In this document: positions 1-38,300 of the stretch, one piece after another
Layout: every line of letters starts with the position of its first letter
Numbering within the stretch: the stretch's first letter is position 1
Source: an uncultured Actinomycetes bacterium
Lineage (GTDB): Bacteria > Actinomycetota > Actinomycetes > Nanopelagicales > Nanopelagicaceae
Assembly (NCBI GenBank): GCA_903871555.1
Contig: CAIQHM010000081.1
Coordinates: 1-38,300, forward strand
Length of the DNA stretch: 38,300 nt
Direction: 5' to 3'
The notes under the pieces: generated by a model
Database searches by the model: none
What the model saw: only the letters and a program-made list of their open reading frames with translations
Told to the model about the DNA's origin: nothing
Program-made: the position numbers and the translations under genes

Positions 1-435
1 CTTGGTGTGCGGATGTTGGCCAAGCTCATCACGCAGATGTGCTTCAAGGGCATCTCGCTCGGTCATTGTTTTTGCAACTTTCGTTGCTAACTCACGATCA
101 AGACCACGTTTCATGTAAATCTCAATTAGCTCTTCAAGTTCGCCCTCTGGATCAACTGCTAGATGTTCAATTTCAAGTAACCGATCTGACTCTTCAATAT
201 CATTTTGAGAACGAACCGAAATATATTCACCAACTGCCATTGACATTGCGCCAGCCGCAATTCCCGCGGCTCCCGCTGTAATTAAGAAACTATCTGCTTG
301 GGCAGCCGATACGCCGATCATCAAGCTCGCTGTAGAAACGAGTCCATCATTTGCGCCAAGAACTGCAGCACGTAACCAACCTGCTTTATGAATCTTATGG
401 TGCGCATTTCTTAAATAGACATCTTCTAGAGGCAT
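1..435 (-). CDS. VIT1/CCC1 family transporter (partial, 3' end cut by window)
   Basis: The frame is open from an ATG at 435 to the window edge (145 codons). An in-frame TAG lies four codons upstream of that ATG, which fixes the start. The visible protein has the family N-terminus: a His-rich lead (NAHHKIH), then AAVLGANDGLVSTASL, a glycine/alanine-rich membrane segment and GAMSMAVGEYISVRSQ. A charged cytoplasmic stretch rich in Glu and Arg follows, which in VIT proteins is the metal-binding region. Members of this family move Fe2+ or Mn2+ across membranes; the substrate cannot be read here. The gene starts 25 nt after lgt and may be the last member of the long his-lgt transcript. The C-terminal membrane helices lie outside the window. 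Family assignment is firm; metal specificity is unknown. Confidence 0.9.
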   Translation of the reverse strand, partial: MPLEDVYLRNAHHKIHKAGWLRAAVLGANDGLVSTASLMIGVSAAQADSFLITAGAAGIAAGAMSMAVGEYISVRSQNDIEESDRLLEIEHLAVDPEGELEELIEIYMKRGLDRELATKVAKTMTERDALEAHLRDELGQHPHTK

Positions 436-460
436 GGCTAAACCCTATCTTCCTCGGCGA

Positions 461-1270
461 TTACTTATCAGGATTTCTTCTTGTTTTGCGGAGAAAAAGG
501 GCGCTAGCACCCAGAAAAGTGATGAGTGATACCCAAATATTCAAACGCAGCCCCAAAATTAAATTCGCTTCATCAATTCGGATTGCCTCTATGAACAATC
601 TACCTAGTGAATAACTGGCCACGTAGAAAACGAAGACTGCCCCACTGCCAATTATGCGATTGAAGAGCCCAATGCGCATAATTAATAGCGCCATTGCGAA
701 ACACCAGATTGCTTCATATAAAAATGTGGGGTGGAATGTTTGAAAGCTCTCAAATCCAATAGGTCGATTTTGGCGAGGAATTTCAAGAGCCCAAAAAACA
801 TCTGTTGGTCTGCCGAATAGTTCTCCGTTAAACCAATTACCAAATCGACCAATACCTTGGGCAATCAGGAGCGCCGGCGCAATCGCATCCGCGAGTTTGG
901 CGAAGGAAATACTCGTTTCACGCTTCTTAAAATAAATATATGCAACAAGAGCGCCTAGTGAAATGGCTCCCCAAATTCCAAGGCCTCCTTGCCAAACCTC
1001 TAATGCAGCAATTGGTGAACCGCCCTTGCCAAAATATTTTTGGGGTGAAGTTATTACGTGATAAAGCCGGCCGCCAATAATTCCTGCCGGTATTACAAAA
1101 AGTGCGAGATCAGAAATTTCAGTTCGATTTCCACCTAGCGCCGCATAACGTTTCTTAGTCACCCAGATTGCAACAATAATCCCGAGCAATATACAGAGCG
1201 CGTAATAATGGATTGTGAAAAAACCCAACTCCAGAACTGAAGAGTTTGGAGTTGGGATGAAAGTTTTCAT
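461..1270 (-). CDS. lgt: Prolipoprotein diacylglyceryl transferase Lgt
   Basis: Lgt transfers a diacylglyceryl group from phosphatidylglycerol to the lipobox cysteine of prelipoproteins at the cytoplasmic membrane. The 269-residue length is normal and the protein has about seven hydrophobic segments. The signature GRFGNWFNGELFGRPTD at residues 141-157 contains the Arg (142) equivalent to the essential E. coli R143. A later GRLFIEAIR stretch matches the second essential arginine region. At residues 94-101 the sequence is QGGLGIWG, with Trp where E. coli has His103. From memory this GIWG form is usual in Actinobacteria, so it is probably a lineage variant and not a defect. The gene starts 20 nt after dsbA and has no clear ribosome-binding site, suggesting dependence on upstream translation. 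LspA, the next enzyme of the pathway, is encoded at 12631-13134. Confidence 0.96.
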   Translation of the reverse strand: MKTFIPTPNSSVLELGFFTIHYYALCILLGIIVAIWVTKKRYAALGGNRTEISDLALFVIPAGIIGGRLYHVITSPQKYFGKGGSPIAALEVWQGGLGIWGAISLGALVAYIYFKKRETSISFAKLADAIAPALLIAQGIGRFGNWFNGELFGRPTDVFWALEIPRQNRPIGFESFQTFHPTFLYEAIWCFAMALLIMRIGLFNRIIGSGAVFVFYVASYSLGRLFIEAIRIDEANLILGLRLNIWVSLITFLGASALFLRKTRRNPDK

Positions 1271-1290
1271 TTAGTACTTGTGGCCGAGAA

Positions 1291-1989
1291 TTATTTAACC
1301 CCACCAGCGGCCAGCGCAGCTTCAAATTTAGCAGGATCGCTGTATTCGCCGCCTGCACGATTTAACTCTTTGCCATTTACGAAGATTGTTGGAGTCGAAT
1401 TAACATTCTTCACCGCGGCGTAGGAAGAAATGGATTCAGTCCAAAGCGCGTAGTTTCCACCCGTTACACAATCTTGAAACTTCATTGAAGTAATACCAAT
1501 TTTGTTTCCGAGCGAAATCATGAATTCAGTTGAAAATCTCCCAGAGTTTTCTGACGAAGCTTGGTTTTGATAAAGAATCTCGTGCATCTCTATGAACTTA
1601 CCCTGATCCATTGCACACGCTGATGCATTCGCAGCAATTATCGATTCATTTATGCCATTAGTAGAACGGGCGCCGATAAAAGTTAGCGGGTGATAAACAA
1701 CTTTGGCTCTGCCTTCAGTGATAATTTTCTTGACCAATTCATTATTTATTGCTTCAAAATCGCGACAAGCTGGACATTGAAAATCTTCCCAGATATCAAT
1801 TTGGGGCTTGGCCTTTGGATTAAAAACTAATCCCGATCCATCAGCTTTGGAAATTGAGGCGGGAGTCAAGGCATTTTGGGCCGGCTTCTTGTCAAGATAA
1901 ATAAAGATCCCAGTTACTGCTAATACGAAAACAATCATTCCAATTACGATTGCACGTAATCCTTTATCACCTGAAGTATTGCTAGCCAT
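1291..1989 (-). CDS. Membrane-anchored DsbA-like thioredoxin-fold oxidoreductase
   Basis: The 232-residue protein has a cytoplasmic N-terminus, one membrane anchor at about residues 12-31 and an extracytoplasmic thioredoxin fold. The redox motif FQCPACRDFE places the active cysteines at 72 and 75. The cis-proline loop STPTIFVNG (Pro200) is the expected second half of the site. Two further cysteines (125 and 174) could form a structural disulfide. This architecture matches the DsbA/BdbD-like proteins of Gram-positive bacteria that form or reshuffle disulfides in secreted proteins. GGGAGAG lies shortly upstream of the ATG and is a good ribosome-binding site. The gene follows a MauE/DoxX-like protein by 24 nt, a plausible membrane partner. 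Whether it acts as oxidase or reductase cannot be read from sequence. Confidence 0.88.
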   Translation of the reverse strand: MASNTSGDKGLRAIVIGMIVFVLAVTGIFIYLDKKPAQNALTPASISKADGSGLVFNPKAKPQIDIWEDFQCPACRDFEAINNELVKKIITEGRAKVVYHPLTFIGARSTNGINESIIAANASACAMDQGKFIEMHEILYQNQASSENSGRFSTEFMISLGNKIGITSMKFQDCVTGGNYALWTESISSYAAVKNVNSTPTIFVNGKELNRAGGEYSDPAKFEAALAAGGVK

Positions 1990-2013
1990 TGATCTCTCCC
2001 ATTACCTAATTGC

Positions 2014-2493
2014 CTATTTGTCTAACCCTAATTTACCCTGAGGAAAGCGAAATAAATAACCGCCAATCGTCGCAAGAGCAATGTCACGGATAATTTCAAT
2101 TGTGTAGCTCCAGACTGGCAATTCTTGCGTATCTTTTAAGCCACCTTTTCCAAAACAGCCACAATCTAAGGAAATCCCACGGATCCAAGCTTGAGAAATC
2201 GCAATGATAAAAACAATCATAAGTGCCGAGCTGACTATGGAAATATAGCGGACCCAGATTCCAACAATTAAGAAGATTCCCAGGCCAACTTCAATAAATG
2301 GAAGAACGAATCCCAAGGCGTTTGCAATGTGAATAGGTAGTACCTGATATGCACGAACAGAAGTTGCCGACCCGTATGGATCAGTAACTTTTATCGCACC
2401 TGCGACCAATAAAACTCCGCCCAGAATTATTCGAAATGCGAAAGTTATCCACGATTGCGATTTATGCATATTCGCAAGCAAATTGGTAATCAT
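2014..2493 (-). CDS. MauE/DoxX-like integral membrane redox protein
   Basis: The 159-residue protein has about four membrane helices and the MauE/DoxX start pattern (FRIILGGVLLVAGAIKV). Between helices three and four it carries DCGCFGKGG, with the Cys-Gly-Cys pair at 111-113. This motif is typical of MauE-type proteins, which in methylamine-dehydrogenase operons are linked to disulfide formation. No methylamine genes are present here. Instead a DsbA-like protein follows at once, so I infer that this protein exchanges electrons with that thioredoxin, in the place VKOR or DsbB takes in other bacteria. The ATG overlaps the stop of the upstream microprotein gene as ATGA, so translation is probably coupled. 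Family assignment is good; the role is inference. Confidence 0.8.
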   Translation of the reverse strand: MITNLLANMHKSQSWITFAFRIILGGVLLVAGAIKVTDPYGSATSVRAYQVLPIHIANALGFVLPFIEVGLGIFLIVGIWVRYISIVSSALMIVFIIAISQAWIRGISLDCGCFGKGGLKDTQELPVWSYTIEIIRDIALATIGGYLFRFPQGKLGLDK

Positions 2494-2639
2494 ATTGTTG
2501 GGTCAATCCCTTCAGTCAAAGAGCTCCAGGAATTTTTTGGCTTACGTTCATATCTCTTTGATATGCCACGGCGTGATATCCGATAAATAAAGTAACTCAC
2601 AATTAGCACTGAGAGAATCAGGCCTGCTATTTCGATCAT
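2490..2639 (-). CDS. Single-pass membrane microprotein, 49 residues
   Basis: This is a short gene between hisI and the MauE-like gene. It starts with ATG at 2639-2637, which overlaps the hisI stop as ATGA. It ends with TGA at 2492-2490, which overlaps the MauE-like ATG as ATGA. Both junctions are typical of translationally coupled genes, and the frame exactly fills the gap. The protein has one hydrophobic helix at about residues 2-19 ([20 protein letters not shown]), followed by a basic, polar cytoplasmic-type tail ([14 protein letters not shown]) ending near GIDPTI. By the positive-inside rule the tail is cytoplasmic. I do not recognise a family. Candidate roles are a small subunit or chaperone of the MauE/DsbA pair. 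The coding call rests on the two exact junctions and the clean membrane helix. Confidence 0.75.
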
Positions 2640-2971
2640 GCGAAATCAATCTCAGTATGGAAACAGCTGCGCTCTCCAGTATGGCAAGCGGCTCCAGTTT
2701 GAATAACCCTTAGCAAAAGTGCATCACTGTCGCAGTCGTAGGCGATTGATTGCACTTCTTGGATATGCCCTGAACTCTCACCTTTTAACCAGAGTGAATT
2801 TCTGCTCCGGCTCCAATATGTTGCTCGCTTTGAATCCAACGTCTTAGTCAATGATTCCAAATTCATCCAAGCCATCATCAGAACTTCTTTGCTATCAAAG
2901 TCCTGGGCAATCGCCGCAATTAGCTCGCCTTTTTCTAGACGCTCGCGAATCGAGATTGGAATATTAGACAT
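2636..2971 (-). CDS. hisI: Phosphoribosyl-AMP cyclohydrolase HisI
   Basis: HisI opens the adenine ring of phosphoribosyl-AMP, the third step of histidine synthesis. At 111 residues it is the stand-alone cyclohydrolase, without the HisE pyrophosphohydrolase domain found in fused enterobacterial HisIE. Conserved blocks are EVLMMAWMN at 29-37, [18 protein letters not shown] at 51-68, the metal-binding DCDSDALLL (Asp79, Cys80, Asp81, Asp83) and [12 protein letters not shown] (Cys96, Cys103). GGGGAGAA upstream of the ATG is a good ribosome-binding site, and 18 nt separate it from hisF. It is the last histidine gene of this operon. hisE and hisG are not in the window. Confidence 0.97.
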
Positions 2972-2989
2972 AGGAATATTCTCCCCTAT

Positions 2990-3757
2990 CTAACTTAAAG
3001 TTCGAATTGAAAACCCGTGTTTTGCCAAATCTTTCTTAACATCAGCTATGGTGAAATCACCGAAGTGAAAGACGCTAGCCGCCAGGACAGCATCTGCACC
3101 TGCTGCAATCGCTAAGGCGAAATCTGAAATCTTTCCGGCTCCTCCACTTGCTATAACTGGCACAGAAGAAATTTCTCGGACGGCCTTAAGCATTTCAATA
3201 TCAAATCCAGATTTTGTGCCATCTGCATCCATTGAATTTAGAAGAATCTCGCCAACTCCCCTAGAAATTCCTACTTCGATCCAGGCAAGTGCATCAAGGC
3301 CAGAGCTTTGCCGACCGCCATGGGTTGTGACTTCAAATCCAGATTTAGTTGCAGCCCTTCTGGCATCTACCGAAAGGACTAATACTTGATTTCCAAATCG
3401 ATCTGAAATTTCATTAATCAAATCTGGCCTGGCAATAGCTGCTGTATTTACAGAAACTTTATCGGCGCCGGCGCGAAGTAATTCATTTACATTCTCTGCA
3501 CTTCGAATCCCGCCCCCAACAGTTAGCGGTATAAATACCTGTTCAGCAGTGCGCCTAACAATTTCCAAAGTTGTCGCTCGCTCTTCAACGCTTGCTGAAA
3601 TATCAAGGAAAGTTAATTCATCTGCGCCTTCAATGTCATATCTCTTTGCTAATTCAACTGGGTCGCCAGCATCAACTAAATCTTTAAAATTGACGCCCTT
3701 AACTACTCGCCCGCCAGCAACATCAAGGCAGGGAATTATGCGCTTTGCAAGAGTCAT
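2990..3757 (-). CDS. hisF: Imidazole glycerol phosphate synthase, cyclase subunit HisF
   Basis: HisF is the (beta/alpha)8 barrel that uses ammonia from HisH to turn PRFAR into imidazole glycerol phosphate and AICAR. The 255 residues are the usual length. The catalytic aspartates sit in [15 protein letters not shown] (Asp11) and LSVDARR (near 130). Phosphate-binding loops VGGGIRS and ASGGAGK are intact. Its ATG overlaps the priA stop as ATGA, so HisH, PriA and HisF are read from a tightly coupled stretch. Confidence 0.98.
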
Positions 3758-4485
3758 TCGCCAGCAACTTCCAACGCCTGCGGCAGAGTGAATGAGCCAG
3801 AATAAATAGCCTTGCCAACAATTGCACCTTCGATTCCAATTGAAGTTAAGGAACGCAGATCAATTAAATCTTGAAGAACTGAAATTCCGCCGCTGGCAAC
3901 AACTGGAACACTTGTAACTGCACAAACTTCTTTTAGCAATTCAAAATTCGGGCCAGTTAAAGTTCCATCTTTAGCAACATCAGTCACGATATAGCGAGAG
4001 CAACCAGCAGCATCCAATATCTCTAGCATTTCAAATAAATCGCCGCCATCTTTTGTCCATCCGCGCGCTGCAAGAGTATGTCCACGAACATCCAAGCCAA
4101 CTGCAATTCTTGGACCGTATTTTGAAATAACTTTCGCGGTCCATTCTGGATTTTCGATCGCCGCAGTACCAAGGTTTACGCGGGTACATCCAGTAGAAAG
4201 CGCGCGGACAAGCGACTCTTCATCCCGGATGCCGCCTGAAAGCTCAATCTGAATATCAACGCTTCTAATCACTTCTTGGATCAATTCGAAATTGGAACCA
4301 ATTCCAAAAGCTGCATCTAAATCAACTAAATGGATCCACTTGGCACCTTGCGCAACAAAATCGCGAGCAACTTCAACAGGCAGGCCGTATGTGCTCTCTT
4401 TTGCTAATTCACCTTGTACGAGCCGAACTGCGCGTCCGTCCTTTACATCGATTGCAGGAAGAATTTCCAGAGATTTCATTCTCAT
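3754..4485 (-). CDS. priA: HisA/PriA phosphoribosyl isomerase
   Basis: This isomerase converts ProFAR to PRFAR in histidine synthesis. In Actinobacteria the PriA form also performs the TrpF step of tryptophan synthesis. The barrel starts with [20 protein letters not shown] and carries the first catalytic Asp. [22 protein letters not shown]-type and [15 protein letters not shown] motifs follow, together with [10 protein letters not shown], whose Arg matches the PriA arginine used for the dual substrate. I chose the ATG at 4485 (243 residues), not an upstream TTG at 4500. The ATG overlaps the hisH stop as ATGA and has GGGTGA seven bases upstream. The stop in turn overlaps hisF. Dual HisA/TrpF activity is inferred from family resemblance; no trp genes are seen in the window. 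Confidence 0.93.
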
Positions 4486-5078
4486 AACGATTTCACCCAA
4501 TTACTAATCAATTTTGCACCGGCTGCGCCACTTTTTTCTGGATGAAATTGCGTTGCCACAATAAAATCTTTCTCAACGGCAGCTAGAAAATCTTCACCAT
4601 AGTTACTAGTTGAATTAATCGCACTAGAAACTCTCTTCTTCGCGGCAAATGAGTGGACGAAATAGAAAGATTGATCCGCAATACCAGAGAACAATTTCGA
4701 TTCAGCAGGAGCCGCAACCGTATTCCAGCCCATATGCGGAAGAATGGCAGCTTCGATCTGACTTATATCTCCAGGAAGAATTCCCAAACCTTTACTCATT
4801 TTCTTCTCGGAACTTGAGTCAAAAAATATCTGCATACCAACACAAATTCCAAAAATAGGGCTTGAATTTGCAACTCTCGCAGCAATAATTTCTCTGCCAC
4901 CAATATTAAGAAATTGCTCCATACAAGCAGCAAAGGCCCCGACACCGGGAACAACTAAGCCATCGGCTTCGATACAAATCCTTGGGTCACTTGTAACTAT
5001 GACCTTATCTGCTGCTAATTCGAAGGCACGCTCTGCCGAACGTAAATTGCCAGAACCATAATCAAGAATTGCGATCAA
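4482..5078 (-). CDS. hisH: Imidazole glycerol phosphate synthase, glutaminase subunit HisH
   Basis: HisH is the class I glutamine amidotransferase that feeds ammonia to HisF. The 198 residues are typical. The oxyanion segment is VVPGVGAF. The nucleophile is Cys79 in [12 protein letters not shown], and His179 and Glu181 in [10 protein letters not shown] complete the triad. The ATG at 5078 overlaps the hisB stop, and the stop overlaps the priA ATG, both as ATGA. Confidence 0.97.
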
Positions 5079-5659
5079 AGAACGCCCTTGGTTGACGGAA
5101 TTCCTGTAACGCGATTGTCAATCGCGCAAGCATCGCGCAAGGCTCGTGCTACTGCCTTGAATTGTGCCTCAAATACATGGTGCGCGTTGCGTCCTTCCAA
5201 AACTCGTACGTGCAATGCAATACGCGCTTCAGCAACAATGGACTCCCAAATATGACGACCAAGTGTTGTATCAAATGTTCCGATCAATTCAACAATTTCT
5301 GGTTGGCGATGAACTAAATATGGGCGACCTGAAAGATCAACAGCTGCCTGCACTAGAACTTCATCCAACGGAACCATTGCATCTCCAAAGCGACGGATCC
5401 CTGCTTTATCGCCAAGGGCTTCACGTAGTGCTTGGCCAAATGCAAGAGATGTATCTTCGACAGTGTGATGCGAATCGACATCAACATCACCTTTTGTTTT
5501 AACGGTTAAATCAAATCCAGCATGTTTGCCAAGCTGCGAGAGCATGTGGTCAAAGAAGGGAACGCCAGTGTCGATATCAATTTCACCAGTGCCATCTAGA
5601 TTGATTTTTACATCAACGCTAGATTCCTTGGTGGCGCGAACTACATGGGCTGTTCTCAT
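5075..5659 (-). CDS. hisB: Imidazoleglycerol-phosphate dehydratase HisB
   Basis: HisB dehydrates imidazole glycerol phosphate to imidazole acetol phosphate using a dinuclear Mn centre. The 194 residues correspond to the monofunctional dehydratase, without the phosphatase domain of enterobacterial HisB. The metal-ligand motifs are present as [17 protein letters not shown] and [17 protein letters not shown], plus a second pair in [20 protein letters not shown] lies seven bases before the ATG. A 40-nt gap to hisC is the widest spacing inside the his operon. Confidence 0.97.
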
Positions 5660-5699
5660 AAATCTCCTCGTTATTGGATGATCTTTAAATACTGGCTAA

Positions 5700-6806
5700 T
5701 TATGGCCTAAGCGAAGCGATAGCCGTTAAAAATTGATCGTTCTGCGCAGGCAGCCCAATGGTTACTCGAAGAAAGCCGGCAAGTCCTACATCTCTTACTA
5801 GAACGCCAGCGCTAACTAAGGTCTCCCAAGCAGATTGCGAACCACAATTAAAGCCACTAAACAGTAGAAAATTGGCGCTACTAGGTGAAACTTCAAATCC
5901 TAATTTTGTAAGTTCGCTTGCAACTCGAACTCGTTCGGCAATTAGTGCAGCAACTTCTGCCAATAAGGCATCTGCATTGGCTAGAGCAACTAGTGCAAGT
6001 GCCTGCGTCGATGAACTTAAATGATAGGGCAGGCGCGTAACAAGCATTGCATCAATGATTCTTGCATCCGCAATCGCATATCCCACGCGAGCACCTGCAA
6101 AGGCAAAGGCTTTGCTCATCGTTCTGACAACTACAACATTTGGATAATTTGCAATTAATCCGGTTGCAGAGCGTTCTGTCGAAAATTCGGCATAAGCCTC
6201 ATCGACGATAAGCAGGCCATTTATATCCCGTGCTGCGGCTGCGAATTTTTCGAGATCGGCAAAAGAGGTAGCTGTTCCAGTTGGATTATTAGGCGTAGTA
6301 ATAAATGTTAGCCCTGGCTTATCTCTTGTAATTTGGGCAACAGCTTCTACAACGTTGATTGCGAACTCTTGGCCACGTTCTTCTGCATACCACTTTGTGC
6401 CAGTTGCTTTGGCAATCAGTGGATGAACAGAGTACGAGGGAGTAAATCCAAGAGCTCCCCTGCCACCGCAGGCCAACATAAGTGTCTGCAAGATTTCATT
6501 GCTGCCATTCGCAGCCCAAATATTTGCAGTTGTGAAATTGCATTGCGTGCTCTTATTTATATATGAAGCAAGCTCTTCGCGCAGTGCATTCGCATCGCGA
6601 TCAGGATAACGGTTTAAATTTTCTAGCACATTGGGAAGTGCCTCCAACATCTGTACGACAACAGCACTTGGAACCGGGAAAGGATTCTCATTTGTATTTA
6701 AAGCAGTTACGCCAGAAAGTTGTGGTGCACCATATGGTTTTAAGTCTGCGAGCTCTTCGCGAATTGGTAGCCAATCTGGCCAGGATGAACTTGTTGGAGA
6801 TGTCAT
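5700..6806 (-). CDS. hisC: Histidinol-phosphate aminotransferase HisC
   Basis: This PLP-dependent class II aminotransferase makes histidinol phosphate from imidazole acetol phosphate. The 368 residues are normal. Features are the early [11 protein letters not shown] substrate segment, [18 protein letters not shown], the cofactor-contacting VDEAYAEFS, and the Schiff-base lysine in [16 protein letters not shown]. The ATG overlaps the hisD stop as ATGA. Actinobacterial HisC-like enzymes may also accept aromatic keto acids; the operon position argues for the histidine role. Confidence 0.96.
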
Positions 6807-8128
6807 TTAGTTTTCGATTCGAATCGGGCACTCATCGCTTCACCATGAGCAGGTAAATCCTCTGAGTTGGCAAGGGTAATTACATTTTGGGCAATATCCG
6901 TGAAGGCACTTTCGTTATATTCAATAAAGCTAACTCCCTTTAAGAAAGTTTGTACTGAAAGTCCACTGGAATGACAAGCGCAACCACCAGTAGGTAGAAC
7001 ATGGTTTGAACCAGCAGAATAATCGCCGAGTGATACTGGCGTGAATCTTCCGATAAATACCGCGCCGGCGTTCCGAATTGTTTGCGCATCACGTTTAGCG
7101 TTAATGGTTTGAATTTCTAAGTGCTCGGCGGCATATGCATTTACGACATCTAAACCCTGCGCAATCGAATCAACTAAAACGATGGCAGATTGATTTCCAG
7201 CAAGAGCGGTACGGATTCGTTCTTGGTGTTTAGTTTTAGAAACCCGTGTCTCCAACTCCACACGGACTGCGTTAGCTAATTCAAAAGAGTCTGTTACCAA
7301 AACGGCAGCAGCAATCACATCATGTTCTGCTTGGCTGATTAAGTCAGCGGCCACTTCACCTGGATTTGCACTTGCATCTGCAAGAACTGCTACTTCAGTA
7401 GGTCCTGCTTCGGAATCAATTCCGATGAGGCCACGAAGCGCGCGTTTTGCAGCGGCAACATAAATATTTCCTGGTCCGGTTACAAGATCTGTGCTTTCGC
7501 ATACACCGGCAACGCCATAAGCGAACATCGCAATTGCTTGCGCACCTCCGATTGCATAAACCTCGGTAACGCCAAGCAGAGCACAGGCCGCCAAAATAGT
7601 TTTATTGGGAAGTCCGTTGTTATCACTTTGTGGTGGCGAGGCAATAGCAATATTTGGCACCTTCGCAATTTGCGCCGGAACCACATTCATAATTACCGAA
7701 CTTGGATAAACCGCACGGCCGCCAGGAACATAGAGCCCGACACGATCCACTGGAATTTGTTTATGAGTTACCTCGCCACCCGGAACAACTTCAGTGAAGA
7801 TTTCATCTCGCAATTGATCGGTATGCACCTTTGTAATTCGACGAATCGCCTCTTCGAGCGCAGTTCTAACTTTAGGATCTAATCCAGCAAGTGCCGCATC
7901 AATTTCAGAGATTGGAACTCTAATAGTTTTAGGTCTTACGCCATCAAATTTTTCACATAAATCTAAGAGATCTGATTCTTCAGCTACTTTAACTCGATCC
8001 AAAATTGGCTTTATTGCTATTAACGCTGCATCGATATCTAAATCAGCCCGTGGCAATTCACTGCGGTATTGGGATTTGGATAGATTGCGCCCGCGAAAAT
8101 CTACAGTTCTAATCGCGGTTGGATTCAC
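6803..8128 (-). CDS. hisD: Histidinol dehydrogenase HisD
   Basis: HisD oxidises histidinol to histidine in two NAD+-dependent steps. The 441 residues and the motifs match the family: [39 protein letters not shown], the zinc-binding Gln and His of ISQAEHD, and the catalytic EHLEI segment. The start is GTG at 8128 with only a weak GCGG nearby. The gene begins 14 nt after the dnaE stop, so it probably depends on dnaE-proximal transcription or on a promoter inside dnaE. It is the first gene of the his block. Confidence 0.96.
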
Positions 8129-8142
8129 GCCGCAATTCTAAT

Positions 8143-11100
8143 CTAAACCAGACAGTCGGGGCCGAGAATAGCTTTAAGGTCAGCGCTCAAACTTGGTGAA
8201 GCTGTAACGCGAAGATCATCTCCGATTCTCATCACCAGACTCTTACGACCATCATCTAACTTCAAATGAACTTCTCGTTTGCCTGGGTGCGAACGCAAGA
8301 TTTCTTTAATTCGATCCACCACAGGAGGCGTGCAGCGAAGAGTTTCCATCGAGATAACAAGTGGCCCAACTGGGGCAAGAGAGATATCTGGTGTCGAGAG
8401 ATCAAGGGCCATTATCTTGACTTGTTCTTCGCGCTTATCAACTCGACCGCGAATAATTACGATTCGGTCTTCCATCAAACTCATAGAATGTTGGGTATAT
8501 GAATTTGCGAAGAACATGACATCAACTGCACCTTCTAAATCTTCAATGGTAACAATCGCCCAGGAATCACCACGTCTAGAAACCTTACGTTGGATCTGAG
8601 TTATCAGGCCACCGATTGTCACAATTTGTTCGTGCCCAACGGACTCATCATTAATCTGACTAATTGGCATATCTGTTGATGAACGCAGTAAATGTTCGAC
8701 GCCAAGCAGCGGATGGTCAGAAACATAAAGTCCGAGCATCTCTCGTTCATAACTTAGAAGCAGGGCTTTCTCCCACTCTTGATTTGGAATATCAATTTCA
8801 ACGCCAGTGACCGCAGTACTTCCCGAACCAGGTGATCCGCCGAATAAATCGAATTGGCCAATTGATTCTGCCCGTTTTGCTTCCATTACTGAATCAATCG
8901 CTTCGAGATAGATAAGCGCTAATCCCTTTCGCGGATGATTTAATGAATCAAAGGCACCACCTTTTATTAAGGATTCGATGGTCTTCTTATTGCAAACATT
9001 CGCATCTACTTTTGCCAAAAAGTCGCCGAATGATTCGTAGCGTCCTGCAGTCGCGCGATTAGCAACAATCGATGCAACTACGTTTTCGCCTACATTGCGA
9101 ATCGCAGTTAATCCAAATCTAATGTCGTTTCCAAGAGGTGTGTAATCTGATTGTGATTCATTTACATCGGGTGGCAATACTTTGATGCCCATACGTCTGC
9201 ACTCATTTAAGTAAAGCGCACTCTTATCTTTATCATCGCGCACACTTGTTAAAAGAGCCGCCATATATTCCGTTGGGTAATTTGCTTTAAGATATGCAGT
9301 CCAATATGAAACCATGCCGTAGCCAGCACTATGGGCTCGGTTAAATGCGTAATCCGAGAATGGAATTAGGGTTTCCCATAATTTATCGATTGCAGATTTA
9401 GAGAATCCGTTATCCGTCATTCCCTTTTCAAAATTTACATATTCCTTATCCAAGATATCTTTATTTTTCTTACCCATCGCCTTGCGAAGAAGGTCTGCTC
9501 GACCAAGACTAAATCCCGCAACTTTTTGCGCAATGGCCATAACTTGTTCTTGATAAACAATTAAGCCGTAGGTATCTCCCAAGATTTCCGAGAGCGCCTC
9601 AGTTAGCTCTGGATGAATTGGAATTACCTCTTGCCTTTTATTTTTACGATCCGCATAATCATTATGCGCATTAACACCCATAGGTCCTGGGCGATACAAC
9701 GCAATGACAGCGGAGATATCCTCGAAAGAATCGGGGTTCATCTGGCGAAGCAAAGCTCGCATTGGGCCACCATCAAGTTGGAATACACCAAGGGTTTCAC
9801 CACGACCGAGCAATTGATAAGTTTTTAGATCGTCCAAAGTGAGAACCGCTAGATCTAAATCGATTCCCTTATTTGCTTTAATATTTAATAAACAATCATC
9901 TAATACCGAGAGGTTTCGCAGCCCAAGAAAGTCCATCTTTAACAGTCCAATTGCTTCGCAAGCGCCCATATCGAATTGCGTGATGATTGCGCCATCAGCT
10001 TCTCGGCGATGAATTGGAATTACATCTAGTAGCGGTTCTTTGCTAAGGATTACACCTGCTGCGTGGACTCCCCATTGTCGCTTCAATCCTTCGAGACCAA
10101 GAGCCGTATCAACAATTCTCTTTGAATCCGGATCAGTTTCATAAAGTGATCTAAATTCGCCGGCTTCGCCGTATCGATCATTCTTTGAATCAAATACTCC
10201 GGCAAGTGAAATATCTTTACCCATAACTGAAGGTGGCAGCGCCTTAGTTAACTTGTCACCAATCGCATATGGATAACCAAGAACGCGAGTTGAATCTTTC
10301 AGCGCTTGCTTAGATTTAATTGTGCCGTAGGTAATGATTTGGGCTACCCGGTCTTCACCATACTTCGTCGTTGCGTAAGCAATCATTTCGGAACGGCGAC
10401 GTTCATCAAAATCCAAGTCAATATCTGGCATTGAAATACGCTCTGGATTTAGGAAGCGCTCGAATAAAAGTCCATGCTTAATTGGATCGAGGGCGGTAAT
10501 TCCAAGAGCATAAGAAACTAAAGAGCCAGCAGCAGAGCCACGTCCAGGTCCCACACGAATTCCAACGCTTCGAGCATGCGAACAGAGATCAGACACAACT
10601 AAGAAGTATCCCGGGAAACCCATTTTGATCATTACTTCTAATTCATAGTCCAAGCGCTCTTGATATTTAGGTTCAACCTTTCCATCAAGTCTTGCTGCTA
10701 AACCTTTATTAGATTCCTTGGTCAACCATGAATCTTCGGTCTCCCCTGTTGGAACAGAATATTGTGGCAATAAGTTTTCGTTCTCGCGCATTGTTACATT
10801 GCAACGTTCGGCAATCAAAAGAGTGTTATCGCAAGATTCAGGGATTTCCGCAAATAAGGTACGCATCTGCGCGGCGCTCTTTAAATAGAATTCGTTATTA
10901 TCAAATTTGAAACGTTTTGGATCAGCAAGTGTCGACCCTGATTGGACGCAGAGCAGAGCCTCGTGCGAAGCGGCATCTTCATGATGCGTATAGTGCAGAT
11001 CATTTGTTGCAAGCAATGGCAGGCCAAGTTCTTTGCCTAGTTTAAGTAAATCTGCTTTCACTCGATTTTCAATTTCAATTCCGTGGTCCATTATTTCAAG

Positions 11101-11658
11101 GTAGAAATTTTCGGCACCAAAAATATCGCGTAATTCACTTGCTGCCTGCTTAGCTTCTTTAAATGCGCCCATGCGCAATCTGGTCTGGATTTCTCCGCCA
11201 GGACATCCCGTGGTCGCAATAATTCCTGATGCGTATTTAGATAGAAGATCTCGATCCATCCGAGGTTTGTAGTAATAACCCTCAAGTGAAGCCAGCGAAG
11301 AAAGTTTGAAGAGATTTGAAAGGCCTGTGTTATTTTCAGCCAACAAGGTCATATGTGTATAAGCGCCACCACCGGAGACATCATCTTCGCCACCATCGGC
11401 CCATTTAACGCGCTTCTTTTCAAATCTTGATTCAGGTGCAACGTAAGCTTCAATTCCAATAATTGGTTTTACACCAGCGTTCTTTGCTTTCTTATAGAAA
11501 TCATAAGCACCGAAAACATTTCCATGATCGGTAATTGCAATCGCTGGCATCCCTTGGTTTGCGACTTCAGTTACTAATTCCTCAACGCGCGCCGCACCAT
11601 CGAGCATCGAATACTCGGTATGAACGTGTAAGTGGACGAATCCTGAATCTGCGGACAT
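8143..11658 (-). CDS. dnaE: Replicative DNA polymerase III alpha subunit DnaE (DnaE1)
   Basis: This is the main chromosomal replicase, 1171 residues. The N-terminal PHP domain begins with FVHLHVHTEYSMLDGAA and keeps its metal-binding histidines, as expected for actinobacterial DnaE1, in which the PHP domain proofreads. The C-family palm has the catalytic pair in PDIDLDFDERR near residue 410 and the third aspartate in LLKMDFLGLRNLS near 575. Next come a helix-hairpin-helix region (YESFGDFLAKVD) and an OB-fold at about 1000-1090 (IVTIGGLITQIQRK). No Shine-Dalgarno is visible, and TAATCT sits seven bases before the ATG. The gene follows rluD by 13 nt and precedes hisD by 14 nt. A second C-family polymerase of the error-prone type is at 36002-38300. 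Confidence 0.98.
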   Translation of the reverse strand: MSADSGFVHLHVHTEYSMLDGAARVEELVTEVANQGMPAIAITDHGNVFGAYDFYKKAKNAGVKPIIGIEAYVAPESRFEKKRVKWADGGEDDVSGGGAYTHMTLLAENNTGLSNLFKLSSLASLEGYYYKPRMDRDLLSKYASGIIATTGCPGGEIQTRLRMGAFKEAKQAASELRDIFGAENFYLEIMDHGIEIENRVKADLLKLGKELGLPLLATNDLHYTHHEDAASHEALLCVQSGSTLADPKRFKFDNNEFYLKSAAQMRTLFAEIPESCDNTLLIAERCNVTMRENENLLPQYSVPTGETEDSWLTKESNKGLAARLDGKVEPKYQERLDYELEVMIKMGFPGYFLVVSDLCSHARSVGIRVGPGRGSAAGSLVSYALGITALDPIKHGLLFERFLNPERISMPDIDLDFDERRRSEMIAYATTKYGEDRVAQIITYGTIKSKQALKDSTRVLGYPYAIGDKLTKALPPSVMGKDISLAGVFDSKNDRYGEAGEFRSLYETDPDSKRIVDTALGLEGLKRQWGVHAAGVILSKEPLLDVIPIHRREADGAIITQFDMGACEAIGLLKMDFLGLRNLSVLDDCLLNIKANKGIDLDLAVLTLDDLKTYQLLGRGETLGVFQLDGGPMRALLRQMNPDSFEDISAVIALYRPGPMGVNAHNDYADRKNKRQEVIPIHPELTEALSEILGDTYGLIVYQEQVMAIAQKVAGFSLGRADLLRKAMGKKNKDILDKEYVNFEKGMTDNGFSKSAIDKLWETLIPFSDYAFNRAHSAGYGMVSYWTAYLKANYPTEYMAALLTSVRDDKDKSALYLNECRRMGIKVLPPDVNESQSDYTPLGNDIRFGLTAIRNVGENVVASIVANRATAGRYESFGDFLAKVDANVCNKKTIESLIKGGAFDSLNHPRKGLALIYLEAIDSVMEAKRAESIGQFDLFGGSPGSGSTAVTGVEIDIPNQEWEKALLLSYEREMLGLYVSDHPLLGVEHLLRSSTDMPISQINDESVGHEQIVTIGGLITQIQRKVSRRGDSWAIVTIEDLEGAVDVMFFANSYTQHSMSLMEDRIVIIRGRVDKREEQVKIMALDLSTPDISLAPVGPLVISMETLRCTPPVVDRIKEILRSHPGKREVHLKLDDGRKSLVMRIGDDLRVTASPSLSADLKAILGPDCLV

Positions 11659-11671
11659 TTAGGTGAGATTA

Positions 11672-12634
11672 CTACTGAGGCTCTGCGAGTTGGCCCTTGG
11701 CCAATATTTCTAGAGAGCGTGTCAGGTCCTGCGGGTATTCCGAGAAGAATGAAATCAGCGATCCCGATGATGGGTGAATGAATTTAAGTTCGCGTGCATG
11801 AAGCCAAGGGCGGGTAATTTGCAGGCGTTCGGCAATAGTGTGGTCGGCGCCATAAGTCATATCGCCAACAAGTGGATGCCGAAGGGCCGAAAAGTGAACG
11901 CGGATCTGATGTGTACGACCAGTTTCTAATTCAATTTCTAAAAGCGAAACTGCTGGAAAGAATTCCAGCGCTTTGTAATGCGTAATGCTGGGCTTGCCAT
12001 CGGCCACAACTGCAAATCGATAATCTTCACGCGGATGGCGATCGATAGGAGCATCGATAGTTCCTTCAGTTGGATCCATATGGCCCTGCACAAGTGCGTG
12101 ATAAACCTTAGTAACAGTTCGATCGCGAAATTGTTGTTTCAAGTTGCTATATGAATTTTCATTCTTAGCAATAACCATCAAGCCAGTTGTACCAACATCG
12201 AGACGATGCACGACGCCTTGACGTTCTGCCGCGCCACTCGTAGATACTTGATATCCAGCAGCTATGACGCCACCAATAACTGTAGGCCCACGCCAACCAG
12301 GACTTGGATGTGCGGCTACACCAGCGGGTTTATCGATAACGATTACATCAACGTCATCATAAACAACTTTAAAATTCTCAATTGGTGTCGCAGTTAATTG
12401 TGGTTCACCTGGGATTGCTGGCATCTTGATTTCTAAATAATCATCGGTGTTAACGCGATCGGATTTTGTGAGGGCTTTACCTTTTCGGGTTATCTCACCG
12501 TTCTCAATTAAGGTCACAATTGTCGAGCGAGACAGGCCTAATAATCTGGAGAGCGCAGCATCTACCCGCTCTTGATGCAACCCTTCAGGTATTGATACAA
12601 ATCTAACTTCACGTGGAATTTCATTCTGGCTCAT
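11672..12634 (-). CDS. RluD-family 23S rRNA pseudouridine synthase
   Basis: The 320-residue protein has an N-terminal S4 RNA-binding domain (about 20-75: ERVDAALSRLLGLSRSTIV and following) and a RluA/RluD catalytic domain. The catalytic Asp is in VVHRLDVGTTGLMV at about residue 146. TGRTHQIRVHFS and HPLVGDMTYG are conserved further on. Family members isomerise uridines in 23S rRNA; position 1911/1915/1917 specificity is likely but not proven. I use the ATG at 12634, which overlaps the lspA stop as ATGA. A TTG at 12667 would extend into lspA and add residues unlike the family. Confidence 0.92.
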   Translation of the reverse strand: MSQNEIPREVRFVSIPEGLHQERVDAALSRLLGLSRSTIVTLIENGEITRKGKALTKSDRVNTDDYLEIKMPAIPGEPQLTATPIENFKVVYDDVDVIVIDKPAGVAAHPSPGWRGPTVIGGVIAAGYQVSTSGAAERQGVVHRLDVGTTGLMVIAKNENSYSNLKQQFRDRTVTKVYHALVQGHMDPTEGTIDAPIDRHPREDYRFAVVADGKPSITHYKALEFFPAVSLLEIELETGRTHQIRVHFSALRHPLVGDMTYGADHTIAERLQITRPWLHARELKFIHPSSGSLISFFSEYPQDLTRSLEILAKGQLAEPQ

Positions 12635-13134
12635 TTTGTAACCGATCTTGGTGGCGTCTTCGCCCAAATAAGTGAAACTATGGAAAGTACTCCGATTACA
12701 ACTGCGCTATCAGCGATATTAAATGTTGGCCAATGTGGAATTGAGATCCAATCCACGACTGCGCCTTGCAATCCGCCAGGATCGCGAAAAATGCGATCAC
12801 TTAGATTCCCGAAAATTCCGCCGAGGACTAAACCCAAAGCTAAAGCCCATTTCGCAGAATCAATCCGTCTTGCGAAATATAAAATTCCTGCTCCTACCGC
12901 CATGGCAAACGCTGAGAGAAATATAGTTTTGCTCGTTGCCAAACTAAATGCCGCGCCAGTGTTATAAGTGAGATCAAATTTAAGAAAATTTCCGATAATT
13001 GCAATTGGTCCGTCAGATAGAAAAGATACGGCGGCGCTCTTTGTTAAGTAATCTGCAAGAAAGATAAGGAAAGCCGTCACTGCCAACTTTCGTCTAACAA
13101 TTACATTCAGCGTCGTTCCTCTTTTTGCTTGCAT
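12631..13134 (-). CDS. lspA: Lipoprotein signal peptidase LspA
   Basis: LspA cleaves the signal peptide of prolipoproteins after Lgt action. Four membrane helices are visible. The signature motifs are FLADYLTKS near the N-terminus, LTYNTGAAFSL, and the two catalytic aspartates in GNLSDRIFR and FNIADSAVVIG. The start is uncertain. The longest frame (13197) runs far into the upstream gene. I use the ATG at 13134, giving 167 residues and a 28-nt overlap with the DksA-like gene. A non-ATG start a few codons later, nearer GAGGAA, is possible. The product is clear even if the first residues are not. Confidence 0.9.
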   Translation of the reverse strand: MQAKRGTTLNVIVRRKLAVTAFLIFLADYLTKSAAVSFLSDGPIAIIGNFLKFDLTYNTGAAFSLATSKTIFLSAFAMAVGAGILYFARRIDSAKWALALGLVLGGIFGNLSDRIFRDPGGLQGAVVDWISIPHWPTFNIADSAVVIGVLSIVSLIWAKTPPRSVTK

Positions 13135-13943
13135 GACATACAAAGTGTGGCCCGAGGAAATACCTGCAGCCGCGCTTTGCCAATTGAATTTTCGCACTCT
13201 TCGCAGCGCCCATACGTTTTAGAATCAATTCTTTCTAGTGCGCGTTCAGTTTGAACGACCATATCGCGCGCGTTGTAGACCAGTGACATCTCATGCTCAC
13301 GTTCGAAAGTTTTAGTTCCGGCATCTGCTTGATCATCGCCGGCTCCCATGCCAGCTGCATTGATCAAATCTTCCATGCCACTTTCGACTTCTGATAATTC
13401 TGAACGTAGGCGAATCAAATCTTTAGAAAGTTCACTTCGCATCGCCTTCATCTCTGTGGCAGTCCAGTTTTCAACACCTTCAGATATAACAAGTGGTGCG
13501 GGTGCACTCTTAATTGGCTTTAAACCAGTGCCCTTCTTAATTGTCTTATTTGGCCGAGGAGGTGGCAACATTGTTAAGCGACGCTCTTCGACTACAACTT
13601 CTGCTACTGCAACTTCATTAGGAGTTACGGTAATCGTTGTTGAATTTCCTTTTGTTGTGCTCTGCAACTTAGCTGGAAAAGGTTTTCCCACAACTTTCTT
13701 GCCACTCTTAGAAATCGATGGTTTAACAATATTTGGTGAACGTTTCGCCGGTGCTGCTTTTTTAGCTGGCGCCTTTTTGGCCGGCTTCTTAGATACTTTT
13801 TTTACAGCTTTTTTTGCCGCTTTTTTGGCCGGCTTCTTAGATACTTTTTTTACAGCTTTTTTTGCCGCTTTTTTGGCTGTTATCTTCTTTGGCACGGATC
13901 CACCAGTCTCTTTAAAACTATTGATTTCGCGTGGCTTTGACAC
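13107..13943 (-). CDS. DksA/TraR-type zinc-finger protein with a histone-like lysine/alanine tail
   Basis: The 278-residue protein has two unlike halves. Residues ~15-70 are a Lys/Ala/Pro/Val tail built from modules such as KKAAKKAVKKVSKKPA, two of them identical, resembling histone H1 or actinobacterial HupB tails. A proline-rich linker follows (MLPPPRPNKT). The C-terminal part (~165-278) is a helical region with a four-cysteine zinc finger, Cys247, 250, 268 and 271 (RCEECENSIG, LCMSCKQ), as in DksA/TraR proteins that bind the RNA polymerase secondary channel. The start is GTG at 13943 with no Shine-Dalgarno. The tail probably contacts nucleic acid. The position before lspA is usual for actinobacterial relatives. 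The precise function is unknown. Confidence 0.85.
   Translation of the reverse strand: MSKPREINSFKETGGSVPKKITAKKAAKKAVKKVSKKPAKKAAKKAVKKVSKKPAKKAPAKKAAPAKRSPNIVKPSISKSGKKVVGKPFPAKLQSTTKGNSTTITVTPNEVAVAEVVVEERRLTMLPPPRPNKTIKKGTGLKPIKSAPAPLVISEGVENWTATEMKAMRSELSKDLIRLRSELSEVESGMEDLINAAGMGAGDDQADAGTKTFEREHEMSLVYNARDMVVQTERALERIDSKTYGRCEECENSIGKARLQVFPRATLCMSCKQKEERR
13781..13876 (-). repeat. Perfect tandem duplication, two 48-bp units, in the lysine-tail region
   Basis: Units 13781-13828 and 13829-13876 read identically, including two T7 runs and one T6 run on the plus strand. Each encodes one 16-residue Lys/Ala module of the DksA-like protein. Degenerate copies flank them. Identity at synonymous positions means the duplication is recent or kept homogeneous by slippage or recombination. 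Confidence 0.92.
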
Positions 13944-13954
13944 GCAAGGCGCAA

Positions 13955-13960
13955 AGATTA
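13955..13960 (-). promoter_or_regulatory. Possible -10 element (TAATCT) for the DksA-like gene
   Basis: TAATCT on the minus strand lies 11 nt before the GTG start at 13943. Transcription starting six to seven bases downstream would leave almost no leader, which fits the lack of a Shine-Dalgarno. No convincing -35 is seen. This is only a candidate. Confidence 0.25.
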
Positions 13961-13995
13961 GAACCTTACGTGCGTAAACACCAACTTCGCCGCGC

Positions 13996-14001
13996 TAGAA
14001 T
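13996..14001 (+). promoter_or_regulatory. Possible -10 element (TAGAAT) for the T-box/ileS transcript
   Basis: TAGAAT matches the -10 consensus at five of six positions and lies 18 nt upstream of the first T-box stem, where a promoter is needed. No good -35 is visible at 16-18 bp. The 13944-14019 interval thus holds divergent promoters for the DksA-like gene and ileS. Confidence 0.4.
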
Positions 14002-14019
14002 TCCCCTCGACTCAAATCA

Positions 14020-14229
14020 AGGCGCTGAAGAGGCCATCACCTCGGAGCCTGCTAGAAGAGCCGAATGCAGAACTTCAAGCGCTCGGGGTAGAACTAGCTT
14101 TGAGTAGCAGGAAGAAAAAAGTGGTGCGGATAAATTATTTCGCACAAGGCGGGTGGTACCGCGGTGGATTTCTCACCGTCCCTCCAGATTAACTAGAAAA
14201 CCGAAGTTTTCCGGGCTTAATTTGAGAGG
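14020..14229 (+). promoter_or_regulatory. T-box leader RNA for isoleucine, translational type
   Basis: The leader carries the T-box core GGGTGGTACCGCGG at 14151-14164. Its TGGT (14154-14157) is complementary to an ACCA tRNA 3' end. Stem I is very short: AGGC 14020-14023 with GCCT 14047-14050, then GAGG 14030-14033 with CCTC 14040-14043, closing a six-base loop that contains ATC (14036-14038), an isoleucine specifier. Further stems are GCTAG/CTAGC (14051-14055 with 14094-14098) and GTGCG/CGCAC (14124-14128 with 14141-14145). The antisequestrator uses CGGTG/CACCG (14162-14166 with 14174-14178) and GGG with CCC (14180-14182). The alternative fold pairs CCTCCAGATTAA (14181-14192) with TTAATTTGAGAGG (14217-14229), one A bulged, which hides the ileS ribosome-binding site. 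There is no U-run, so control is on translation. Confidence 0.9.
14224..14229 (+). promoter_or_regulatory. ileS ribosome-binding site GAGAGG
   Basis: GAGAGG lies eight bases before the ileS ATG. It is the 3' strand of the predicted T-box sequestrator helix, so its access should depend on uncharged tRNA-Ile. Confidence 0.8.
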
Positions 14230-14237
14230 CGTAATTA

Positions 14238-17200
14238 ATGTCAACGATTAAATCACTGGCACCGCAGATAGATTTGCCTGCGGTCGAACACCAGATCCTC
14301 TCATTCTGGGAAACCCAAGAAATTTTTAAGAAGACAATTAGTGCGCGTGATGGAAAACCTTCTTGGACATTTTATGAAGGACCTCCCACTGCAAATGGGA
14401 AACCAGGAACTCACCATATCGAGGCGCGAGTATTTAAAGATCTATTCCCTCGTTATCAAACAATGAAGGGCAATCAGGTAGTTCGCAAAGCGGGTTGGGA
14501 TTGTCATGGCCTACCAGTTGAAATTGCGGTAGAAAAACAACTTGGTTTTACCGGCAAAGGCGATATCGAAAAATACGGAATTGCAAAATTTAATGATGAG
14601 TGCCGGATTTCGGTACAAGAACACGTTGGTGAATTCACGGCGATGACTCGACGCATGGGCTTCTGGGTAGATTTTGATGAAGCTTATTGGACGATGTCGA
14701 GTGAATATGTAGAGAGTGTTTGGTGGTCTCTGCAACAAATCTGGAAGAAAGGGTTATTGGTTCAGGATTATCGCGTTGCGCCATATTGCCCGCGATGTGG
14801 AACTGGTCTTTCAGATCACGAACTATCTCAAGGTTATGAAACTATTAAAGACCAATCTGTGTATGTGCGATTTCCAGCTACTTCAGGGAAGTTGGCCGAA
14901 TTAAAGGCGAGCCTTCTCGTCTGGACTACAACGCCTTGGACTCTTGTATCAAATACTGCGGTCGCAGTTAATCCAAAGATTGAATATCAAGTTATTGAAA
15001 TTTCCAATGAAGAGCGGAGCGAACGCCTAGTTGTAGCGGCCAATTTGGCAGCGATACTTGGTGAAGAGCGCAAAGTTATCGCAACTTTTACCGGAGCAGA
15101 ACTTGAACATACTAAATATGCGCCACCTCTGGATTTTGTAGAGATTCCGGATGCGCATTACATAGTTCTCGCCGATTACGTAACTGTCGAAGATGGAACT
15201 GGCTTAGTTCACCAATCCCCTGCATTCGGTGCGGAAGACTTTGCAGTCTGTCGTAAATATGGCCTACCGGTTATTAATCCAATCTCTCCTGATGGCCACT
15301 TCCAGAGTGATTTAAAATTAATTGGCGGAGTTTTCTTTAAAGAAGCTGATAAACCAATCATCAAGGAGTTAAAAGCTAAAGGGCTTCTATTTAAGCAACA
15401 ACAGTACGAACATTCGTATCCACATTGTTGGCGCTGTCACACAGCACTTATGTATTACGCGCAACCATCTTGGTATATCCGAACGACAGAAATCAAAGAG
15501 GCACTACTTCGCGAGAATGCGAAGACTGATTGGCATCCTGAAACTATTAAGACCGGACGGTATGGCGATTGGTTAAATAACAATATTGACTGGGCCATTT
15601 CTAGAAATCGCTACTGGGGAACACCACTTCCAATCTGGCGCTGCGAAAATAAACATGAAATTTGTGTTGGTTCACTAGCAGAATTGGGCAAACTCTCTGG
15701 TACAGATATTTCAAATACTGATCCACATAGACCATTTGTTGATGACATCTCATTCAAATGCGAGCAGTGCAGTGAAACTATGTATCGGACTCCTGAAGTT
15801 ATTGACTGCTGGTTTGATTCTGGTGCGATGCCTTTTGCGCAATGGGGATATCCACATAAAGAAGGTTCTGCTGAAAAGTTTGCAGCTTCATACCCAGCTG
15901 ACTTTATCTGCGAAGCTATCGATCAAACTCGTGGCTGGTTCTATACCTTGATGACAATTGGAACTTTAGTATTCGATAAAAGTTCCTATGAAACAGTTCT
16001 CTGTCTTGGACATATCTTGGATAAAGATGGTCGCAAAATGAGCAAGCACTTGGGCAATGTTCTAGAACCTATGCCGCTTATGGACCAGCATGGTGCAGAT
16101 GCGGTTCGCTGGTACATGTTGGCTGCGGGATCCCCATGGAGTGCGCGCCGTGTCGGGCACGATGCAATTTCTGATGTCGTTCGAAAGACACTTCTTACCT
16201 ATTGGAATACCGTCTCATTCTTTACCTTATACGCGAAGGCATCTGACTTTAAATTAACTGGTCTGACTAAGAATCCTTCGACTATGGATCGTTGGATACT
16301 CTCAGAAGTAAATGCTCTTATTGCAAAAGTTGATATTGCATATGCAAATTACGACTCGCAAGAAGCTGGAAGCTTGATCGGTGAATTTATCGATGATCTT
16401 TCAAATTGGTATGTGCGCAGGTCTCGTCGCCGATTCTGGGATGGTGATGGCGACGCACTTAATACTCTCTATTACTGCCTAAAGCAGTTAACTCTTGTAA
16501 TGGCGCCGATGGTTCCATTCATCACCGAACATGTATGGCAAGAGATGATTCGTAATTTGGAAGCTGACGAAGTTGAGTCTGTACACCTTGCAAACTTTCC
16601 GATTGCGGACAATTCTGCAATTGCAGAACAACTATCTAAATCAGTCCGTCTTTCTCGCCGACTTGTAGAACTTGGTCGCGCAGCCAGAGCTGAATCAAAG
16701 GTCAAGATTCGCCAACCACTGGCACGTGCCTTAGTCGCAGCAAATAGTTGGGATGAGATGGATTCTGAAATTCGCTCACATATTTCAGATGAGTTGAATG
16801 TTCAAAGCTTGGATGAGATTGCATCTGCAGGAGCAGATTTAGTTAGTATTTCGATAAAGGCTAACTTCAGAACTATTGGAGCAAAATACGGCGGTGATGT
16901 TCAGGCAATTGCAAAAGCAATAAGCGAGGCAGATGCCGGAGAACTTGTTGCAAAATTGCGCACATCCGGTAGCACCGATGTTGAATATTCTGGCAATCAA
17001 AGAGCAAGTATCGATCTCGATGATCTAGTAATTACCGAAACACCTAAAGCTGGTTGGTCTGTTGCCAGCCATAACGGTGAGAGCGTGGCCCTTGATTTAG
17101 CACTGACGCCAGAGTTAATAGAGGCTGGATTGGTACGAGAAGTAATTCGAGCTATCCAAGAAGAGCGCAAACAATCTGGTTTTGATATCAGTGATCGAAT

Positions 17201-17363
17201 TCTTGTTCGCTGGGGCGCGAATCCAGAAGTAAACGTTGCAGTTGCCAAGAACCTTGAACTAATTGGTGATGAAACCCTTGCGGTTAAATTCGAGAATGTT
17301 CCCGGAAAGACTGATGATGCAAACGAGCTAGGTCTTTGGTTGGAATTGGCTAAGAATAATTAA
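14238..17363 (+). CDS. ileS: Isoleucyl-tRNA synthetase IleS
   Basis: This class I synthetase of 1041 residues charges tRNA-Ile. The HIGH-type motif is in GPPTANGKPGTHH at residues 48-60, with Thr-His-His at its end, and the KMSKS-type motif is KMSKHLGN near 600. From memory both variants match other actinobacterial enzymes. The CP1 editing domain lies roughly at 200-400 (LVWTTTPWTLVSNTAV; GTGLVHQSPAFGAEDF). A zinc-binding cysteine pair, CENKHEICVG, and a second set, CEQCSE, lie in the CP region. The anticodon-binding domain begins near 680 (MDRWILSEVNALI). It is the only plus-strand gene in the window. Expression is set by the T-box leader. The stop overlaps the yggT stop on the other strand. 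Confidence 0.98.
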   Translation: MSTIKSLAPQIDLPAVEHQILSFWETQEIFKKTISARDGKPSWTFYEGPPTANGKPGTHHIEARVFKDLFPRYQTMKGNQVVRKAGWDCHGLPVEIAVEKQLGFTGKGDIEKYGIAKFNDECRISVQEHVGEFTAMTRRMGFWVDFDEAYWTMSSEYVESVWWSLQQIWKKGLLVQDYRVAPYCPRCGTGLSDHELSQGYETIKDQSVYVRFPATSGKLAELKASLLVWTTTPWTLVSNTAVAVNPKIEYQVIEISNEERSERLVVAANLAAILGEERKVIATFTGAELEHTKYAPPLDFVEIPDAHYIVLADYVTVEDGTGLVHQSPAFGAEDFAVCRKYGLPVINPISPDGHFQSDLKLIGGVFFKEADKPIIKELKAKGLLFKQQQYEHSYPHCWRCHTALMYYAQPSWYIRTTEIKEALLRENAKTDWHPETIKTGRYGDWLNNNIDWAISRNRYWGTPLPIWRCENKHEICVGSLAELGKLSGTDISNTDPHRPFVDDISFKCEQCSETMYRTPEVIDCWFDSGAMPFAQWGYPHKEGSAEKFAASYPADFICEAIDQTRGWFYTLMTIGTLVFDKSSYETVLCLGHILDKDGRKMSKHLGNVLEPMPLMDQHGADAVRWYMLAAGSPWSARRVGHDAISDVVRKTLLTYWNTVSFFTLYAKASDFKLTGLTKNPSTMDRWILSEVNALIAKVDIAYANYDSQEAGSLIGEFIDDLSNWYVRRSRRRFWDGDGDALNTLYYCLKQLTLVMAPMVPFITEHVWQEMIRNLEADEVESVHLANFPIADNSAIAEQLSKSVRLSRRLVELGRAARAESKVKIRQPLARALVAANSWDEMDSEIRSHISDELNVQSLDEIASAGADLVSISIKANFRTIGAKYGGDVQAIAKAISEADAGELVAKLRTSGSTDVEYSGNQRASIDLDDLVITETPKAGWSVASHNGESVALDLALTPELIEAGLVREVIRAIQEERKQSGFDISDRILVRWGANPEVNVAVAKNLELIGDETLAVKFENVPGKTDDANELGLWLELAKNN

Positions 17364-17656
17364 AAACTGCGTGCAATCGTGGAGAGAATACTAGAAAGTA
17401 TTTGCGCCCCGAAGAAAATCACAATGAAAGATAGATCAAGTGCCACTGGACCTAAGCGCAGAGGTGGCACAAAGCGGCGGACAAAATTTACAATTGGATC
17501 AGTAACCGCATAAACAAACTCAGCGATTGCAAGAACTATTCCGCGTGGACGCCAAGATGATGCAAAAATTCGGACATAATCTAAAACAAGTCTTCCAACC
17601 ATTGCCATAATAAATATATTTAAGGCAGTATGTAATAAATTAAATACCAAGTTCAA
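17360..17656 (-). CDS. YggT family membrane protein
   Basis: The 98-residue protein has two hydrophobic segments flanking a polar loop, with the YggT pattern LVLDYVRIFAS, then VYAVTDPIVNFVRRFVPP and LRLGPVALDLS. The family is regularly found after sepF in actinobacterial and firmicute division clusters, and a link to division or membrane organisation is inferred from that. It begins eight bases after sepF. Its TAA and the ileS TAA share the palindrome TTAA at 17360-17363, so the two genes converge with no spacer and no terminator. Confidence 0.92.
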   Translation of the reverse strand: MNLVFNLLHTALNIFIMAMVGRLVLDYVRIFASSWRPRGIVLAIAEFVYAVTDPIVNFVRRFVPPLRLGPVALDLSFIVIFFGAQILSSILSTIARSF

Positions 17657-17663
17657 TTAAACG

Positions 17664-18155
17664 TCAGCTCTGATTGAAGAAACTTGCTTGCGCGGCAGCT
17701 GTCTTATCTTCATTGCTAACTTTTACATTCGGTGGCGTAAGCAAGAAAACTTTAGATGTAACACGTTCGATGCTACCAAAGTGACCGAAAACCAAACCTG
17801 ATGCAAAGTCAATCATGCGCTTTCGTTCTGACTCTTCCATATCGCTAAGGTTCATAATTACTGGTTGTCCCTGACGATAGTGCTCGCCAATTCCACGAAC
17901 ATCGCTATACATTCTTGGATGCAGAGTAACTATGTGATCAACAACCACATTTGCTTGCGCTACTGGCGCAGGTGTTGTTGCACGCACAGATGTGCTGCGA
18001 AGGTATGAAGGAGTTTGTGGTTCTGCAACTGGCGCAGAACGTAGTGGACGATTGAAACGAGATTCATTTTGCGCCGCTTCTGGAGTAGCTAGATTGTTAT
18101 CTTCGTCATCTACTAGTCCAAGGAAGTTCGCTGCTTTTCTAAATGCATTAGCCAT
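17664..18155 (-). CDS. sepF: Cell division protein SepF
   Basis: SepF anchors FtsZ to the membrane and bundles its filaments; it does the work of the missing FtsA in Actinobacteria. The 163 residues start with a probable amphipathic membrane-binding helix (MANAFRKAANFLGLVDDED). A low-complexity Pro/Ala/Thr linker to about 75 follows, then the SepF core with HPRMYSDVRGIGEHYRQGQ, VIMNLSDMEESERKRMIDF and the FASGLVFG motif. The core ends in a segment predicted to bind the FtsZ tail. It follows yggS by 21 nt. Confidence 0.95.
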   Translation of the reverse strand: MANAFRKAANFLGLVDDEDNNLATPEAAQNESRFNRPLRSAPVAEPQTPSYLRSTSVRATTPAPVAQANVVVDHIVTLHPRMYSDVRGIGEHYRQGQPVIMNLSDMEESERKRMIDFASGLVFGHFGSIERVTSKVFLLTPPNVKVSNEDKTAAAQASFFNQS

Positions 18156-18176
18156 GTGATAAGCCTAAGTTAAGGA

Positions 18177-18845
18177 CTAGCGAACTCCGAGTATTTGGCT
18201 ACCAATCCGGATGTGTGTCGCACCATGGGCTATTGCTGATTCAAAATCATTGCTCATTCCCGCAGAAATCTCATCGGCTTTTGGGTGGAATTTCTGCAGC
18301 TGATTTGAGAGCTCTTTTAACCGAGCAAATGCCGTCCCTGGTTCTTGGCCAAGTGGAGCCACAGCCATTGCACCACGAAGATTTAAATTTTTAAAGGCCA
18401 AAATCCCTGAGACAAACTCTTCCAAATTCTCTGGATCAACCCCACCCCGATTGGGTTGGTCGTCCAAAGACACTTGGATAAAAATATCTTTTTGATCTAC
18501 CAGAGAACTTAATTTACTCGCATGTGACAGATCATCAATTGAATGAACTACATCTGCCCAATTCGCTATTGATTTCAATTTATTACTCTGAATTTGTCCT
18601 TGAAAATGCCAGATGCAATCATCCGGTAACTCAGGCGCTTTTACCGAACCTTCTTGATCGCGATTTTCACCGAAATTTCGGATACCCAGTTGGTAGAGCG
18701 CTTCAATATCACTTGTCGGAAAGGTCTTGGTAACCACAATCAGAGTTATTTCACTTGGATCTCTGCCACATGTCTTGGCTGCTAGCCCAATACGCGAATT
18801 CACAATCTGCAGATTCTCTTGGATCTCTAATTTGCGCAAAGTCAT
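18177..18845 (-). CDS. yggS: YggS/PLPHP pyridoxal phosphate homeostasis protein
   Basis: This single-domain PLP-binding barrel keeps free pyridoxal phosphate in balance and has no known catalytic turnover. The 222 residues contain the cofactor lysine in LIVVTKTFP, then FGENRDQEG, WHFQGQIQSNK, and the C-terminal MSNDFESAIAHGATHIRIG phosphate-binding signature. I start it at ATG 18845, which overlaps the pgeF stop as ATGA. The longer frame adds 36 residues that run through pgeF and look non-native. Confidence 0.94.
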   Translation of the reverse strand: MTLRKLEIQENLQIVNSRIGLAAKTCGRDPSEITLIVVTKTFPTSDIEALYQLGIRNFGENRDQEGSVKAPELPDDCIWHFQGQIQSNKLKSIANWADVVHSIDDLSHASKLSSLVDQKDIFIQVSLDDQPNRGGVDPENLEEFVSGILAFKNLNLRGAMAVAPLGQEPGTAFARLKELSNQLQKFHPKADEISAGMSNDFESAIAHGATHIRIGSQILGVR

Positions 18846-19504
18846 AGGACTATTACTCCGGCACTTCTGCCAGTAATTCCATCGCGTCGATATGAAAAAT
18901 ATCCAGAGCCATGAGCGGTGCAGATATCTATTGCGCTCACTAAGACACCGCATTCTGCCAACTGAATTTGTGCTGATGCCGATAAATCTAAAGAGTGTCT
19001 GGCATCTGAAGTCGCCAGGGATGGATCTTGCGAAATAGCTTCGATATACATTTGCGGATCAACTTCGTAGCAATCTTTGCAAATTGCTGGGCCAATAATC
19101 GCAGTCAATTCACTTCCGCCAGCTGCGCGCATAGCTTGAACCGTTTTAGCAATGATTCCATTTAATATGCCTTTTCTGCCGGCATGAACTACGCCAACAA
19201 CGCTCTGCCCTGAAATTAATATTGGCAGGCAATCTGCTGAAAGTACGACGAGCGGAAGTCCAGCTTCGCGAGTGATCATTGCATCCGCTGTTGGGAAATC
19301 TGAATCGGAATTTACTTCCACAACGAAATCCCCATGAACTTGTGACATAAAAACCGGCGCTTTTTGGCTGAGTAATTTGGTCAGGATCTGACGGTTGGCC
19401 TGCACATCAACATCAACGTCTCCGACGTGATCTCCAAAATTCAATGATGCATAATCACCTTTAGATGTACCACCGGATCGCGCAGTAAAAAGTGTTTGCG
19501 CCAT
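18842..19504 (-). CDS. pgeF: Laccase-domain protein PgeF (YfiH)
   Basis: The 220-residue protein has the purine/copper-type laccase-domain motifs: MSQVHGDFVVEV, VLSADCLPILIS and VVGVVHAGRKG, providing the zinc-binding His, Cys and His. GPAICKDCYEVDP and the final SYRRDGITGR are also conserved. E. coli YfiH/PgeF removes misincorporated L-Ser from UDP-MurNAc peptides; related proteins are reported to act on purine nucleosides. The position directly after ftsZ, within a wall-synthesis cluster, fits the peptidoglycan role. HAGRKG replaces the more usual HAGWRG, a variant I believe is common in Actinobacteria. Confidence 0.9.
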   Translation of the reverse strand: MAQTLFTARSGGTSKGDYASLNFGDHVGDVDVDVQANRQILTKLLSQKAPVFMSQVHGDFVVEVNSDSDFPTADAMITREAGLPLVVLSADCLPILISGQSVVGVVHAGRKGILNGIIAKTVQAMRAAGGSELTAIIGPAICKDCYEVDPQMYIEAISQDPSLATSDARHSLDLSASAQIQLAECGVLVSAIDICTAHGSGYFSYRRDGITGRSAGVIVL

Positions 19505-19528
19505 TAGTTAAATAATTTAATTGGGTCT

Positions 19529-20677
19529 TTACTTCATGAAGTCAGGGATATCAATATCATCTTCAGAAACCAAATCTTCAAAAGTGATTCGCTTGCGAGA
19601 TGTGCCACCAGAAGAATTAGATTCTGAAGGAAGATCTAACGCAACTGCAAGTGGGTCGTTGGCTGCAATTGGATCTGCATTGCCAGTCAGAGAAGCGGCG
19701 CTAATTACAGGTACCGCAACCCGCTTAGGTTGGCCACCATCAAAACCAGCAGCAATGACAGTTACTCGAACTTCATCTCCCAGTGCATCATCAATAACAG
19801 TTCCAAAAATAATATTTGCATCTGGATGGGCAGATTGCGCGATCAATTCGGCTGCTTCACTCAGTTCAAATAAACCAATATCAGAACCGCCAGCAATTGA
19901 AAGAAGCACACCATGGGCGCCATCTATAGATGCTTCGAGCAATGGGCTTGATATTGCTAGTTCTGCGGCGCGAGTTGCACGTGCTTCACCGCGAGCCGAA
20001 CCAATTCCCATAAGTGCTGAACCAGCACCAGACATAACGCTCTTAACATCTGCGAAGTCAAGATTAATTAATCCAGGTGTTGTAATTAAATCTGTAATAC
20101 CTTGCACGCCAGAAAGTAGAACTTGATCCGCGCTTCTAAATGCTTCAAGTTGGCTAATTGAACGATCAGAGATTGCAAGCAAGCGATCATTGGGAATCAC
20201 AATAAGCGTGTCAACTTCTTCACGAAGAAGAGCGATACCTTCTTCGGCTTGCGTGGTGCGACGTTTACCTTCAAAGGTAAATGGTTTTGTAACAACACCG
20301 ACGGTAAGAGCACCTAAATCTTTTGCAATTTTTGCAATTATCGGTGCGCCGCCAGTACCGGTGCCACCGCCTTCACCTGCAGTTACGAAAACCATATCTG
20401 CACCGCGAAGCATCTCTTCAATTTCTTCAGTGTGATCAAGTGCAGCTTGCTTTCCAATTTCTGGCGCTGCGCCAGCACCAAGACCGCGAGTTAATTTTCT
20501 GCCGATATCTAATTTCACATGAGCATCACTCATAATTAATTGTTGCGAATCAGTATTGATTGCAATGAACTCAACTCCTTTGAGTCCTGCTTCAATCATG
20601 CGATTGATTGCATTAACACCGCCGCCACCAACGCCAACAACTTTGATGACTGCCAAATAATTCTGTGGTGTAGCCAC
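19529..20677 (-). CDS. ftsZ: Cell division GTPase FtsZ
   Basis: FtsZ is the tubulin-like GTPase that forms the division ring. The 382 residues include [15 protein letters not shown], the GTP signature GGGTGTG at 103-109 and the T7 catalytic loop [12 protein letters not shown] Ser/Ala-rich linker after about 320 leads to the conserved C-terminal peptide DIDIPDFMK, which binds SepF and other partners. The start is GTG at 20677 with GAGG six bases upstream. A 148-nt gap precedes it, the widest inside the division region, consistent with a separate promoter. Confidence 0.98.
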
Positions 20678-20698
20678 AATCCGCCTCTTTCTTAACCC

Positions 20699-20719
20699 TA
20701 AATCTCTACTTGAGATTTA
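20699..20719 (-). promoter_or_regulatory. 8-bp inverted repeat in the ftsZ leader
   Basis: TAAATCTC and GAGATTTA flank a five-base spacer and end 22 nt before the ftsZ start codon. In the RNA this would be a small hairpin just above the ribosome-binding site; in DNA it could be an operator. No T-run follows, so it is not a terminator. Confidence 0.45.
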
Positions 20720-20740
20720 TGTGATGCTTATTAAGTGGTA

Positions 20741-20769
20741 AAACTATGCGGATTGAGAGATTCAATCAA
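20741..20769 (-). promoter_or_regulatory. Candidate ftsZ promoter
   Basis: On the minus strand TTGATT (20769-20764) and TAGTTT (20746-20741) are separated by 17 bp. The -35 is good (four to five matches), the -10 weak (three matches). It lies about 64 nt upstream of the ftsZ start in the ftsQ-ftsZ gap. Confidence 0.3.
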
Positions 20770-20825
20770 CGACCGACACGAATAAAAAAACTTTAAATTA
20801 ATTCAATACTGAAGTGGCTATTTAC

Positions 20826-21548
20826 TTATTTAACTATTGGCGAATTTGCGATAGTTAAATCTATTTCGCTAACTCTTTTATTTTCTGCAAGTGCCAATAA
20901 CCCCATTAAAACCTTACTTTTTACGGTGATATCGGCGGCGCTATTTCCACTCCCCCAGATGATGTTCAAGGAGGGTTTTCGCAGATTTGATTGCATCTGG
21001 ATAGTCCCATTCTTTGAAATTTCTAGTCCCGATAGGGCAGCAACTAATTCTGCTGGAAGATTTGCAACAAAATTAGCAATTTGTAAACGCTGATCAATCG
21101 TCTTCTGCCCTAGAGAAATAACAGCTAAACCTGGATAGCTTTGTGGCGTTGAAAATTCCACACCATCGCTTGCCAGATAACGAAATGAAATCGTACTTGG
21201 ATCTTTAACGCTAAATACAGCTACTGGGGTTCTGGGAGTTATTTGTACCGTTACTTTTCCAGACCACCAGTTGCGTCTAATTTGCGCACTTTGCACCCAC
21301 TCTAAATCTTTAATTATGCTCTCTTGGGCCCTGGGATTGATTCTTGCCAATGGTTCGCCAATAACTAATTTGGATTCGGCATTTAAAAGTTGTTTTTTAA
21401 TTAAATCAACCTGATCTGTCCCTTGAAATGAGATTGAATCCACGGCAAGCCACTTTGACCACCCCAACCCATAGGCAAGGAGCGCGACAACGAGTACGGC
21501 AAGGAGAATTCGACCGATTCGTCTTAATTTAATCTGTTTAATTTGCAA
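20826..21548 (-). CDS. ftsQ: Cell division protein FtsQ
   Basis: FtsQ is a bitopic divisome scaffold. The 240 residues have a basic cytoplasmic start, one membrane helix at about 11-28 (IGRILLAVLVVALLAYG) and a POTRA domain beginning VDSISFQGTDQVD. The beta domain contains WVQSAQIRRNWWSGKVTVQI and the usual ITPRTPVAVF. It overlaps murC by 11 nt. murB is not between murC and ftsQ, as in several Actinobacteria. Confidence 0.92.
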   Translation of the reverse strand: MQIKQIKLRRIGRILLAVLVVALLAYGLGWSKWLAVDSISFQGTDQVDLIKKQLLNAESKLVIGEPLARINPRAQESIIKDLEWVQSAQIRRNWWSGKVTVQITPRTPVAVFSVKDPSTISFRYLASDGVEFSTPQSYPGLAVISLGQKTIDQRLQIANFVANLPAELVAALSGLEISKNGTIQMQSNLRKPSLNIIWGSGNSAADITVKSKVLMGLLALAENKRVSEIDLTIANSPIVK

Positions 21549-22926
21549 TTTTTTCTTCTAGCGTCTGCAAAATTATTGGGACTAATAAATTTACATCACC
21601 GGCTCCAAGCGTGATTATCACATCACCTGGCTTAGCGAATTCAACCGCAGAATTCACCACATCAATCATCGAGGGTTCAAATTGCACCTTTGCACTCGCC
21701 ATCGCATTTGCAATCAATATGGAAGAGACTCCTGGAATAGCAGCTTCACTTGCAGCATAAACTTCTAACAAATATATCTGGTCTGCAATATCTAATACCT
21801 GGGCAAATTCTGATACGAACATTGCCGTTCTAGAGAAGCGATGTGGCTGGAAAATAACGATAACTCGGCCATTCCCAGCAAAACGCTTTGCTGTTTCAAG
21901 TGTTACGCGAACTTCAGTTGGGTGATGTCCATAGTCATCAATGACGGTTATTCCGTTAACACTCCCCTTATTTTCAAATCTGCGTTTTGCGCCACTGAAA
22001 TTCGATAGTCCAGCTAACAATTCTGCGCCAGGTGCCCCTAACGCAAGCCCAACTGCAAAAGCCGCCGTAGCATTTTCAATATTATGCTTTCCTGGGATAG
22101 ATAACGATAGTTCGCCAAGTACTTTGCCTAACTTTGTTATTCGCGCATGTGCCTGGCTTGGTTGCAATGAAATATGAGAAATGGCCATATCGGCACTTTC
22201 GCCATAAGTAATAATTTGAATATCAGTTCGTACAATTTGCGATAGTAAATGCACGACTCCGGGACTATCAATGCCAGCGACCAAGAATCCACCAGATTGA
22301 ATTGATGCCACAAAATCCAAGAAGATCCGGTTAACAGATTCAATATCGGGGAAATGATCCACGTGATCCAATTCAATATTGGTAATAATTGCGCCAAAAG
22401 GTTTGTAAGCCAAGAAGGAACCATCAGACTCATCGGCTTCGGCGATGAAAATATCCCCAGATCCTAAGTGGGCATTTGTTCCACCGCGATTTATCATTCC
22501 GCCGATTGCGAAAGATGGATCTAAACCTGCTTGTTGTAGCGCTACGGTTAGCATCGAAGTCGTTGTGGTCTTTCCATGGGTACCAGCAACTGCAACAGAT
22601 TTAGATTCTGACATTAAGAGAGCTAGAGCCTCTGCTCGACTTAGTATTAGTAAACCGCTAGCTCTTGCCGCCAACAATTCCGGATTATTTCCATCGATTG
22701 CGCTAGAAATTACTAAAACATTTGCGCTTCCTAAGTTGCTTGCCTGATGGCCGACGAATACTTCAGCTCCCAAAGTTTTTAATCCAGCCAGAACCCCAGA
22801 ATCTTTAGCATCGGAACCAGAAATAGAAATTCCGCGTGCCAACATGATTCTCGCGATACCGCTCATGCCGGCGCCGCCAAGCCCGATGAAGTGAACTCGC
22901 TTTCCGGTTAATTCATCTAGTTTCAT
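21538..22926 (-). CDS. murC: UDP-N-acetylmuramate--L-alanine ligase MurC
   Basis: MurC adds the first amino acid, L-alanine, to UDP-MurNAc. The 462 residues show the N-terminal Rossmann start HFIGLGGAGMSGIARI, the ATP-binding AGTHGKTTTTSML near 114, EADESDGSFL, NIELDHVDHF, and the C-terminal IDDYGHHPTEV and FQPHRFSRT. The ATG overlaps the murG stop as ATGA. Confidence 0.97.
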   Translation of the reverse strand: MKLDELTGKRVHFIGLGGAGMSGIARIMLARGISISGSDAKDSGVLAGLKTLGAEVFVGHQASNLGSANVLVISSAIDGNNPELLAARASGLLILSRAEALALLMSESKSVAVAGTHGKTTTTSMLTVALQQAGLDPSFAIGGMINRGGTNAHLGSGDIFIAEADESDGSFLAYKPFGAIITNIELDHVDHFPDIESVNRIFLDFVASIQSGGFLVAGIDSPGVVHLLSQIVRTDIQIITYGESADMAISHISLQPSQAHARITKLGKVLGELSLSIPGKHNIENATAAFAVGLALGAPGAELLAGLSNFSGAKRRFENKGSVNGITVIDDYGHHPTEVRVTLETAKRFAGNGRVIVIFQPHRFSRTAMFVSEFAQVLDIADQIYLLEVYAASEAAIPGVSSILIANAMASAKVQFEPSMIDVVNSAVEFAKPGDVIITLGAGDVNLLVPIILQTLEEKIAN

Positions 22927-24020
22927 TTGGTTTCACTCGCTAAATTCTCAAGAACTAATTTTCCAATAATTTCAGCTGCAGGTTTTGCAAGATTAGCGCC
23001 TCGAGTCCTATTCCAAGAATCAGCTTGCTCAACAAGTCCGCCAACGCTGGCCAATAACCAGGACGGCGTAAATTCCGAGTTTAAACAGATCGTTGCTGCG
23101 CCTTTTTCAACTAAATCTGAAGCATTAGCAACTTGCTCGCCATTACCAATTGGCAATGGAACGATAAGTGCGAAGGAGTTTGCGGCGGCAAGTTCGGCGC
23201 AAGTTACGGCGCCACCTCTTGAAATAATTAGATCACTTGCAACATACATTCTTGCCATATCGGAAACATATGAAAGCGGAACATAGCCAGGAAGAGCACT
23301 TGGCAACTTATTTTTCTGGCCAACTGCATGAATTATATTGAAATCCATTTTTAGAAGATCGGGAAGCACTTGAGCGACAACATCATTTATTCCTTGTGCA
23401 CCTAGCGAGCCACCGAAGATAAAGATTGTTCGCTTGCTGCGATCCAAACCAAGTTCACGATAGGTATCGTCCCAAATTCGGGCACGATCTGATTTACTCA
23501 AGTTCCCGATTGCGAATATTTCTTCACGAATTGGCATCCCAACCAATTTGGCTGATGCCCAGTTGCCGCCAAAGTTTGCGGTAGCTTTAAAGGCGATTAG
23601 CGTCTCTTGTGCGAAACTTGCACCGAGTTTATTAGCCCAGCCAGGAATTGCATTTGCCTCATGAACAATAAGTCGTACTCGCAGAATTCTTGCCGCCAAG
23701 TAACAAGGGGCACTTACATAACCACCGAAACCAAGAACTAGATCAGAAGTTCTTACAATTTTCAGCGCCTGAAGAAGTGCGATTCCAAAACGAATTGGCC
23801 AAAGAAGAGTTCCAAGGCTTATTCGTCTTGGCATTGGTGTCTTTAGAATTAAATGCAACTTCAATCCTGCAAGTGGGACTAATTCATTTTCAATTCCACT
23901 TTTAGTTCCAACAAATTCGCAGGAGATATCTTGATTATTTTCTAATAACCAATTTCCAACTGCTAGAGCTGGTTCGACATGACCAGCGGTTCCACCGCCC
24001 ACTAATAAAATTCGGCGCAT
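22923..24020 (-). CDS. murG: UDP-GlcNAc transferase MurG (lipid II synthesis)
   Basis: MurG adds GlcNAc to lipid I on the inner face of the membrane to give lipid II. The 365 residues form two Rossmann domains. Key sites are LVGGGTAGHVEPALAVG at the N-terminus, GFGGYVSAPCYLAA, HEANAIPGWANK, FIFGGSLGAQGIN and ISRGGAVTCAELAAAN, the last being the nucleotide-sugar site. The start overlaps the ftsW stop by one base (TAATG). Confidence 0.97.
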   Translation of the reverse strand: MRRILLVGGGTAGHVEPALAVGNWLLENNQDISCEFVGTKSGIENELVPLAGLKLHLILKTPMPRRISLGTLLWPIRFGIALLQALKIVRTSDLVLGFGGYVSAPCYLAARILRVRLIVHEANAIPGWANKLGASFAQETLIAFKATANFGGNWASAKLVGMPIREEIFAIGNLSKSDRARIWDDTYRELGLDRSKRTIFIFGGSLGAQGINDVVAQVLPDLLKMDFNIIHAVGQKNKLPSALPGYVPLSYVSDMARMYVASDLIISRGGAVTCAELAAANSFALIVPLPIGNGEQVANASDLVEKGAATICLNSEFTPSWLLASVGGLVEQADSWNRTRGANLAKPAAEIIGKLVLENLASETK

Positions 24021-25204
24021 TATTTCCCCGCCCTGCGTGCAAGACGTGCCGCCTTGAAATCTGGTTCACGTCTGGCAACATTTAATACAAATGAGAGCGC
24101 CAGGCAATTGGCAATCAAAGAAGAGCCACCGTACGAGATAAATGGCAAGGTCACTCCAATTACTGGAACAATCCCAACATCGGTCATTAAATTAACTAGA
24201 ACTTGTAAAATTATCCAACAGCCAATTCCTGTAACCACATATTTTTGAAAAAGATCTTTTGTATTTATCGCAACTCGAAATATGGCATAAATCAGGATTG
24301 CAAAGAGTAGAACAACGGTAAGCGTCCCAAGCAACCCGAGTTCTTCTCCGATTACCGAAAAAATAAAGTCGGTATGCGCCTCAGCTAGATTCGCCCATTT
24401 TTGTTTACTGGCTCCTATGCCGACTCCGAAGAGACCGCCACTTGCAAGGCTCATCAAACTGTGCGCCGGTTGCCAACCAGCCAATTTATAAATTTCTGGT
24501 GCGAATGGATCAATAACCGCTTTAAATCTCCGCAATCGAGCAGGTTCGGTAATTGCAAGAGCTAGACCACCGATAGCAAACACTGAAGAGATGCTTAACA
24601 GAATCTTCAAATCTATTCCCGAGATAAAGAGCATTCCAAAAACTATTCCGGCAACAATAATTGCAGTTCCAAGGTCATGTCCCAGAAGAATTAAAAGAAG
24701 AAAACCAATTGTTCCGATTGAAACAATTCCCACTGCGTTCGAATGAACCCCTCTAGCGCTACGTTCCAGGTGTTTACGAAGCTGCAAGGCGCAGTAAAGA
24801 ATTAGCGCTAACTTTGCAAACTCACTTGGCTGCAGAGTAAAAGGCCCTATTGGTATCCAATTTCGATTTCCATTTACATTCTGTCCGAAAATAATAGGCA
24901 AAATGAGTGCAACCAATCCGATTGGCAGAGCCATCCGGGCCAAACTCTCCCAGTGCGAGAGTTTCATTCGCATCGTCACAAACGAGATAAGTATTCCAAT
25001 AACAAGAAAGAGTAGCTGCTTAAGAAAAATAGCATATGTGTTTCCGCTTTCGGATAGCGAAGTAACCGAAGATGCCGAGAGAACCATTACTAAACCTAAA
25101 CCAGCTAGCGCTCCAGTGCAGCCCAAAATCATTAAATAAGAGGCAGTTGGTTTAGAGAGGAAATTTGCGTAGTCCTGGCTCTTCTCTTTCATCCGATTTT
25201 TCAT
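24020..25204 (-). CDS. ftsW: Septal peptidoglycan polymerase FtsW (SEDS)
   Basis: FtsW is the lipid II polymerase that works with FtsI at the septum. The 394-residue protein has about ten membrane helices and the SEDS landmarks NGNRNWIPIGPFTLQPSEFAK, GHDLGTAIIV, FIFSVIGEELGLLG and LPFISYGGSSLIANC. I start it at ATG 25204, which overlaps the murD stop as ATGA. The longer frame would add 44 Cys- and Arg-rich residues lying across murD and is unlikely. Confidence 0.95.
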   Translation of the reverse strand: MKNRMKEKSQDYANFLSKPTASYLMILGCTGALAGLGLVMVLSASSVTSLSESGNTYAIFLKQLLFLVIGILISFVTMRMKLSHWESLARMALPIGLVALILPIIFGQNVNGNRNWIPIGPFTLQPSEFAKLALILYCALQLRKHLERSARGVHSNAVGIVSIGTIGFLLLILLGHDLGTAIIVAGIVFGMLFISGIDLKILLSISSVFAIGGLALAITEPARLRRFKAVIDPFAPEIYKLAGWQPAHSLMSLASGGLFGVGIGASKQKWANLAEAHTDFIFSVIGEELGLLGTLTVVLLFAILIYAIFRVAINTKDLFQKYVVTGIGCWIILQVLVNLMTDVGIVPVIGVTLPFISYGGSSLIANCLALSFVLNVARREPDFKAARLARRAGK

Positions 25205-26574
25205 TTGCCAACCAACCTTGAAACTGAATTGGCAAAGAAGTTTCCGCGTTCGGCATAAGATGAAAATTGATCCATCGAGGCACAAGCTGGGGCGAGCAAT
25301 ACGGTATCTCCCGCTGTCGCCAACTTGGTTGCACATGCAACAACTTGATCCATTAAATCTTGAGCGCCTGTAGTGCTTGAAATCTTATGAATTGGAACGT
25401 CAGGTGCATGCTTACTTAATGCTTTAGCGATTACTTCACCATCTTTGCCGATTATTATCGCTGCTTTGATCCTGGAACTTGTTCGTAGAATTAAGTCATC
25501 CATCTTTGCGCCTTTTGCCAGACCACCAGCGATCCAGATATTTGATAGATGTGAAAGTAGCGCGGCACTTGCTGCGTGTGGATTGGTAGCTTTGGAATCA
25601 TTAACCCAAGCGATTCCATCTTTAATTAATATTGATTGCAGACGATGGTTGTCGATTTTGAAATTTGCTATACCGGATTTAATTAGTGGATGTGCAATAC
25701 CGATAGCTAAAGCTAATCCCGCAGCTGCCATAGCATTTGAAACATTGTGTGGGACGGCAGGATTAATATCCGACAGTTCTGCGATCACTTCGGCCGCATC
25801 TGCTGTATTCACGAAAGCACGATCAATTATTAACTCTTCAACCAAACCGATCTCACCAGACTGTGGCGTATCTAAGCCAAAGAATATTTTTCGCCCATTC
25901 CAGCCAGCACTTCTTAAGATAACTTCCGGGTCATTTAGATTTAATACTGCAATTTTACTCTGGGAGAGCAATTTGAATTTGGCATCTGCATATTCGCCAA
26001 AGCTTCCATGCCAGTCGATGTGATCCTCTGCAATATTTAGAATAGAGACAGCTTCATATTCTGGCAACGTGCTCCAGGCTATTTGAAATGAGGAGAGCTC
26101 CAGGGCCAATATTTCAAATTTATTATCGCCGGTAACCGCTTCAATCACCGTTGTTCCCACATTTCCGCAGGCAATACCCGATAACCCAGCGGCAATTAAA
26201 ATTGACTCAAGCATCTGTATTGATGTCGTTTTACCATTTGTGCCAGTTAAAGCTAGCCATTTTTGATCTGGACTTAGCTCTGTCTTCAACATCCAAGCAA
26301 AATCTAATTCACTTATTACTTCTACACCTTTTGCGTAAAGGCTTTCAATAATTGCATGGTCTTTACGCCAACCCGGCGAGACAATTGCAAGTTGAAAAGT
26401 TTCGTCATCAGGTAATTCATTGATAACTTCAATCCCGGCTAAATTTGCGCTCTTCTCATCAATAACAGCGAAGTTCGCACCGATACTCTCCAGGTATCTG
26501 GCTAGAGACTTTCCGGTAGTGCCGGCGCCAACAATTAAAATATTCTTTAATTTGAGATCCGATATGTAGGACAT
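25201..26574 (-). CDS. murD: UDP-MurNAc-L-alanine--D-glutamate ligase MurD
   Basis: MurD adds D-glutamate to UDP-MurNAc-L-Ala. The sequence has the N-terminal nucleotide-sugar fold (ILIVGAGTTGKSLARYL), the P-loop LTGTNGKTTSIQML, ELSSFQ, NIAEDHIDWHGSF, NDSKATNPHAA and LLAPACASMDQF. The start at ATG 26574 makes a TAATG junction with mraY and gives 457 residues. An in-frame ATG at 26592 would add six residues and cannot be excluded. Confidence 0.95.
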   Translation of the reverse strand: MSYISDLKLKNILIVGAGTTGKSLARYLESIGANFAVIDEKSANLAGIEVINELPDDETFQLAIVSPGWRKDHAIIESLYAKGVEVISELDFAWMLKTELSPDQKWLALTGTNGKTTSIQMLESILIAAGLSGIACGNVGTTVIEAVTGDNKFEILALELSSFQIAWSTLPEYEAVSILNIAEDHIDWHGSFGEYADAKFKLLSQSKIAVLNLNDPEVILRSAGWNGRKIFFGLDTPQSGEIGLVEELIIDRAFVNTADAAEVIAELSDINPAVPHNVSNAMAAAGLALAIGIAHPLIKSGIANFKIDNHRLQSILIKDGIAWVNDSKATNPHAASAALLSHLSNIWIAGGLAKGAKMDDLILRTSSRIKAAIIIGKDGEVIAKALSKHAPDVPIHKISSTTGAQDLMDQVVACATKLATAGDTVLLAPACASMDQFSSYAERGNFFANSVSRLVGK

Positions 26575-27635
26575 TATTGCGAGACAACCCATTGGCCGTA
26601 AAAGAGACCGAGACCAGCCGCAACGCTCATCCCAGCCAAAATCCAGAACCTAATAACAATCGTTACTTCGCCCCAACCAAGTAATTCAAAGTGATGTTGA
26701 AGTGGGGCCATTTTGAATACTCGCTTACCACCTGAAAGTTTAAAATATCCAGTTTGAATTATTACCGACAGAGTGATTAAGACAAAGAGTCCGCCAAGTG
26801 CTGCTAGAAGTGCTTCAACACGTAAGACGATTGCGATTCCAGATATAGCGCCACCGAGTGCCAGTGATCCAACATCTCCCATAAATATCTTTGCGGGTGA
26901 AGCATTCCACCAAAGAAATCCAGCACAAGCGCCAGCAAGGGCTGCAGATAGAACTGCCATATCTAATGGATCTCGTACGTTGTAACACTGAGCAACGTCA
27001 GCAATTGCACAACTCTGACCAAATTCCCAAACTCCGATTACAACAAATGCAAGAAATGTCATTATTGCTGCGCCTGAAGCAAGTCCATCTAAGCCATCAG
27101 TTAAATTAACTCCGTTAGAACTTCCAAGCACTAAGAAGATAATCCAAATGATCAAAACCGCCATACCAAGTTTTATGGATGTATCTCGAACCCCAGAGAA
27201 ATAATTTGAAATTGGGGCTAGACCAGATTCATCTTTGAAGTGCAGACCGGCAAATGCGAAACCTGCGGCAAAGAGCGCTTGGGTAGCTAATTTCTGTTTT
27301 GCAGTTAGACCAAGAGATTGCTTCCTAGAAATCTTAAGCCAATCATCCAAGAAACCAATTAATCCGAGACCAAAAATAAGAGCCATAACAAGAATTGCTG
27401 ATGCTGTTATTCCAACACCCGTAATTAGGTGGCTTACAAAATATGAAATAACGCTTGAAAGAATTAAAACGATACCGCCCATAGTAGGTGTGCCACGTTT
27501 AACATGATGCGATTTTGGACCGTCATCTCTAATCATCTGCCCAACACCACGGCGAGAAAGAATGCGAATTAGCGCAGGTGTAAATATAAAACTTAAGAGA
27601 ATTGAAAGTGCGCCAGAAAAGACGATGCCCTTCAT
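26574..27635 (-). CDS. mraY: Phospho-N-acetylmuramoyl-pentapeptide transferase MraY
   Basis: MraY joins phospho-MurNAc-pentapeptide to undecaprenyl phosphate to make lipid I. The 353-residue protein has about ten membrane helices. Catalytic and signature regions are DDGPKSHHVKRGTPTMGG, FLDDWLKISRKQSLGL, NGVNLTDGLDGLA and MGDVGSLALGG. Its MAPLQHHFELLGW has Gln-His-His instead of His-His-His, which I believe is the normal actinobacterial form. The ATG overlaps the murF stop as ATGA. Confidence 0.97.
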   Translation of the reverse strand: MKGIVFSGALSILLSFIFTPALIRILSRRGVGQMIRDDGPKSHHVKRGTPTMGGIVLILSSVISYFVSHLITGVGITASAILVMALIFGLGLIGFLDDWLKISRKQSLGLTAKQKLATQALFAAGFAFAGLHFKDESGLAPISNYFSGVRDTSIKLGMAVLIIWIIFLVLGSSNGVNLTDGLDGLASGAAIMTFLAFVVIGVWEFGQSCAIADVAQCYNVRDPLDMAVLSAALAGACAGFLWWNASPAKIFMGDVGSLALGGAISGIAIVLRVEALLAALGGLFVLITLSVIIQTGYFKLSGGKRVFKMAPLQHHFELLGWGEVTIVIRFWILAGMSVAAGLGLFYGQWVVSQ

Positions 27636-29020
27636 TGATTTGCCTCCGTCAACTTCTCTCTAATCAAATCTGCAAGTAAGTTAAATTCTTCAGAGCGTGA
27701 CGCCTTTACTAAGACGACATCTCCTGGCGCAAAATGTTCAACCATCGAAATCGCTTCCTCTTTGCGATCGAAGTAATGCACTGCGCTCTCGCCCCCAATA
27801 TTCGCTAAATCTAAATCGGCCAGATAATCCTTCGTACCCACGGCAACTAAGTGATCGATACCAATTTCACTGGCGAGTCTGCCAATTCCTGCATGTTCCA
27901 AGGTGGATGACTCGCCGAGTTCATGCATCTTGCCTAAAAATGCCCAACTTACTCCCCCAGATTCTTGCGAGATCAAGGCCAGAGTTCTAAGTGCAGCAGA
28001 AACGCTCTCTGGATTCGCGTTATATGAATCATTAATCAGAATGATCTCGCCGATTTCGGAGATCTCCATTCGCCATTTACTAGAAACTTCTGCGGTGGAA
28101 AGGGCCGCACAAATAGTTTCAATTGGAATCGCTAGTGCGGTTGCAACTGCGGCAGCTGCAAGTGCATTAGAAATTTGGTGAAGCCCAAGTAATTGCAGGC
28201 TCACTGCTGCGCGACCGTCAGGAGAAACTAAATCAAAGTGTGCTCGACCTTCTCGAACTTCAATATCAGCTGCTCGTACTTCACTCTGTTGGTTCTCGCC
28301 AAAGAGAATTGTTCGAACCCCATCTGGAATCTTCATCTTTGGCGTGAATTCATCATATGTTCCAAGAATTGCAGTACCGCCTGCGCTGAGCGATGTAATC
28401 AATTCCGATTTAGCTTTCGCAATAGTTTCGCGGCTACCAAATTCACCAACATGGGCTTTGCCAATTCCTAATACAACGCCAATTTGTGGTCTTGCAATCT
28501 CTGCTAAATGTGCGATATCCCCGATATGGCGCGCGCCCATTTCAACAATGCAGTATCTCGTAGTTTCGGTACAGCGCAGGATTAAGAGCGGTACACCTAA
28601 CTCATTATTCATTGATTCTTCAGGTGCAATAGTTTCACCTGAAACGCTCAAGATATGGCGCAGTAGATCTTTAGTTGTCGTCTTTCCTTGAGATCCAGTA
28701 ATGCCAATTACAGTCATCTTTGATAGCTCGCCCCGTACGTATATTGCAAGATCGTGAAGAGCCGCCTGAACATCTGCAACTTTAATTGCCGGCGCTGTGC
28801 AATCTTTACTCACTAAAACAAATTGTGCGCCATTAGCCATAGCGGCATCTATAAAATCATGACCATCAACCTTTTCGCCAACGAAAGCCGCAAAAAAAGT
28901 ACCTTTGTTCGCCGCTGCTGAATTTATTACAGGATATGCATTGGTAGATATTGAGCCTTCAATATTTATAACTTCGCCACTTACTATTCTTGCTATTTCA
29001 TTCAAGGTTAAATTAATCAT
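27632..29020 (-). CDS. murF: UDP-MurNAc-tripeptide--D-Ala-D-Ala ligase MurF
   Basis: MurF adds D-Ala-D-Ala to complete the cytoplasmic pentapeptide. The 462 residues contain the P-loop VIGITGSQGKTTTKDLL near 107, MNNELGVPL, VEMGARHIGDIAHL, INDSYNANPESVSAAL and LGKMHELGESS. The ATG overlaps the murE stop as ATGA. Confidence 0.96.
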   Translation of the reverse strand: MINLTLNEIARIVSGEVINIEGSISTNAYPVINSAAANKGTFFAAFVGEKVDGHDFIDAAMANGAQFVLVSKDCTAPAIKVADVQAALHDLAIYVRGELSKMTVIGITGSQGKTTTKDLLRHILSVSGETIAPEESMNNELGVPLLILRCTETTRYCIVEMGARHIGDIAHLAEIARPQIGVVLGIGKAHVGEFGSRETIAKAKSELITSLSAGGTAILGTYDEFTPKMKIPDGVRTILFGENQQSEVRAADIEVREGRAHFDLVSPDGRAAVSLQLLGLHQISNALAAAAVATALAIPIETICAALSTAEVSSKWRMEISEIGEIILINDSYNANPESVSAALRTLALISQESGGVSWAFLGKMHELGESSTLEHAGIGRLASEIGIDHLVAVGTKDYLADLDLANIGGESAVHYFDRKEEAISMVEHFAPGDVVLVKASRSEEFNLLADLIREKLTEANQ

Positions 29021-30498
29021 GCGAGTTCCTCGATTGCACGTGCCAACTCGATTCGATCATCAAATGCAAGTTTCTTTCCGGCAATCTCTTGGCCAACCTC
29101 ATGTCCTTTACCTAGAACAACTACACAATCACCCGGAAGTGCATTTGCAACCGCAAGTGCGATCGCTTCTCGTCGATCTACAACAACTGCGCCATTTTCT
29201 CCAAGCGTTAAGCCACCAACCATTTCCTTTAAAATAATTTCTGGTTGCTCACTTCGGGGATTATCACTAGTAAAGATAGCTAAATCTGAACCTGCAAGAA
29301 GCTCGCGCCCCATAATTGGCCGCTTCGTTTTATCGCGATCACCACCACAACCTAAAACTCCAATTATCCGACCATCAACACTCTTACGAAGTGTCGCCAA
29401 AGTTCTAGTAACAGCATCGGGAGTATGGGCATAATCAACTAGGGCAAGGAATTTCTGCCCAATATCTATGCTCTCTAAGCGCCCTGCAGCGCCTAGTAAA
29501 TATTTCAGGCTATTACCTATAACAATTGGATCTACTTCAAATTCGCTCGCCATGGCAACTGCCATCAAAATATTATCTAGGTTGTGCTCACCAATTAAAT
29601 TAACTTCGCCTTCAATTAGAACTCCCCCGGTTCCGCGAATTGCAACTGAATATCCTCGGGGTTTTATCTCCGCACGCTCGAAGTGCCATTGTGCACTTCG
29701 GTTTTCGCGAGCCAATGAAATTACTGGAATTTGTGCCTTATTAAATAGCTCTTTTCCATATGCATCATCGATATTAACAAAACCTAGCTCGCTGAATTCG
29801 GAGGTAAATAACTTTGATTTAGCGGCGAAGTAAGAGTTCATATCGCCATGAAAATCCAAGTGATCTTGCGTTAGATTCGTAAATCCAACTAGCGTGAACT
29901 TAGTCCCTGCAACTCGTCTCGCTTCTAGCGCGTGGCTGCTTACCTCCATCGCTACATGTGAAACATGCCGCTCTTGCATAACTGCAAAAAGGCTCTGTAA
30001 CTCACTGGCTTCTGGTGTTGTAAAACTTGTTGAGATTTTTTCTGGTCCAATCTCAATGCCAATTGTTCCAATCAGGCCAGTTGATTTTCCGGCAAAGGTC
30101 AGAATTTGATTCAAAATTGTTGTTGTAGTCGTTTTACCATTAGTTCCAGTAACGCCAGCAATTTTAAGAGCGCTAGATGGTGAGTTATAAAACCAGGAGC
30201 AAATATCTCCCAGCACTCGCCTAGGATCTGCGAGCAGAATCACTGGCAACTTCGAGCCAACTAATTTTGCGCCTTGATCATCCGTTAGAACTGCAATTGC
30301 TCCGGCAGCTAAAACATCATCAATATAAGTTGCGCCATGCACCTTTGCGCCAGGAAGAGCTATAAATAGATCCCCCGGGATTACTGACTTTGAATCTGAA
30401 GTTACACCAGTAAATTGCAGATCAAATTTGGTCTCGACGCCAATAAATCGCGACAGTTCGCCAACTGATTTTGAGAAATCAGATACTGGCCGAATCAT
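29017..30498 (-). CDS. murE: UDP-MurNAc-L-Ala-D-Glu--meso-diaminopimelate ligase MurE
   Basis: MurE adds the third peptide residue. The P-loop is VTGTNGKTTTTTIL, followed by TTPEASELQ, MEVSSHAL, FTNLTQDHLDFHGDM and DYAHTPDAV. Near residue 410 the acceptor-binding motif is DNPRSEQPE. The DNPR form selects meso-diaminopimelate over lysine, so the wall is predicted to be mDAP type. I start it at ATG 30498, which overlaps the ftsI stop as ATGA and gives 493 residues, normal for the family. The longest frame adds 82 residues rich in Trp, Cys and Arg that lie over ftsI. Confidence 0.96.
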   Translation of the reverse strand: MIRPVSDFSKSVGELSRFIGVETKFDLQFTGVTSDSKSVIPGDLFIALPGAKVHGATYIDDVLAAGAIAVLTDDQGAKLVGSKLPVILLADPRRVLGDICSWFYNSPSSALKIAGVTGTNGKTTTTTILNQILTFAGKSTGLIGTIGIEIGPEKISTSFTTPEASELQSLFAVMQERHVSHVAMEVSSHALEARRVAGTKFTLVGFTNLTQDHLDFHGDMNSYFAAKSKLFTSEFSELGFVNIDDAYGKELFNKAQIPVISLARENRSAQWHFERAEIKPRGYSVAIRGTGGVLIEGEVNLIGEHNLDNILMAVAMASEFEVDPIVIGNSLKYLLGAAGRLESIDIGQKFLALVDYAHTPDAVTRTLATLRKSVDGRIIGVLGCGGDRDKTKRPIMGRELLAGSDLAIFTSDNPRSEQPEIILKEMVGGLTLGENGAVVVDRREAIALAVANALPGDCVVVLGKGHEVGQEIAGKKLAFDDRIELARAIEELA

Positions 30499-32288
30499 TT
30501 CGCACTTGCGCTTTTCTTGAGTTCGGCTTCGGTAAGTGGGTAGGCCTTTAACTTTGTTTTCGTTGGCGCAATATTCTTTGATTGCAGAACAAACTTCATG
30601 ACCTTTGCAAATACTGGACCACCAAGTGCCCCGCCCCAGTGCATACCTTTTGGCTCTTGAATCGTAACGCTGACAACATAAGCCGGGGCATCCGCAGGTG
30701 CGAAGCCAATAAACGATGCGGTGTAGCCACTGTAACAAGAGCAACTTGAATTGAAACGCATCGCTGTTCCGGTTTTTCCTGCTACTCGGTAACCTGGAAT
30801 TGCAGCTGTAGGGGCTGTTCCATTAGCAGAAACCACACTCTCCAGCATCTTGCGAATCTCTTTTGCGGTTTCTGTACTAACAACTCGTTTAGTTTTCTGA
30901 TCTTTAGCTGGAATATAATTTCCGCTTGCATCTGTTGTACCGGCAACGACTGTTGGAGTTACGCGAACTCCATCATTTGCAATAGTTGCAAAAACGCTTG
31001 TCGCCTGCAGCGCCGTTACAGAATAACCCTGACCAAAAGAGAATGTCGGAAGTGAAGTTCCAGACCAATCGCTAATTGGGCGTAATAAGCCAGCTGATTC
31101 ACCTGGTAAATGCGAACCCGTGCTCTGCCCGAATCCGAAGTCAGTTAAATACTTATATAAAACCTTGCTTCCAAGTTGTTGGCCAATTTGAATCGCACCA
31201 GTATTGCTTGATACCGCAAGAGCGCCGGTTGCTGTAAGTCTTTGTGTTGCATGGCTTTCATGGTCTTTGAAAGATGAGCCAGCAACTCGCATTGCGTAAG
31301 GAATCGTATAAACCGAATTAGGGGTTAATTTCTTCTCTTCAAGCGCCGCCGCATACGTTATTACTTTTCCGGTTGAGCCAGGTTCATAAACATCTTGTAC
31401 CGCTGGATTTCTAATGATGTCTAGGTTTCCAACAATTGGTTTCGCTGGATTATAGGTTGGTGCACTTGCCTGCGCGATAATTGCACCAGTCTTTGGATCC
31501 ATAACAATTACCGTTCCAGATTTAGCACTCGAACTTGCAACTGCTTTACTAATTGCATCCTGTGCAACCCATTGAATATCCCGATCAACGGTTAAGCGAA
31601 TTGAAGTACCAGCTTTAGCCTCAGTTCTAATTTTTGCTGAACCCGGAATAATTGTTCCAGCGCCATTTTCATAAATATATTGTCCGTTAATTCCCGATAG
31701 CTCACTATTTAAACTGCTCTCGATCCCGGCAGCTCCGACACCTTCATGATTTATAAAACCAATCAGCGAGGATGCAAGCACACCTGTCGGATATTCGCGG
31801 ATGTATGCGCGTTCGGAGAAGAATCCAACAATCCGCTTAGTCATACCGCCTTTGGTTTTCAATACCTCTCGGTTGTAACTTGCGATTGTGTTCTGCAATT
31901 TAGACCAAATTGCTGGCTTAGCGTTCTTCAAAATAATTTTGTACTTTAATTTTCCGCTGTATAAAGCAATTAATTCGCTCTCAGGAATCTGCAGAACTGG
32001 ACTTGTAATCTTTGCGGTTAATTTTGGATCATTTATTTGTGTCTGATCGACAATGATTGTCATAGCCGCAATGCTTCTAGCTAACTCAACGCCATTTACA
32101 TCGCTAATAACTCCCCTGGGCGCAATTAATGTAGAGGTGCTAAGCAATTCATTAGCCGCACGTTCGCTAATAGTCCCAGCCCGAACTACTTGTACCGAGA
32201 AAAGTTGGGCGATTATTACGCCGAATAATGCAAAGGTGGCAAACAGCAGGGTACGAATTCGCTTGTGTACTAAAGAATTGTGGCTCAT
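30495..32288 (-). CDS. ftsI: Septal transpeptidase FtsI (class B penicillin-binding protein)
   Basis: FtsI cross-links septal peptidoglycan with FtsW. The 597-residue protein has a short basic cytoplasmic start, one membrane anchor (LLFATFALFGVIIAQLF, ~14-30), a dimerisation/pedestal domain and a transpeptidase domain. The active-site motifs are EPGSTGK (Ser near 304), SSNTG near 360 and KTGTA near 505. The Lys-rich C-terminus has no PASTA domain. Two cysteines in FNSSCSCYSG lie just after KTG and may form a disulfide. The start overlaps the ftsL stop as ATGA. Confidence 0.96.
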   Translation of the reverse strand: MSHNSLVHKRIRTLLFATFALFGVIIAQLFSVQVVRAGTISERAANELLSTSTLIAPRGVISDVNGVELARSIAAMTIIVDQTQINDPKLTAKITSPVLQIPESELIALYSGKLKYKIILKNAKPAIWSKLQNTIASYNREVLKTKGGMTKRIVGFFSERAYIREYPTGVLASSLIGFINHEGVGAAGIESSLNSELSGINGQYIYENGAGTIIPGSAKIRTEAKAGTSIRLTVDRDIQWVAQDAISKAVASSSAKSGTVIVMDPKTGAIIAQASAPTYNPAKPIVGNLDIIRNPAVQDVYEPGSTGKVITYAAALEEKKLTPNSVYTIPYAMRVAGSSFKDHESHATQRLTATGALAVSSNTGAIQIGQQLGSKVLYKYLTDFGFGQSTGSHLPGESAGLLRPISDWSGTSLPTFSFGQGYSVTALQATSVFATIANDGVRVTPTVVAGTTDASGNYIPAKDQKTKRVVSTETAKEIRKMLESVVSANGTAPTAAIPGYRVAGKTGTAMRFNSSCSCYSGYTASFIGFAPADAPAYVVSVTIQEPKGMHWGGALGGPVFAKVMKFVLQSKNIAPTKTKLKAYPLTEAELKKSASAK

Positions 32289-32671
32289 GGAACTGCCACT
32301 TCAGATAATTGACTGTAATTAAGATAGCCGATCTTGGTTGCTGAAACCATGCCCATGTTATGTGCAACCCGTGCCAAATTCGAAGGCGAATTTAATTGGT
32401 TAACCGTATTTAGAATTGCATCCTTCTCGTCAAGTGCAATATTTCTATCGGATTTCAATTTCTGCAATGTGAAAGCATCTTGAGTCATCAAAATATTGAT
32501 TCCAGCTATTACCAGAAGATTTAGCGTCACAATGCTAGCCATCACAAACATAAATTTTCTAGTGTCCAATTTCTTAGTAGCAATTGTTGATTGAACTTCA
32601 GTTACATTTTCTATTACCTGCTTAAGTGCAAGCCTTGGTCGAATTAATGGAGGTAACGTAAGAATCGCCAT
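32285..32671 (-). CDS. ftsL: FtsL-like septum protein
   Basis: The 128-residue bitopic protein has a cytoplasmic lead of about 50 residues, one membrane helix (FMVMASIVTLNLLVIAGINIL, split over ~41-61) and a short helical extracytoplasmic part with DRNIALDEKDAILNTVNQL, which suits a coiled coil with a FtsB-like partner. Sequence conservation in FtsL is low, so the call depends on topology and on the invariant place between rsmH and ftsI. It joins rsmH by a one-base TAATG overlap and ftsI by ATGA. Confidence 0.85.
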   Translation of the reverse strand: MAILTLPPLIRPRLALKQVIENVTEVQSTIATKKLDTRKFMFVMASIVTLNLLVIAGINILMTQDAFTLQKLKSDRNIALDEKDAILNTVNQLNSPSNLARVAHNMGMVSATKIGYLNYSQLSEVAVP

Positions 32672-33621
32672 TATGCAGCCACCCTCTCCAGCGCCCGAAG
32701 CCGCATAGATTGAGCACGTGCATTAATTTCAATCTCAGCATCTGTCGCACTTTCGCTGCCATTAATTACCAATTTATAACTTGCCGCAGAATTAGGTAGG
32801 TCAAAGGGCAAACCCAGCGGTGAGTGCGAAGCGATAACTTCAGTAAAAGCCTTCTTTACAATCTTGTCTTCCAAAGATTGGTACGACATAACAACAAGGC
32901 GGCCACCAATTCGGATTGCACTTATCGCTTGCGGAATTGCGCGCTCGAGAACTGCTAATTCTTGATTAACTTCTATTCGTAACGCTTGGAATGTGCGTTT
33001 TGCAGGATTGCCGCCGGTGCGCCGCGCAGGTGCAGGAATACTGCTCTTCACAATTTCTGCTAAATCTTTTGTGGTCTTCAAGGTTCCAGCTTCACGCGCT
33101 TTAATTACATTGTCGGCGATTTTTGTAGCGAACTTCTCTTCGCCATAATTGCGAATTACCCGAACTAATTCACCGTATGAATAAGTATTTAAAATATCGA
33201 GAGCGCTTGGACCAGAGCTCTGATCCATTCGCATATCTAGTGGTGCCTCTTGCGAATATGCAAAGCCACGATCTGCTTGGTCTAGCTGCATTGAGGAGAC
33301 ACCTAAATCAAAGAGGATTCCATCAACTTCTTTTATACCAAGATTCGAAAGAACAGTTGATAATTCATCATAAACTGCGTGCACAATTACAACGCGATCA
33401 CTTACATCGCTCAAATTTGAAGTTGCTACCTCAATCGCACTTAAATCGCGATCCAATCCAATTACTTTCAAATTTGGATATTTAAGCAATAGCGCTTTTG
33501 TATGTCCGCCCATACCGAGTGTTGCATCTACTATTACAGGATTTGTGCAAGGTTCAATTGCAGGAGAAAGCAGCGCAATACAACGATCAAGTGCTACTGG
33601 AATATGTAACGCGTCTTGCAT
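32671..33621 (-). CDS. rsmH: 16S rRNA C1402 N4-methyltransferase RsmH (MraW)
   Basis: RsmH methylates N4 of C1402 in 16S rRNA using S-adenosylmethionine. The 316-residue protein has HIPVALDRCIALL at the start, the cofactor motif VDATLGMGGHTKALL, GLDRDLSAIEVA, LFDLGVSSMQLDQADRGF, MRMDQSSGPSA, the insert with RTGGNPAKRTFQALRIEVN, and SYQSLEDKIVK. I start it at ATG 33621, preceded by GGGGGAG at 33631-33625. The longer frame starting at 33678 would run through the structured leader. Confidence 0.97.
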   Translation of the reverse strand: MQDALHIPVALDRCIALLSPAIEPCTNPVIVDATLGMGGHTKALLLKYPNLKVIGLDRDLSAIEVATSNLSDVSDRVVIVHAVYDELSTVLSNLGIKEVDGILFDLGVSSMQLDQADRGFAYSQEAPLDMRMDQSSGPSALDILNTYSYGELVRVIRNYGEEKFATKIADNVIKAREAGTLKTTKDLAEIVKSSIPAPARRTGGNPAKRTFQALRIEVNQELAVLERAIPQAISAIRIGGRLVVMSYQSLEDKIVKKAFTEVIASHSPLGLPFDLPNSAASYKLVINGSESATDAEIEINARAQSMRLRALERVAA

Positions 33622-33624
33622 CTT

Positions 33625-33631
33625 CTCCCCC
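33625..33631 (-). promoter_or_regulatory. rsmH ribosome-binding site GGGGGAG
   Basis: GGGGGAG lies three bases before the rsmH ATG and fixes the start. It is complementary, with one G-U pair, to CUUCCCC in the loop of the upstream leader hairpin. Confidence 0.75.
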
Positions 33632-33668
33632 TTTCGGTAATAACTTCTAGCCTCTGATTTAGAACTTG

Positions 33669-33770
33669 TATTTCTCAACTCTGGTCATCGCCGGCCGACG
33701 GATCTGGGGGTAACGGCGCCGGGGAAGGGGCGCCGTTTTAGAGGTCGACGATGGCCACAACTGAGAAATA
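33669..33770 (-). ncRNA. Structured leader RNA between mraZ and rsmH (candidate mraW motif)
   Basis: On the minus strand an outer stem pairs TATTTCTCA (33770-33762) with TGAGAAATA (33677-33669), nine perfect pairs. It continues as an imperfect helix over GTGGCCATCG and CGATGACC-type arms. An inner hairpin pairs AACGGCGCC (33737-33729) with GGCGCCGTT (33720-33712), nine perfect pairs with the eight-base loop CCTTCCCC. The GC-rich stem stands out in an AT-leaning genome. A conserved actinobacterial RNA called the mraW motif is described upstream of this gene; I place this here from position and structure, not from a covariance search. No U-run follows either hairpin in this sense, so it is not a simple terminator. 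Confidence 0.75.
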
Positions 33771-33784
33771 TTTATTGATTGGAC

Positions 33785-34216
33785 TTAAAAGAGTCCTGGC
33801 AACACCTCCGATGAAACATCAGAGAATGTTTTTTCACGATCAGCCAAATAACTTTCCCAAGCTGCGCTATCCCAAATTTCTAAACGAGTATTTGCGCCGA
33901 TAACGACACACTCTTTTTCTAAACCGGCATAAGTGCGAAGTCCTGCAGGAATTGTTACGCGACCTTGTTTATCTGGAACTTCATCGTGTGCGCCAGCAAA
34001 CATCACGCGCATGTAATCGCGTGCTGCCTTTTCGGTGACGGGAGCTAAACGCAGACGTTCAGTTATTGAAGAAAATTCACCACTTGGAAATACATATAAA
34101 CAACGCTCTTGGCCTTTTGTTATTACAAGTCCATTAGCTAACTCATCTCGGAATCTTGCGGGCAAAATGATCCGGCCCTTTTCATCGAGTTTTGGTTCGT
34201 GGGTACCGAGAAACAC
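33785..34216 (-). CDS. mraZ: Transcriptional regulator MraZ
   Basis: MraZ is an AbrB-like, ring-forming DNA-binding protein that controls its own dcw operon. The 143 residues contain two MraZ domains, the first [21 protein letters not shown], the second [19 protein letters not shown], each with the DxKGR/DxQGR signature. I start it at the GTG at 34216, giving (f)Met-Phe-Leu-Gly-Thr-His as in actinobacterial relatives. GGGGAGG at 34231-34225 stands eight bases upstream. A GTG at 34225 would overlap that site and is rejected. rsmH starts 163 nt after the mraZ stop, leaving room for a structured leader. Confidence 0.96.
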
Positions 34217-34224
34217 TTGACCCA

Positions 34225-34231
34225 CCTCCCC
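34225..34231 (-). promoter_or_regulatory. mraZ ribosome-binding site GGGGAGG
   Basis: Strong site with eight-base spacing to the GTG at 34216. It overlaps the alternative GTG at 34225 and so decides the start. Confidence 0.8.
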
Positions 34232-34243
34232 AAATTTTTACGC

Positions 34244-34263
34244 TCAAATCCCCCCGGATTTGA
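34244..34263. repeat. Perfect 8-bp dyad between the MraZ-site array and mraZ
   Basis: TCAAATCC and GGATTTGA flank the four bases CCCC. A weak TATCAA at 34265-34260 on the minus strand overlaps it and might be the -10. If so, the dyad straddles the transcription start and is more likely an operator than an RNA hairpin. Confidence 0.55.
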
Positions 34264-34272
34264 TAGCAATCA

Positions 34273-34346
34273 CCACTTTACTCCATTTCTACCCACTTTG
34301 CACCATTCTGGACCATTTATTTCCACAATTCACCCAGAGCTCCCCA
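34273..34346 (-). promoter_or_regulatory. Candidate MraZ operator: eight phased TGG repeats
   Basis: On the minus strand TGG triplets occur with their plus-strand CCA starts at 34273, 34283, 34293, 34303, 34313, 34323, 34334 and 34344. The steps are 10 bp with one of 11 bp, so all lie on one face of the helix. Extended units read TGGGG, TGGGT, TGGAA, TGGTC, TGGTG, TGGGT, TGGAG and TGGTG. E. coli MraZ is known to bind direct TGGGN repeats with this spacing just upstream of mraZ. The array ends 57 nt before the mraZ start codon. Confidence 0.75.
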
Positions 34347-34358
34347 TATTTTGGGCAT

Positions 34359-34383
34359 AAAAAAACCACCCAAGAGGGGTGGT
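34359..34383 (-). terminator. Rho-independent terminator after the DUF3040 gene
   Basis: On the minus strand ACCACCC (34383-34377) and GGGTGGT (34371-34365) form a seven-pair stem with loop CTCTT, followed by a run of six to seven T. It lies 21 nt after the DUF3040 stop and insulates the mraZ control region. Confidence 0.88.
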
Positions 34384-34403
34384 GAAAGGGAGCTGGTTAT
34401 AGG

Positions 34404-34757
34404 TTAATTATCGAAATTACGTCGCTCCCAGCGATCTTCCAAACGTGAGGACCAGTTAGGGCGAGCGCCTTTAGCCTCCTTGAACTCTGACTTTCCAAAT
34501 GGGAGGTTTGAAAGCAGAACTACCAGGCCAGTCAATGAGATAACGAAACCTGCGATACCAATAGCGATTACCTGCGCAACTAGCCCAGCAAGCAGGACAG
34601 CCATGCCACCCAAAATTACGAAGAAGCCTAGAAGTGCGCGTCCAGCCTTTGGGGTACGAGCCCGGCCATTTAGAGTCGAAACTAAGTGTGGGTCATCGGC
34701 GACAAGGGCAGCTTCCATCTCGGCAAGCATGCGCTTTTCGTGATCGGAGAGAGCCAT
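34404..34757 (-). CDS. DUF3040 membrane protein
   Basis: This actinobacterial family has an N-terminal amphipathic stretch, here MALSDHEKRMLAEMEAAL, followed by DDPHLVSTL. Two membrane helices follow at about 44-63 and 67-87 (ALLGFFVILGGMAVLLAGL; VIAIGIAGFVISLTGLVV). The C-terminus is charged and rich in Arg and Trp (WSSRLEDRWERR). The start at ATG 34757 gives 117 residues and the canonical MALSDHE beginning; a longer frame adds nine unlikely residues. There is no Shine-Dalgarno, and TATTGT lies seven bases before the ATG, so a leaderless transcript is possible. The family usually sits near dinB and mraZ in Actinobacteria. Function unknown. Confidence 0.88.
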   Translation of the reverse strand: MALSDHEKRMLAEMEAALVADDPHLVSTLNGRARTPKAGRALLGFFVILGGMAVLLAGLVAQVIAIGIAGFVISLTGLVVLLSNLPFGKSEFKEAKGARPNWSSRLEDRWERRNFDN

Positions 34758-34830
34758 GCCCGCAACAATACGCCAGGTAGTCAAAGTAAGAAAGTCGAAC
34801 CCCGCTCTTTTTAGCGGTTATAGGCGATTT

Positions 34831-36009
34831 TTAAGCTTCTTCTTCGAATTCATCGAATAATCGGGCCGGTCGAACGCTTCCTTGGCCAAATCTGGCGCTC
34901 GCCTTATCAATTGCTGCAGTTGCTTGGCGCCAACCCTTCTCGCGCTCCCCCAGTATTAACTGTTCGCTGCCATCTATGCCATCTTCAAGACCATCGAGGC
35001 TTACTCCAACTAGCCGAAGTCTGGCGCGATCTAATTTAAGTGCAAGAAAAAGTGATTTAACAACATCAAAAACTTCATGTGTTGCACTTATCGCAAGTGG
35101 AAGAGTTTTAGATCGAGTTATAGTTTTAAAATCTGCAAAGCGCACTTTGATGGAAATAGTTCGGGCGCTGAAATCTTTCTCGCGCATTCGATATGTTGCC
35201 TTCTCGGTTAGCCGCAAGAATTCCCGCAAAATAATATCTTGGTCCTCAATATCAGTATCGAAAGTTTCAGCTGCGCTAATTGATTTATCTACCTCTTCAG
35301 GAATCACATCTCGGTAATCGCGCCCCCACGATAATTCATAAAGTGAAGCACCAGCCGACTCTCCAAGTGCCCGCATTAGAGTTTGACGAGGAGTATTTGC
35401 GATATCAGCAACTGTTCGAAGGCCTAACTTTTGTAGCTCTTCATTTGTCTTAGGCCCTACTCCCCAAATTGCGCTCACCGGAAGTGGATGCAGAAATTCT
35501 AGAACTCGATCTGGCGCTATTTCTAACATGCCATTTGGTTTACAGCGACTTGATGCAAGTTTTGCAATGAATTTTGTTGTGGCAATTCCAACTGAGCAAG
35601 TGATCCCTTCACTTGCTTCTACCTTTGCACGAATTTGCTTTGCAATTTCACGACCATCACCTAGTAAGCGTTTGGCACCTGTTACATCGAGAAATGCCTC
35701 ATCCAGTGAGAGTGGCTCGACAAGTGGGGTTACAGAGCGGAAAATTTCCATAATGTGTGTTGAGACTTCGGAATAGCGCGCCATATTTGGTGGGACAAAT
35801 ATTGCATGGGGCGCCAATCGCTTTGCACGACCAACTGGCATTGCGGCATGAATTCCAAATTTGCGAGCTTCATAATTTGCTGCTGATACAACGCCGCGGA
35901 CTCCTGTTCCGACAACAACAGCTTTACCTTTCAACGCTGGGTTGTCGCGCTCTTCTACAGATGCGAAGAAAGCATCCATATCAACATGGAGAATTGTTTG
36001 CTCACTCAT
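34831..36009 (-). CDS. dinB: DNA polymerase IV (Y family, DinB)
   Basis: DinB is a translesion polymerase. The 392 residues keep all three metal-binding carboxylates, Asp10 in HVDMDAFFASVEE and Asp103 and Glu104 in SLDEAFLDVTG, so it is an active polymerase and not an ImuB-type inactive relative. YEARKFGI, CSVGIATTKFIAKLAS, the HhH region WGVGPKTNEELQKLG and a little-finger domain follow. The end, RPARLFDEF, may serve as a clamp-binding peptide. I use ATG 36009, with GGAA close upstream; it overlaps the dnaE2 stop by eight bases. An ATG at 36027 has no ribosome-binding site. Confidence 0.94.
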   Translation of the reverse strand: MSEQTILHVDMDAFFASVEERDNPALKGKAVVVGTGVRGVVSAANYEARKFGIHAAMPVGRAKRLAPHAIFVPPNMARYSEVSTHIMEIFRSVTPLVEPLSLDEAFLDVTGAKRLLGDGREIAKQIRAKVEASEGITCSVGIATTKFIAKLASSRCKPNGMLEIAPDRVLEFLHPLPVSAIWGVGPKTNEELQKLGLRTVADIANTPRQTLMRALGESAGASLYELSWGRDYRDVIPEEVDKSISAAETFDTDIEDQDIILREFLRLTEKATYRMREKDFSARTISIKVRFADFKTITRSKTLPLAISATHEVFDVVKSLFLALKLDRARLRLVGVSLDGLEDGIDGSEQLILGEREKGWRQATAAIDKASARFGQGSVRPARLFDEFEEEA

Positions 36010-38300
36010 GCGTTCCACTGGCTCCATAAACTGCGAGATTACGCCACTTTTCGTAGGAAATTGCTAACTCCCACGCACCAGTTCCGAGAAGTGAAATTCC
36101 GCGAGGTCCGGTTCTGCGGATTTCACCGCGTACTAAAAAGAGCCATGAGTTACGAAGGGTTGAAGCAAAGTCGGCTTGCTTATCTTCGAAGAAGGTTATG
36201 TCGTTGCAACCAAAGCCATCATCAATAGTTAAAAACATTACCCGTCGTCCAGAACGTACTGGTGGGGTTTGAAGTGCAACCTTTACCCCAGCAACTAATA
36301 CCGATGTACCGGATCTATGTTTAATTAAATCCGAAGAACGAACCGCTCCGATCTTATTTAGGAAATCACCATAGAACTCGAGTAGGTGGCTTGAGATATC
36401 CATTCCCAAAATATCAATCTCACTTTTAACTTGTTCGCTAGCAGTTATATCTGGCAGGCCGCTGGGCTCAAGGCGCGGCGGCTGTAGTTCAAAGGTCATC
36501 TGACTCTGGCTGGTTGTGCTCTTTGAACCAGCAAGACGATAGAGATCTTGGAGATGAAGGAGTAAGTCTCGACGATTTAAATTTGAGGTCGCTAGTTTAT
36601 GTAAATCATCAAATGCACCGACCATTAGAAGTGATTGTGTTGTTGGGCGGCTAGCACCAGAACGATAAACAAAATCTGCTAAATCCAAATAGGGTCGTCC
36701 AGAAATTATATTTTCAACTTCTTTACTGTCGATGCCATCGATATCGCTAAGGGCCATTCGAATTGCAAAACCCCGAGCATCCGGAAGTTTGAGTGGCTCA
36801 CCAGAACTTGCAACATCAGGTGCAAGGTATGGCGCTCTTGCAACATCAGATGTTCTTTCAACCCGATATGTTGCATCAGATAAATTGACATCAATCGCAG
36901 CAAGCTTTATTCCCCATTGTCTTGCTTCATCGAGAATTACGCGCTTGGGATACATCCCCGGTTCGTGCGTTAAGACACCGGCGAGAAATGCTGCCGTGTG
37001 ATGTGTCTTAAGCCAAGATGATTGATAAGTAGGAAGTGCAAATGCCGCGGCATGCGCTTTACAAAATCCGAAAGAGGCAAAGGCGCGCAAGATTTCCCAG
37101 ACTTCAGTCACGACCAAATCGGTATAACCACGCGCAAGAGCTGCGGGATAGAACCAATCACAGACCGCCTGCTGGTTAGCAATATCGCCTAATTGACGCC
37201 GCTTTTCATCAGCTTCAGCAAGAGTTATTCCAGTCATCACCGAAATGATTCGGATAACTTGTTCGTGAAAAACAACAACGCCTTCGGTCTCACGCAGAAT
37301 ATCTTCGAGATCTTCATGGATCCTTGGTCGGATCCGCAGTCCGTGTCTGGTCGCAAGAAATGGCGTAATCATGTCGCTCTTTACTGGGCCCGGGCGAAAG
37401 AGTGAGATATCAATAATTAAATCGTTAAAAGTATCTGGCGCAAATTTTCCGACAAGTTCGCGCTGTCCTGGACTTTCGATTTGAAATATCCCAAGAGTGC
37501 GCGTTGATTTAATCAAATCAAATGTTTGCTTGTCATCAAGTGGGATTGCATCGATATCAAGTGGCTTTCCTTCGATTCGCTCGATTTCAGATAGCGTGTA
37601 AGAAATTGCAGATTGCATCCGCACCCCAAGAACATCTAGCTTTAAAAGTCCGATTGCCTCGACATCATCTTTATCAAATTGCACCATCGGATAACCGCTG
37701 GCGTTAATTTGTTGGGGTGCACAATCACCCAGCTTGGAATCTGCCAACACGATTGCGCATGGATGCATCGATAAATGTCGTGGCAGCGAATCCAAACGCC
37801 CGGCAAGTTCGATTGCCATCTTTAAAATTGGCGTATCTAAATTTAGATGTTTCAACTCTGGCAGATTTGCTAAGGCTTTTGGAATATTGCTCGATCTAAT
37901 ATGTGGCATTGATTTTGCAATTAGATCAATCTCCATTGGAGATATTCCAAGTGCAGCCCCAACATCACGAATCGCATGGCGAGATCTATAGGTTTCAACC
38001 ATCGAAACTGTTGCGCATCTCTGCCCATATTTTTCAAAGATCGCGCCATAAATTTCTAACCGTCTTGCTGATTCAACATCAATATCAATATCCGGTAATT
38101 CACCGCGAAGCGGCGAACAGAAACGCTCCATCAATAATCCGTGTGTTATTGGTTCAACGCCAGAGATTCCAAGTACGTGACAGATTAAGGAGCCAGCACC
38201 ACTTCCCCGCGCTGCAACTCGAATCCCCTTTTCTCGTGACATATCGGTGATATCTGCAACCGTTAAAAAATAAGATTCGTAACCAAGGGTTCGAATTGCA
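36002..38300 (-). CDS. dnaE2: Error-prone DNA polymerase DnaE2-type (partial, 5' end outside window)
   Basis: The frame is open to the right edge, so the start and any PHP domain lie outside. About 766 residues are visible. RVAARGSGAGSLICHVLGI and PDIDIDVESARR carry the palm catalytic aspartates. The third is in GLLKLDVLGVRMQSA. FQIESPGQRELV, SLFRPGPVKSDMITPFLA, VVFHEQVIRII and FCKAHAAAFALPTYQSSWLKT are typical of DnaE2/ImuC and not of DnaE1. A C-terminal OB-fold is visible (VLVAGVKVALQTPPVRSG). DnaE2 in Mycobacterium acts in damage-induced mutagenesis with ImuA' and ImuB. Here the next gene is an active dinB. An insert near ERTSDVARAPYLAPDVASSG contains a short direct repeat. Confidence 0.92.
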   Translation of the reverse strand, partial: AIRTLGYESYFLTVADITDMSREKGIRVAARGSGAGSLICHVLGISGVEPITHGLLMERFCSPLRGELPDIDIDVESARRLEIYGAIFEKYGQRCATVSMVETYRSRHAIRDVGAALGISPMEIDLIAKSMPHIRSSNIPKALANLPELKHLNLDTPILKMAIELAGRLDSLPRHLSMHPCAIVLADSKLGDCAPQQINASGYPMVQFDKDDVEAIGLLKLDVLGVRMQSAISYTLSEIERIEGKPLDIDAIPLDDKQTFDLIKSTRTLGIFQIESPGQRELVGKFAPDTFNDLIIDISLFRPGPVKSDMITPFLATRHGLRIRPRIHEDLEDILRETEGVVVFHEQVIRIISVMTGITLAEADEKRRQLGDIANQQAVCDWFYPAALARGYTDLVVTEVWEILRAFASFGFCKAHAAAFALPTYQSSWLKTHHTAAFLAGVLTHEPGMYPKRVILDEARQWGIKLAAIDVNLSDATYRVERTSDVARAPYLAPDVASSGEPLKLPDARGFAIRMALSDIDGIDSKEVENIISGRPYLDLADFVYRSGASRPTTQSLLMVGAFDDLHKLATSNLNRRDLLLHLQDLYRLAGSKSTTSQSQMTFELQPPRLEPSGLPDITASEQVKSEIDILGMDISSHLLEFYGDFLNKIGAVRSSDLIKHRSGTSVLVAGVKVALQTPPVRSGRRVMFLTIDDGFGCNDITFFEDKQADFASTLRNSWLFLVRGEIRRTGPRGISLLGTGAWELAISYEKWRNLAVYGASGTHE
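36807..36849 (-). repeat. 13-bp direct repeat, 30-bp period, inside dnaE2
   Basis: CTTGCAACATCAG on the plus strand occurs at 36807-36819 and 36837-36849, exactly ten codons apart, encoding the two Asp-Val-Ala stretches. It may be the trace of a small in-frame duplication. Confidence 0.7.

Follow-up and report, generated by a model that had tools for sequence, protein, structure and literature searches.

A phased GG array across the predicted dcw promoter of a Nanopelagicaceae genome: a probable extended MraZ operator

How ring-shaped MraZ reads a series of straight DNA repeats, and how many of its subunits are used, is unsettled in the literature surveyed. The protein is reported to repress its operon in E. 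coli (PMC7761207), and likewise in Mycoplasma genitalium (PMC8475190). A literature search found no paper on an MraZ–DNA structure, and ring stoichiometry is taken here from PMC5282649 and PMC7761207. The question is raised again by a stretch of 38,300 nucleotides (the window) from an uncultured member of the Nanopelagicaceae (GenBank assembly GCA_903871555.1, contig CAIQHM010000081.1), in which eight TGG triplets recur at helical intervals upstream of mraZ. Is this array an operator for MraZ, and do all eight units belong to it? The array is very probably an MraZ operator, in which an MraZ ring on a promoter-bearing core would repress its own operon while units further upstream would hold additional MraZ. 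Judged by its sequence, it is a known kind of site in an extended and promoter-embedded form.

The genes of this region are read from the minus strand, as are all features described below, in the order DUF3040 gene, hairpin, array, mraZ, rsmH, a small ORF and a penicillin-binding-protein-like ORF. The outer border of the array is a terminator-like hairpin of the DUF3040 gene (34365..34383, from a hairpin scan), whose T tract runs to about 34358. The mraZ gene (33785..34216) is intact in the genome and is the first gene of the dcw cluster. Its product, a predicted repressor of 143 aa, matches Pfam MraZ in two stretches (E 6.7e-41), and Pfam together with an alignment of 24 relatives finds both repeats (halves) and both D-x-x-G-R motifs intact. 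Because the start region is conserved in that alignment, the GTG at 34216 is the most likely start codon, in place of position 34225 of the ORF list, 9 bases earlier. Direct reading places a Shine-Dalgarno-like GGGGAGG at 34225..34231. The small ORF 3' of rsmH has no Pfam match and would be ftsL-like by position; the penicillin-binding-protein-like ORF appears ftsI-like by position and sequence. PDB sequence matches to MraZ are 1n0e, 9qlr, 9sx6 and 9qlg. An AlphaFold model of the subunit, built with 24 close homologues, was discarded (mean pLDDT 45).

Minus-strand TGG triplets start at 34346, 34336, 34325, 34315, 34305, 34295, 34285 and 34275, giving steps of 10, 11, 10, 10, 10, 10 and 10 bp over the span 34346–34273. 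The preliminary description had reported eight such triplets, at 10-bp steps with one of 11 bp, in 74 bp between a terminator and mraZ, and every position is confirmed. It had also remarked that only some units carry the full TGGG; three of the eight do (34346, 34336 and 34295). The 170 bp preceding mraZ were shuffled 20,000 times with dinucleotides preserved; with steps of 9–11 bp permitted, no shuffle yielded a TGG chain of 8, the longest being 7, seen once. When only exact 10-bp steps count, the chain is 6 in the array and at most 5 in the shuffles; at other periods from 5 to 20, TGG chains reach at most 6 (9/10). The genome (1.34 Mb in 100 contigs, 99.95% complete) was searched for related patterns. 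Five exact 10-bp TGG units, four phased RKGG units and three phased RTGG units each have their sole occurrence at the mraZ array, and a reversed control pattern has zero matches. The array consists of two blocks. Five GG units in 10-bp phase form the core operator (34273..34317; TGG at 34315, 34305, 34295, 34285 and 34275, phases −4 to 0). Three looser units form an upstream extension (34323..34346; TGG at 34346, 34336 and 34325, phases −7 to −5), and the single 11-bp step, between 34336 and 34325, lies inside it. The GG dinucleotides recur on the same side of the helix.

Described MraZ sites are marked by direct repeats that have a GTG/TGG core, recur every 10 bp and stand immediately before mraZ, and this is what is found here. 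The MraZ boxes before E. coli mraZ are known from Eraso et al. (2014), as relayed by PMC7761207 and PMC8475190. The K-12 sequence upstream of mraZ reads GTGGGAAATT GTGGGGCAAA GTGGGAATAA GGGG with a 10-bp step, and so resembles the array in its TGGG-type direct repeats, exact 10-bp period, position before mraZ and orientation. Beside its three TGGG units, K-12 has a fourth unit in phase, AAGGGG. The Mollicutes repeat is AAAGTG[T/G] (PMC8475190), and the Mollicute core site has been written (AAAGTGKN3)3, with a 10-bp period (Fisunov et al. 2016, as relayed by PMC5282649 and PMC8475190). The window unit AAAGTGG matches it in GTG core, A-rich flank and period. In M. genitalium the site occurs once in the genome, at mraZ, and the array is likewise unique in its own genome. 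Burkholderia cenocepacia has four 7-nt GTG-containing repeats with 3-nt spacers, again a 10-bp period (PMC7761207). Position, phase and unit thus all speak for the MraZ-type operator that the preliminary description had proposed. Unit number and geometry differ. Published sites have three or four repeats, whereas the array has eight, as does the modal member of its family; unit number is not treated as defining. A single octamer is reported to occupy the three-repeat core site of Mycoplasma (PMC5282649), in contrast to some eight units here. The promoter/array geometry, too, differs from that described for E. coli and Burkholderia: in K-12 the three TGGG units and the AGGGG unit lie downstream of the −10 box, and the four B. 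cenocepacia repeats cover the start site and are likewise downstream of the −10 (PMC7761207), whereas the units of the window lie upstream of and across the predicted promoter.

To see which letters are conserved, the regions preceding 106 distinct mraZ genes were compared. Among named relatives, the nearest are for the most part MAGs of freshwater actinobacteria, with records of Candidatus Nanopelagicaceae and of Candidatus Planktophila among them. An anchor, GGNGTANNGTGG, is present in 105 of the 106 regions, the exception being truncated. Phase 0 denotes the last unit; phases −1 and 0 lie inside the anchor motif, and phases −2 to −4 outside it. The array stands directly before mraZ in every sampled relative with an intact upstream region. 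At phases −4, −3, −2, −1 and 0, all of the 88–89 family members measurable per phase (100%) have GG in register. At phases −5, −6 and −7 it is found in about 55–75% of the family, at the phase or one base before; at −8 (the ninth unit) and −9 it is at background, so that conservation stops sharply beyond −7. The T of TGG is kept in 62–89% of the family at phases −4 to −1 versus 8–16% upstream. What the family conserves is a helically phased GG rather than TGG, and a TGG-only count underrates conservation in relatives. The expectation that the TGG phase would be conserved among relatives while the spacers vary therefore holds for the phase, read as GG, and for the spacers, and fails for the triplet. 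Phased GG chains counted from phase 0 peak at eight, in 33 of 86 family members versus 1.7 expected when the region beyond phase −4 is shuffled. Eight exact TGG occur in the genome of the window only (1/86). Since the modal chain is eight, the upstream T is unconserved and one member alone has eight TGG, the eight units are a real family tendency and the eight exact TGG a local coincidence on top of it. The number singled out in the preliminary description thus stands, with the amendment that the units are unequal: five are invariant and three loose.

The main rival reading, disfavoured here, accepts the core of four or five units as the MraZ operator and regards the upstream three TGG as G-rich background or another promoter-upstream feature, so that a count of eight would be meaningless. 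The weakness of the upstream letters just described is in its favour, as is the absence of eight exact TGG from every other family member. Most other families have three to five units, and the terminator may simply set the upstream end of the array. Against it, the phasing of the upstream GG far exceeds what chance would give. In 58 representatives less than 60% identical there, which are still kin by descent and mostly metagenome-assembled genomes, 133 of 174 upstream positions are in phase versus 27–49 when the register is moved to a distant shift; none of 20,000 random rotations does as well. The sharp end of conservation after phase −7 also speaks against mere background. A core-only operator is accordingly possible, with the odds against it.

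The simplest mechanism comes from a predicted promoter inside the array, which is absent from the preliminary description. A strict sigma-70 consensus scan of the region finds no promoter, and the hexamers emerged from comparison alone. The predicted −10 box, TAAAGT (34275..34280), shares its last T with the T of the last unit; it is TAAAGT family-wide and TANNGT in other families of the class. The predicted −35 box, TGCAAA (34297..34302), is separated from it by a 16-nt spacer and is TTGAC in most other families sampled. TGCAAA-N16-TAAAGT of the window aligns with TTGAAA-N16-TAAAGT in 54 of 89 family members. By this comparison the array overlaps the predicted dcw promoter, and we infer that the promoter lies inside the five-unit core, with its −35 and −10 boxes between and within units. 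Because the promoter is inside the array, bound MraZ should exclude RNA polymerase.

The proposed operator could work as follows. (i) Each subunit of an MraZ ring would contact one unit, on successive helical turns. (ii) A ring on the core would cover the −35 box, spacer and −10 box and so block RNA polymerase. (iii) By this exclusion MraZ would repress its own gene and operon. (iv) The three looser upstream units would hold more MraZ, either a second ring or the remainder of the first. (v) This extra MraZ would bind cooperatively, possibly with lower affinity. (vi) Upstream occupancy would then deepen or sharpen repression as MraZ accumulates. Graded affinity, arising from the invariant and loose blocks, is plausible on sequence grounds. 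A more specific version, put forward tentatively, is that the family operator has reached the size of a full octamer footprint of eight turns: a single ring would wrap some 80 bp of the promoter DNA, if the DNA bends, or two rings would lie side by side. Two rings would suit eight units no less well than one, since a single Mycoplasma octamer is reported to sit on a three-repeat core (PMC5282649). If the version is true, an octamer-size operator would let MraZ switch its own division operon more steeply than the described sites of three or four units do.

Beyond the family, the register is retained. Among the other families sampled in the class, most of those with a match have the core GGTTGAC-GTGGNG...GTGGNGTANNGTGG, sharing both register and embedded TTGAC/TANNGT promoter with the array of the window. 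Of 198 genomes from the class, 105 have the strict core pattern, almost always as a single copy. Other actinobacterial families mostly have three to five units versus eight in the family of the window. In other families of the class the units lie mainly at phases −3 to +1, with no excess beyond −4, whereas the Nanopelagicaceae array extends upstream instead; one downstream unit is frequent in other Actinobacteriota (phase +1 in 14/16). Two to four units are present in most readable regions of other classes of the phylum. In the 198 genomes, a pattern of 32 bases, GGN8GGN8GGNGTANNGTGG, is close to unique within any one genome and could mark the dcw promoter; it also exposes a lineage-specific −35, which is TTGAC, TTGCA or none recognizable. 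In one genus, whose genomes measure 7–10 Mb, MraZ gives no match in 12 of 13 and a marginal partial match in the remaining one. This mraZ-less genus, a single clade, keeps rsmH, preceded by a TTGACC...TAAAGT-type promoter. GG is found there in 2/13 at phase −2 and 1/13 at phase 0, versus 16/16, while phases −1 (12/13) and +1 (10/13) are retained. The pattern is the one expected if selection on an MraZ site were relaxed and the promoter kept, although the loss is partial and seen in one clade.

The last comparison bears on a reading that takes the phased pattern for a DNA-curvature element, or for the site of another regulator such as MtrA, and not of MraZ. A-rich spacers are indeed phased too in the core consensus, and in Dietzia, also an actinobacterium, the region of the mraZ promoter is a target of MtrA (PMC9602371). 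GG, however, are the most conserved letters; the unit matches described MraZ repeats (PMC8475190, PMC5282649; E. coli K-12); the pattern is found at mraZ and hardly anywhere else; and GG at two core units is depleted in the mraZ-less genus. This reading is improbable. MtrA may act nearby, yet it leaves the GG repeat unexplained. Least credible of all is control of mraZ by a G-quadruplex on the G-rich strand, as proposed for Staphylococcus aureus: a motif near the mraZ promoter is reported as conserved in several bacteria (PMC11796246), but the array has three runs of at least 3 G and no canonical motif (four runs of at least 3 G, loops 1–12), such a motif is present in only 12 of 86 family cores, and a quadruplex needs no 10-bp phase. 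By this comparison, some of the motifs that have been described as G-quadruplexes ahead of mraZ may be MraZ boxes.

With the array read as an extended MraZ operator, the lineages compared offer a natural operator series of 3, 4, 5 and about 8 units, in one register and on one promoter, for a direct test of occupancy, cooperativity and ring opening or wrapping. They also allow the dcw promoter and operator of Actinobacteriota to be defined by sequence across the phylum, genome-streamlined freshwater lineages included.

Two further features lie near the operator. Between the array and the mraZ start codon, downstream of the predicted start site, is a hairpin with a GGGG loop and variable stem (34263–34244). 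Its arms in the window are TCAAATCC-GGGG-GGATTTGA, and those of relatives include CTTAAATC/GATTTAAG, CTTAATTC/GAATTAAG and GCAGGAC/GTCCTGC. The arms covary: among 38 distinct leaders with a G-run, real pairing exceeds that of shuffled arms (0/5,000 as good), a test inflated by kinship. The hairpin matches no Rfam family at its cut-off; SAM_alpha and bxd_5 were rejected, both being sub-threshold and at chance level. It is possibly an mRNA 5'-end element. On the other side of the array, 34831–38299 contains a Y-family DNA polymerase gene (DinB-type, Pfam IMS) and a long ORF of DnaE-type appearance. The start of the DinB-type gene overlaps the end of the DnaE-like ORF (36002–36027), and their sequences suggest a translesion-synthesis pair adjoining the dcw cluster.
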